A DNA stretch of 64,000 nucleotides, taken from NCBI RefSeq assembly GCF_026210795.1, contig NC_089438.1, positions 889,501 to 953,500 on the forward strand, in the 5' to 3' direction. The number at the start of each line of letters is the position of its first letter. The stretch's first letter is position 1. The DNA comes from Rhizophagus irregularis. Its lineage: Eukaryota; Glomeromycota; Glomeromycetes; Glomerales; Glomeraceae. Positions 1-64,000 of this stretch are shown in pieces. A program made the translations under genes and the position numbers. The notes beneath the pieces were generated by a model. It was not told the origin of the DNA and did not search any database. It saw only the letters and a program-made list of their open reading frames with translations.

Positions 1-3000
1 TGAGTACATAGCCAAGCCGAACCTTTATTAGAATTTTTGGTTTTCCTTTTGCTTGTAACACTTTTGTTAGACATGTTTTTCTAAGTATGTAAAGTTTCTT
101 GTATAAAACTTATCTCTCATGATATATTCTATGAGTTTTGTTGTAAAATATATTTATCCAGAATTATTATCAGCATTTTCATAATTGCTTAATTTTCTTT
201 TTAAATTTAGAATCATGTGATTATATAAAAGATTGAATGTTATCTATCATTTTATTCAACAAGTTACTATAATAAGTAAATTCTTGAAGAATAAATAATT
301 TTGAGAATGATGTTCAATTGAGTAAGCTTAAATTTCAATGTAATTAATTGTATTAAGTTGAAATTATAAACTTCAATTTCATGAAATTATAGATTTCTGA
401 ATGTAGTTCTAGATAACATTTAGAAACTGCCGTTTTATTTTTACATTACAATATATCTGCAGGAGAATTTGCAGTTGTGATTCAGGGGAGTGTCTATTCA
501 CCAAAATAAAAAAATATTGCATCCTTAACTTTGGATGTGAATGATCCAGATTTTTATAATAAGGAAAATCTTATCAAGATGAAAAATTTTTGACATAAAA
601 TACCTATAGTAAAAGGTAAGGGTATTTGTTCTAAGTATTTTAAAGAATTACTATGCAAATAATATATAAAGGAGTCTTAAAGCATATTTAGCCTATTGCA
701 TTTTCACTAGAGATATCTTTCAGTTTTGTAAAACTATAAATATATCTTGAGAGGTAAGTTTTTAGCTATGCATAAAGAATCAATGAAATAAATCCACAAT
801 GCATCACCTCTTTGCATCTGTTATTGTCTCTATGTTTAAAGTTAAGATATTGTATAATGTTATTTTAGATCTTAATTTTAGAAAATATCAGATAATAAAA
901 AGGAAAACAGTAAAACATGTTATATGTTTAAGTATGTTTTGAGTTCAAGAGTTTTCACTACATTTTTTGCTGGCTTAAGATCATCTTTGATTGTCTTACT
1001 ATATCATGCAAAACTTTCTATTTTGGATAATAGCATAGTTTTAATGTTAATGAAATTAATAAAAATATCAGGTTATTCACTAAGAATCTTTGTTAGTTGA
1101 TAATATTAGTATACCATACACCACTAATTCTATAAAGTCTATTCTGAGTAAACAGTTCATTATGTAATAAAGGTAAAATAAAACCAATAACCCAGAAGTT
1201 TGAATTCCAATTATTCCAAACTTATCCTTCTCCAGATAACATTTTTTAAGTCTGTTTGGATTTATATTTTCTTCTTAAATTTGTTATTGAAATTGATTAC
1301 AACCAGATTTGATAAATTAACAAAAGTATTATCATTTCTGATGAAGTATACTTGTGATACATTTTTATTAGGCTGGAAGTCCATCTTTAATGTTTTTATA
1401 AAAGTGGCGGAAAATGAATTATGTTATACTGCCGCTTAGTATAATATTTTCAGGAGGACTTTTGGAAAAATAATGTATTGTTGTGATATTTTTTTTGATC
1501 AATATTTAAAGGTATATAATATAATAATATACTAATCTGCTTTGAAGTTGTCATCAAGGCAAATATTTAGCAGTGTTTTATTGGATTGTTTCCATTTGAC
1601 TTAAAATTCCATACTGTTCTTTTTGATTTTTCTTATTTCATTTTAAATAATATGATAATCTTTCCGATTTATATATTCTAGAGTTAAAAAAATTATAATT
1701 CCTATAAATATTTCATCTATAATAGCAGATTTTTTGGTTAATCATATAACAGAATCAAACACAATATAGTGATAATCTTATCAGAGATTTTACTTTATAG
1801 TACTTGCTCAGAAGTTGATGCAATAATATCCTTTATAATTTGTAATATAATTGAGCAAATATAAAGCCAATGGCTCCTGGAAATGCTTCTATTGCAAAAT
1901 AAAGGCTGCATCACTATCTAATTGTTGTGTTATATTCCCAACTATTATCTGACCAAAAAATGGATTTTCTTAATTTGTTTAATAATTTCAGCAAGTTTAT
2001 CATTGAAAAAGTTGAATAAAGTTGAATTGTATTTCACATGCAATCTACACAAGGACTCTCATAGAAAATTGAATTCATAGAAAAATTTTTCTATATTCTT
2101 AAAAAACTCTAACATTTCCCAAAAAAAATTTTATATGTTCTAGCATTTGTATATTTATAATACTTTTTTAGTTTTTCCATTGCTTTACTTTGTCCTTTAA
2201 ATCATATTGTAGATTTTCAGTATCATCTATAATGAGATGTTAAAATCTACACAACAATAAATTTGATAATTATCTCAAAATTATTAAATAATTCTATACA
2301 TCCATTTTCAAGTTGGTGTACTTTCAATTTTTATGCAGCTTTTAATGCTTAGAAGTGAACTTTTGATTTTTGCTTGGAAGTAGCTGAATGACAGGCAACC
2401 CATATTGAAAATTTGGATATATTTAACTACCTATAAGTATAAATCATCTAATCATCTATTTATAAAAAAAATTTCAGTCCATATTTAACTATTGTATAAA
2501 GACTTAATGTTTGGCAATATTGATGCAAATTTTGGTGTTCAAAATACATTTGAATCCTTTTTCCACAACAATATCAGCTATATTATATAAGTATTACAGG
2601 CTTGGATATACTGTGTAATAATTCTTTGATTAGCCGCCAATTTGTAACAGTATATAAAGGAGATGGGAAATGTATTTATAATAATTAATCTAGTAATAAT
2701 ATTAATATATTATTTTCAAGTAAAATAAACTTCATCCATAAAATAATTTCATCATAAACTTTCATCATATATAGTAATGGTACTGATTCTATTTGTATAT
2801 AATTCAAATGGAAAAACAACTTAAAAAAAGGAAAATCTTCAAAGTTTGTTACATGATCTCTTCAACTTTAAAGATTGAGTTAATAAATTAATAAAATCAA
2901 ATTTAGTAAAACTAAAAATAAACGTTTGCTCAGAACAGACGTTGATGGAATGGAAAGATATTTATGTGCCAATTGTGAAAGAATAGGAAATCTGATCTTA

Positions 3001-4737
3001 TTTTTAAGCCACCATTCTAATGGATTACTTTTAATTCCAATTGGTTCAATATTATATAATATCGTATATTACTGTATATTGTTCTCATAAGTAAGGTACA
3101 ACTATTACATAAAGTCTGGAAAATTAATCTTTCTTTCCAAAATACTTCATAAATAATCTTATCAGTTAATTGAACCCATATTTCTCTTGTTTTTTATTTA
3201 TTTTTAAGTTGCCAGAAATTATCTAATGTTTTAATTTATCTTGTAAATTTAATATCATTAATTTTTCATTCCATCTGATATCACCAATTTCTTTATAATT
3301 TCAGAAAGTGCAATTGCATAAAATATCTTAAAATAATGTTCTGGAATCATTTATTTTAAAATAATTGCATCTGATTGATCTGATTGAAGGCCTTTTTTTG
3401 TTCCTATTAGACTTTCTGGTAGACTTTTCCAGAAATTTTTCATAAAATAAGAATATTATCTTATAATTATTACTTATTAGTTACTCATCAAATTTAATTC
3501 AGCTAAATGAATTTAAATTATAATCATCTTAAATAAATTTTTTGACTATTAGTAAAGGACGTCTATAGTTTTGATAAAAAACATCTATAGTCTTTAACAA
3601 TGGGATATAAGAAGTCTATAGTGTTGCTTCTTCTGTGTCATTTAATTATATTTCTTTATTATAAATTTTGTGTAACAGATACCAGAGGTGCATTTTGCAA
3701 AATAACATCAATTTTCTGGAATATGTAAATAATATTTTAGGATGTAGGATTCTGATGTATTTTCAATTATTCCATTTGTAAAATATAATTTTGGACCACC
3801 CTGCACCATAATTTATAGCCACAGCATTCTAATATTTTACTCTAAAATTCCCGAAAATTATGCTTTCAGGTGTTTTGAATTTACATCATAATATAATATC
3901 ATTAATCACAAAGAATTGATAGGTGCATTGTCTTGTTAAAAATTCCATATAAAACCAGCATAATAAGTAATTTGGACATAGAATTTTGCATTAAAGTATT
4001 CCATAATATAATTCTCTTTTATTTGGCTTACAAAAAAGTGTTACGAATATTGTTAAGTTTGTAATGCATACTTAAAAAGCCAGTAGTATACTTGCTTATA
4101 TCGTACTTTCATTATCTCTCATTACTTCTATATTTAAAAAATTAATAATTGGGCGTTTGATAAAATCGGTTTCATTAAAGCTTCTTATAGCACCCATTAA
4201 ATCTTCAATTGTAATATGGATTTCTTTTATAAATTATTTAATAATTTTCTTTGTCCAAATAAATAGATCAGGTATTAATTCAGGAGGAGACTTTATTGAC
4301 ACATTGATTTAAATACTTTGAATGCTTTTAAAAGAATCTAAGAAATAAAAGTAATCATAAAACTAATTAATTTTAGAATATACTAGATTTAATCTCAATT
4401 TATGAATTAAACTGTATATATGAACTTTTTAGTGATAAAACTTTCATTGATTTATATTGGCTTTCATTATATAATCTATGTTTAACTTAAATTTCTGACT
4501 GGGTGAAAAATAAACCATAAGAAATACTAATTCTAAGGTAGCTTCTTGATTTTTAAAAATTGATTATGATGAAGTTGACCAAAAAGTAGAGTGTGCATTC
4601 TTTTTCTGCAATATTGGTTAATAAATATTTCATATTGTAGATCTGTCCAGATCCTACTCGAATACCTTTAAAGGCAGTATCTTTGTCAATGTAATGTAGT
4701 CAATATTTTAATGCCATTAACAATAAATATAAGAATA
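1..4737. other. Gene-free AT-rich stretch
   Basis: I see no credible gene here. Open frames are short, such as a 79-residue frame at 1200-1439, and have the Leu/Ile/Phe/Lys bias of random AT-rich DNA. Some parts of the minus strand around 1850-2050 and 3300-3450 look faintly protein-like but are crossed by many stops, so they may be old relics of coding or transposon DNA. I cannot assign them to a family. Confidence 0.6.
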
Positions 4738-5239
4738 AGGTATTGATCTACAATTGTTGACAATAGCCAATGTTGGAGACTATCAGGTTGTGGTTGAAGC
4801 TGAGTTGCTATATAAACTATATCTAGGAGTTTCGTTGCTATTGTTCTGCACCTTGAAGATGAGTTGCCTGGTAAGTTGAGTTTTTGCTAACATTAAATTA
4901 GAATTATTGATTTTAATGCATTTAAAGTACTTGTTAACTATGATGTATGGTTTCTGTAAATAAACTATCCATTAATAATATCTAGGAGTTTCTATTTATA
5001 TTTAGATTAAGTTTTATTATTTATTGAGTCTTTTTTAAAAAAATATAAGATGACAAATAATATGTTAATGGTATAATGATATCAATAAAATTTTAATAGT
5101 GTGACAGAAGAGTCTGGCTTTATTTATAACAATTTTTATTTATTGTAGTCACATGCAATCGGTTGCACTACAACAGGGGGCTTGGATGGGCTTCTTGTGG
5201 GCTGTGAAAATATCAGATGATGAGCAAAACATTTAGAGG

Positions 5240-7300
5240 TATGGTATTATGGAAAGTTTTTTTTATGTATAATATCAAATGTCTATTATATTTCATAATA
5301 ATTAATATTATTTATCATTGAAAGTAGAATAATAATAAAGCTTTTATAACCAAAATCATCATATACGTTTTTATCAAAAATCCAAATAAAATCCTTAACT
5401 CTAAAAGATAAGCTTAGCATTTGGCTGTAAAAAAATATAAACAAATAAATAATTGAGGCTAAGATTAATAAGGCTTATGTAAAAATGAATTGTTGTGGAC
5501 CAATAATATTTATCCACTTAAACAATTAATTTTTAACTACCGGAATTTGTATTACATATTAAGTGCCAGTTGGTAGTTGTACTTGAGAAATAATATTTTA
5601 ACATTATTAATAATTTAAATTTGTGTAACAAAAGTGATTATTTTATTTTATTATCATATTGTAATTTTTTTTATTGATGTAGTCATGTAGATACATACGT
5701 ATCAGAGGATTTTTTATAAATTTGTTGGTTGAAAAACTTTTTTATAGGTGGGTTTAATAGAATATTCTATTGAAAATAATTTTTTTTTAATTCTAGTATT
5801 GAGAATTTTCTCTTGAAATTTTTTTTTTTTAAAGAATTTCGTTAGAGATCTTTTTATAAAAATTTATTGAATTTATTGAAAAATTTATTGGAATGATTAC
5901 AAATATATTCAAGCTTATATTGAACATTAGTAAATCTTTATAAAATTCATCTTATTTTGGAGAATTATTAATTTATATAATAAAAGTACTACGAAAAATG
6001 ATAAAAAAATATGCAAATTATTATCATTTTTTGATGTCAATAATTAATTTTATTTAAATCGCTTAATTATACAGCATTCTATTCTAAATTATTTGGTACA
6101 CTTTACCTGTTATTTTGTCACTTTGTAAGTCAAATCAGTTTTTCTTTATTAATTTCAGCTCCAATATCATTTAAATAGAAATAACCAAATAGGAATTTTC
6201 ATTTATGCATCCACTTTCGGCAGATTTTCTATAAAATTCAAATACTTAAAATTTTCTTTATCCACACTATTTTCTAATTCATACTGTAACATTCACTTAA
6301 ATTAAATAATGTGAGTTCATTTCTATTTTGTGTTTGTGCTGCTTTATTATATACACTCAATAAAAAACCATCTCCAAATCTTTTTTAACTCTTTGGACAT
6401 CCTTTATCGGCCAATCTCTTATAATATCCAAGTTAGTACTTTAGCTCCATTCTTTTCGATACCTACCGTTTTTCGTAACATATTACTGTATTATACAGTA
6501 TATAAATAATATTGTCTTTGAATATCCTAATTCCATCTTCAATATATTAGGATACCATTCAAAAGCTTTGATTGACTATATTTGTTCCTATTCCAACTTA
6601 ATAGCAAATACCAAATTATATTGTACACATAAGTTCCTCTCTTTAACTATTTACCATTCAAAGGTTTTCTTTTCATCTTTTGTCATTTCAATTGATAACA
6701 ATAACCTAATTTATTTGTACTACAAGGGTTGTCCTATTGCCGATTTTTAAATAAAATTTTCATATTGAAAAAGTAACCTAAATTATTCAGTTCTAATATT
6801 CCTTTCCTTAACATGTTTTGTTTGAATTTCACTAGAACTATTATTAAGTAACTAAAATAATTTTTATAATATTTGACTAACGTGGATTAATCACTAATCC
6901 ATTAATAATATTTTTCAAATTGATTTAAATTGATTATATGATATTACAGTTTCAATCAATCTTCTGAATATTGTTAGATATCTCTTATTATTTTCTAATA
7001 ATAAAGTGATAATAAGAATTTTATATGAAAAATAAGAATTATATTCATATTAAAACTATCTTTATTCTGCTTATGATCTTTCATTAATAATAAAATGTTT
7101 TTCCGGATCTTTATTATTATTATTATTGAATAATTCTTGTATCTATTATTTCATAATTATTTATAACTCTCTAGATTTTATAATTTGATGATAAAAATCT
7201 TTTAAATGTTATTTTTTAAAATAAATTTATCTATTGTTGCAATATTATTGTAATATTTATGAAATTTTTTGAATATTGTTATAGATAAACGGTCAATTAA
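5240..7300. other. Gene-free stretch with a T-rich relic
   Basis: No gene is visible. At about 5690-5920 there are long T runs alternating with short G-containing motifs. The wording and order resemble the T-rich interior of the inverted-repeat element at 62640-62760, in the same orientation, so this is probably a worn copy of the same repeat. An ATT microsatellite lies near 7110-7130. Confidence 0.45.
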
Positions 7301-7562
7301 ACTGTACTGTACGTTTGAATTACAGCAAAATTCAAAATATACGGAACACTTGAGAAATTTGATTGTTGGGTTGTCGGGTAGCCGGGTTATTCGGTAGTAG
7401 GTTATTTATTAGAAAAGTATAAATAACACGTGCCCGTATATTTTGAATTTTGCTGTAAAAAAAGTTTGTACCGTACAGTATAGTGTTATATGTGTATAAA
7501 TACATATAAGTGTTGTACTGTACTGTACGGAAGGCAAAAAAAAATCGTACGGTACAGTGTAT
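7301..7562. repeat. Hairpin-forming inverted repeat (MITE-like)
   Basis: A perfect 22-bp inverted repeat pairs 7323-7344 with 7434-7455 around an 89-bp loop. The arms extend outward, with gaps, into ACTGTACTGTACG-type ends near 7301 and 7482. A second, shorter pair of the same end motif follows at 7517-7530 and 7545-7562. No open frame lies inside. This is the structure of a foldback or MITE-type element, but the target duplication is not clear, so the exact ends are uncertain. Confidence 0.55.
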
Positions 7563-8224
7563 ATCTAAATAATATGAATCCAGTTTTAAAAAAAAAGTTT
7601 GATAGATTATATCATGGGTTCGTTACATCGAGGTAATACTGTATAGTTTTTTATTAAAGTATAGGTTTTATTAATATACCAAATAGTAGAACAAGAAGGT
7701 AAAAGAATTTGCAACTTTCAAGTATATTTTATGTAAATATTTAGTTTTCTAAATGCTTATTTTAATAGTATTTCATAGTAGGCCATATGATTTTAATATT
7801 GCTAGTAGTTATAATTAATTATTAATTATTATTGATTTAAATTTCAATGTTCCTTTCTTTTAGTTATTTGATATAGCAACACTTCAAAGAGCAGTATTTT
7901 AACAATCAGCACTTCCAAGAACAATACTTCCAAAAGCAGTACCAATAATAAAAATAGTGGCACTTTACATTTTTCTAAAGGTTTTGAATTATTTTATTTT
8001 TAAAAAATAAATGAAGAGAATTACTAAACGTCGCCTGGGCGATCATTGCCTGGGTTCTTTTTTCAAATATGTCATATGATGTATAATATATAAAGAGTAA
8101 ATAAAATAATCTGACTTAGATAATTTTTGATCGGCTAAACTTAAAATTTAATTTTATCGCAAAAGATATTTTAAATTTATTCAAAATCATGTTATCTTAA
8201 GCACACGTTTACAATTTTTTTTAA
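7563..8224. other. Gene-free stretch
   Basis: AT-rich DNA with no supportable gene. The short stretch 7870-7950 repeats CACTTC/AGCAGTA-type words but gives no open frame longer than about 30 residues. Confidence 0.5.
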
Positions 8225-9057
8225 AAAATCACTGTATTTATTTAAAATGAAATGATACAAATAAAAGAAACAATAATAATAAATAAAAAAGACAAGTAAA
8301 TTACAATGATCAAGAAGAACGATGCTAAAATAACAGTGGAGTAATAGAAAGTAATATAAGATGAGGACGAGTGATGGGAGACGAAAAAGAGTGATGGGAG
8401 ATGAAATGAAATGATGGGAAGATGAAGAGGAGTGATGGGAGACGAAAAGAAATGATGGGAAGACGAAAAGGAGTGATGAGAGACGAAAAGAAATGATGGG
8501 AAGATAAAGAGAAGTGATGAGAGACGGAAAGGAGTGATGGGAGACGAAAAGAAATGATGGGAGACGAAAAGGAGTGATGGGAGACGACAAGAAATGATGG
8601 GAAGTAAACAGGAAAAAAAAAGATAATGGAAAATGAAAAAATGTAATAGTAAATAATGGGAGACGAAAAGGATGGAATAATGAGAAGTATTAGGAGGCGA
8701 AAAATGATGAGAGACAAAAAATAAAAAATGATCATGATAGGAGTTTGGGTAGCAAAGACAATGATAGGAAACCAAGTAAAAATAAAACCATAAAGTAAAA
8801 AAAAATGAAATAAAATTAGTGAAAAACGAATATGAAACAGAAACAAAATAAATAAAAATAAAAAAATGAGTAAGAAACTAAACGCAAAGTGAAAAATAAC
8901 AGAACAACTGAACCTTAATTGCAGAACTGGAAGGACTAAAGGACCTAAAAATAATGAAATAAAGTTAGTAGGAAACAAAGTGTAAGAATGTAAGTTAGAA
9001 ATAAAAATAAAAGAAAAAAAAGAAAAATACCTTGAGACTGAAAGAACCGAGGAATCG
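8225..9057 (-). repeat. Purine-rich minisatellite repeat, copy 1
   Basis: From about 8365 to 8700 the plus strand is an array of variants of GTGATGGGAGACGAAAAG, with alternating unit lengths. The segment 8230-8365, next to the array, is not repetitive, yet both array and flank recur as the reverse complement at 62760-63190. They therefore form one dispersed repeat with an internal minisatellite. All three reading frames of the minus strand stay open across the array (up to 271 residues), which is an artefact of composition and not a gene. Purine-rich, degenerate sequence continues to 9057, where the retroposed fragment interrupts it. Confidence 0.7.
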
Positions 9058-9510
9058 ACCTTGAACGAGATTTTTTTTTGGTTTTTTTTTTTACAATTCA
9101 GATAAATGCATATCTTTATTAAGTAAATGTAGAAGAACAAATTACATGTTTAACATAGACATACTCCTTGAAACTGAGTGATAATAAATTTCCACCTAAT
9201 CTCTACATACCGAGTGCAGCGTACAACCAGGACCCACCTCGACACTGTCACCTTAACTCCTATATAATACTAACTAAATATTGAGCATCTCTACGTTAAA
9301 CTACCTATTTTAACTCTACTATTTTTTCAAATATAACTTTAATTTCTTTTCTCTTATAAAAAAGTGATTATGATACTGGATATACTCTCTTCGTTTTCTA
9401 CTTTACTTTTATCTCCTTGTTTACCTATAATCCGCTTCTTGCTCTTCTAACAATCTTTGTCAATCTGAAATAGCGAAAGGGTTGGGAATGTCCAACCTTG
9501 AACGAGATTT
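9058..9510 (-). mobile_element. Poly(A)-tailed retroposed fragment with target duplication
   Basis: The 16-bp sequence ACCTTGAACGAGATTT occurs at 9058-9073 and again at 9495-9510, flanking about 420 bp of different DNA. Read on the minus strand, the insert ends in an AATAAAG signal followed by an A-rich tail (plus-strand T runs at about 9074-9093). A target duplication of this length with an A tail is the signature of LINE-mediated retroposition. The insert has no long open frame. It may be a 5'-truncated LINE end, a SINE, or a retrocopy of a transcript; I do not recognise it. Confidence 0.75.
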
Positions 9511-10468
9511 GATAAACAAATAACATGACGTCATTGACGTGAATGTGGCCAATTTGGCCAATCAAAAATATTAAATCTTCCACGTGATCAAAGACCTAGG
9601 CGAGGTGACAATATCGGCCTTTTTGTTCAGTTACACTAATCTCATGATCTTTTGAGTTGGTTGATTGATAAACTATTAAGAAACCAATAGTTATGGTTTT
9701 GTTTATTTTTGACCAAAACGACCTATGTTTTTGGAAAATTCGCTGAGGAACCATTGGGATTAAAGAGAAATGAGGTGATTTATTGTGAGTAGGGATGATC
9801 CCGGTTCACTAATCGATGACTCAAACCTGAGTCAGTTCATAGGCGGTTCGGTTCGGTTCAGTTCATGAGTGAATCGGGTGAACCATCGACTCAGTTGACT
9901 TTTTTTATAGCATTTTAAACTATCTCATTAACGAGAGTCAAATAGTGACTAATATATCCTTATAGAATTAGAAATTTATCAAAATATCAAAAATCAGCAT
10001 TATTCATTTTCGATTACTGCGCCGTTTATGTTTGGATGATCGTAGAAGGATGGTCTAACCACCATTCTACTCGTCATGACCATTTCGATTGAATAATAAA
10101 AATGATTATAATTAAAATCAATTTTATTCAAATAACTGTAGTACACTTAAAACACATTGATACTTGGACGTTATTCTTGGCCCCTTAATGATCTTGACCC
10201 CTTAATGATCTATTTTAAAAAAGAATACTTTGATGATCACCTGAGTGGATATCAAATTTTATCACTTGTAACCAAGTGACGAAGAAAAAAAGTAATAACG
10301 GATAAATGGATCGACAATTGTGCTTAAAAGTTTACCCGAAAGCCAATAATATTACGTCAATGTATTAAATACGCCAATTAATTACGCCAAAAATGGTAAT
10401 CCGATAGCGGTGCAGAATATCAACACCACTCTTATTCTCACATTCTTTCCCCGAATATTCTATTAAAA
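9511..10468. other. Gene-free stretch with possible hAT-type relic
   Basis: At 9788-9900 an AGTAGGGATG start is followed by GGTTCGGTTCGGTTCAGTTC-type repeats and by partly inverted copies of a GTGAATCG/GGTTCAC motif. GAACC/GGTTC-rich ends after a TAGGGATG start are typical of many hAT-family termini, so this may be a remnant of one. The rest, including the region upstream of the F-box pseudogene, shows nothing I can name. Confidence 0.35.
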
Positions 10469-11611
10469 ATGATAGAATTTTCTATCGATTGCTTTAATGA
10501 TATTGTTGAATTTTTAGAGGATGATTCAAATACTTTTTATTCATGTTTATTAGTCAATTGAAACTGGTGTAAATTTTTTGTCAAAATTTATTGGAAACAT
10601 ATTAGAAATCTTGATACTTTAATAGCTTGTCTTCCAAATAATTCAAAAGAAATTTTATATAATAATGGAATTTCAATTTCAATTTCAAAAACAACTCCAT
10701 TATTTAATTATGCATCATTTTGTAAATATTTAGTAGTTTATAAAATTATTGACAATGTTAAAGATTTTCTTCAGAATCGAGTTATCACGGGAAATTTTCA
10801 AATTACTTATGTGTCAAATTTCTTTTTAAGAGAATTAACATTTGCATTTACATTTATAAAACTGACATCAATAAATATCATATCCTGGAGTAATAGATTG
10901 TTTAAAGAATATCTCAATATTATATATTTATTCAAGTATTGATCCTGAATTTCTTTATCAGTTATCCAAAATATGTAAAACTATACATACACTAAGAATA
11001 TGATTCAATGGAGTGATTTCAATGGATTAACAGACTTGATTTCTGCTCAACAAAAAAGTTATCAAAATTTTACAGATATAATTACTACTCTGTTAGAAAG
11101 AATTCCTAATTCTTTGATTAAATTTAGTATCCATGGAGAAATAAGACAGGAGCCCGTGATTGCTATACCATTATCATTTATCGCCAGATTCACAAATTTA
11201 CAAAAACTTGTATTTAAATTTTACAGTAACGAATTTTATAAAGATTTTAATAGATTACAATACTCTATTTTCCCAGAGGTACAAAGTTTGAGACTTAGTA
11301 TGAAATGTCCAAGGAATGAATTATTAATAAAATTCTTGGAAAATAATGGTAAAAATTTAAAAGAACTTTATTTCGAAGGTAATAATAATTATTCATTAAA
11401 TTTAGCCATAATCGAACTCCTTCCAAATCTTAGAAATCTTTCTACTAGAATTGATTATTATGAGTTTAAAACATTAGAATTGATTCTTATCAATTGTCAA
11501 TATTTAGAAAGTATCAAAGTATTTGGTGTAAATTATTTATGTATAGATGTAAAAGATATATCTGAGAAAGTTAAGAAATATTCACCTAAAATAAAACTAA
11601 TTTTTAGTTAA
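10469..11611 (+). pseudogene. F-box/LRR-like protein, pseudogene
   Basis: The frame opens with an ATG at 10469 and an F-box-like start (DCFNDIVEFLEDDSNTFYSC, then LLVN). It meets an in-frame TGA at 10559-10561, exactly where family members have the residue before the conserved Trp. Past that stop the same frame still encodes the family signatures LIACLPNNSKEILYNN and PLFNYASFCK. Near 10930 the conserved segment SSIDPEFLYQLSKIC is in another frame. The original frame then resumes at 11000 and runs 203 residues to the stop at 11611, with the LRR-like C-terminal half (FLENNGKNLKELY, LILINCQYLESIK). So there is at least one nonsense change and a pair of compensating frameshifts. In these fungi such proteins are presumed substrate receptors of SCF ubiquitin ligases. 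The intact paralogue at 56842-58305 gives the reference order of segments. Confidence 0.85.
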
Positions 11612-12772
11612 TGTTAATGAGAAATTGAATATTACAGTAAATTAAATAGAAACAAATTGTTTGAAATAATATATTAATATATTATATGGAATTATCGGAA
11701 TTATATTTTATTATTTTATTGTATTGTATTTACGTATTTTATATATACATATATATATATATATTTCTAACTTATCAACCTTATATGGATAAATAATCGT
11801 TTTACCCACCAAAAAAACCTTATATGAGCTATGCTTTGTCTCCGTCAGCTCATCATTATTCTAAAAAAAAACTTTTTTCCCGCCACTCATTAATAAATAA
11901 GTTAGACTCTCATTCTTGAAAATTTTGGTAAAATTTATTTTTTGCATTAATTTTTTTTTTAAGATAAAAAAAAAAATATTAATAACAAAAAAAAAGAGAA
12001 AGAAAAAAGACGAAAAAAAATAAGAAAAAAAAGACGACGAAAATAAAAGACGACGAAAAAAAAAGAAGATAAAAAAAGCCTAAAAGATTAAATGTATTGA
12101 GACATATTTATATTATTTAAATTATATACTTAATAACGGTTTAGTTAAATAGAATTATTCATATCACATGTAACATAATCTTGATGAGTAATTCCGAAGT
12201 GTTATTGTACATCATCACATGCCGGACGGACAGACGGACATTTTAGTGTGACCTTTACATAGAAGTATATAGTACTTCGGACTAATAATTATCGGTTGAT
12301 AAGATTTATTTGAATTCTAACTAAATGGATTGTATCCACTAATAATTTTTTTGATTCCTTTAATTTTTTACTATAACTATAGTGTCTCCTTTATTATGTT
12401 GTACCATCTTTACTAGCATTATAAATTAAACTAAAATAACAAGGAATATTTTTTAAAACTATGATATTTATAATATGAATCGTTTTTCTTTTTAATCCAG
12501 CTTTTTTATATCTACAATATTTATCAAACAATAATATTAATATGTTATATTAAACCAATTAAAAAATTTTAAAACTATTACAACTATATGAAAATATAAT
12601 GATGGTCAAATATTCAGGTAAAACCACCTCACAAAATAATAGATTGCAATTAAGGAGCACTGAATAACAAATGGAAAAAAAAAATTTTAACATTTTTATA
12701 TTAATAATGCCAAACTTCGAAAATTATTTTTAGATAGATATTTATTATGTGAATTTGATTTTATTTGTCTAT
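11612..12772. other. Gene-free stretch with low-complexity DNA
   Basis: Includes an AT microsatellite near 11735-11765, an A/GACGA-rich purine tract at about 11940-12085, and a short GC-rich block of CGGA repeats at about 12218-12240. No gene is visible. Confidence 0.6.
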
Positions 12773-12781
12773 TATTAATAT

Positions 12782-13961
12782 GGGTTTTGTTTTTTATCGC
12801 ACCCGCGATATGTCGCAAGGGCATGCGCCTCCTAATTTTATTGGCGAAAAATTTTTTTGTGGCGCGTCAAATTTCAATTGTAACACGATCTTAAAAAATT
12901 TTTTTTTAAAAAATTCTTCGATCTGTTTTGGTTTCTTTGTCCCTACCCTTTAATAAAAACAAACCTTTACATTTCTTTTCTAATTACGTTTTCATTAAAA
13001 ACATTGTTTATCATGTTTATATTCGATGGTTGGTTTCTTTTTTCTTCTTTTTTGTCTTGTTTTGAAAACTACACTAAAGGTTTTTTTTCTTTTTCAGGTC
13101 CTTTGCGTTGTGGATTTTGACGTTAATATCATTTGAAAAGAGACTTTTCGTTCTTTAAAGACTCGGTAGGTGAAGTTTAATACACCGTGTTTAATAACCT
13201 TAAAAACACTATTAACGATTTTTTTTACTTTAGATTCTTTCACTTTAGATTCTTTTCACAACGGAAGTTTAATGTCAATTTCGTTACTCTTCCTTCTTCT
13301 CATTTGGAAAAAATATTGGTAAGTGTCGGTTATATAGACTATGAACTAATTTAAACGGCCTCTTCAAAGTTTTTGTATATGTATTAACCTCTTGTAAACA
13401 ATATTAACCAATTTTCTTCTTTTTTTTAGGTTCTTTAATTTGATTTCCTTTCTAAAGAAGACCTCTTACTTTCCACTTTGGCGAAGTCTCGGTAGGTGTT
13501 ATTCAGGTTGTTGGTGTACGCGAAGCTTTTAGAAACAACACTAACAGGTGTTTTTTCTTTTTTTAGGTTTTTTTTCGTTGTAAAAGCTAAGATTTACCGC
13601 CAATTGTGTTTTTTTTCATTTCGGTAGGTGTTATATAGGTTAATGGTGCATGTAATAACCTGTTATAAATGATATTAATGAGTTTTTTTCTTTTTTTAGG
13701 TTCTTTCACGTTGTTAAAGCCAAACTTTAAAGCTGATCTCATTTTTAAGGTACCTTTGTTACCTTTCACTTCGGTAGGTGTTATATGGGCTAATGGTGTA
13801 TGTAATAACCTATTATAAATGATAATATTAATGAGTTTTTTTTCTTTTTTTAGGTTTTTTTCACGTTGTTAAAGCCAAACTTTAAAACTGATCCCATTTC
13901 TAAGGTACCTTTGTTACCTTTCACTTCGGTAGGTGTTATATGGGCTAATGGTGTATGTAAT
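12782..13961 (+). repeat. Left terminal inverted repeat of the MULE
   Basis: About 1180 bp, matching 17407-18586 in reverse complement. It contains subterminal tandem units of roughly 130-155 bp, each marked by CGGTAGGTG: at about 13489, 13621, 13772 and 13927, with an extra degenerate unit near 14182 outside the inverted repeat. Offsets from the outer end agree with the right side to within a few bases. Such subterminal repeats are usual binding sites for the transposase; that role is inferred here. Confidence 0.9.
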
Positions 13962-14715
13962 AACCTATTATAAATGATAATATTAATGAGTTTTTTTCTT
14001 TTTTTAGGGGTTTTCACGTTGTTAAAGCCAAACTTTAAAGCTGATACCGTCGGACGAAACATACCAGGTAATAAAGGACTAGTAGAAATTGTTTGGCGGA
14101 AAAATTCTAACGCTCTACCAGGATAAATGGTATAAATCCTTTTTTCTCCATTTTTTTGGTACCTTTGTTATTTTTTACTTCGGTAGGTGTTATATGGGCT
14201 AATGGTGTATGAAACAGCCTTTGGAAATGATTAAAGTATATAAATTAGGAACCAGGATGCTTAACAATTTTTTTAATAAAGTAATTAATTACATACACAT
14301 AAAATTCTTATATAGAAAAGGTCTAATAATTAATGATTAATCCTTACTTTTCTTACTTTCTTGATGGTATTGTCTTTTTATTTTGATAGAGAGTTGGTAA
14401 ATATTATATTAAAAGACTTCTTTTATTGCAGAAGCTTAATTTTAATTTTAAATCTTGTTAAAAAAAGACTTTTCATTTTCGGTAAAGTGTTGATAGGACT
14501 AATAGTATATGTTATTGCTTTTATAAATGTCATTAACTTGGTTTTAGTTCTGAATAAACGAAAATATTAGTGTGCGGACAATGCTTAATTTTATTGGCTA
14601 GTAAATATATGAATTGTGATTGTAACACAAAAGTTACTATTTGTTTACCTAATTTTTTTGTACGTCCCTTTATTTTTTTTTGCTTTTTACACACCTTATA
14701 CCTTTGTTTACTACA

Positions 14716-17135
14716 ATGCAACAAGAAAACTCTGAACCAGTTTTGTATCAAGGAAAGGCTTTCACCACTTGGAAGCAAGCATTTGAAACTATTGAAAGTC
14801 GGGCAAAGCAGCAAGGGTTTAATATCATATATAGTCGTGTTGAGAAAAAATCTGATGGAACTTTTCGTAGACGTACTGCACAATGTGAACATCATGGTAA
14901 TTATGTTACAAAATCCAATAAAGAGACAACAACAAAACGTCTAGGCTGTGCTTGGCATATTAATTTATCAGAACCTACCTCTAAAAATCCTTTTAAATAT
15001 GTTTATATTACAACACTTCATGATATCCATTCACATAATCTTAATCCTAATATCATTCAATTTGGAGATAACAAATACATACCTCCTGAAATTATGAAGG
15101 AGATTGAATTTCTTACTATTAAATGCAGAATGGGAGCTGCTACACAAAGACAATATCTTGAAGCAAAGTTCCCAGGACAAATAATTTATGATAATGATTT
15201 GTATAAAGCAATTCAACATTTTCGTCCACAAAATAAAGATGATAGTAATGATGCAGCTAAATTGTATACGAAATTACTTGAATTATCACAAAATAATCCA
15301 ATGTGGAAGGTTGCGATCAAATTTGATAATAATAATACTCTTACACATTTATTCTGGATGACGCCATCTCAGTTAGAATTATGGTATCGGTATTCAGATA
15401 TTGTGGTACAAGATGTAACTTGTAAAACCAATAGGTATGAGATGGCTTTAAGTTTATTTATTATTCTTGATGAAAATCGGAATGTAAGACTTGTTGCACA
15501 AGCATTATTAATTGATGAAACAAAAGAATCACATGAATGGTCATTTGAACAACTCAATTTAGCAACAAATAATGTGTATCCACAAGTAATAATGACAGAT
15601 GCAGATCCAGCTGTACATGCTGCGATTAGGTCTACATTTCCTACCACATACCCGATGCATTGCACTTTTCATATTAGCCAAAATTTGATTAAAAAGGTTC
15701 AAAAACTAATTGGAAATAAATTTCAAGAGTTTTTTACAAAATTTCATGCTGTACGTAATACACTAAACACACTTTCCTTTGAATCAGAATGGAGAAAATT
15801 AATTACTCAATATCCTGAAATACAGCAATATTTGATAAATACTCTTTATAATACTAAAGAATCATGGGCTCATCCTTGGACATGTCACCAATTTACTGCA
15901 GGACTCCATGCATCTTCTCCTGTAGAAAGCATTAATGCATGGATTAAAAGTTATATTTTTAACTCTAATATTTCTTTATGTGAACTTGGGGATGTAATAG
16001 AGAGAAGACAAATGGCAGAAAACAAAAAATATCAACTTGTGTTATGGAAAGCTGCTATTCCCTGTATGCCTACTCAGATTTCCACTGCTGCGTTCATGTT
16101 TACTTCTATTAACCAAAAACTTGAAGAATATTTGCCTCCTGCCATATTAGAACTTCAAAGAGATGAAATTCGTCAGTGTGTTTTTTATAATGCTGTACAA
16201 GTTACCCAAGAAGTAATTGATGAATTTGATAAAGTATATATTACAATAATAATTGTATACTTATTATGTTTGTATTTTACTTGATTTAACATTGCTATTA
16301 CATGTGTTTGCAGTATGATCTCTTATTAGGTCAATATTTGGAAGATGTATCTGATGCTCGTCAAATAACTGCAGCATGTATGATTTCCAACATTAATAAA
16401 GATCAAATTTCATCTATGTGGGCTGTAAATGTTGAAAACAAACTTGTTGAGAAACATTTTATTATCTTATTAATAAATGGATCTCATTATTGCTCTTGTC
16501 TATCTCTTATTAATCGAGGAATTATTTGCAGGCATTATTTTCAAATAATGCTTCGTAGTCCTGCAGCAAGATTCCATTTAAGACTTATTCCTTCACGATG
16601 GTATTATAGAGATAAAGATCCTAGTAAAGAGCAATTTTTAGTTGCTAGCAAATTTGAAAATGAGATTACACCTCTTATTCCTCAACATAATGTTCCATTT
16701 TTAACTGCAATTTGCAAAACATCACAAGAATTTATTACTCGGCATGAACAACTTACAGACATACAATTATATGGTAAAATTGCTGGCTTATCACATAAAG
16801 CTACTATGAAAGCTGTTAGTAAAAGGGATATACGTATAATACATATTTTGGAGAATTACTTAAAAGATGTTGATGAAGAACAAGATGAAGAACAAAATGA
16901 AAATATCGAATTAGAAGATACAAAAGATGATGAATCTGATAAGGAAAATTTTCCTTTTATTCTCAATAATCCTAATAAACAAACCAGGTCTAAAGGACGC
17001 CCGAAGGGTACAAAACGAATTAAAGCAAGCCATGAAAAAGAAAAGGCTACGACTTCAGTAAATAGTAAACAATATAAATGTGGAAATTGTGGTGATATGG
17101 GTCATAATAAGCGAAATTGTAATATTTTAAGATAG
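14716..17135 (+). CDS. MULE transposase (FAR1-like zinc finger, DDE core, SWIM finger, CCHC knuckle)
   Basis: Cuts and re-joins the transposon in which it lies. The gene model is exons 14716-16233 and 16314-17135, with an 80-bp intron (GTATAT...TTTGCAG) joined in frame, giving 779 residues. An in-frame ATG at 14680 would add 12 residues; I prefer 14716 because MQQENSEPV begins the soluble-looking part. Domains in order: a WRKY/GCM1-type (FAR1) zinc finger with Cys57, Cys78 and a His cluster at about 102-107; the MULE RNase H-like core with Asp233 (DVTCKTNRYE), Asp295 (IMTDADPA) and Glu404 (SSPVESINAW); a SWIM finger with Cys566, Cys568, Cys578 and His580; an acidic stretch; an RPKGTKR basic motif; and a C-terminal CCHC zinc knuckle (CGNCGDMGHNKRNC). 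Nothing is broken, so the enzyme may be active. The catalytic triad is seen in the sequence; activity is inferred from family knowledge. Confidence 0.93.
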
Positions 17136-17406
17136 TTATCAAATGCTAAAGTATCTTTAAATTTGACAATAAAGTTTATTAAGCCTCCTAATTAAATCTT
17201 CACTAATACTTCCCAAAGATATACATACACCACTAATCTATTTATTATCTCCAAAATAGAAGACATCAGAGTTTCCATGTGCATTTTTCATGTTCACTAG
17301 TCGTACTTGTTACACTTGCTGTATCATCATTGTCGGGTGAATTACATCCGTATGAATCTAAAAAAGAAAAAAAACCATTAATTCATTTTAAAGACTACTA
17401 TATAGT

Positions 17407-18586
17407 ACATACACCATTAGCCCATATAACACCTACCGAAGTGAAAGGTAACAAAAGTACCTTAGAAATGGGATCAGTTTTAAAGTTTGGCTTTAACAAC
17501 GTGAAAAAAACCTAAAAAAAGAAAAAAAACTCATTAATATTATCATTTATAATAGGTTATTACATACACCATTAGCCCATATAACACCTACCGAAGTGAA
17601 AGGTAACAAAGGTACCTTAAAAATGAGATCAGCTTTAAAGTTTGGCTTTAACAACGTGAAAGAACCTAAAAAAAGAAAAAAACTCATTAATATCATTTAT
17701 AACAGGTTATTACATGCACCATTAACCTATATAACACCTACCGAAATGAAAAAAAACACAATTGGCGGTAAATCTTAGCTTTTACAACGAAAAAAAACCT
17801 AAAAAAAAGAAAAAACACCTGTTAGTGTTGTTTCTAAAAGCTTCGCGTACACCAACAACCTGAATAACACCTACCGAGACTTCGCCAAAGTGGAAAGTAA
17901 GAGGTCTTCTTTAGAAAGGAAATCAAATTAAAGAACCTAAAAAAAGAAGAAAATTGGTTAATATTGTTTACAAGAGGTTAATACATATACAAAAACTTTG
18001 AAGAGGCCGTTTAAATTAGTTCATAGTCTATATAACCGACACTTACCAATATTTTTTCCAAATGAGAAGAAGGAAGAGTAACGAAATTGACATTAAACTT
18101 CCGTTGTGAAAAGAATCTAAAGTGAAAGAATCTAAAGTAAAAAAAAATCGTTAATAGTGTTTTTAAGGTTATTAAACACGGTGTATTAAACTTCACCTAC
18201 CGAGTCTTTAAAGAACGAAAAGTCTCTTTTCAAATGATATTAACGTCAAAATCCACAACGCAAAGGACCTGAAAAAAGAAAAAAAAACCTTTAGTGTAGT
18301 TTTCAAAACAAGACAAAAAAGAAGAAAAAAGAAACCAACCATCGAATATAAACATGATAAACAATGTTTTTAATGAAAACGTAATTAGAAAAGAAATGTA
18401 AAGGTTTGTTTTTATTAAAGGGTAGGGACAAAGAAACCAAAACAGATCGAAGAATTTTTTAAAAAAAAATTTTTTAAGATCGTGTTACAATTGAAATTTG
18501 ACGCGCCACAAAAAAATTTTTCGCCAATAAAATTAGGAGGCGCATGCCCTTGCGACATATCGCGGGTGCGATAAAAAACAAAACCC
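17407..18586 (-). repeat. Right terminal inverted repeat of the MULE
   Basis: Reverse-complement partner of 12782-13961. Subterminal units carrying CACCTACCG lie at about 17430, 17585, 17735 and 17868, mirroring the left side. Short open frames of 60-78 residues run through the units on both sides (13587-13769 minus and 17596-17778 plus encode the same 60 residues). They follow the tandem period and look like by-products of the repeat. Confidence 0.9.
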
Positions 18587-18627
18587 TATTAATATATATT
18601 ATATTTCATTAAGAAATTTACGAATTG

Positions 18628-20043
18628 TTATCTTTTTAATTCAAATTTCTTAATAATGCCTAATTTCTTATATTTATCAATAAGTAATTTTATATCCTTC
18701 ATATTTATCTTTGCTGATTTAGTAATGTAATAAGTTTCAGAAATAACAAAGATCAGTGAAAGTGATCTTTGTGATGTACGACCTTGCCAGTTTATAAAAA
18801 ATTCCTTTAAATCTTGATAAAGCTCTTCTATTGGCAATCTAGAATAAAAATCTAAAATTAAACCATTAAAATATTTTTGTGAATAATTTGCTAAAACCTT
18901 GAAGAAGATTTTACTATCAAGCCATTCACGAACCATCATAACAAAATTCAATAACTTCTAAATATTGACAATTATTCAGTATTAGTTTCAATGTTTCTTC
19001 ATCCCTAATATAAGTGTATAAAATTTTAAGATTTGGACAATATTTAGCTAAAGCTAAATTTAATGATTGTTCATAATAGTTATTATATATATATAATACT
19101 GTTAAATTATTTCCATTAATTTCCAAAAATTTAAATAATATTTTAATACTATCTTTTGAAAAATAACTATTATCATATACAATCTTTAAAATTTTCAATT
19201 GTGAAAAATAAGCATTCTGCAATTGATAAAAAGTATCATTTTGATCTAAATTGAGTTCTTGTAAATTTTTGAACATAGCTATAAATTGTTTGGTTATTTT
19301 ACAATTCACTAATGTTAACCTTGTTAATGTTAAAGAATGCTTAGTTAATGAAAGGATTATTTCTTTATATTCATAATTACTAATATACTGAAGATTTGCG
19401 ATTTTTAAAATTTTTAAATTATTTTGCGAAGAAATCAAATCTCTTATCCATTTTGAAAATAAATTCCTAAAATTTATAGTTAATGATTGCAGATTATGAG
19501 AAATAAATTTAGGACAAATATCTGAATCACATCTTAATTTTGCAAGGTTTGATAAATGGATTTTCGCTTCAGATAATAAATAAAGATCTTCGTAACGTGA
19601 ATTGTTACACTTCAAAACTTTTAATGATCTAATTTGATTTAAAAGCATTTTTAATATTTCTTGTGATAACAATATTTTTGCTTTTTATATTTTTTAAGTG
19701 TATGTTGAATCATTACTTCAATTTTATAAATTGAGATAACTTTGCAGAATGATGCATAATTGAATAATGGAGGTTTCTGAATTGGAACAGCAATAATAAT
19801 TCCATTCTTATGTAAAATTTCTTCTGATTCCTTAGGAAGACAAGCAATTAAAGTATTAATAATTGATAATGATATATATGGCTTATTATCATTGTAAAAT
19901 TTCCAAACATTCCTCCATAAAATTCTAACTGCAGTTTCACAATAAAGACTATTAACTAATAGACATGAATATAAAGTATTTTTATCATCATATAAATTTT
20001 CAAATATATCAATGAGACAATCAGCGGGAAGTTGACAAGGCAT
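18628..20043 (-). pseudogene. F-box/LRR-like protein, pseudogene with two frameshifts
   Basis: Read on the minus strand from an ATG at 20043. The N-terminus is a good F-box (LPADCLIDIFENLYDDKNTL, then SCLLVNSLYCETAVRILWRN), followed by the family motifs LIACLPKESEEILHKNG and PLFNYASFCK. The frame closes at 19651. The next family segment (EILKMLLNQIRSLKVLKC) continues one frame over, from about 19672 to 18926, and carries the LRR-like part (LISSQNNLKILKI, KFLEINGNNLTVLYI, LILNNCQYLEVIEF). A second shift near 18940 moves the C-terminal part (LKEFFINWQGRTSQRSLSL) to 18951-18628. The motif order matches the intact paralogue at 56842. Two single-base-scale indels could be sequencing errors, but a real decayed gene is more likely. 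The MULE right end lies 33 bp beyond its stop. Confidence 0.85.
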
Positions 20044-21395
20044 TTTATTTGTTTTTAATGAGATGTAAGATATGTAAAGTAAAAAATTAAGCTAATTTAA
20101 ACTTTTATATCATTTATAGTCACACAATCTTAATAGTAATAATTTTGATGAAATGTGATGAAATGAATATAATTTTGAACTCAATATGAAAAATTGTTGC
20201 TCTGTCTTAGTAAAATATATGTCATCATCTCTGACTAAAAGGATTATTAATTCTTTCCTTTATACCTAATGACGTAGGTAGCGCTTTTTAAAGAGAATGA
20301 CTATGAAAAGAATACCTTCTACCCAAAAACCCAAACCTGACCCTTTTATATATATATTTCTTGGTCCTGATGAAAGCCATGAACCATATATAAATCAGCG
20401 ATGGAAGATGATTTGGGAGCAGGACTTCAAATTATAAAACGAGACGAAATAATAGATAAAAATGATAAAAACGGAACTTTTAAAACACGGAGAACTTAGA
20501 GTAGTATGTCACAGAAGACGTCAAACAAAAATTTTGATCTGTAAGAAGACGAACAATTTTACGAAACGACAGATGGTATAACGGGTTCGACGTGTGATAT
20601 GTAGGAATGATAAGGTTGAAGAATTTAACAAATTAAAATGAGATTTTTAGTGAAAGGGTTAAAGATATTAGTGATAAAGCAGAAGGATCTAAAGGTAAAG
20701 ATAAAGAAATTGTGATAAATGGTGTTACTTGAACGTAAATAATAAACATGTTAGTAAATACTAAATAGAGTATTTTTAGTACTATAATAGGCGATATCCA
20801 ATTTAGTTAAGTTTTTATAGTATAGCTTCAAATTTTGTATTAGATGATACTTTATTGATCCAATGTATTTACTCAGGTTGATTTTGGTATTAATTACGTT
20901 GTAATTTTTGCCAATACTAATAAAGTTTTAATTAAAAAAAAAATAATTTTATCCCTTGTTTCATTTTATCCCGTCACAAACAACACTTTCATTTCCTTTT
21001 TTAATGCGAGCCCTGGAATATATTAATGTTGTATAATTTAGTTGCACTCATGTTCATCACACAAATACCAAAAAGTCTGGAGGACTTTAACGGTTTCCGT
21101 TTTCCTAGTCTTGGGTTATAACTGATAAGTAAAAAGAAATTATGATGCGTAACCCAATTAGCCATCCTATTATGTCTATTGAGATAGTATAGAAAAGTTC
21201 ATTGTTAAAACTTTTGTTTACACCTAAAGTTTCTTTTAATTCTTTTGATTATTGAAGAAACCATGCAAACTTATCATCATCATTTCTATCTTTGATCAAT
21301 TAACATTAGTGTAAAATATTTTAAACTATCAATGTTGCTTTTTCATTAAATTTTTTTTAACATGTGTAGTTGATAGTAGTTAATTTAAAATTCTC
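20044..21395. other. Gene-free stretch, possible exon relic
   Basis: No complete gene is visible. A 46-residue frame at 20297-20437 on the plus strand has unusually protein-like composition (PDPFIYIFLGPDESHEPYIN then QRWKMIWEQDF) and could be an isolated exon or relic. Another coding-like tail ends near 20730. Neither can be assigned. Confidence 0.35.
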
Positions 21396-22270
21396 AAATT
21401 AGGTAATTTTTATTCCAAAATTTCTGATTTTTTTGAGATAAAGAATCAAACAAAATATTTTTTGCTTAAAAAAAATTAATCATTATGGCGGGTGGTTTGA
21501 CAGTGAATTTGTTTAATACTTTTATAAGATACTGATATATATCATTGGTCAGCCTATTAGGATCATGATAATTCTGACAGTCTGATATTTTTTGTTAATG
21601 GCTAAATATCAAATTCTTTTGATATTAAATTAATTAATTTAATAAGTTTTAGTATCAAAGCTTCAGTATAGATATTTAAACTATTTTATTTCACAAAGAA
21701 AACCAATTTCATTCTATACTTTTATTTATATATTATTATTAAACTATCATCATGACCTTACCTACCTGAATGAGCAATAACAGCAATAACTATCATTTAA
21801 AGGTTTGCTTCAAATTGAGTTTCATTAGTTATTTCACTTTCTATTTCTTTAGTTATGTGCTGTTTTCTTATTTAAATGTTTCTTGCTCCTTAAGACAATT
21901 TAAGTCATTGTACTCTAGATTTCATCTTTACTCATGAAGACATCTAAAATGTTTGGAAATACATAGAATAAATTATCACCAGATGATATTATCTAATTTT
22001 AATTCTGGTTAATTTATAATCATGATTTTTTATTAGGGTATTGCTAAAATCACCGGTGGTGATGGTTACCGATGATGAAATTATGATGTGATTCCGGCCA
22101 TTATTTTATTAGGTTTTTAATTCCGGTCGAAAATACATCTTAATGCTGGTACGGTGACCATCACCGCCTGTGAGCTTTAGCAATTTACTTTTTATTAAAT
22201 ATAACAATTTAAATTTTATTTTTAACCAATATATCATATATATAGTAAAATACATAAAAAGATAATTTAA
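21396..22270. repeat. Segmental duplication A, copy 1
   Basis: This segment is clearly homologous, in the same orientation and along its whole length, to 54735-55408. Shared landmarks include AAATTAGGTAATTTTTATTC, a TAATCATTATGGCG block, GACAGTGAATTTGTTTAATA, AAAGGTTTGCTTCAAATTGA and GGAAATACATAGAATAAATT. The main difference is a 153-bp MITE present only here. No gene lies inside. Confidence 0.85.
22027..22197. mobile_element. 153-bp MITE with 9-bp target duplication
   Basis: The element is 22036-22188. Its ends are imperfect inverted repeats of about 33 bp: GGGTATTGCTAAAATCACCG on the left, and GTAAATTGCTAAAGCTCACA read from the right. The direct repeat TTTTTATTA flanks it at 22027-22035 and 22189-22197. 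The duplicated segment at 54735-55408 lacks the element at the same position, near 55340, and so gives a nearly empty site. The 9-bp duplication suggests mobilisation by a Mutator-type transposase; the ends do not resemble those of the MULE at 12782. Confidence 0.85.
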
Positions 22271-22350
22271 TAATGTTATTTACATCACAAAATTTTCAGG
22301 GTATTCAATATTGCACAAATGGTTAAATTTCTCAAAGTTTATTAACAATA

Positions 22351-23771
22351 TTATATGTATAATTCTTTGTACAAATTTATATAAACATAACAATTATTAA
22401 CATATAATTTTTGATCTTTCATAAATAAAGAACCTCGACCGAAATTAAAACCAGAATGATCATAATCTAATACAGCTTTAGAATAATTTATTACAAGACT
22501 CATTTTCATATTACTAGTATCTTCACTATTTTCAAAAGAAAAAATAAAATTATCAGTTGAATAATAAAATAAAAATTTATCATTATAACTAAAATTTAAA
22601 AGATCATTACTAATGGTATTAAAACCAATAGAACTATAACCACCAAAAATCTTTTCCGAATTTTTAACTTTAATTAAAACTAAACTTGCTACTTGACCTT
22701 TACATTTTTCTTTAAATGAATCATTACTAATCCCATCACGACTACCACGATAAATAAGATCAAATTTTTGTAAATTATATAATGGATCATCTTTAATAAT
22801 ATGAACAAATTTTGCACTTTTTTTATTGATCCAATTATTAATTATATTTGCAAGTCCTGGTTTGATGATTTTTGATTTAATTTTTATTTTTCCAGGTGAT
22901 AAATATGGAATATTTGTCGATAACGTCCCACCTTTGTTAAAAGAACTTACAACATCATCATAAATATGTTTGGGAAAAATTGGCTTATAAGGATAAACTT
23001 TATCAAAAAATTCGGAAGGATTAAATTCTATAAATCGAACAAGAGGAATTAATCAAATCAAAGTTTTCTTTAACGCTTCATATTCCTCATGATCCCAATT
23101 GGCTCTATTGTTATCCAAATCAGCTTGTTCGATACCCCATTTAATCAGATAATCCCAAATAACAGTTTCTTCAACTTGCAAGTCATCTCGTTCAAGTAAA
23201 TAATAAAGAATATCTTTGTCTAATTTGGAAAAACCTTTTAAAGTAATAAGTGATTGTAAGTCCATACAAATTGATTCAATACAATATTCTTGCAATTTTT
23301 CACAATTTGCAAGTTTAGAGATCGTATTAAGAACGTGAACGAAATTTTGTTGAAACCATGATTGTTTTTCTTTAATTAAATAAGATAAACAATTTTGAGA
23401 GTAATTAAATAATTCTTCAAGAAGTAACTCATCAGAAGCGACTAAAAGCCCAAGAATATCTTCACCTGGTTTATTTATCAAGTTAAGTTCACCCGTATAA
23501 ATATATCTTAAAAAGTAAAGTTACGTAAATTTAAATAAATAAATAAATGATAAATGATTATCAACTTCAACAGTCATATGATAATGTACTTACTTCAAAA
23601 TCATTTCAAAAACAGTAGGAGAAATATTTGGTTTATTAAATATGATCATGTTATTTTTTATCATAATTCATTCACTCGTTCACCAACTTGAATAATAACG
23701 TTAAAATCATCAGAATCATTTAATATTAAGGAAAGGTCTTTTGAAAGACCGGAATGGAACATTAAAGCCAT
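22351..23771 (-). pseudogene. BTB-BACK-TLDc domain protein, pseudogene
   Basis: Minus strand, start ATG at 23771 (MALMFHSGLSKDLSLILNDS). The BTB domain breaks off after NVIIQVGE. The central BTB segment expected there is missing, and the frame shifts before NNMIIFNKPNISPTVFEMIL. An 87-nt intron (23507-23593, GTAAGTA...TTTTAAG) still splices correctly to YIYTGELNLINKPGEDILGL. The BACK domain follows (EELFNYSQNCLSYLI ... YEALKKTLI). An in-frame TGA at 23053-23055 then interrupts the join to LIPLVRFIEFNPSEFFDKVY, after which the TLDc domain runs open to 22351 (KFDLIYRGSRDG, GFNFGRGSLFM). So there are three features of interest: lost BTB core, frameshift and premature stop. Intact members of this expanded family are presumed cullin-3 adaptors. 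A shortened, expressed BACK fragment cannot be excluded. Confidence 0.85.
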
Positions 23772-25803
23772 TTCAATTTTATATAAATTTTTGTGTCCAA
23801 GGATCGTATTTAACTTTAAATGCACAATGATGTAATGATGACGAATCCGTGTAATGATATTGAATAAATCAGCTAGCGCCACAAAAAAAAAAATTTACGT
23901 AAAGCGACTAAAACGTAAAACATGTTTATTTTGAATTCATTCGTTTCTAAAAAAAAGGAGACATATTTGAACTATAATTAATCAACTAAATGATTTACGA
24001 ATTAAATTACGCTAAATTTTTTAGTAAATTATTTTATCGTATTTTTTTCAGAATAATAATTATCCCCGTGCAGATCATCTGAATAAAAAAATTTTTTCAC
24101 CAAGACTGCGGAATTATTACCATATCACCGTGTAACATTAAATTAAAAATTCGTAATGTAAATTAATTGAATATGTTGAGTAATAATATCACTTATTAGA
24201 GAAAAATATAATAGTATTCAATTTTTTACGCTTTAATAATTTCAAATTATTTATTGTAAATATTGTAAATATTGTAAATATTCTTTTTTGTATCAGCGTC
24301 GTGTCAAATTGTTATATACGTTATAGTTGATTAAAAAGTTGACATGTTCTCAAATTTAAATTAATAATTTTTGGTTTGGCGAATTTAATAATTTTCCTAA
24401 AGTGTATTACTAGATACGATTTCTTGTTGCTATAATTAATTTTGTAAATTGTAAATTTTTTATTTAGTAAATGTTAAAAAACAACTTTTTGATACATACT
24501 CTAATTATACATACTATAATTTTAAATAAATTTTATGGAAGCGTGTTTATAACTAATTTAAAATTTTTAAATAACGCTTGTCATTGTTAATAAATCTTGT
24601 GGAACAAAGTATTTTATTGAATGAAAGTTAACTCTTATATGACGTAAAAAATCATATGCAAATTTGAATTTACGTGATAAAGAAATATTCATGTAGCTTA
24701 TTACCATAAAGAGTATGAGTCAGTTATTTGATACTTCCAGAAAAAATTTAACAATTTAATTTATTCGGAACATTTATAATTTTTCTTTCAATAGATTAAT
24801 TTATCCAATCTATAAACTTTATTGATTATTGATACTTGAGATTGTCTAAAGATTCCTATCAAAAGAACTTTTATTATTTTTGATGGAAATCAATCCAGTC
24901 TGTGTATCGACGTGTAAAGTCAAGTATTTAATATATTATGATAAGGTTTTACACCCCTCGTGAAGAAAGACTATGACTGTATGTATGAAAAATGGTTTTT
25001 AATATTTTAATATCATCTTATATATGATTACCATTCTTACAATCTATCTATTGTTTTTGACTTAATCACCAAAAATGTGTTGAGGAAACAGATAAATCCG
25101 GCGAAAATATGCAGAGTAATTAATAAATTTTGACAGTTAATTCTGGTAATACAATATCACAACGAAAAATCCAATAACTAGTTCCTAAAGGTTTTTTTCT
25201 GATTAAGTTCAAATTTTCAAGGTTATGACATACGGGTTACAGGGTATGATGAAAAACCTTAGACGTTATGTGACCCTCGAAACGTTCGAGATGAACGAGA
25301 AAATTGAAATGGAGACTATCTGATCAAATTACTTATTTTATTTTTCAAAGTAAATTTATTTATTAGTAAATTATTACTATTGCTTTTGATATATATAGCT
25401 AAATATTTGTAATAATTTTTTTTTTTTAAAAAAATAATTTAAAAATGTTTAAGAAAAATAATAATTTTAAAGTAAGATGCTGAAAATAATGAGTGAGGAA
25501 AAGTTTTGTATAAGTATTAAAATAATAATAATAATTTTAAAGGTAAGATATAATAATTAAACGTAATAATCTAAAAATGAATCCCTGAAAATAATGAGTG
25601 GAAAGATTCTTTATATACTAAATGTTTTAATGAAAAAAAAATATTTAAAGCAGTATATAATCAAATATAATAAATTTAATCTAAATATAAATTAAGTGGG
25701 GAGAATTTTTTTGTATATGTATAATTAAGGTAAATTAAAAAGAAAGTTAAAAATTATTAAAAAATATGATATTAAATAGAATATTATATTTTTTTTATAA
25801 AAA
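23772..25803. other. Gene-free stretch
   Basis: No gene is supported. A short tandem TATTGTAAA lies near 24256-24285. The minus-side of 25190-25330 is slightly richer in GC but has no open frame of use. The stretch 25400-25800 is low-complexity A/T with AATAATAATAATT runs. Confidence 0.5.
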
Positions 25804-27727
25804 TTAATTAATCTTAATATATCTATAATTAGTAGTTAATTTTTCATCAACGGATCTCCATATTATTCGACGAAATCCTATTACTACAATAACAAATCCT
25901 ATCAACTTATTAGGATTTGAATTAATTATCTTAATTCGTTCATCACATACTCCTGTGGAATATTTATTTGCCTGTCCTTTTGCAATTATTCTCATGTACC
26001 TTTCTAATTGCTTTGCTCCATTGTTTAATATATCATTTATAGTTGTGCGAATATATTTATTAGATTTTTTATCAAAATATCTATATTGTCTTCTTAACAA
26101 TATATCTTCATCTTCTCTTTCAATTACTTTATCTAATTCTCCCAATTCATTTGCATCAAAATATTTTCCATCAGTATTACTCACTAACCCAGTTAGTGGA
26201 ATATATTTTAATTCAATATTAGTATAGCATTCTCCAAGGACAAAAACATCAAGGAAACCAAATTTACCGTATCCCTTATTCACTGCAGTATTCATTATTA
26301 AGCAAAGTTCAGGAACACGATATTTTGATGGCAAAAGAAGTTCTATAGTTACTTGAAGAACTGATTCATTTGCTGAATATAATGACCTTCGTAACCTTGT
26401 TAATAATGTTTCCTTTAGAAGTTTAATGAAGCTGATGATATTACCTGAAACAAGATCTTTATATGCCAAACCAATATAATCTTCATTTTGTCTTTGTCTC
26501 TTTTTAAGGTCTAATAAATTAATATAATAAGTTAATGAATCATATAAAAAAGTAGTGCCATTTAATGCTAAAAGTAATGCAATTTAATGATAATAAGACT
26601 TACTAATAAATGGATCATCATCTGTAACTTCTTCATTATTTCTTTTAATGATCTTATTAATTTTTTTGTGATTTACTTTAGGATTTTCATTTTGCTTTGA
26701 TAAATAATGATCCTCATTTTGGTTTTGCTTCTCTTTAAGTTCTAATAAATTAATATTTGAATATATAAATTGGTAAATAATATAAATATAAAAATTATTG
26801 AGATGATTTAATGATAATATGACTTACCAATAAGTAAATTAGATGTATTATCATCATCATTTTTTTTAATACTCTTGATTTTTTTGTGATCAACTTGAGA
26901 AGATTGAGGAAGATCTTCAGTGAGTAATTTAGTTTTAGGTGTTAAATTCTCTTTTTCATGATTTTCTTGGATTACGATTTTCCAAAATGATTTGAATTCC
27001 TTCTTATACTCCAAGCGTTCTATATTTAGCTATCATTAGTAAGAAAGCATTATTAGCAGTGTGTAAACTTTTTATTTAGTAGTAAAAGAAGGTACATAGT
27101 CAATTTCTCCTCCAAAATTAACAGACTTTTACCAACGACAAAGACAGGATGCCTGAATATCGAGCTATGGAGTGGTTACCAAGCGTCTCCAAACAGTAAT
27201 TCTCAGAAGCCAAGGCTTATTGTTTGATTAACTCAGCAATCTTGTCATCTTTACATATAACTCATTCCCCAACGTATGTTCAAATCCAGCTAAACTGAAT
27301 CATCATCACATGTGGACACATAATGGTATATGTTCAAACTTGATATCAACTGGTCAATCTCCCGTACGGCTCGTCTTAAGAGTTACCCCATCCTTGCAAA
27401 ATAAAAAAAATACACACCTTTTCTTTTAATGTGTTAATAACTTGTTGATCCACAAAAATCTTTTCTGCTTCTCTTATATAATTACCAGCCCAAGCATTGT
27501 CAAGATCATTCCACTTGAGATCCGAAGTTACTGAGGCAACAACAATATTTTTATGTAGAATTAAGAACCCACGATATGATTTATTGTTTTGCTTTTTTAA
27601 ATAAGAGATGAGAGCTAAAAGTCAAAGATTTAGTTAGTAAACATGCTAAATAAGAAAAAAAGAATTACTATAAAATAAAATATTGTTTATTATTAAACTT
27701 ACTATCTTGGCCAGGATATGAATTCAT
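25804..27727 (-). CDS. PD-(D/E)XK nuclease-like protein, five exons
   Basis: Minus-strand model: exons 27703-27727, 27418-27614, 26828-27029, 26604-26741 and 25804-26510. All junctions are GT-AG and in phase, giving 422 residues. The N-terminal part (MNSYPGQDTLISYLKKQ ... NDLDNAWAGNYIREAEKIFV) is a globular region of a type I recall from Glomeromycotina but cannot name. The middle is lysine-rich and charged. The C-terminal half, from about residue 203, fits a PD-(D/E)XK nuclease fold: Glu244 in TIELLLPSKYR, Asp275 in GKFGFLDVFVLG and the Glu287-x-Lys289 pair in IELKYI. It ends with a conserved-looking core GFVIVVIGFRRIIWR. This resembles the nuclease domain attached to AAA-ATPase or effector-like proteins in fungi and oomycetes. 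Nuclease activity is inferred only. Exons 3 and 4 look like tandem duplicates, and intron 2 carries a SINE-like insertion. A start at 27727 is favoured because the first short exon ends at a good GTAAGTTT donor. Confidence 0.8.
27100..27411 (+). mobile_element. SINE-like insertion within an intron
   Basis: This block inside intron 2 of the nuclease gene is much richer in GC than the intron around it. On the plus strand it has an A-box-like GAGCTATGGAGTGGTTACC at about 27162-27180 and a B-box-like TGTTCAAATCC at 27277-27287, followed by an A-rich tail (AAAATAAAAAAAATA) ending at about 27411. That layout is typical of a tRNA-derived SINE, possibly from a Leu or Ser tRNA. The box spacing is longer than in a tRNA, and I could not find a target duplication, so ends and class are provisional. 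The left boundary is approximate. Confidence 0.45.
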
Positions 27728-27982
27728 GTTGATTAATTTCAATTTATTTAAAAAAGTGAGTATTTTAATTTGAAGTTTCAGAAATTATTTATTTTGAGAG
27801 TTTCAGAAAAATTTTAGAGGGCTTTTAAATAAAAGAAAAGTTCTTGATTCAGATTGATACATCAATGCAAATTTACTTGTCAATCTGACACATTATTTCT
27901 ATTATTGACATGAAGAATAGAAGGCAATTAAAAATAATGAGGTTTCTCTTTAATTATCTACATGTCTAATTTTAAGTCATAA

Positions 27983-28355
27983 TGATATAACTTTAACTCT
28001 ATATTTTATTATTTAGATTAATAATACTATAATAATTTGTATATTGTAATTATGACAGTTAATTTATATTGTTGTGCTCATGTAAGACACAGATACAGTA
28101 AGAGTTAATAATGATTAAAATATATAACTTTAACTTAATTATTTTATTATTTAGATTAATAATACTATAATAATTTGTATGTTGCAATTATGACAGTTAA
28201 TCTATATTGTTATGCTGAATTAATGATTAAAATATATAACTTTAACTTAATATTTTATCATTTAGATTAATAATACTATAATAATTTGTATGTTGTAATT
28301 ATGACAGTTGATTTATATTGTTGTGTTCATGTAAGACACAGATACAGTAAGAATT
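27983..28355. repeat. Three-unit tandem repeat
   Basis: Units start at about 27983, 28112 and 28223, with lengths of about 129, 111 and 133 bp. Each contains AATACTATAATAATTTGTAT and an ATTATGACAGTT block. The first and third share a CATGTAAGACACAGATACAG segment that the middle unit has lost. It lies upstream of the nuclease gene and has no coding content. Confidence 0.85.
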
Positions 28356-28379
28356 AATGATTAAAATATATTTTAATTA

Positions 28380-31300
28380 TAATATTAGGCGGCGAACATA
28401 AACTTTCTTCATCCTTTTATATTTCCTTGGTTTCTTTAGAATACAATTTAATTAATTATGTTTAATATCTTTAAAGATGGATTACTATATCTTTAGAATA
28501 TAATTTAATTAATTTAATTAATTATATTATTAATTGTGTTTCATACCTTTTAAAGATGTATTACTGTATTAATTAGTACAACTATTAAAAGTCAATATTG
28601 TTAATTTGCGTTGCTTGCGTAATCATGTTTTTCCTGAAAGTTCTAGCATATATTTTTTTATTACGCAACTTTAAATCATTAGTAAAAATGTCATTTTTCG
28701 GAGTGACTGATTATTTCTCATAAAACTGCATGATCTAATTGATCTAATTGCAGATGAAGTTGCGTGCGTAATTCGTCATACTATTCACGCAGGACATTAA
28801 TAGTTTATTAGATAAATACGTGATCAGCACGTGGCACATTTATAGTAACACAAGGATAACATTTTAATCTTCTTTTTTAGTCACTTGGTACATTAACACA
28901 AAAAATAGTTATTATTTTTTTTTTTGTGTACAAAATAAATAAACTTTAAAGAGTATATATACAGTACATTTTAATAAAATAATATATTAATAATATAAGA
29001 TTATTATAATAATCTAATTAAACCTTTATAAAGAATTGTAGTACATGATATTTAATTATTATTCAATTTTAATGAAATCATAATGATAATTTAGTTTTAT
29101 TCAAAATTAAAGAACATTTCTACTGGATTTAAATTGAAAACATTAAAAATAATTTTAAAAGTTGTCAATATTTTGCAAGTATCAAAGTTTGATGTAGAAA
29201 GATGTGTGGCATTAACATAATATTTTCGAATTATCTATTTCATTTACGTAAAATCAAAATTGCAAAAAATAAATTTCTTTAATGATTATTACTAATATTG
29301 CTATTAATAATCCATATGAAGATAACATGAAAATGATAAAATATTAAATTAAGTATATTAAGAAATTCAAAATTACAAATTTAGTTTAAAAATGGAAATA
29401 TTCTTATAAAAAGACTTATTTATATTTTAATTCTGGATTATTATTGTAGTAAAGTATAAAAGCCTATATCAGGTTATCTCTTACAGTAGTAAAAATTTTT
29501 TGATCAAAAATTTAATAAATACATATTTGCATAAGTTGTATCAAATAGCTTTTTGTAACATAGTTTATAAGATTGTATAATTATTCCATGTAATTATTTC
29601 CTAATGATACAAAACAGTAAAATTGTACATCTAATTTAACAAAATGGGTAATCTATAAAATATATAAACATGAAAATAAATGTCCAACACCACAGGGTTG
29701 CACACACTTTTTAAGGTAGACTTATAATATGATAATTTGAGTTATTAACTTATTATTATCAAATAAAATTAATGATAAAAAACATGACACATTATTACTA
29801 GCTTAGACCTTCAAAAAAAATGAAGAAAAAATACTAGAAATACCAAACATTAAATGAACTGACCAATAATATTAAATGTTGAATAGTTGACTATTATTTT
29901 ATTATGTATTCAAAAGTCTTAAAACTAATTTTTTTTTATAACAAATAATTAATTAGCCTCTATAGGTAACCAGTTAATCAGTGACTGGTTGATCATCTAA
30001 AATATACTAAACAAATTGTCACATTTAGATAATAATTTGAATTGTTGATATGTTTGCGCTGATTTATTCCATATTTATGGGTAATGAAATTTAATAGGAA
30101 ACTTTTTTTGCTAATTAACGAAAATAAGCTTAGTCTGTATTATTAATGATGATTGGCGGCCGCAGCTATACTTGCCACCCAAATAATTCCCATGATTTTT
30201 TTTTTTAATATAAAATTTTCCAGATATAATATTTATAATATTTTAACATTTTCTTTAAAAAGATTTGTTTTTAATATGTTTTATAATTTTTTTATATATT
30301 TAATTATCTATAAGTATTATTCTATTGAGCATTTATATCATTTAATATCACATAATCTGTTAATTTATTGATCATTGATTGGGTTAAATATATTCATCTT
30401 ATATTGTAGTATATATTAATATAAATTTGAAATTGAAATTAAAAATTAGAAAACAAAGTCCTTTTTCGTGAATGTCAAGCCATTATACTAAGCACGTTTT
30501 TTGAATACAAAGCCTTTTGTTTCATGTATTAGCTAATATTTTAGGGTTAAGCAAAATCTTACATGACACAAAATTAAACATTTTTTTATTGGTTAAAATT
30601 AGTATTATATGTGTAATTAAATATTATTGGTTAAAAGTAAGATCTTACCTGGGGTGGGTAATAAAGCTCCTTATGATTTATGAAACTATTATTAGTTAAT
30701 ATATGTCACTGCTCTTAATTCTTAAACGTTAAGCCACTTTATTAAAAGTTAATACCAAGCCACTTCCTACCAAACTCCAAGCCCTTTTTTATTAAATACC
30801 AAACCATTTTCTGTTAAATATTTAGTTCTTTCATTAATTAGAATATAAAATCATCTATAAATTATCATCTAAAAATGAGTATTTTAATTAATATAAATAT
30901 CTGTTATTAATTGTAAAATTAACTACAAATCAGAATTACAAATCAGAATTTTTCTGATTTATAATTAATATTTTATAGATAAATTTTTTAATATATTAAA
31001 ATAAAGTTTTAAATTATTTTATTGTTAAAATGTTTATACAAAATATATTTTTAATAATGAATTATCAATATTAGCATATAAGTTTTTTTCCATAAACTTT
31101 TACAAGACGGACTATATAATAAGAACTAATTTTTTATTGTTACATCACCTTATAATGGAAAATATTTTAAAAAATTTTTTATAATGAAGAGAAATTTTTA
31201 TGATGAAAAAATAATTTTTTATACATAATGGAAAATAATATATTATAATGAAAAAAAAATTCTTTTTATAAAATGGAGAAACAAATTATTATTTCTTAAA

Positions 31301-34300
31301 ATTTACTAAGTAAAAAAAAATGTAAAAAATACTGTATATTTTATAATATAATTTAATTAATATTAATTTTACTACCAATAGATTCCTCTTACTAAAATTA
31401 ATTCAATGATATAAAATATTGGTTTTAAATAAAGTATTTTTTAAACCCACTCCTGTAATATACAATTCTAGTTAAAATTAATATGTAAAATTTATACAAA
31501 CCTATGGAAAACCTGTAAGGCCACTTAAACTCAGTTCATCATTTATTTAAGTTTTAATAAAATAAGGGTAACATATAATAAAAATACATTTTTCATAATA
31601 ACTCAATCAATATTAATGATGAAACTAAATATGATTTTACTACCATTGGATTAATCCAATAGGTTAGATAGATAATATTAAACTCCTGTAATACGTAATT
31701 TTGGCCGGAATTGTGTGATCGGCGCATAAATTTCCTTTTTTAAAATGTGTGTGGAACCTTTTGGAATTTTTGCATTAGCATCACGTTATTCACGTGATAA
31801 ATTTGACCAATGGGAGATGGGGATATGGAATTATGACAAATGGGATGGGATAAATGGAATATGGGATGGGATATATTTCTGTGGCAAGTATATCCGCAGC
31901 TATCTGAACCAATATTGTACTTTTTTTAAATTTCTCAAGTTTTTATAAATATTTTAATTGGGTTAAAACTTGTCAAAACGAAATTAAAATTTGTAACCGG
32001 TTGATTAATCGTAAATCAATTAATTGATCAAATTAATTACTAATTTATCAATTTTAAGGTACCTTAATCAGTAATCCCGATACTATCCTGACCATTACAT
32101 CAAGCTCAAGCCAATTGCTTTGAGAAATTTAACATTAATTATATAATTTATCTTTTGTAAAATTATTTTTTTATTATTTTATTCCGGTCTTTCAAAATAT
32201 TTTTGCTTAATATTAAACAATGTTGATAAATCTATTTACAGTTAATCCTAGTAATACAGGCAGGGCTTTACTATATACTCCTATTAATTACAGTTTAATC
32301 ATACTTTTTATATACTCCCATTATAATAATCTTGTTGAATATTGTTTAATAAAAGCCTTGTGATTTGTAATAAAGTAGTATTGTACGATATGATATAATA
32401 AATAAAATATTTTTAATTATGTACAGGTACGATGGCACGATACTAATCGTACCGAAATATTACATTATCATATGAATAACCTTTGGGTATGATTAATCAC
32501 ATTACAGTTGTATTATAAACAAAATGAATAATAATTTTATAAAAAATTTCCTTTAACTTTTTAGTGGTAAGTTTTAAAATTGAATTAAAAAGAAAATAAT
32601 ATTATAGGTATTATACAGCATTTTATTGGGAGGCTTTGTACCGTAACTGCAAGTTTTAGTTGTATTTATTATATAATATATACAGTACATCCAGAGAAAC
32701 AGGTACGATAAGATCGGCAAATGATGCATACTGGTTAAAGTTTCATACCTAAAAAACAATAAAGCACAATACCGACAAAAAGATAACGTAACCAAATAAA
32801 TAATACCTATTTATATTTGCTACACCATAAATTCTAATATTCGTTTGATGCTAAAAGTGAAGGTGGTTTAATTTTCTTAAGAATATTTTTTGATTGGAAG
32901 CAAAATAAAAATACTTCATGCTCATCAGTTAAACTCTATTGCATGAAGTTCACTGTATATTATAGGGGAATATTTTAGAGTTTAAAAGAATATTTAATCT
33001 GAATTTCTCCAATCACTTGCTCGTCCTTCAAAAATTCAATCAATAATCAACGTGACTCAGTGATTCACGTGCACAATAAACTCATGTACTCATACTATAA
33101 ATTAATATGTAACATGCAAAAAACTTCAGGAATAGCGTGGCTTTATGTATGTATGTATGACATACTAACATTCTAGAAGCTATAAATTTTTCATAAAAAT
33201 ATATATATTTTTACAAAAATCTTAGTAATATTAGTAATAAAAAGTATTCAACATTAAACTTACTGATTCAATTTGTATCATGAGCAAATTAAATGATATA
33301 AAACCAAAATGTGTTCAATGCAATCTGACTTCATTTGATCTAACTAATTTATCCAACAGATGTCAAATATCTAAATTATAAACAAACGAACAGTTAACGA
33401 ATTGGATCTCTAGCTTAAATAAATGTAAGAAAAATTTACCAACAAGTAAACGTTAAACGTTAAACATGACAAGATAACAATAATTGCATAACATGAGTTA
33501 CTCATTACAAACACATTTTTAATTACCTGTTATAATAGGTTTTCGGATTTATTATTTTTATAAATATAATAATAATCAGATAATACCATATTTGGTTTAA
33601 CCTAGATGGTAATAATTAAATTAAAACGGAAATCAATGTTGATTCATCAAAAATCAGGTGCCGCAGCATCACGTTAAACCCAATCTGAAAAAAAAGTAAA
33701 AATATTAGTAAGTTAAAAATTCTGCGCCAAAACTAAACCAAATCTTCCGATCCTAAAGAAAAAAACATGAAAAAAAAATTAAAAATAAAAAAATAAAAAA
33801 AAATAAAAAATCTGTCCTTAAAAACTGGAATAAAATATTAATAAAAAAAAAAAAGAGGAAACAAAAAGATGAAAATCTAAATTTTCTGAAAAGTAAAAAT
33901 GACTATTTTTAAGATATTAAAATTTAAATAAAAATAGTTCAGTACAAAAAACCGAAAATGAAATAATTTTTTTAAATACTATTCCTGTTCAAAAAAACTG
34001 AAAGGGAATAATCTTAAAAAATCATTTTAGTTCAATAAATTGGAAAAATAATTTAAAAAAAATGAATAATAAAAAATAATGAAGAAAAAAAATTCAGGAT
34101 CCAAAAAAAAACTGGAATATAAAAAGAAGAAATTTTTAGTCTTAGTTCCAAATGGAATAAAAAAAATTATCATAACTGTAAACCGTTCGAACTTTATACA
34201 GTTTTCGTACAACTCGCATAATAATAATTATCAGGACGCGATAATTAAAAAAAAACATGTAATATGTGATTTTATATAATATTCACAAATTTTTAATTCA

Positions 34301-34700
34301 TACCATAATTATATGGAATTACTTTATATTAATCTTATTCCTCAAATAATACTTTTTTTTTGCTTATTCGAAATACATTTACTTTCAAATTATCTCTGAA
34401 TCCACATCATTTTAATTTTACTATAATAGAACATTTTATAAAAAGATACTTATAATGAAAATTTTGCTAAGTATCAATTATTTTATATCAACGTATTTTA
34501 ATTATACAAGTATTATATCTCTATATTATTTCATATAAGTTATTCTAGATTTAATTTGTAAGAATAGATTTATTTAAATTGTTAGTTGCTTACATTATAT
34601 ATATTTAAATATGCAATTAATGTGCATTTTCAGGGTGTGCAAATCAATTTTTTCATGCACAAAATATTGCATATTTTTTACATATAAAAAATTTCCTGAT
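28380..34700. other. Long gene-free stretch with scattered repeats
   Basis: No gene is supported over 6 kb. Visible items: a degenerate tandem array of AATACCAAGCCA-type units at about 30470-30840; GAAAAATTTTTTATAATG-type low complexity at 31140-31300; GGGATGGGATA-type purine repeats near 31820-31880 (the 67-residue frame there follows the repeat); a small GGTACGAT/ATCGTACC inverted repeat at 32426-32453; a GTAT microsatellite near 33145-33160; and an A-rich degenerate repeat at about 33650-34090 that resembles the one at 53330-54010. Confidence 0.5.
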
Positions 34701-34728
34701 GTAGTTAAACTAATTTGAAAATAAAACT

Positions 34729-36585
34729 TCATTCAATATTATTTTCATCATCTTGATTCATTTCATTAAGATCTATAAAATAAATAAACAAATAAATATA
34801 TATAAATAAAGTAACAATAAAATAAAACATTAAAGAATAAATATCTTACCTGATTCATCTAATTGACAATCAAAACCTTCTGTAACTATAAATCAATTAA
34901 ATTAATATTAATAAAAATATTATCTTATTAATCATATAAATATAATTTACTTACATAATGCTGATTGAATAGCACATGTTTATAGAAAATATACAATAAT
35001 TAGTAACGTACTAAATATAAATTTTTATTAAAAAGTAAATTAAATTAGATTACCTGAATTTACTGGTTCTGGAAGATTTTTGAAATTTAGAAGTCTACTA
35101 GTATATATTGCTTGTGGATGTGTTTGAATGCTACTAGATCTTTTTTCACTTGTTCTGTTTAATTTGATTTTATCATCATATTCATCTACTTGAGATTCAC
35201 TATCTTTATTCATATCATTATACCGTTCATTTAATTTTTGATACAATTCCTTAGCAGTTGGTCTATTTTCTGCTTTAGCATCCCAACATTTATTAATCAA
35301 ATCTGCAAGTAATTTTGGTGTATATTTAAAAATATTTGGTCTAAGTCCTTTACATATTTTAATAGATAAAGCATAATCATGAGGAATATTATTATAAGGA
35401 GTTTCTTCAGATATATATTCATTCATCATTATTCCAAATGAATAAATATCAGATGCTTTTGTATATTGATATCCACGTAAAACTTCTGGTGCCATATAGG
35501 GTAATACTCCATAAATTCCTTCTTGTTTAGCTGATTGCTTTTCACTATTTGCTGGTTGACACATTCCTAAATCACTTATATATGGATACTCATGACATAA
35601 TATATTGCCTGAATGAAAATCTTTATGAATTTTTCCAGCATTATGAATATCTAGAAGTCCTCTTGCAATTTGTCTGAATTCATAAATTTTTGAATAATAA
35701 TTTGATTCATTATTGAGATAGTAATTTCTCAAATTTCCATCATCACAATATTTTAAAACCATCATATAATCTTTGGTATTTGGATCTTGAGTTATTCCAT
35801 AACATTGAATAACATCATAAAGATAAATCTGAAGATGAGATTTAATCTAATAAAATAATGAAAAGTGAAAAGTTTTTAATAAATATATAAATAACATATA
35901 AATAAAAATTAAAATAAATAACTTATATTTCTTATTTTAATTACCTCATTTAAAAATTCTGTACTTAAACAAGAAGAATTATCCAAACTTTTTAATGCAA
36001 ATTTTATATTCTTACCATACTTTTTCCATTTTTGATTTTCAATATCCCAAGAATCAATATATCCTTCAGGCCATTTAGCAGAATAAATTTTACCAAATCC
36101 ACCTTTGGTAATATAAGTAATATCTTTAAAATTTTCAAAAGGTATCCATTCAATATATTTTTTATAGTGCACAGCATTAAGTTGTGATTGTTGTATAAAT
36201 TCATCGATATCTTTATTTCCACTAGTCCAATTTTTAAAGTTATCCTTAAATCTTTTAGCATTACAAGGTTGACACCATTTTATTCCTGTGCCAGGTTCAT
36301 TACATTCTCCACATATTCCATATACTTGTTTTCTTTTTTCTAAGTCATTCATATAAACTACTTTTTTATTTGACTCTTCTATTAATTCAGTAGTTGAATC
36401 TATAGTAGAATTTGTAATGACATGTTCCTTTTATAATAAATAATTAAAAAAAAAACTATTACTATTTAAAAAATAATGTTATTAATAATAATGATAAAGT
36501 GAACTGTTTTTACCTGATAATCATCATTGTATTCCTTCCATAAACTTTTAAGATTTTCTTTAGAATTCATTTTGGATATTTCCAT
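34729..36585 (-). CDS. Protein kinase with N-terminal paired-cysteine motif
   Basis: Minus-strand model: exons 36514-36585, 35945-36427, 35054-35846, 34955-34960, 34850-34885 and 34729-34772. All are GT-AG and in phase, giving 477 residues. The N-terminal part has the motif Cys63-x2-Cys66 ... Cys76-x2-Cys79 (CGECNEPGTGIKWCQPCN), a likely zinc site seen in many Glomeromycotina kinases. The kinase domain follows: glycine loop TKGGFGKIY at 131-139, ATP-binding Lys170 in ALKSLD, catalytic loop HKDFHSGN with Asp261 and Asn266, metal-binding Asp277 in SDLG, and APE at 304-306 (YMAPEVLRGYQ). All key residues are present, so it should be active, and it resembles TKL-type kinases. The C-terminal tail is acidic. 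An upstream in-frame ATG pair (36585 and 36570) leaves the start slightly open. The 6-nt exon 34955-34960 is the boldest part of the model; skipping it also keeps the frame. Confidence 0.88.
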
Positions 36586-36867
36586 ACGATTTGGGTTGTA
36601 TATATATAGATTGAATTTATTTATTAAATTCAAAGATAACAAATAACGTTACTTTAATAAATGAAGCGTAAAAAAAAAAACGGAGTTCGGGTAAATTTAT
36701 TCGCAAATAAACTCTCGTGCAACATGTGTAACATTTATTTAAAATTTCTATAAATAGTATAGTATAAACCTGGGTTACAATTGATCGGCATAAATGAAAG
36801 CAATCATAGAATAAAAAATTTTCGCTAATGGGTTAAGTTATTATTTTAATAGTCAATATTATACTTT

Positions 36868-37648
36868 GATAATAATAAATTAACTAAAATTATTTGCAAA
36901 AATTCATATAGTGAGGTTAATAAAGTTAATAATTTCTAACCCAGCCCTGTAATTAATAAACTACTTTTACTTAAATGAAATAATCCTAGTAGGCATTGAA
37001 AAGAATGGATGGACTTTTCTTTTGAATATAAAATCGTAAAATTAAAATTGGTTTATTTAGTTATTAAATATTATCATGTAAAAAATTTTTTTTACTTAAA
37101 TGAATTATCCATTATAAATTTCTTATTTTTCCATTTTGTCGATCCGTAGCGGAATTGTCATGTGATACCGATGAATATGATGAATATGATAGTAAACAAA
37201 AATTATTATAAACTCTAATTTTCACAGTTTACAAAAATTTTAATTAATTATTGAAACAACAAATAAATATTTATGAAATTTTATTAGAATTAAAATCAAA
37301 TAAATTCATCATCGTTATACTACAGTACAATTCGGAAAAAATAATTTTTGGATCATTATTTCTGTTAATTATAAATATGTATTCTAACTAAAGATGAAAA
37401 TGTATTGAATAAATTTGTAAAAAAAAAAAAAAATTTTTTTTCTTGCATTTGACTTTAAAATCAATTAAACTAAATATAGTTTGATAGATAAATTAAAAAA
37501 CTATTTTCACAAGTTTAAATCATCATCAAAAACTATCGTTAATCCGTTAAAGTATGTAAAATATTTTATTAAATTTTGTATATCATTAAACGCGATTAAA
37601 CAAGAGGTACGTACTATATTTATTGAAAAAGTTGAATTTTTATTATTC
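36868..37648. repeat. Segmental duplication B, copy 1
   Basis: Homologous in the same orientation to 55711-56373. Shared landmarks are ATAATAATAAATTAACTAAA, TTAATAATTTCTAACCCAG, GTAGGCATTGAAAAGAATGG, a long poly(A)/poly(T) spot, and CATTAAACGCGATTAAACAA followed by GGTACGTACT. It begins 283 bp upstream of the kinase start. No gene lies inside; small frames here (for example 37481-37699) are not conserved with the other copy. Confidence 0.85.
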
Positions 37649-40220
37649 AAATTTTGTGGCCTTTGGTCGCAGTTTTTTAATTTTAGCATCGTTAACTAAA
37701 AAAAAAAAATAATTCTCAAATAATAAGGATCAAAATAATAAGGAAATATTAATATAGTATTCTCTATAAATTTATTATAAATCTTTTAGTTTACATCTTT
37801 ATAAAATTGATTGTTACGATACTTTTTTTAAAAAATAAAAAAAAAATTGAATTTTGTATTAAGAATTTTAAAATTATTTCCTTTCGAAATTGCATTTGTT
37901 CGCAACTTGATCAGCAATCGCATATTATTATCAAACTGTATATAAAAAAAAATTTTTTAATTAAACTAATTAAAATAGTAAAAAAAAAATTTTCATTTTC
38001 CCAGCTGTGGATATAACAGCACATGAATTTGCGAATTCATAGATTTGGATTTTCCCATGACTGGGGTAATTACCAAAATTGACGATATTAATGTGTTACA
38101 AATAATATTTCTAAAATAAAAGAACCATTTACAAATAAAGATGAGCAACATGGTACAAGATTTCTGGGGAAAATAACTTTATCGATTGATTCTATAATTA
38201 GCAACTAACTGAAAAACCAAAGTAAATAGTATATTTTTTGAAATCTAAGCCAAGAATTTCTTTCTTATATGAATATTAAGTTTAGTTTCTTTATCAGTTT
38301 AACTTGACGAAATAAATGGCTTAGATTGATCCGCAAATCCGAAAGGTTTGATTGATAGAAGTATAATTTTTATTAAAATTAAAATTGTGATTGAACGTGA
38401 ACTTCAATGTTTATTTTCTTAGAAAGTAAACAAATTGTACAGTACTGACTTATTCTCATAAAGATTTTATGTAAGTCCATTCCAAATAAAGCCACGTCAT
38501 ATTTCCAAATCAAGTTGTATATAGTCCATCATTCACAAACGAAAATTTCTAATAATGTATATATGAAAGGTTTTGACTAAGATCTAATTTAAGAAAAAAA
38601 AAAGTATAAATACGTTTTTTAACGATATTTTTTTCTCACATTAGTCAGATAAGTCAGCCACATATAATTGAATCAGGTGACAATACATATTTCATTAAAC
38701 AATCTATTCTGCTGATTGTTATTCCAAATCGGGCCATAAATGAAAAAATCATATACAGACAGTAATTACATTACGATGCTGAGACGTTGCTTTAGTTAAA
38801 ATGACTAAATATTGAAATATTAAATTGAAAAAAAAATATTTGATAACAAATAATAAACTCATCACTTTTTTTTGTGTCATTTTTTTTTTTTTGATTCTAG
38901 ATCAAATAAATCCTCTCTCAATCTCTTGTTTCTAAAAATAAATAAGAAAAAATAGTTATTGTGACCCTTGCAAAGCCACATCGAGTAATTACCATTTTTA
39001 TCGATGTATAAACATTTAATTTACACATAAAAATTCTAATATTTTTTAACATATTTTTTATAATAAAGCAGTAAAATACTTTTATTCAAAAAAAGTCTCT
39101 TTTTTTTAAAGAAAAAAATATGTATACATATCTGAACGTACATATATTATAATAAACTACGTAAAAAAAAAACTATTTAAATTCTTTGCACTGCAATGTA
39201 ACACAAAAACAAAAAATCAATTTGAGCTTTCTGATTGGATTTTGTAGATTACCTAGCGTGTATATATATAGCAATAAATTAGATAAATTTGGTGATATAA
39301 TTATAGGCCATTAAATTGTAGATCACGAATTCACACGCCAAGATTACGATCTATCTTTTTAATATATTTGGTTAAATTTAGATCAATTACTGCAAGCTAA
39401 AAGATTGTCATCCTATTTTGGAATCTAGGTCAACTGGTCAACCTGGACTAAAAATCATTTTCACGTATAATTACAATAAATTTTAAATTTTGATTCTTAT
39501 TTGAAATACATATTTTGTGTCATTTTTTGGAAATCAATTTAAGAAATTTAAGAAATGAAATAAAACAGATGTTTATATTTTTTCACTTTATTTCTAAGAT
39601 GTATAATTCATCCGCCTCAGCTCCGGACAAGCATCATTTCAGACTGTCAAATACAATTTACGAAGCAATCTTATTGTTCAATTTTAATATTGTATTTTTG
39701 AAACCTAAACAAGAATTACTTTTTTTTGATGAATACTAAGATTGATTTATCGTTTAAAATTCATTAACGAACAAAAACGTTAAAACTTTTATAGTAATAA
39801 TGAATTGATTGATAAATTAGAGAATTTATATGGTTTATTGCATACTAATTACAAATAAACAAATTTAATAAATCCATCAAATAGATATACCGTCACACTA
39901 TGAAAGATTAGATTAATAGGAGTATTAAATTTTTTTTAATTTATGATTGAACTGAATGAACAGGTTATTCAGATATAATTATTTTATGCAATTAATGGTC
40001 TTAAATGTTAGTATTTCATAAATGAAAAGTTTTAATAGAATAGTTACGTATATAATATATTCAGATGAGTAAATCAGAAGATGAAAAATGTATCAGTAAA
40101 CGGTTTGTTCAGCTGATATGTTAAATTGGGTCTTAAATGATTTTTGAAAATTTAATATAACACGTTTTATTATACTAAATCGGGTTGTAAATGGTTCAAT
40201 CTAAATAATCGATATGAGAT
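37649..40220. other. Gene-free stretch
   Basis: No gene is seen. Short similarities exist between 38220-38330 and 39690-39760 (TTTTTGAAA...AAGAAT...TGAATAYTAAG order), suggesting an old local duplication of non-coding DNA. The last part forms the upstream region of the gene at 40338. Confidence 0.45.
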
Positions 40221-40228
40221 AATTTTTT

Positions 40229-40237
40229 AATATAAAG
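40229..40237 (+). promoter_or_regulatory. TATA-like box
   Basis: AATATAAAG lies 101 bp before the ATG at 40338. The same nine bases occur 95 bp before the F-box ATG at 56842. Upstream of this one, AAATYGGG...TAAATG-like words recur at about 40124 and 40168. Confidence 0.45.
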
Positions 40238-40337
40238 GCATATCAAATTCGAATCCCTTTCAGACTAAAAAGTTTCAAAAAAATATTTCACTCTTAAAGA
40301 AAAAAAAACCTAAAATAATCCAAGCTTCATTATCGAG

Positions 40338-40766
40338 ATGTCTTATAAAAAATCTGTTCGTGCATCAATACAGGATGGTAACAATCATGCATTTTGCCAC
40401 GAAGCTTCAGCTGGAGTAAAGAGTGATTCGTTTGGCGCATCCGCAGAAGCAAAGTATAATAGTTCACTATACAGATACTGTGATGATGTTGGAGATCTTA
40501 AACTTTTAAATGCAGGAGTTGGAGCAAAAGCTGCAGCAAATACTATTGATGGCCTCAAAGCTAAAGTTGAAGCACGTTGTGATTTGGTAGATCTTGAAGT
40601 AGGAGGCTTTAAATCAAAATTTGGTATCAGTGCTGATACTGGTGGGTCAATTGGCTCAAATGGCGTAGAGGCTAAGGTTGCAGGTATTGGTTTTAAATTT
40701 GGTAAAGAAATGGGTATTAGTCTTCCTTTTGGAGAAATTTCATTTGATTTGGGAAAATTGTTTTAA
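40338..40766 (+). CDS. Small Ala/Gly-rich protein, intact, single exon
   Basis: The product is 142 residues with no signal peptide and no membrane segment. The composition is rich in Ala, Gly, Ser and Lys. The sequence is loosely repetitive, with short alternating stretches (EASAGVKSDSFGASAEAKYN, GVGAKAAANT, LKAKVEARCDL) and a glycine-rich C-terminal block GGSIGSNGVEAKVAGIGFKF, then GKEMGISLPFGEISFDLGKLF. The last block resembles a C-terminal signature I recall from small uncharacterised proteins in animals and other eukaryotes, but I cannot name a function. The coding DNA is clearly richer in GC than its flanks. A TATA-like box precedes it by 101 bp, and an AATAAA signal sits at 40914-40919, so the unit looks like a compact expressed gene. 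It has no neighbour within 2 kb on either side. Confidence 0.85.
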   Translation: MSYKKSVRASIQDGNNHAFCHEASAGVKSDSFGASAEAKYNSSLYRYCDDVGDLKLLNAGVGAKAAANTIDGLKAKVEARCDLVDLEVGGFKSKFGISADTGGSIGSNGVEAKVAGIGFKFGKEMGISLPFGEISFDLGKLF

Positions 40767-40919
40767 TAGTTTTACTTATTTTAAAATTTACTTTAACTTG
40801 TCATATTTTATATCAGTAGTAACACCTGTAATATTTTGATATTTGTTTACTACTATCTTTTATTGTTCTGTAAAATTTTTTTACTTTTATATTTGTTATT
40901 TTATCTTGTTATTAATAAA

Positions 40920-43163
40920 GATAAATTTTATTATTATCATATTATTACAACAATAATTTTATGGCGCAGTTTTCATTAATGACATGATAATCTTGTTTAT
41001 TCAATAAAAACATCCAAGACGTGATATAATATAAATTGAATATTATGCTTTTAATTCACTGATTGATCCATGAATATTGTAATTAAAACTTATATAATAT
41101 CATATATTCATATATTCATATTTTCATATACTATACTTTCGCTAAATCAGCATTCTCCCATTAATTAATTGTAATAGCATCATTATAATAAATAATTAGA
41201 ACCAACCAAAATTTAATAAAAGCTAGTAACGCATCACGATCATCTTTGTTAGCGTTTACTTGTTTTTCTATTTCGTGCGATCTTTTTTTGTTTTTTTTCA
41301 TTATTTTTTTTATTTTTTTATTATTATTATTTTCTATTATCAAACTTTTGCTTGTTAAAATCACTTTTCATCATCACAATGTTTCCTTCCAAAATCGTTT
41401 ATTCATAATATTGTGCGCTCTTTCTAATTCTATGACTATTAATCCAAATTTTTTTCTTAATATTTACGAAACGTGTTCAATAATCATGATATTTTTCGAT
41501 TCTTGATTACTCCTTATTCTATTAAAGCCATTATTAAATAATCCTTAAACTAATTCCTAAACCTTTAGATTTGCCAATAAATATTTTCAAATTTTCAAAT
41601 CCTCTTTAATTAATATAATAAAATCAACATTTAATCAATCTCAAACATTTGTAATATCTTGAAGATTTTATGTAAACAATTCCCCCTTCATATGTTACCA
41701 AAATATTTTCTAGTACTAAATTTCAAATAATGTCATCTCATTATCTTCATAAATTCATATGTGATCTCAAATCTTTGGATATTAGATATTTGGTGAAATT
41801 ATTATTTATTATATCATCAATAAAATTTAAAGATTTAACTTTACTACGTTTTATTATTTGTGAATAATAAATTATATTAGGTGGAATTATTAATAAAATT
41901 AATATTCGTCAAAGTATGTAAAATTGACCTATTAATATCGTAATCATTAGTTATTACAATTTACAATCATATCTAATATCAATTCCTTATATCTATCCAT
42001 CCACCTAATAATGAATCATAAAACCATATATCTACTTTTAATGTAATTATAGCGTTCAAAAATAGAAAATATAAACATCTTATTATCATCATTAATATCC
42101 TCCTCTTTACCATTATCGTACTATACTTAATGATTGAACAACAATCAATAGTAACTAAGGCGTTAGATAAATCAAGGAATGAATAAAAAATTCTAAAAGT
42201 TTTACTTACCAAATTTCATGAAATACTTTTTCGGAATGTAAATACATTAATCCAACGAGTAATACCATGTGCAATTTGTAGTCTAGTAATGTACTAAAGT
42301 TTGATTTTCAAATAATCCCTCAATTTTCCTTCATAAAATTAAAAAATAATTACTATTTATTTAAGTCTATTATATTAAAAATTAAATATAATCGGTGAGT
42401 AAATTAGATAATATAAAATGCAATAATAAATTAATAGATTTACAGCAGATTTCTCGTTAACCCGGAAAACGATTGTTATTTGAATGATCAATTTTACGTT
42501 AAACTATTTAAAAAAAAAATCATTAAATTTCTTAATAATTAAAATTAATATAATTCATTACTTTAATATACACGATGATCAAATAGCTAGACATTTTGAT
42601 ACAGATATAATGTTGGAAAAAATACGTTCAAGATAAATGTATGAAAATATAAGATATGTTTAAGCATGTGCCCAATTTGGAAATTCGCTTTCAGAAATTC
42701 TTGAATTATTCAAAATTTTTTTAATAATAACAATAATTTTTTGATCCTCCCAATTAGCTTTTTTTTTTAAAAAAAAAAATATTTCATGAATTCTATGAAT
42801 TATTATATCAATATTTTCCATCTAGATTACTAAATTTATTAAAATCAGAAATTCAATATCTTCCCCATTAATTTTTTCATCTACCCATTCTTACAAAAAA
42901 AATTTCATTATGAACAAGAATTTACTTATCTGTGATCGGTACCGAATATTTTTCTATTTTGGTTAGCGATCATCAAATATACCTAACCCTAAATTTTTGT
43001 TGACTAACCCCAAACTTTATTTGCCGTACTTGCCTACAATAAGCTAAAAAGAAAAAAATTTTTTTATTTCGATTTCTTTTAATATTTCCTTTATCACCAA
43101 GTTACGAAAAAGAAATTAAAAAAAATTTTTTATTATCATTATTCTTCTCGTTAATTTTATAAT
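40920..43163. other. Gene-free stretch
   Basis: No gene is supported. A 67-residue minus-strand frame at 41161-41364 and an 86-residue plus-strand frame at 41246-41506 overlap each other in simple A/T-rich DNA. The part from 41370 to 42900 has some ATCAT/TTCCT-rich, faintly coding-like stretches but no frame of use. Confidence 0.5.
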
Positions 43164-46100
43164 ATGGAAAAAGAAACTTTCCAAATTATGAAAAGACCTA
43201 TTGAAAGAGGGCCGATAAAAGTTCGAACAAACTTCTTTGAAGTTACTAAGTTACCGAAAACAAAAATTACACATTATGATGTAAAGATAAGTCCTGAGGT
43301 ACCACGGCGATTAAATAGGGAAGTATTTAACCGTTTTTCGGAAGAAAACCAAGAAGCCCTTGGGGGTGTAAAACCAGTATTCAATGGTACGTATTCGATA
43401 TATATATTGTTCGTTACAAATATCCAAATATTGAATAAAACAAAATTTGAATGTAATTTCATAATATAGCACAAAATTGTATTACGTATGCTTTTTTTAG
43501 AATTATCAATGCTATATAATGTCTAAATATATGCTTGTATTTAAAAGAAGGAAATGGATACTTACTAACTAATAGCAAATGTTTATAGGAAGAGCAGATA
43601 TGTTTACACACAAGCAATTGCCATTTGAAAGCAAAAGTTTTGAAGTAAATTATCTTGTTTATTTTTTTACTTTTTTTGACTTTGAATTATTAAGTTTAAT
43701 TATCATAATTAGGTGAAAATAGAGCAAGTTAACGCGCTCGTGACTAAAAAACGTCTACCTGAAATATTTAAAATTGCAATAAGAAAAATTGGAGTCATTG
43801 ACATAGAGGACCTATTCCAATTTTTACACGGAAAAGGCAACTTAACCAATAATTGCCAAATGGGTAAGCTTTTTCTTTACTTTACTTTTCTTTCTTTAAT
43901 AAAAGTGAACTTCATAATGGGTTATAATCATATTTATGTTATAAGCAATATATGCAGTGAACATCATTATCAGTCAAGAGATTTCTGCAAATCATCCTAC
44001 TTTACTATATAATTTTTATACTCCGCAGGGAGCTACATCCCTCCATGAGGGCATAGAGGCTTGGCAGGGGTATCACCAATCAGCACATCCTACAAGGGGC
44101 AAAATGATGATAAACATAGACTTACATGCTGCTGCTTTCTACGAAGGTGGTCCACTTATTCAGATGGTTGCAAAAATATTGGGTCTTAGATCTCCCAATA
44201 ATCTACGTAGACGATTATCAGATATGGAACATCAAAAAGTTGAGAAGAGAATAAAAAATCTTAGAATAAGTGATAATCATAGACCAGAAAATAAACAAAA
44301 ATTTATGATTGAGAAATTAACTCAAAATTCAGCTTCTGACATTATGCTCGAAGTTATTGGTAATAAGATTGATCTGAAAACCTATTTCCAAAATATATAT
44401 AATATACGTTTATTATATCCATTTCTTCCTTGCGTTGTTGTAAGGAAAAATATTTATCTCCCAATTGAAGTTTGTGATGTAATTCCGGTAACTATACATT
44501 AGTTCATCCATCTAGTGATATCATATGATTAAAAGAAATTTTTTATTAAAAAAATTTTTTATTACGTATAACAGGAACAACGATATTGGCGAAAATTGGA
44601 TTGTAATCAAACAAATAAAATGACAAAATTTGCTCGTCAAAATCCGACCATTCGGGCAAATAGGATTCAGACTGGTCTCAATATATTAAATTACCGAGAT
44701 AACAGATATCTTAAACAATTCGGGATGGAAGTATCAAGTGATATGACTGTGGTAGGTTTGAGATATTATTGCATCATAGGAATGTATCTCCACTAACGCG
44801 AGTTTACAGGTGAACGCTAGGATTCTCCCAACTCCAACAATTCAATACCATCAGTCATCAAGGAAGAGTCATGTCCGGCCGAATGGTGGATTGTGGAATT
44901 TACGAGATAAAAAAGTAATAAATGGTGCCATTCTCAGCTCATGGTCAATTTTGGCCTTTTTAAGTTATAAAGACTTACCTGACCAAGCTATTAAGCTTTT
45001 CATAAGAGAATTAATTACTACATGTCAAGATACAGGAATGGTAAGTTAAATTATATTAAGCCATTTTCGTATGAATCATTCAAATTTCTAATCACCTATA
45101 ACAGAATATCTCAGAGAGGGATCCTCCTATATGTCATGCAAATCCTATAGGAAATACTGGAGAATCATTAAAAAAAGCTTGGTTGAAGGCTAGAGAAAAG
45201 GCGTGGGGAGTTAAACCACAGCTTATTCTTTGTATTCTCCCAAATACTGGATCAAATTTATATGCCGAAATTAAACGTGTTAGTGACACAATTATTGGTG
45301 TCGCAACACAGTGTGTCCAAAGTACACATACGAAAAAACCGGTAAAACAATATTGTGTGAACATTTGCCTAAAGATGAACGTTAAACTTGGAGGAGAGAA
45401 TTCATTCCTCATTCCCGAACATATTCAATTCTTGGCAGATGAGCCTACTATTTTGATGGGCGCAGACATTAATTATCCTTCATCTGGTAAATTGTAATTT
45501 TTTTTTTTCACATGAATTATCTTACTAATATATTTATGTTTCTCGCATATCTCTTTAGGCTATAATGAAAGTCCATATTACGCTGCCCTATGTGGTTCCG
45601 TGAATGTTAAGGCATCACATTATGCAGCGTCAATTAGCGTTCAACCCATCTTTTCTGAAATAATAGTAGATTTGGCAAATATGGTTAAAGAATTGTTAAA
45701 AACATTTTATCAAACTTGTGGGTTAAAACCCAAAAAAATTTTATTTTACAGGAACGATGTTTCAAAGATTCAATTTAAGTATGTGCTAGAAAGAGAACTA
45801 ACTGCAATTAAAGGTAATTGAAACATTTTATTCTTAGATTTATTCATGCCTTTTGTTAACCTATTTAATTACTACAGAAGCATGTCAAAGTCTTGAGGCT
45901 GATTATAAACCCACTATCACATTTGTTGTGGTACAGAAGAGACACCGCACACGTTTTTTTCCAATAGAAAGGAAAAATGCTGATAGATCAGGAAATTGTC
46001 TTCCTGGTACTGTTGTTGAAATGGACATTACACATCCATTTGAATTTGATTTTTGTAAGTAATTAAATTGTGTATTGACATAAATTTTATAGCATTTTCT

Positions 46101-46630
46101 AAATGACTTTAAATCCTTACCAGATTTATTAAGTCATGCTGGACTACAGGGGACGTCTCGGCCAACTTATTATCAAGTTTTATATGACGAAAACGGATTT
46201 GATGCAAATAAGTAAGTCAATTTAATCTAATTTAATAATTAATTGGTATACATAATTAATATATAATTGATAATTTAGGTTACAAACGTTATCATATAAT
46301 CTCTGTCATATATATGCACGTTGTACACGTGCAGTATCTTTGGTAAGATTTTAAATTGCATTTGTTATCATTGTATGCAGTAATTAATAAATATCACATT
46401 ATATTTAAATAGGTACCTCCGGTATATTACGCCCACCTAGCTGGCAAAAGGGCAAGACTTTACTCATTTCATTACACTGATACGGAATCATCTGAAGGTG
46501 GCAAAAATGTTGCAGTAGCAGTAAGGGAAGAGCTACGAAAGGTAAATTTAAGATGACTTGAATGTGAATTATTCTCAATTATCTCATTTCTATAATAAAC
46601 TCTTCCTTTTAGGTTATGTACTTTATATAA
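43164..46630 (+). CDS. Argonaute protein with altered slicer site
   Basis: Model of 13 exons: 43164-43386, 43589-43644, 43713-43863, 43958-44487, 44575-44751, 44810-45040, 45105-45486, 45559-45813, 45878-46054, 46124-46211, 46279-46342, 46413-46541, 46613-46630. Every junction is GT-AG and in phase, giving 826 residues, the normal size for a eukaryotic Argonaute. N domain, then the linker and PAZ region ([20 protein letters not shown], later [20 protein letters not shown]), MID and PIWI follow in the usual order, ending in MYFI. The MID pocket for the guide 5' phosphate is intact: Tyr509, Lys513, Gln525 and Lys550 have the same spacing as in human AGO2. In PIWI, Asp577 ([10 protein letters not shown]), Glu628 (MVKELL) and His786 (YYAHLAG) are kept, but the third catalytic position is Asn649 ([11 protein letters not shown], where active proteins have YRDG). 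It therefore probably binds small RNAs and silences without slicing. An AATAAA lies at 46886-46891. It is convergent with the transposase at 47750-51206. Confidence 0.93.
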
Positions 46631-47238
46631 CAACATCGTATAAAATTATCAGAAATGAAAACTTACTTGCATTATATTTATCCAAAAAAAATATATTTAA
46701 ATTTTAAATTTTATTTATTGATTTATTTTGATTTGTAAATGGTATTTAAACCAAAAAAAAAAAGTCTTATATTTAAATTGGATATAGAATATAATTGCCA
46801 ACTGTTACATTAGTGTTATGTTTTACTTTGTTTTTATTTTTATGTATTTCTTAAATGTGCTTTAAGTAATTAACTTTAAATGATTAATAAAGAAGTGTAT
46901 ATTGCTAACAAAAAAACCTAATAAAGTTTTAGACACTCACTCATATATAACCCGCAAATTTTTATTTTTATTTTTCTTTTTTTAACTTAATGATAAAAGT
47001 AGTACGGTGTATCTGATCTTAGTATAGTATGATTTTGTAAAATAGTATGTATATTGCATTTTTTGTTAGTACGTATGATTTTAAATTGTACGTACCACTT
47101 TGATTGTTAAATATAGTAAAATTGTACGTATCAGGTATGTAGTGAAAAAAAAAATCATACATACGTATATAATCATGCTTTTTACCAGCCTCGCCATACA
47201 CTTTTTCGATGGCGCTTGCTCATTCTTTGGGGGTGACG
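46631..47238. other. Argonaute 3' flank and TATGTA-rich DNA
   Basis: Holds the presumed 3' untranslated region and poly(A) signal of the Argonaute gene up to about 46900. After that comes DNA full of GTACGTATGATT-type words that probably forms the outer end of the neighbouring transposon. No other gene is visible. Confidence 0.5.
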
Positions 47239-50200
47239 AAAACAAGTACAGTATGGAATCCTATGTATGTATGTATGGTGACCTATGTATGGATGTATGG
47301 TGGCCTATGTATAGTATATTACTATTGTGATAACGGTAATATGAAAAGTTGTAGAGTCGGATCAACCAACTGAGTATTGTATGATGTTAAAATTGTATTG
47401 AGTATGGTATGTATAATCATACAATACATTAATTATACAATACATTACATGTTAGTTGATATACTTATTAACATTTGAAATGTGTGATGTATAACTTTAA
47501 TAAATAGATTTCAGTAAAATTATAACAAAAAGCAATTGAGTATGAAATTGAAATTTACAAAGTTATTAAAGAATAAATATATGTAAAAACTTAATAAATT
47601 ATCAAATTTTAGATTTTTCAACGTAAGAACTATTTGTATTTTTGATTTATTTGTAAAATTCTATATACCGATATAATAGCGGTCAAAATAGCAATGATCT
47701 GCTAATTACTTCGTTTAATTTGTAAAAAAAAAGATTGCTGTTACCTAGACTATTTAGTAGAATTTAACACATGTTCTTTTTCTGCAAGTGATAATTCCAT
47801 TTCACGAATTTTTGCTTCTTTTTCTCTTAAAATAAGTTCACGTTCCCTTAAAGCTAAAGCTCGTTCTTGAAATTCAAGCTCACTAAATTTTAAAGTTAAT
47901 TCACTTTCTTTATCATCCCCTTCAGTACCATTTCTTGTTTTAATCTTTTTGCTAGAAATCGTACATATATTCTCTTTATCATCCTCTTCAATTTCAATAA
48001 TATTTGTTTTAGTTTTCTTATTAGAACCTGTATGTTCATTTTGTTTACGTTTGGTAGGAACTACTTTCGTCAACTTCTTAGCTATATAAATAAATTATAA
48101 ATTGAAACAATTTAATGTTAATTACAATATTGTTATTTAGCATTACAACTGAAATTCTAAAAATATACTTACCATTACGTTTATTGGACATAACATTACG
48201 TGAAATCAGACCTTTATCACATCCTTTATTTGGTATATTATATTTTTGGTGAACATAAATGGTAGTAAATCTTTCTTTATCTAATTTTTGACCACTGTAA
48301 TAAATTAACTTAATAAATAAATAATAATTTTTTAAAGGACAAATTATATATCTACATACTGTAAAATAGCCGTTAACAATTTAAGATCTCTTCCACGTTG
48401 ATTGCTTAGCGCATGAGCCGATTCTGCTACATTTGTATTATCAGGTGATGTTATCCAAACATCATTAGCAATTTTTGACATGGATTTATTAAGTGACGCA
48501 ATAACCCATTTTTGACGATAGAACGTAATCCAATCTAAAAATAATACCATTTAGTAATATTACAATAAAAATTCATTTATTAAGTTTTACTAACCTGCAG
48601 CATCCTCTTCAATTGCTTGAATATCATCAAATACTTGATTAATTGCACTTTCTGATTCAGCTGTAAGAAGTGCAACCATTTTGTTCTTTACAATATCATT
48701 GTAATCCTTTTCCCAAATTTTTCTAAATATTAATAATTAAATAAATTAGTTTTTTTGTTTAAATAAAGTTTATTTATAAATATAATATCTTTTTTTAATA
48801 GTTTTTCTTTAGACTTAAAAAAAAACAAATAATTACCTTTTATAATGGACTAAACAAGATCTAAAAATATGAACCAAATGTTCCTCCCAGTCCTTTGTAT
48901 TATCAATTTCATTTAGAGCCAATCCAAGTCCTTTTGCTTGGGCATAATCAAGATCTGCAATGATGCAATTCCAACCAGATCCATGAATATGTTTAAACTG
49001 AGGGGGTAAACCCATTAATTGTAATACAAGATCAAATAAAACGTGAAAAATTCTTTGATACGCAATAGTTGTTGCACGATTAGTAAACACTCGGGCAAAT
49101 GTAAGAACTAAAAATAAATATCAATTATCAATTAATATATATAATTTCAAAATTTATAGTATTAAAAACAATAAAATATATTAAATTATCATTAAATATC
49201 ATATAGTAAGAAACTTACTCAAGTTATGTTCATTACTATAATAATTAATCTCAAATTCATTTATTTCACCCATTACACGCTTGAAAGACAAATCGATTTG
49301 AAAATGTTTGCACTTTATCCATTCATTTAATTGTTCAGAAGTTGTACAAACAATTATTACATGTTCATCTTCAAAGAATTCTAATAATAAAAATAATATA
49401 TTATTTCCTTAAAACTGTCATTAAATAAATTAAATACAAAAAGTAAAATTTACTTTTAATTTTTACCTAAACGGTTTACATAATCACGAAAATTATTAAT
49501 ATTACGTGAATAATTGTAAACAACTCCTAGCAATCCTTGCCCTTGTGGATGAATTTCTTTCTGAATCTTATCAACATAATACCGAAGATGATCAGTATTA
49601 TTTAATGATGCATGTATATCAGAAAGATATTCAACGCCAAAATAAGTTTTAATTAAATTTCCTATCAAATAAAATACATACAATTAGTATGAATTTAAAA
49701 AATTTTTATAAAAATAAAAAAAAAATCTTGTATAATAAATATAAATAAATATAAATAAATATATATATTTTTATTTTTTTATTATTTACCTGTTATAATA
49801 TGAGTTGGAGTAACATCAGCATTATCATTATTTGCTTGGTGAATTAATTCTTGTAGACGTGTATGAATAGTAACAGGTACTTGGTTTGGAGGTGGCGGAG
49901 GATGAGTATGAATTCCTTTTGATATAAGGATCACAAATGGACAGCTTTTAATATCAACAGGAATTAGTTTAGAAAATCTAACTTCACATAATTTTTTCAT
50001 AAGCTTTCCTTGTGTAATGGTATTTTCTGAACGATGTGGATGTGCTGATAGTATACATAATTATGTGAATAAACTGAAGTAATTTAGCAGTAAAAGTTAA
50101 AAATTATATTAAAATTTAATGACTTACGACAATATATTCTTTTCGTACTATTGCTGAATACTAAATAACAATTATTTACTGGTTCATCCGTTTCTCCCTA

Positions 50201-51588
50201 GAGTATATATTAAATAAATTAAATAAGCAAATAAAATATTTAATTTAATATTCAAAATATTTATATCTAACCTCATATAATCCATTTAAAAGTTGTTGAA
50301 GTAAGTTAAGGTCTACATTTTCTTTAATACTAATAAACTGATGAAATTTTTCATTCATTCTCCAACCAGTACAACCAATAAAATATGATGGAGGTACAGT
50401 TTCATCATGATGTCGTAAACATTTTAATATAGGTTTTCCATTACATTGAACTCCATCACGCATATATCGACATTCAGTTTTGTATGCAGCTAAATATTTA
50501 CTAAAATAAAAATAATAAGCAAATGATCGCTATTATGCACGACAAGGATTATTGTACAACTAAAAATAGTATAAAAGACCTTAAGTTTCCAAATACTTAC
50601 GCAAAAGTGTTATAATTCACGTTATCAGTTGATAACTCTTTACTCATTCTTAAACGTAAATCTGAGTTAGGATCTACCAACTTGTGTTCCATTTCCCGAA
50701 GTTCTGGACCTGCAAATTCACAAATATTTACTCCGTGGCATGTTCTATCTTTTTTAATTACAGCAATATCACCAAGATATGTACAAGTTGTTTTATTTTG
50801 GCCACAAGGCAAACCCATAGAATACTGAACCTTCAAAAATAATGAAATAATTAGTATTTTTAATATAATATATAATTTAAAATTAACTGATATTACATCT
50901 TCAAATGCCATTTCTATATTTTGCCACCCTTCAACATGATAAATTACTGCAGTTCCTTCTTCACTAGTTGGTGGGTATTCTAATGGAGTTAATGAGTGAA
51001 TTATCGTTTTAACTGTGATATTTTTTGTAATATATATTTCTGTATTATCTTCCTGTTTAATTAAGAATATATTTATATAATTGAAATTTTTTATTATTAT
51101 AATATATTTACTTTATGAATATACACGTAAAAAGCAAGTTTACCTCCGAAACAAGATCTTCTTCATAGATGATATCTTCTTTATTAACAAAATTAGTATA
51201 AGACATGTTTATTTCACAGTGAAAAGTCATCTGTTTAACACGAAAACAATAAATGGTATTTAAACGCGTGAAAAAAAATTTTTCTCTTTCTTTATTTTAC
51301 TGTATATCGTGTATAACTGACCAGATTATCAGATCATAAGATGATTTTATACTATATATATACTAGTATTAGTTTCACAAATCATGCTGTATAAACTAAT
51401 TTCGAAAGTTGTCAAGTGATCATACACATCATCAATTTAATATCATACAGTACTCAGTTGGTTGATCCGACTCTACAACTTTCCGTATCACTCTTGTGAT
51501 AACTATACCGTATGAAAATTAACACCATACATACCATACATTGACCACCATACATACATACATAGGATTCCATACTGTACTTGTTTTC
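47239..51588 (-). mobile_element. DDE transposon with terminal inverted repeats
   Basis: The segment 47239-47392 is an inverted copy of 51436-51588. Both contain AAAACAAGTACAGTATGGAA, a TATGTATGTATGTATGGTG array and GTTGTAGAGTCGGATCAACC followed by AACTGAGTA. Between them is one complete multi-exon transposase gene and nothing else, which is the layout of an autonomous DNA transposon. The TATGTA-rich DNA outside both repeats may also belong to it. I could not find a target duplication, so the true outer ends may lie up to a few hundred bases farther out (about 46990 and 51780). Confidence 0.75.
47750..51206 (-). CDS. DDE transposase (MULE-like), 13 exons, intact
   Basis: Minus-strand exons: 51144-51206, 50897-51052, 50601-50830, 50272-50500, 50128-50197, 49790-50071, 49467-49661, 49219-49380, 48837-49107, 48595-48722, 48360-48534, 48173-48294 and 47750-48081. 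All are GT-AG and in phase, giving 804 residues; an in-frame ATG at 51230 would add eight. The N-terminal half has Cys/His-rich segments (GLPCGQNKTTCTYLGD, CRYMRDGVQCNGKPILKCLRHH) and a family motif GIHTHPPPPPNQVP. The RNase H-like core shows Asp438 (FQIDLSFKRV), Asp514 or Asp516 (CIIADLDYAQAKG) and Glu633 (TNVAESAHALSN), a plausible DDE triad. The C-terminus is basic, then a coiled coil (residues about 750-800, alternating Glu/Arg/Leu). I recall close relatives only from Glomeromycotina; the assignment to the MULE group is tentative. For exon 8 end and exon 6 of the list, the acceptor at 50072-50073 is chosen because the nearer AG at 50043 breaks the frame. Confidence 0.85.
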
Positions 51589-53325
51589 TATATAATCTCA
51601 TTCTTTAAAATATGAAAATAAAAATTTAAACATAATTATGTGTTGTTTCACTAATAAAAAAATTTAAATCATACTATCATACATACATATTATTATAATA
51701 TATATTGTGATAAGTATATATGTACCATAAAAAAATCATACATACAAAGTAAAATTCCACAAACATACTAATATTATATATAATCGAATATTCAGACCCC
51801 AGAAATATAGACTTTTCGTGCGTAGGTAGATTTCTTTTGATCCTTTTTATCTCTTTTAACATTCGCTAATTACCCCTATTATTTTTTAAAAAAAAGATAA
51901 GTAAAATATAACTGACCATTTATAATTGTAAGACCTTGGGACCGGAGAGATCAATAATCATGACTATCCTTAGTTACTCACTTATTTGTACTTCCAAAAC
52001 ACTCATACTGAATTTTGAAAAAAGTATTGATAACAGAAAAATGGGGAAAAATAATATTAAAAATATTGTCTAAGTGAGATAAATATATTGCATGTCTCCG
52101 TTATTTGATTTAGGTGCTCCTAAAAGTATAAATACGATCAACATAATTTAGCGTGATGCACGAAATCTATGAAAAGATATAAATAAGCAAACCATTTCTT
52201 AACAAAGAAAAAAAAATAAAACAATCAAAAAAAAAAAAAAAGAAATAAAGCTTTTCACATAAATCAGACTTTTTAAAATCAATTATCCTTCAAATTTCCT
52301 AAACATAATAAATCAGACTGAAGTTATAAAAGTTTTACATATGTTTGGAAATTAAACTATTGTTTAACCATATAAAAATTTTTTAGAAAATTGATCTATA
52401 TGTCAAAGTTCTTCCCGGAAATTTTTTTATAGGTAAACAAGTTAACAGGAAGTCCTAAATAAATCCATTTGAGGCATTTGAGGCAATATCTTAAAAATTA
52501 GAAATAGTAATAATAACTGGTTATTTATTGTTATAAAATATTCATATAAACTAAGTAGTTAAAAATTTTTCATTTATTGCTTCTTGTTTATATATTAAAA
52601 TTTAATAATATTATTGTTATGGTTATTATTTATTAATTTCAATCATATTAATCATTCTTGATTTGTCTTGCGTAATTATTAATTAGGAACAGTTTTATCA
52701 TTTTGTTTTTTTTTAAAAAAATAATAAAATAATAAAATAATAATAATTAATTTTTTAATTATTAGACTTTGGTAATAATTAATATTAAATAAATAATTTT
52801 TGTGAAAAAAATTTGTCTAACTTTTTCTAATTTCTCGAGCACACCAAATTTCCCATTAATTGGCTGATCATGATCATATAAAATAATAATAGAATATTTT
52901 ATTAATAAAAAATTGTTTCTTAAAGTTTAAGAAAATAGATTTTCTTTGAATATAATCAATTTGTTAGTCATACATGACACATATGCATGAATTATAGTTC
53001 AAAAAAAGTTATAATAAAGAATGCTATATAAGTAAATCGAATTTTTTTTTCTTGTTTTGCATTGTTCGCGCCTCAAATGATAAATTTCAACTAATTATTC
53101 ATTCAAATGTTATTTATAGTCACAATTGGAAATTTAAATCATCATGGACTTTATATTCTATTTTTAATTTAATGATATTATATTCATTACATAGACAACT
53201 ATGTTTCCTAACAATTCGATAATAAGGAATTGGATCAAAAACGTGATGTATTTGGCATGTGAACATCTTTGGTAATGTAACTTACTATTTAAAATTTTAA
53301 ATAAAAAAAAATTAATTTAACACAG
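51589..53325. other. Gene-free stretch
   Basis: Starts with TACATACATA-type repeats that may belong to the transposon end. The remainder is AT-rich DNA with no supportable gene. Confidence 0.5.
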
Positions 53326-54035
53326 CAACATGCCGAACCCAACCTGGAACTAAAAAGATGAAAAAAAAAATTATTTAGCGAAAAAATACTGACAAAAAAA
53401 AGGTAAATACAAGACTGATCAGATGAAAAAAAAATCAGTAATAATAATTAATCTAAAGAAAAATACAAAATGAAGTGAAAAATTTTTTTTGATTTTTACC
53501 GTCATAATGCGAAAACTATTAAACCCGATCTGGACAATAATCAATAAAAAATAGTTAAATAAAAAATGAAAGGAAAATACAGAACTTGGCGCTTACTGTA
53601 GTACGCAGTAACTCGCCAAACCCGATCTGTATATATAAAAAGATAAAAAAAATAAATAATAATTTAAATAGTAAAAAAAAATTATGAAATAAACAAAAGA
53701 AATCTATGCAGAATCTGTCCTAAAAAGATAAAACCACAAAATAGTAAAAAATGATTATTTGATAAAATAATGATCCAAACCTAAAGAAGAAAAGAATGAA
53801 AATAAAAAAAATGAAAACCAGTCAGTCTTAAAAAACTGGAAAGAAGAAAAGGGGAAAAAAAAGATTAGAAATTCAAATTTAAGAAACTGGTAAGAAGGAA
53901 GAAAAAAAATATTAGTAAAAAATCTGGTCTCAAAAAACTATTTTATTCTATTCCGGTTCCTTTTGGAACTGGATCTTTTTTTATTTTTTTTTATTAAGCA
54001 AAAAAAAAAAGAATCCGGTACTTACCATCTTACCG
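53326..54035. repeat. A-rich degenerate repeat
   Basis: Repeated variants of a theme: a short GC-containing word (AACCCGATCTG, TCTGTCCTAAAAAG, AAAAAACTGGAA) followed by long A-rich runs with GAT or GAA. The plus strand at 33650-34090 shows the same theme. No coding content. Confidence 0.55.
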
Positions 54036-54259
54036 TCTTACCGTGGTAATTCTCCAGGTTACATAATTTTTGAGTGGTCGATTTTATATTATTATCTGCT
54101 AGAATGTAAATCATTTTTAATAAGAGCGTTTAACATCCCGTATCATGTTTTATATCATCTAAAGATTACGAATTAAGATTCATGATGAAATTAATAAAAA
54201 AATTATATTTTCATGATTGCATGATTAATAATTTTATAAAAGTGATATTTCTATCATTT

Positions 54260-54381
54260 TCAGCAAAATGGTTTCGGCGAAATGGCCCTTCGGCGAAATG
54301 GCTTCGGCGAAATTGGTTTTGGCGAAATGTCCTTTCGGCGAAATGGATGATTCGGCGAAATGGCTTTCGGCAAAACGTACC
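54260..54381. repeat. Palindromic minisatellite, TTTCGGCGAAATGG type
   Basis: About eight copies of a 12-17 bp unit whose core TTTCGGCGAAA is an exact inverted repeat (TTTCG/CGAAA around GC-rich centre). Units vary by small insertions such as CCC or GATGA. Both overlapping frames remain open and encode SAKW/RRN-type repeats (54182-54385 and 54268-54465), which are by-products of the repeat. It is a sharp GC island within AT-rich DNA. Confidence 0.85.
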
Positions 54382-54734
54382 GTAACCCATCTAAAGATCT
54401 TGGTCAAATCTAAAAATCAAATTTTAAAATTGATTAGTAATCAAAATATATTTCATACTTGCTAACGTGTCAACCCAGAACCCAGATTGCATTGGTATGT
54501 TTTTAATAATTATTTTTCATATTTTCTTTAGCATTATTCAAATACTAATTACTTTTTTTTTCTAAAAAAAACAATTAAAGTACTTTTGTTTCCCTTTAGG
54601 TTTAATTAATATTAGTAATCAAGAAAAAAGGACGTGAGAGAATCATGTGACCACTTACAAGAATCCACAGCCTGATCCAACCCAATAAAGTTAGGAAAAA
54701 TTTTAAGAAAAAATATCAGTAAAGCAATAATTTG

Positions 54735-55408
54735 AAATTAGGTAATTTTTATTCCAAAATTTCCAATTTTTTGAGTTAAAAGACAATAAATTTTTTGCTT
54801 AAAAAAAAAAATTAATCATTATGGCGTGATAGTTTGACAGTGAATTTGTTTAATACTTTTATAATGATATATAAATTGGTCAGTCTTTTAGGATCATGCT
54901 AATTCTGACGGACTGATATTTTTCGTTAATGGCTAGATATTAAATTCTTTTAATATTAAATTAATTATTTTAACAAGCTTTAAAATCAAAACATTAGTGT
55001 AGACGTTTAAATTATTTTTGTTTCCACAGAAAAAAACAATTTCAGTACAACAGACGTTTAAACTATATATATTATCATGATCTTACCTGAAGTCTGAACG
55101 ACGCGATAACTACTATTTAAAGGTTTGCTTCAAATTGAGTTTCACTAGTTATTTCACTTTCTAGTACATCTTCAGTTATGTGTTATTTTCTTATTTAAGA
55201 CAATTTAAGTCATTGAGCTTCAGATTTTATCTTTATTTATGAAGACATTTAAAATGTTTGGAAATACATAGAATAAATTATTACCAGATGATATTATCTA
55301 ATTTAATTATGGCTAATTTATAATGATGATTTTTTATTAATTATTAAATATAACAATTTAAATTTTATTTTAACCAATATACCCATAAAAAGATAACAGT
55401 AATAATAA
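54735..55408. repeat. Segmental duplication A, copy 2
   Basis: Partner of 21396-22270, same orientation, lacking the 153-bp MITE. The site equivalent to the insertion reads TTTTTATTAATTATTAAATA near 55332-55351. It also lacks a short CTTGCTCC-containing insert present near 21885 in copy 1. Confidence 0.85.
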
Positions 55409-55710
55409 AGTCATAATTTTTGAGTTTTGTAAGTGTTCGCATACCCAACCTTATTGGAACTAGTAGTGACTGTAGTGTTGCCTGATCGTTTATATTGTTT
55501 TCAGTTGCTATTCACATTCCCGAGAAAAAATGTCCATAATGTATTTCTGGAATAATTTTTCCAGTAGTAAGAGAGTTGTATTATAACTTTTGGTTTGACT
55601 TTAGCGTTTGGTCATAAATTACAAGTGTTAAAAAAAAATATTTGAGTATAAAAAAAGGGTTGACTTATTTTTTTATATGTTTATTATCCCTCGTATATGA
55701 GATTACGAAT

Positions 55711-56373
55711 TGATAATAATAAATTAACTAAAATTGTTTGCTAAAATTTATATAATGAGATTATTAAAGTTAATAATTTCTAACCCAGACCTGTAATAAA
55801 TAAACTACTTAAATGAAATCATTATATTACTTAGTAGGCATTGAAAAGAATGGCTGGACTTTTCTTTGAATATAAAATCATAAAATTAAATTGGATGATT
55901 TAGTTATTAATTATTATCATGTAAAAAATTGCTTTACTTGAATGAGTTATCACTATAAATTTCGTTATCATATGACTTTTCCCTTTTTGCCGATCCGGAA
56001 TTGCGAATATGATGAATATGGTAATAAACAAAAATTATCATGAACTCTAATTTTACAGTTACAAAATTTTTGATTAATTATGGGAATAACAAATAAATAT
56101 TTATGAAATTAAAATCAAATAATTCATCGTTATACTAAAGTACTATTCGGAAAAAATTTTTTGGTCATTAGTTATTATACATTTGTAATTAGCAGAAATA
56201 AAAATGAATAGATTTGTAAAAAAAAAAAAATTCTTTTTTTTACATTTGACTTTAATCAATTGAACTAAATATAGTTTGATATATAAATTAAAATCTATTT
56301 TCACAAGTTAAATCATCAAAACATTAAACGCGATTAAACAAGCGGTACGTACTAAAAGTTGAATTGTTATTAC
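55711..56373. repeat. Segmental duplication B, copy 2
   Basis: Partner of 36868-37648, same orientation, shortened by several small deletions. It lies about 300 bp after duplication A copy 2 and about 470 bp before the intact F-box gene, so the region upstream of that gene is built from pieces found at two other places in the window. Confidence 0.85.
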
Positions 56374-56738
56374 ATAAACTGTAGTCTTCATAACATCTGT
56401 CCAACTTTTCATTTAAATTAACTTATAAATTACGGTACTTTGTTTTTTAGTTGAATTACAACTGTTAAAACTTAAAATCCTTTATTTGTCTAATTACATT
56501 TTCGCTAAGCTTATTCTTTCATTGTCACATGACTCGCATCGAAAAAAATTTTGGCTTATCAAATTGATTATCCGGAACTTTTCGGATGCACTTATTAATC
56601 ACATGCATCGTGTAACAATTTTATCATTAATTTTGACCACATGAACGAATTTTAATTGATTTAACAAAAATGTTGTCACACAATAATGAAACAATTAATG
56701 CAGTGTTCATCAGAAAGCTCCGAATGTACGGATGTTTA

Positions 56739-56747
56739 AATATAAAG
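56739..56747 (+). promoter_or_regulatory. TATA-like box
   Basis: AATATAAAG, 95 bp before the F-box ATG at 56842, identical to the element before the gene at 40338. Confidence 0.4.
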
Positions 56748-56841
56748 TCACCCATTTAGTAAAGTTCATAAATACTAAATACTAAATACCAAAAAAAAAG
56801 AAAAAATATTTCTTTTTTTTTTGAAATAATAAAACAATAAA

Positions 56842-58305
56842 ATGGCATATCGACTTCCAGCTGATTGTTTAAATGAAATTTTTGAATATTTAGAGTTAGA
56901 TAGATTCACTCTACACTCATGTCTGTTAGTTAATCATCTTTGGTGTGAACTTTCTGTTAGAATTTTATGGAGGAATACTTTGAATATCAAATTTGATTAT
57001 AAACATTCATTTAAAATAGAATCGTCAATTCTTAGTACATTAATTGCTTGTCTTCCTAATGAATCAAAAAAGCTATTGCATGATAATAAAATTTTTATTT
57101 CAACACCCACTTCAAACCCATTGTTGTTTAATTATGCATCATTTTGCAAAACTCTTTCAATTTATGAGATTAATAGGATGATTGATAGTGTCCTCAAAAA
57201 TAAGCCATCATTAGATTCAAAATATAAAAATAGTTTAGTTGCAAATGAAATTATCAAAATGTTTGCAAGTCAAATTTCTTCATTGAAAAAATTGACTTAT
57301 CATCATACTTTTTATTATAATCTTAATGTTTCTTTCCCTCATTTTCCCGGAGCAAGAGATCTTTTAGAATTATGTTGTAGTTCAGATCTTTCTTCAGATT
57401 TTTTTTATCAATTATCTCAAATATGTCATAATTTACAATCTATTTCTATAGATTTTTATGATAGTTCTACAAACGAGTTAAAAGAATTAATTTCTTCACA
57501 GAATAATTTAAAAAATTTAAATTTATCAGCTTTTAATGGAAGTTGGGCAGATATTATACCTTCTTTAACAAAGCATTCTCATACAATAACAAAATTAAAA
57601 CTTTATAGTGATGATAGTAATTCATTCTCATTTGTTAGTTCATTCCCAAATTTACAAGAATTAATAATCTCATCCTTTGATGGAGTATTTGAAGATTTTA
57701 AAAAATTACAATATGTTAATTTTTCAAAATTACAAATTTTAAAAATTCCTTATGAATGTCCAAAACCTGAGTATTTAATGAAATTTTTAGAAAATAATGG
57801 AAAGAGTCTTAAAAAATTTTATATAGGTGGAAGTAACAAAGCTTTAAGGTTATCTATTGCTAAATTTTGTCCAAACCTTAAAAGTCTTTTCATAATATTT
57901 AAAAATGGTGAGCTAGAGGTACTAAAAACCATACTTACCAGTTGTCAATACTTAGAAAGTATTAAAATTTGGTGTGGTAAAGATTATTTATCTGAAAAAG
58001 AAGTATTAGAAACTGTTGCAAAATATTCACCAATTAATTTTTGTGAATTAAAAATACACCATATTACTACAAATTCGGATGCATCTCCGGATGATTTGGA
58101 ATCATTCTTTATAAGCTGGGAAAGAAGAACACCAAAAAAATTACTCTCATTTATAATTATTGATGATATGGAAATTTATTATGGTTATAGTTTTGAAATT
58201 TTAGAAATAATAGAAAAATATGAAGATTTAGGCATAATTGAATTTATAACTAAAAGTGAGGAGAAAGAAAACGAAGAAGAGGAGGAGTATTATGATTTTA
58301 ATTAA
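56842..58305 (+). CDS. F-box/LRR-like protein, intact
   Basis: Single exon, 487 residues. The N-terminal F-box spans about residues 3-45 (RLPADCLNEIFEYLELDRFT, then SCLLVNHLWCELSVRILWRN) and should bind Skp1 in an SCF ubiquitin ligase. The family linker follows (LIACLPNESKKLLHDNK, PLLFNYASFCKTLSIYEI). The C-terminal two thirds is a degenerate leucine-rich repeat region (LISSQNNLKNLNLS, SFPNLQELIIS, KFLENNGKSLKKFYI, LTSCQYLESIKIW), the presumed substrate-binding part. It closes with FFISWERRTPKKLLSFII and an acidic tail of Glu residues. No stop or shift interrupts it. It is the reference for the two pseudogenes at 10469 and 18628, which share its order of motifs. The ATG sits in an A-rich context (AATAAAATGG), and there is no closer upstream in-frame start. 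The substrate is unknown. Confidence 0.92.
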   Translation: MAYRLPADCLNEIFEYLELDRFTLHSCLLVNHLWCELSVRILWRNTLNIKFDYKHSFKIESSILSTLIACLPNESKKLLHDNKIFISTPTSNPLLFNYASFCKTLSIYEINRMIDSVLKNKPSLDSKYKNSLVANEIIKMFASQISSLKKLTYHHTFYYNLNVSFPHFPGARDLLELCCSSDLSSDFFYQLSQICHNLQSISIDFYDSSTNELKELISSQNNLKNLNLSAFNGSWADIIPSLTKHSHTITKLKLYSDDSNSFSFVSSFPNLQELIISSFDGVFEDFKKLQYVNFSKLQILKIPYECPKPEYLMKFLENNGKSLKKFYIGGSNKALRLSIAKFCPNLKSLFIIFKNGELEVLKTILTSCQYLESIKIWCGKDYLSEKEVLETVAKYSPINFCELKIHHITTNSDASPDDLESFFISWERRTPKKLLSFIIIDDMEIYYGYSFEILEIIEKYEDLGIIEFITKSEEKENEEEEEYYDFN

Positions 58306-61300
58306 CTTTATAATTATTTTGAAAATAGGCTTATTTTATTTAGGTAATCTTAGGATTTTAGTGATATTCTTATGTTTATTATTTTAAATGATTGAGATTT
58401 GAATAAGGAAACCCTGATTATTGGCAGTATTATTTATTAAAATGTTAAGATTAATATGAATGATTTTTAGATTTTTATTTTATTTGTTTTTTTTTTATTG
58501 CACCTTTATTTTTTATATTTTTAAATTTGCAAAAAATTGAACTTGTTTGAAGTTTTAAATTTTCTTACATAATAATAATAATTAATTACTAATGTTCCTA
58601 TTGTCACTATTTTCGAACTTGGTGTATTCTGTGAATTGCAAATCGACACAAAAAATAAAGATAAAAAGGTTATAAAAAATTAATATATTAAAAGTTATTG
58701 GATGGGAGTAAAAATATCAGTCACCCCACATCTGTCATAAGATTCGAATATACTATGATGCAAATTTGCTGATCGTCTTAACACAAGATACAATGCAAAG
58801 TCTAAATGATAGTTAGTATCATACTTACTAAACTGCACTATACTATATGACATCATAGGCTAGTATATCATACTAGTATCATACTCAATATCTATATCAT
58901 CCAGATTATCCGACACAACATGAGAAATAACCTTACTTAGAGACCTTCTAGAAACATGTCATGCTCCCCATGGAAATGATCTCTTGTTTCATAATAACAA
59001 TTCAAACGGTGTCTTGACATTGTTTATGAATATGATCAACACCTAATATGATCAACACCTAGGAAAAAATTTTGTTCAAATTTGGTGATGACAAGGTAAT
59101 CTCTGCTGATCATTTTTTTGTCTGCGAAGCTGATTTATGAATTTATGTTTTAGAAACAATACTCAAAAAATAGTCTTGTAGAGCAATCAATCTGTGTGAA
59201 GTAATAGATTTAGAGAACTGGAGGAAGTCAAAGACCCAGGTGAAGCAATGACTAAAGATGTGGATATTTTTTTCTTCTCAAATCTCTATCTATATCAATA
59301 ATATTGCAAACCACACTCTCTTATAAATAAATTATATATTTGTATAAATTTTATAGAAAAGCGGAGAGTAAATAATTTGATGTTGAATTGGGATTCTCAT
59401 TAAATGGCCACATAGGGTTTATATTACAATTTAAAGTATAACGCAGAATAATTTTTTTTATTGTTTAAGATATAATAATATAATAGTAATAAAAATATAA
59501 AGATTAATACAATTATAATCTTTTATGATCATAACAGTACTTTAGTTTTTTTCTTCGTTAGATCTAACTCCAAAGAGATAGACCTTAAAAAAAGACATCT
59601 CTGCAACCATATTTTTGAATTTCTAGATTTGAATAAGATGCTTAAAGTCAGTAATTTTGCAATTATTAGGGAGTGATCATTCAATATTCACTTACATTAT
59701 CAAGTTGTTCAATCCGTTTGTAAGTTTGTTTGAGTGATTCTAAAAATTGTTATTCAGTTCCTTTCAAATTTTTCTCGATTAAGTGATTCCTTAAACTGCC
59801 AACTGCACCAAAGCAAGATACCGTATCCGTATGCTGAAGTGAAGCGCCGGACCTTTTAATTAAATACACCATTCTACACGTGCAATGTCACCGTACAACA
59901 CAATAATGTAATAATCTTTCATTGAATATAAGAAAAGTTGGCTAAGTGCGTAACGTAAGATGGCAAAAATCACACAACTACGTTACCCTTGGATAGGGTA
60001 AAGCTGATAAAATTCCCACGCAGTAGGTGCTGTTTGAATACATCTATCTTTTCCAAACTGCCGCTATTCCAAGACCTGCGAGAGCTGTAAGTTACCACAT
60101 TCTCAGGAAGTTTGACAAACAGAGAAAATTTAACGCTATTTATTTTATTACGATACAGTACATCTATATTACATTTATTATTCACGAAACTTCTCGTATT
60201 TCCTGAGTTATTAGATAGTTTCTCAAATTGCTTGAAATGTTCCTTTCTAAATAATTTCTGATTGAAGTACTGGCGTTGCAGCAAATAATATTAATGGTAG
60301 ATAAAAACATAATGACGCGAATTTTTGGTTACTAAAAAAGCTTTTAACTACTAGAATGGAAAGGGTGTCAGAGGAAGATGGGCTAATTAAAAATTTTTGT
60401 GAAAGTGATAATTTAATAGTTTAAGAAAGTATAAGGGGTATACATATATACATATATATTTGTATACATTTATAAAATAGAATTGACCAGTGACTTCTTA
60501 TGATATTAAAAAATTGATTAACTTATCGGTAAAATAACTATGCGAAAAAGTGATTATTGCTCGCATGAAAAAATTCTCATGAAATATTGATTTGTTTTAA
60601 ATTAGCCAATCGGAAATCAAAAATTGTTGATAATCAAATAAATTAAAATATTTTAATGATATGTAAAACTTTAAGAGTATAATAAACGAATTATTTAAAA
60701 TATTAAACTTAAGAAATTAAGTAACGTAAATATAAATCATCACTGATAAAGTCATAAAAAGTATAATTTAATAAATTCAAAGTATGAAGAGTATGTATAG
60801 TATAATATAATAAAAGTAAGAATATCAAATATATAAATGTAAATATGTAAATTTTATTTTAACAAAGCGTAAATTTTTAAATTATTTTACTTTTTTATTA
60901 ATTTCCTTTTTTCTGATTTGTGAATAATATGAGGATCCGAATTTTCTTTTCCATCAGACCCTTGTCTAGTGCAACTAAATATTTAAGATACCAAGATTTT
61001 AGTATGCTGTGAAAAGTGACAATGAAACGAACTTTAAGAAACTATAAATAGTAAATAAATCAAATTTGGTATAATGTCTACATTTTTTGATGTAAAATTT
61101 AATATTTTAAAACAATTTATTTATTTATTTAAAGTTTTTTATAATAAATACTATAATTTGCTTTATTCATACCGATATCACACCCTTTGTTTTTCTATTT
61201 CAATTAAAATGCCATTTCGTAACATTTTATTCATTTACCCAACAAATTTCTTCCCACATGATTTTGTGGTGTCTAAATTTTGATTGGCTTATAACATTTA

Positions 61301-61684
61301 TCTTAGGGAGTTAGGACTATAAAATATAAAATATATTAAATTGATTTATTTTGAACTTGTTCATTTCTAATAAAATCATGACATTCGAATTATAATAAAT
61401 ATTTTTTAACCATAATTGACCATTTACAGTCATAATAAAACTCGTAGAGTTACAAAGAATGGGATAGTTATGTATTAGTTTAGCTTTGTATAGGTTAGCA
61501 AGGTTATAAAGTTGTGTAGTTAAATAGTTGCACTCAAAACAAATAAAGATTAGTCAATTGTATTATAAAGATTCTTTACATACAGTTTATAATAACAATA
61601 AGTTTTGAATAATAGTACTATTAAAGGTAATAGTAACCAAAGTAAAATCGAAGTTTTGAAGTCACGTGATTATATTATTACGTG
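58306..61684. other. Mostly gene-free stretch
   Basis: No gene is firmly supported. ATCATACT-type words recur at about 58820-58910. A TATACATA microsatellite lies at 60440-60470. One doubtful open frame at 59970-60284 is listed separately. The flank 61650-61690 leads into the inverted-repeat element. Confidence 0.5.
59970..60284 (-). CDS. Doubtful open frame, 104 residues
   Basis: The frame has more balanced composition than most frames here, and the DNA is a little richer in GC than its flanks. The product is basic and polar (KEHFKQFEKLSNNSGNTRSF, later YSSRRSWNSGSLEKIDVFKQ) with no domain I recognise. Possibly a relic or an exon of a larger gene. No splice sites, TATA element or relative in the window support it. 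Confidence 0.2.
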   Translation of the reverse strand: MLQRQYFNQKLFRKEHFKQFEKLSNNSGNTRSFVNNKCNIDVLYRNKINSVKFSLFVKLPENVVTYSSRRSWNSGSLEKIDVFKQHLLRGNFISFTLSKGNVVV

Positions 61685-61939
61685 ACAGTCGTATGGCAAG
61701 CGGTAGTGGTCAAAAGTGCGTAGCAAAACATAGCGTGTACACGCTACAAAACATAGCGTATACACGTTATATTTCACGGCGGGTTACCCCTGTTCTGTTG
61801 GGTTAACCTGTCAATTTCAGGGGTAACCCGCCATAAAAAGCAACGTGTATACGCTACATAATTTAACGCGTATGCGCTTTATATTATAACGGTTTATTAA
61901 TTTATTTTGGACCAAATTTTAAATTATTAAGGGATCGAA

Positions 61940-62090
61940 TACCTGCCGTTTCAAATATCAGGTACCCGCCATTCTACATATCAGGTACCCGCCGCTTCAC
62001 ATATCGGGTACCTGCCGCTTCACATATCGGTACCCGCCGTTTCACATATCGGGTACCCGCCATTTTACATATCGGGTACCTGCCATTTAA
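61940..62090. repeat. GGGTACCCGCC tandem array, left
   Basis: About seven variants of a 20-22 bp unit, ATATCGGGTACCCGCCGTTTC with CGCTTCAC or CATTTTAC variants. Each unit has the palindrome GGGTACCC or the broken form GGGTACCTG. The array is in the same orientation as its partner at 63335-63500, although it lies inside an inverted-repeat element. Confidence 0.85.
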
Positions 62091-62759
62091 TTTTTTTTAA
62101 AAAAAAATTTTTTTTTTATTGGCTTTTTTTTATAAACAAATTTTGTAGAGAACTTTTATTTTTAATATAGGCAAAAGCTTTGTTTGATAGAATTTCATTG
62201 GGAATTTTTTTAATAAGATTTTTTTTGATAAAAAATTTCGTTAGAAAATTTTTTTCATTGATAGGGACATTTCTGAGTTTTTTTTTTTTGATGGATAATT
62301 TCGTTAAAAACTTTTATTTGATAGAAATTTCATTGGAGAATTTTTTTTAATAAGATTTTTTTTTTTTGACGTATACTTAATTTGTTGGAGCAATTTTTTT
62401 TAACAGGAGAGATTTTTTTGATAGAGAATTATTTGAGATTTTTTTTTTAATAGGAGAGTTTTTTTTTTGATATAGAAATTCTTTGAGAATTTTTTTTAAT
62501 AGGTGGTAAGAATCTTTTTAATCGGGGATATTTTTTTTGATTGAGAATTTCATTAGAGAATTGTTTGTTGAAAATTTTTTTTATTTTTTTGATGGTGAAT
62601 TTTGTTTAGAAATCTTAATAGAAAATTTTATTGATAATAGTTTTTTTTTAATAAGTGTATCGAGAATTTTGGCTTGAAATTTTTTTTTAATTTTTTTTAT
62701 AAAAATTGATTGAAAATTTATTGGAAAATTTTTTATTAAATTTACAATTGTAATAAATT

Positions 62760-63190
62760 TTTACTTCTCTTCATCTTCCCATCACTTCTTTTCATCTCCC
62801 ATCGCTCCTTTTCGTCTTCCATCACTCCTCTAGTCCTCTTCGTCTACCATCACTCCTTTTCGTTCTTTTCGTCTCCCATCACTTCTTTTCGTTCCTCTTC
62901 ATCTTCTTTTTGTCTCCCATAACTCCTTTTTATTTCTTATCACTCCTCTTTGTCTCCCATCACTTCTTTTCGTCTCCCATCACTCCTTTTCATCTCTCAT
63001 TATGTCCTATTTCTCCTTTTTGTTTCCTATCACTTCTCATTACTCTTTTTTACTACCTTTCATCTTCTATTACTTTCCATTACTCCCACTGTTATTTCAT
63101 TTTTTTATTAGCATCTTTCTCCTTGATCATTGTAATTTACTTATCTTTTTTATTTATTGTTATTGTTTCTTTTATTTTTACACTTAAATA
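62760..63190 (+). repeat. CATCACTCC minisatellite repeat, copy 2
   Basis: Reverse-complement relative of 8230-8700. The array (62760-63070) has units such as TTTTCGTCTCCCATCACTCC. The non-repetitive tail (CTTGATCATTGTAATTTACT and onward) matches 8250-8330. Open frames of 60-93 residues here follow the repeat and are not genes. Confidence 0.75.
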
Positions 63191-63334
63191 AAAATAAATA
63201 TATGGTGATTTTTTTCTTTAAAATCGTAAATGGGTGACTTAAATTTTAATATTTGCAAATAAAATTTCATTAAATAAATAATTACCATTATTGATATCAA
63301 AAGTTAATATGCTGACTGCCAGTTCTTATAACGG

Positions 63335-63500
63335 GTACCCGCCGTTTCTTATAGCGGGTACCTGCCGTTTCTTATAACGGGTACCCGCCGTTTCTTATAG
63401 CGGGTACCCGCCGTTCCTTATAACAGGTACCCGCCGTTTCTTATAGCGGGTACCCGCCATTCCATATAACAGGTACCCGCCGTTTCTTATAACGGGTACC
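63335..63500. repeat. GGGTACCCGCC tandem array, right
   Basis: About eight units of TTTCTTATAGCGGGTACCCG, alternating TAACGGG and TAGCGGG, with two TAACAGG variants. Distinct in its CTTATA spacer from the left array, where the spacer is CACATATC. Confidence 0.85.
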
Positions 63501-64000
63501 CGTCATAACATATAACGTATATAACGCTATGAAATATAGCGTATTAAACGCTATTTTTTGCAACAGGTTACCCCTGAAACAGACAGAACAGGGGTAACCC
63601 GCTGTGAAATATAACGTATATGCGCTACAAAACATAGCGTATACACGCTATGTTTTGCTACGCACTTTTGACCATGGCGGCTTTCCATACAGTCGTGACA
63701 CCTGTGCTTGTCTGCTTGAGCACAGTAGTATTAAATCAATGACATAAATTTGATCAATTAGTTACTGCGACTTCATAACAATATTAAATTTTGACACATT
63801 GTGCGACAATATCGGAATCATCACTCCAAAAATGAATATATCGGGCGTAATAACAATTTGATACTTCCCCTTTTAACATATAAAATTATAAAATATTTCC
63901 AAAAGGATCATTCAATTTTACATTCATGCATTTTAGTTAACAGATTATGGTGTCATTTAACGATTCCGTTATTATGAGGAAATCAAAATATCATGTTTTT

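Follow-up and report, generated by a model that had tools for sequence, protein, structure and literature searches.

Introduction

It is an open question why an arbuscular mycorrhizal fungus should retain some 40 Argonautes, and the locus described here gives that question a specific form: what might a copy be kept for that appears able to hold a small-RNA guide and carries asparagine at the third catalytic position? In Rhizophagus irregularis 40 AGO-like genes have been described (PMC6399891), and papers on this species describe AGO expansion and link it to MULE transposons (PMC6399891, PMC8647823, PMC11075540); the gene studied here most probably belongs to that published family. Papers are cited throughout for the portions of their text that were covered.

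The window, that is the whole stretch of DNA analysed, spans 64 kb (C10:889501-953500) of a 146.7 Mb genome in 32 contigs. At least 43 Piwi-domain loci, the focal one included, were hand-grouped from at least 105 matches across this genome, and spliced models were built for 43. The tree and all counts rest on 34 near-full-length models from this one genome. Excluded were L006, which has nine frameshifts and five stops, and eight fragments (L024, L025, L026, L027, L029, L040, L042 and L043). L019, with one frameshift and one stop in its model, was retained with the stop treated as a gap, and the model of L033 stops at the edge of the extracted sequence.

An AGO-clade Argonaute with a kept guide pocket and an altered active site

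The Argonaute gene at 43164-46630 runs on the forward strand from an ATG at 43164 to a TAA at 46630, in 13 exons separated by 12 GT-AG introns (Table 1), and yields the same open frame of 826 residues that had been obtained from the letters of the sequence in a preliminary description. The identical 13-exon model was returned when the protein served as its own query in a spliced aligner, a test that is partly circular; with the family profile as query, only the first two residues and the exon 4 acceptor differed, the alternative acceptor lying 12 nt upstream and adding the four residues AIYA, a long way from the active site. No frameshift, stop or broken splice site was found across the 13 exons. 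The Pfam domains ArgoN, ArgoL1, PAZ, ArgoL2, ArgoMid and Piwi follow in this order, all six above cut-off. In a search of solved chains, full-length chains of argonaute-1 to -4 and argonaute 10 scored 540-569 bits, as against at most 132 bits for PIWI chains; the best-scoring ones, at up to 568.7 bits, were those of argonaute-1, which we take to be human AGO1. The domain order, the Y-K-Q-K pocket and the greater similarity to AGO than to PIWI mark the predicted protein as a eukaryotic AGO-clade Argonaute.

Table 1. Positions in the window of the Argonaute gene, its key residues and neighbouring domains
Feature	Position	Strand	Basis
Argonaute exons (13)	43164-43386, 43589-43644, 43713-43863, 43958-44487, 44575-44751, 44810-45040, 45105-45486, 45559-45813, 45878-46054, 46124-46211, 46279-46342, 46413-46541, 46613-46630	+	
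MID 5'-phosphate pocket codons Y509, K513, Q525, K546, K550	45261-45386	+	alignment to argonaute-1
First tetrad residue D577, then I578, N579, Y580 replacing the usual Val-Thr-His	45465-45476	+	model alignment
Glutamate finger E628, kept	45690-45692	+	
Third tetrad position, N649 (AAC)	45753-45755	+	
D650 (GAT; the 33 other models have Gly)	45756-45758	+	
K653 replacing a conserved Glu	45765-45767	+	model alignment
Fourth tetrad residue H786, kept	46434-46436	+	
Pocket residue R791	46449-46451	+	
TLDc and BACK domains	22351-23520	-	
Protein kinase domain	35040-35846	-	
Weak F-box-like match, 23.0 bits, just under the 24.3 cut-off	56833-58305		

The four MID residues named previously (Tyr509, Lys513, Gln525 and Lys550) are correct and align with identical residues of argonaute-1. 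Together with K546 and R791, which we take to be pocket residues as well, they form a six-residue set that reads YKQKKR in 33 of the 34 models, all 11 tetrad-broken ones among them, and the six columns show zero changes in a 24-row clade (p 0.030). The sole model with altered 5'-phosphate residues is L022 (C7:3845600-3850000), which has His at 509 and Gln at 791 and the tetrad DEDH.

The catalytic tetrad of the focal protein is D577/E628/N649/H786, followed at 650 by Asp, exactly as first read, and thus departs from the DED[H/D] of slicer-competent Argonautes. Besides N649, three conserved features of the active site are changed: the Thr-His pair has become N579-Y580, Gly650 is Asp and Glu653 is Lys. 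The first and the last of these are support for slicer loss that the preliminary description did not include. His580 is present in 31 of the 34 models, position 579 being variable, and Lys at 653 occurs in five of the 34, which are the five focal-clade members with a broken tetrad and no others. We take D132 of RNase H to be the counterpart of the third catalytic acid. Its change from Asp to Asn (D132N) in an RNase H complex prevents cleavage with the hybrid still bound (PMC7544225), and in structures of AtAGO10 and HsAGO2 the change of the third Asp to Ala removes metal B (PMC10772731). The Thr-His pair, which is conserved across eukaryotic AGOs, grips the target at t10 in AtAGO10 and lets the glutamate finger close (PMC10772731). 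The codon for N649 falls well within exon 8 and recurs as AAC in the sister gene L039, which makes a base error or mis-splicing unlikely. As to the initial reading that the protein binds small RNA and cannot slice, the pocket residues are kept and the slicer chemistry is very probably lost, while binding and non-slicing are what we infer from these residues.

The neighbouring Asp650 had also suggested a local one-residue shift, with the catalytic aspartate displaced by one position. This proposal fails on comparison with the relatives: the segment has no indel, Gly650 is found in 33 of the 34 models, and L019, L038 and the sister L039 (support 100/99) read YRNG. In L039 the shared AAC codon is followed by GGT, from which the GAT of the focal gene is one base away. 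Since L039 combines N649 with Gly650, the asparagine came first and D650 arose later, as a separate change without an indel; judged from this alignment, Asp650 is not a displaced catalytic Asp.

Recurrent loss of slicer residues across the family

The tetrad was broken, in the sense of departing from DE/DD-D-H, in 11 of the 34 near-full-length models. The states comprised DEDH (17), DDDH (6), DENH (3), SENR (2), SEDH (2) and one each of DEDS, SEDR, DEDN and DEAR. The DDDH pattern may or may not affect cutting, according to a Phytophthora paper (PMC6284064), and since the six DDDH models were scored as intact, the broken count could be higher. Five of the broken copies fall in the seven-gene clade of the focal gene (support 100/100), in which the focal gene, L019 and L038 are DENH, L039 is SENR, L020 is DEDN, and L018 and L036 are DEDH. 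N649 is present in the focal gene, L039, L019 and L038 and, far off in the tree, in L005.

The preliminary description had pointed to a single specialised branch in which Asn would be fixed, and this did not survive the tree. A single origin of N649 in the focal gene, L039, L019 and L038 was rejected (AU p 3e-91, at a cost of 287 log units), as was a single origin of K653 in its five rows (AU p 0.006, 35 log units); these tests used a DNA tree of 11 rows with the trait columns removed, and the groups were named after the tree had been seen. A grouping of the focal gene with L039 and L019 was not rejected (AU p 0.077), the order of L018, L019 and L036 being unresolved, and the focal gene, L039 and L019 may share one loss. 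Among the models of this genome Asn is not fixed in a clade, the close relatives L036 and L018 have an intact DEDH, and loss recurs. On the tree the fewest changes, reversals counted, are four, five and six at positions 577, 649 and 786, respectively; the count at 649 includes the change to Ala in L028. The feature is real and unusual, and wider than first noted: the sequences point to recurrent slicer loss, with the guide pocket kept, in a fast-evolving fungal Argonaute family.

Local gene conversion spreading a broken exon 8 was considered and set aside: identity in 250-base windows shows no block in exon 8 where L019 or L038 jumps towards the focal gene, although this comparison is no formal recombination test and conversion may still act elsewhere, above all in a cluster on contig C30. 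That cluster (C30:1583000-1599600) is a head-to-tail array of L006, L012, L011, L010 and L001, four open copies beside a badly damaged one, and the tetrads of the four open copies are SEDH, SEDH, SEDR or DEDS. A further observation concerns SENR, which appears in two distant clades, in L039 (C5:4778700-4782850) and L005 (C28:1777700-1781900), the two genes using codons with different third bases.

An important aspect of these losses is whether they stand out from the variation of other conserved positions. As a reference we used 21 intact models (DEDH or DDDH) outside the focal clade, with 80 invariant columns; E628 lies outside this set because both Glu and Asp occur there. The seven-gene clade alters 14 of the 80 columns, including all three tetrad columns in the set (hypergeometric p 0.0044, or 0.025 with N649 taken as given), a test made after the tetrad had been seen and biased in favour of the result by the absence of tetrad-broken rows from the reference. 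When the test was repeated against ten distant rows, among them tetrad-broken ones, p was 0.0054 (149 conserved columns, 24-row clade). There the tetrad columns changed three, three and four times, and 27 of the 149 columns reach at least three changes; at least four changes were seen in 13, of which just one belongs to the tetrad, so conserved columns outside the tetrad are equally variable. At the level of single copies, L010, L011 and L001 each depart at one of the 80 invariant columns, in each case a tetrad column, and L036 and L018 at none; in a looser set of 114 columns the departures number two for L010, two for L011, four for L001, one for L018 and two for L036.

The focal protein itself departs at eight of the 80 columns, differing from the 21 reference rows also at 187, 590, 692 and 743. 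Two of these changes replace the conserved H692 and H743, and together they may weaken guide or target contacts. The human residue matching 743 is presumably a guide-backbone contact, in which case the guide path beyond the intact 5' pocket may be impaired.

Selection on tetrad-intact and tetrad-broken copies

Between the focal gene and L039, pairwise omega is 0.60 (dN 0.106, dS 0.177; LRT 11.9 against 1). Omega was 0.625 in the seven-gene clade as against 0.325 on the remaining branches (LRT 53.9), these being the stem and the sister group of four genes. Within the clade, broken lineages (0.60) did not differ from intact and internal branches (0.67; LRT 0.6), and giving the focal gene its own omega brought no gain either (LRT 0.02). 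Tetrad-broken copies are no less constrained than their intact sisters. That constraint is modest, given the high omega of the clade (0.6) and an exon identity below intron identity in four of the five pairs compared (0.894 and 0.902, respectively, for the focal gene and L039).

In the focal clade, M2a was favoured over M1a (LRT 35.95, p 1.6e-8), with about 10% of codons at an omega near 3, and M8 over M8a (LRT 36.9); these tests relied on custom codon-model code, and gene conversion can inflate tests of this kind. The M2a statistic was 37.1 when the tetrad columns, 650 and 653 were removed, 33.4 without L019 and 19.8 in four broken copies alone; the two halves of the gene, each with its own tree, gave 14.9 and 21.5. 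In 48 simulations under M1a the maximum was 5.8, against 36.8 observed in that set-up. Among control groups, the L005 clade gave 1.0 and the L014 group 0, the intact sister clade 9.3 (p 0.0096, 0.8% of sites) and the C30 cluster, which contains other tetrad-broken copies, 20.7 (1.7% of sites). As both the intact sister clade and the C30 cluster exceed 9, the positive-selection signal is not unique to the focal clade. The tetrad sites 577, 649 and 786 had posteriors of 0.17-0.29 for the class with omega above 1, which is not significant.

The open frame can be set against neutral expectation. In a simple neutral simulation over half the dS between the focal gene and L039, 7.2 stops are expected, and at a distance of 0.05, near half the intron divergence, 4.4 (P of none 0.0095); the focal gene has none. 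Overall, the pattern is one of fast evolution with the frame kept, common to cutting and non-cutting copies, and not of decay confined to the broken ones.

Discussion

We consider it probable, on the strength of these comparisons, that the focal gene encodes a maintained, guide-loading, slicer-dead AGO-clade Argonaute that acts by recruiting partners or by competition. The intact 5'-phosphate pocket would load a small RNA; Asn649 would remove the third metal-binding carboxylate and, with neighbouring target-anchoring residues changed too, the target would not be cleaved. The protein would then hold the guide-matched RNA and either recruit partners or compete with cutting Argonautes. On this account the family, expanded in this fungus, would have lost slicing several times without release of the protein from selection. 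The gene structure, the residue states and their recurrence, the kept frame and the selection can be read from the sequences; guide loading, the lack of slicing and the step that follows are deduced from them.

The best-placed rival is a decaying duplicate, a redundant copy that lost its slicer residues on the way to becoming a pseudogene. The duplicates are young, omega is high, exon divergence is about that of introns, and the damaged relatives L006 and L019 point the same way, the frameshift and stop of the latter meaning that decay does occur in the focal clade. Low expression would fit as well: in one study just one R. irregularis AGO-like gene exceeded 100 TPM, the rest being weak or silent (PMC11075540). 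Elsewhere, 27 of the 40 AGO-like genes were reported as expressed (PMC6399891), and 10 AGO proteins were found in spores (PMC8647823). We nevertheless hold decay to be unlikely, because the 13 exons are undamaged where neutrality since the split from L039 predicts four to seven stops, omega between these two genes is below 1, broken lineages show no relaxation beyond that of the other branches in the clade, the positive-selection signal is also seen in four broken copies alone, and the pocket residues are untouched.

A decoy or regulator, which would hold small-RNA duplexes or targets without silencing and so damp cutting Argonautes or foreign small RNAs, seems to us quite improbable. In fission yeast, the siRNA associated with catalytically inactive Ago1 is mostly double-stranded (PMC13136243), the pocket is kept in the focal protein and a positive-selection signal would fit conflict with transposons or viruses, but nothing in these sequences distinguishes the focal protein from a silencing effector. 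That slicing persists, with Asp650, or Asn649 with a water, supporting a weakened active site, is highly improbable, for although three tetrad residues (D577, E628 and H786) remain and the lost one has an acidic neighbour, D650 arose later and without an indel, a residue adjacent on the strand would usually face away, N579/Y580 and K653 alter further active-site neighbours, and an Asp-to-Asn change at the RNase H active site prevents cleavage (PMC7544225).

If a maintained, guide-loading, slicer-dead Argonaute is the right reading, its guides deserve thought. Since a slicer-dead Argonaute cannot cut the passenger strand, and inactive fission-yeast Ago1 is mostly bound to duplex siRNA (PMC13136243), the focal protein may need single-stranded guides. 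The RNA-dependent RNA polymerase domain PF05183 has 62 matches in the genome, a per-exon count in which matches from one gene were not merged, and 21 RNA-dependent RNA polymerase proteins have been published for R. irregularis (PMC6399891). The many polymerase genes and the possible need for single-stranded guides are the basis of a tentative proposal, possible but not likely, of an independent WAGO-like layer: RNA-dependent RNA polymerases would make single-stranded guides for repeatedly evolved slicer-dead Argonautes diversifying under transposon conflict, with intact sisters still cutting.

Comparison with known systems

Nematodes have many RNA-dependent RNA polymerase genes, as does this genome. 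Their WAGOs are an expanded group without the catalytic tetrad that acts downstream without cutting of its own (PMC4245922), and the focal tetrad is likewise broken, at one of four positions. The losses in this fungus, however, have recurred, are recent and partial, and stand beside intact sister copies, and a published tree places no relatives of nematode group 3 in R. irregularis (PMC6399891). Human AGO1 offers another likeness: its AGO architecture is complete and a single tetrad position is altered, the fourth, which is Arg in our alignment. In the focal protein it is the third position that is altered, with His retained at the fourth, and the protein sits in a fast-evolving fungal clade.

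Two further fungi, presumably Glomeromycotina, are also rich in Argonautes. A survey names them as having similarly high Argonaute numbers, and it describes the first three tetrad positions as universal, with divergence in long-B prokaryotic Argonautes (PMC12477606). In the earlier funRNA work, fungi showed good conservation of the first two DDH residues and variation at the third (PMC4290597). These surveys treat the same family with the same kind of motif analysis; in R. irregularis, both Asp positions have been lost repeatedly. Among top-ranked titles and abstract openings we found no earlier report of slicer loss in this species, supplements and subscription papers being outside this scope. 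No survey of catalytic residues was found in the covered main text of PMC6399891, where "slicer" and "tetrad" are absent and "catalytic" appears once; "slicer", "tetrad" and "catalytic" are all absent from that of PMC7082362 (Gigaspora), and "catalytic", "DEDH" and "slicer" from that of PMC8647823. None of six residue names was found in PMC9262622.

If a third of the near-full-length copies are indeed non-cutting and keep a guide pocket, with a positive-selection signal in one such group, the expansion would consist at least partly of non-cutting binders and not simply of more slicers. The puzzle of gene number would then become a direct test of which copies load RNA and which cut, and R. irregularis would offer a second lineage, beside nematodes, for studying recurrent slicer loss.

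Surroundings of the gene in the window

A MULE transposase domain lies in an open frame at 14653-16284, about 26 kb upstream of the Argonaute, and is followed by a second open frame (16290-17135) with no Pfam match; proximity of Argonautes and MULEs has already been published (PMC8647823). About 690 bases downstream of the Argonaute is a dispersed repeat (47317-48200), found elsewhere in the genome at up to 91% identity over about 880 bases. The 5' flank of the gene (42123-43029) resembles several sites at 2.6-2.9 Mb of C28 without a listed Piwi match and also the flanking sequence of L039 and L020, and this shared upstream region could be a mobile or a family element.
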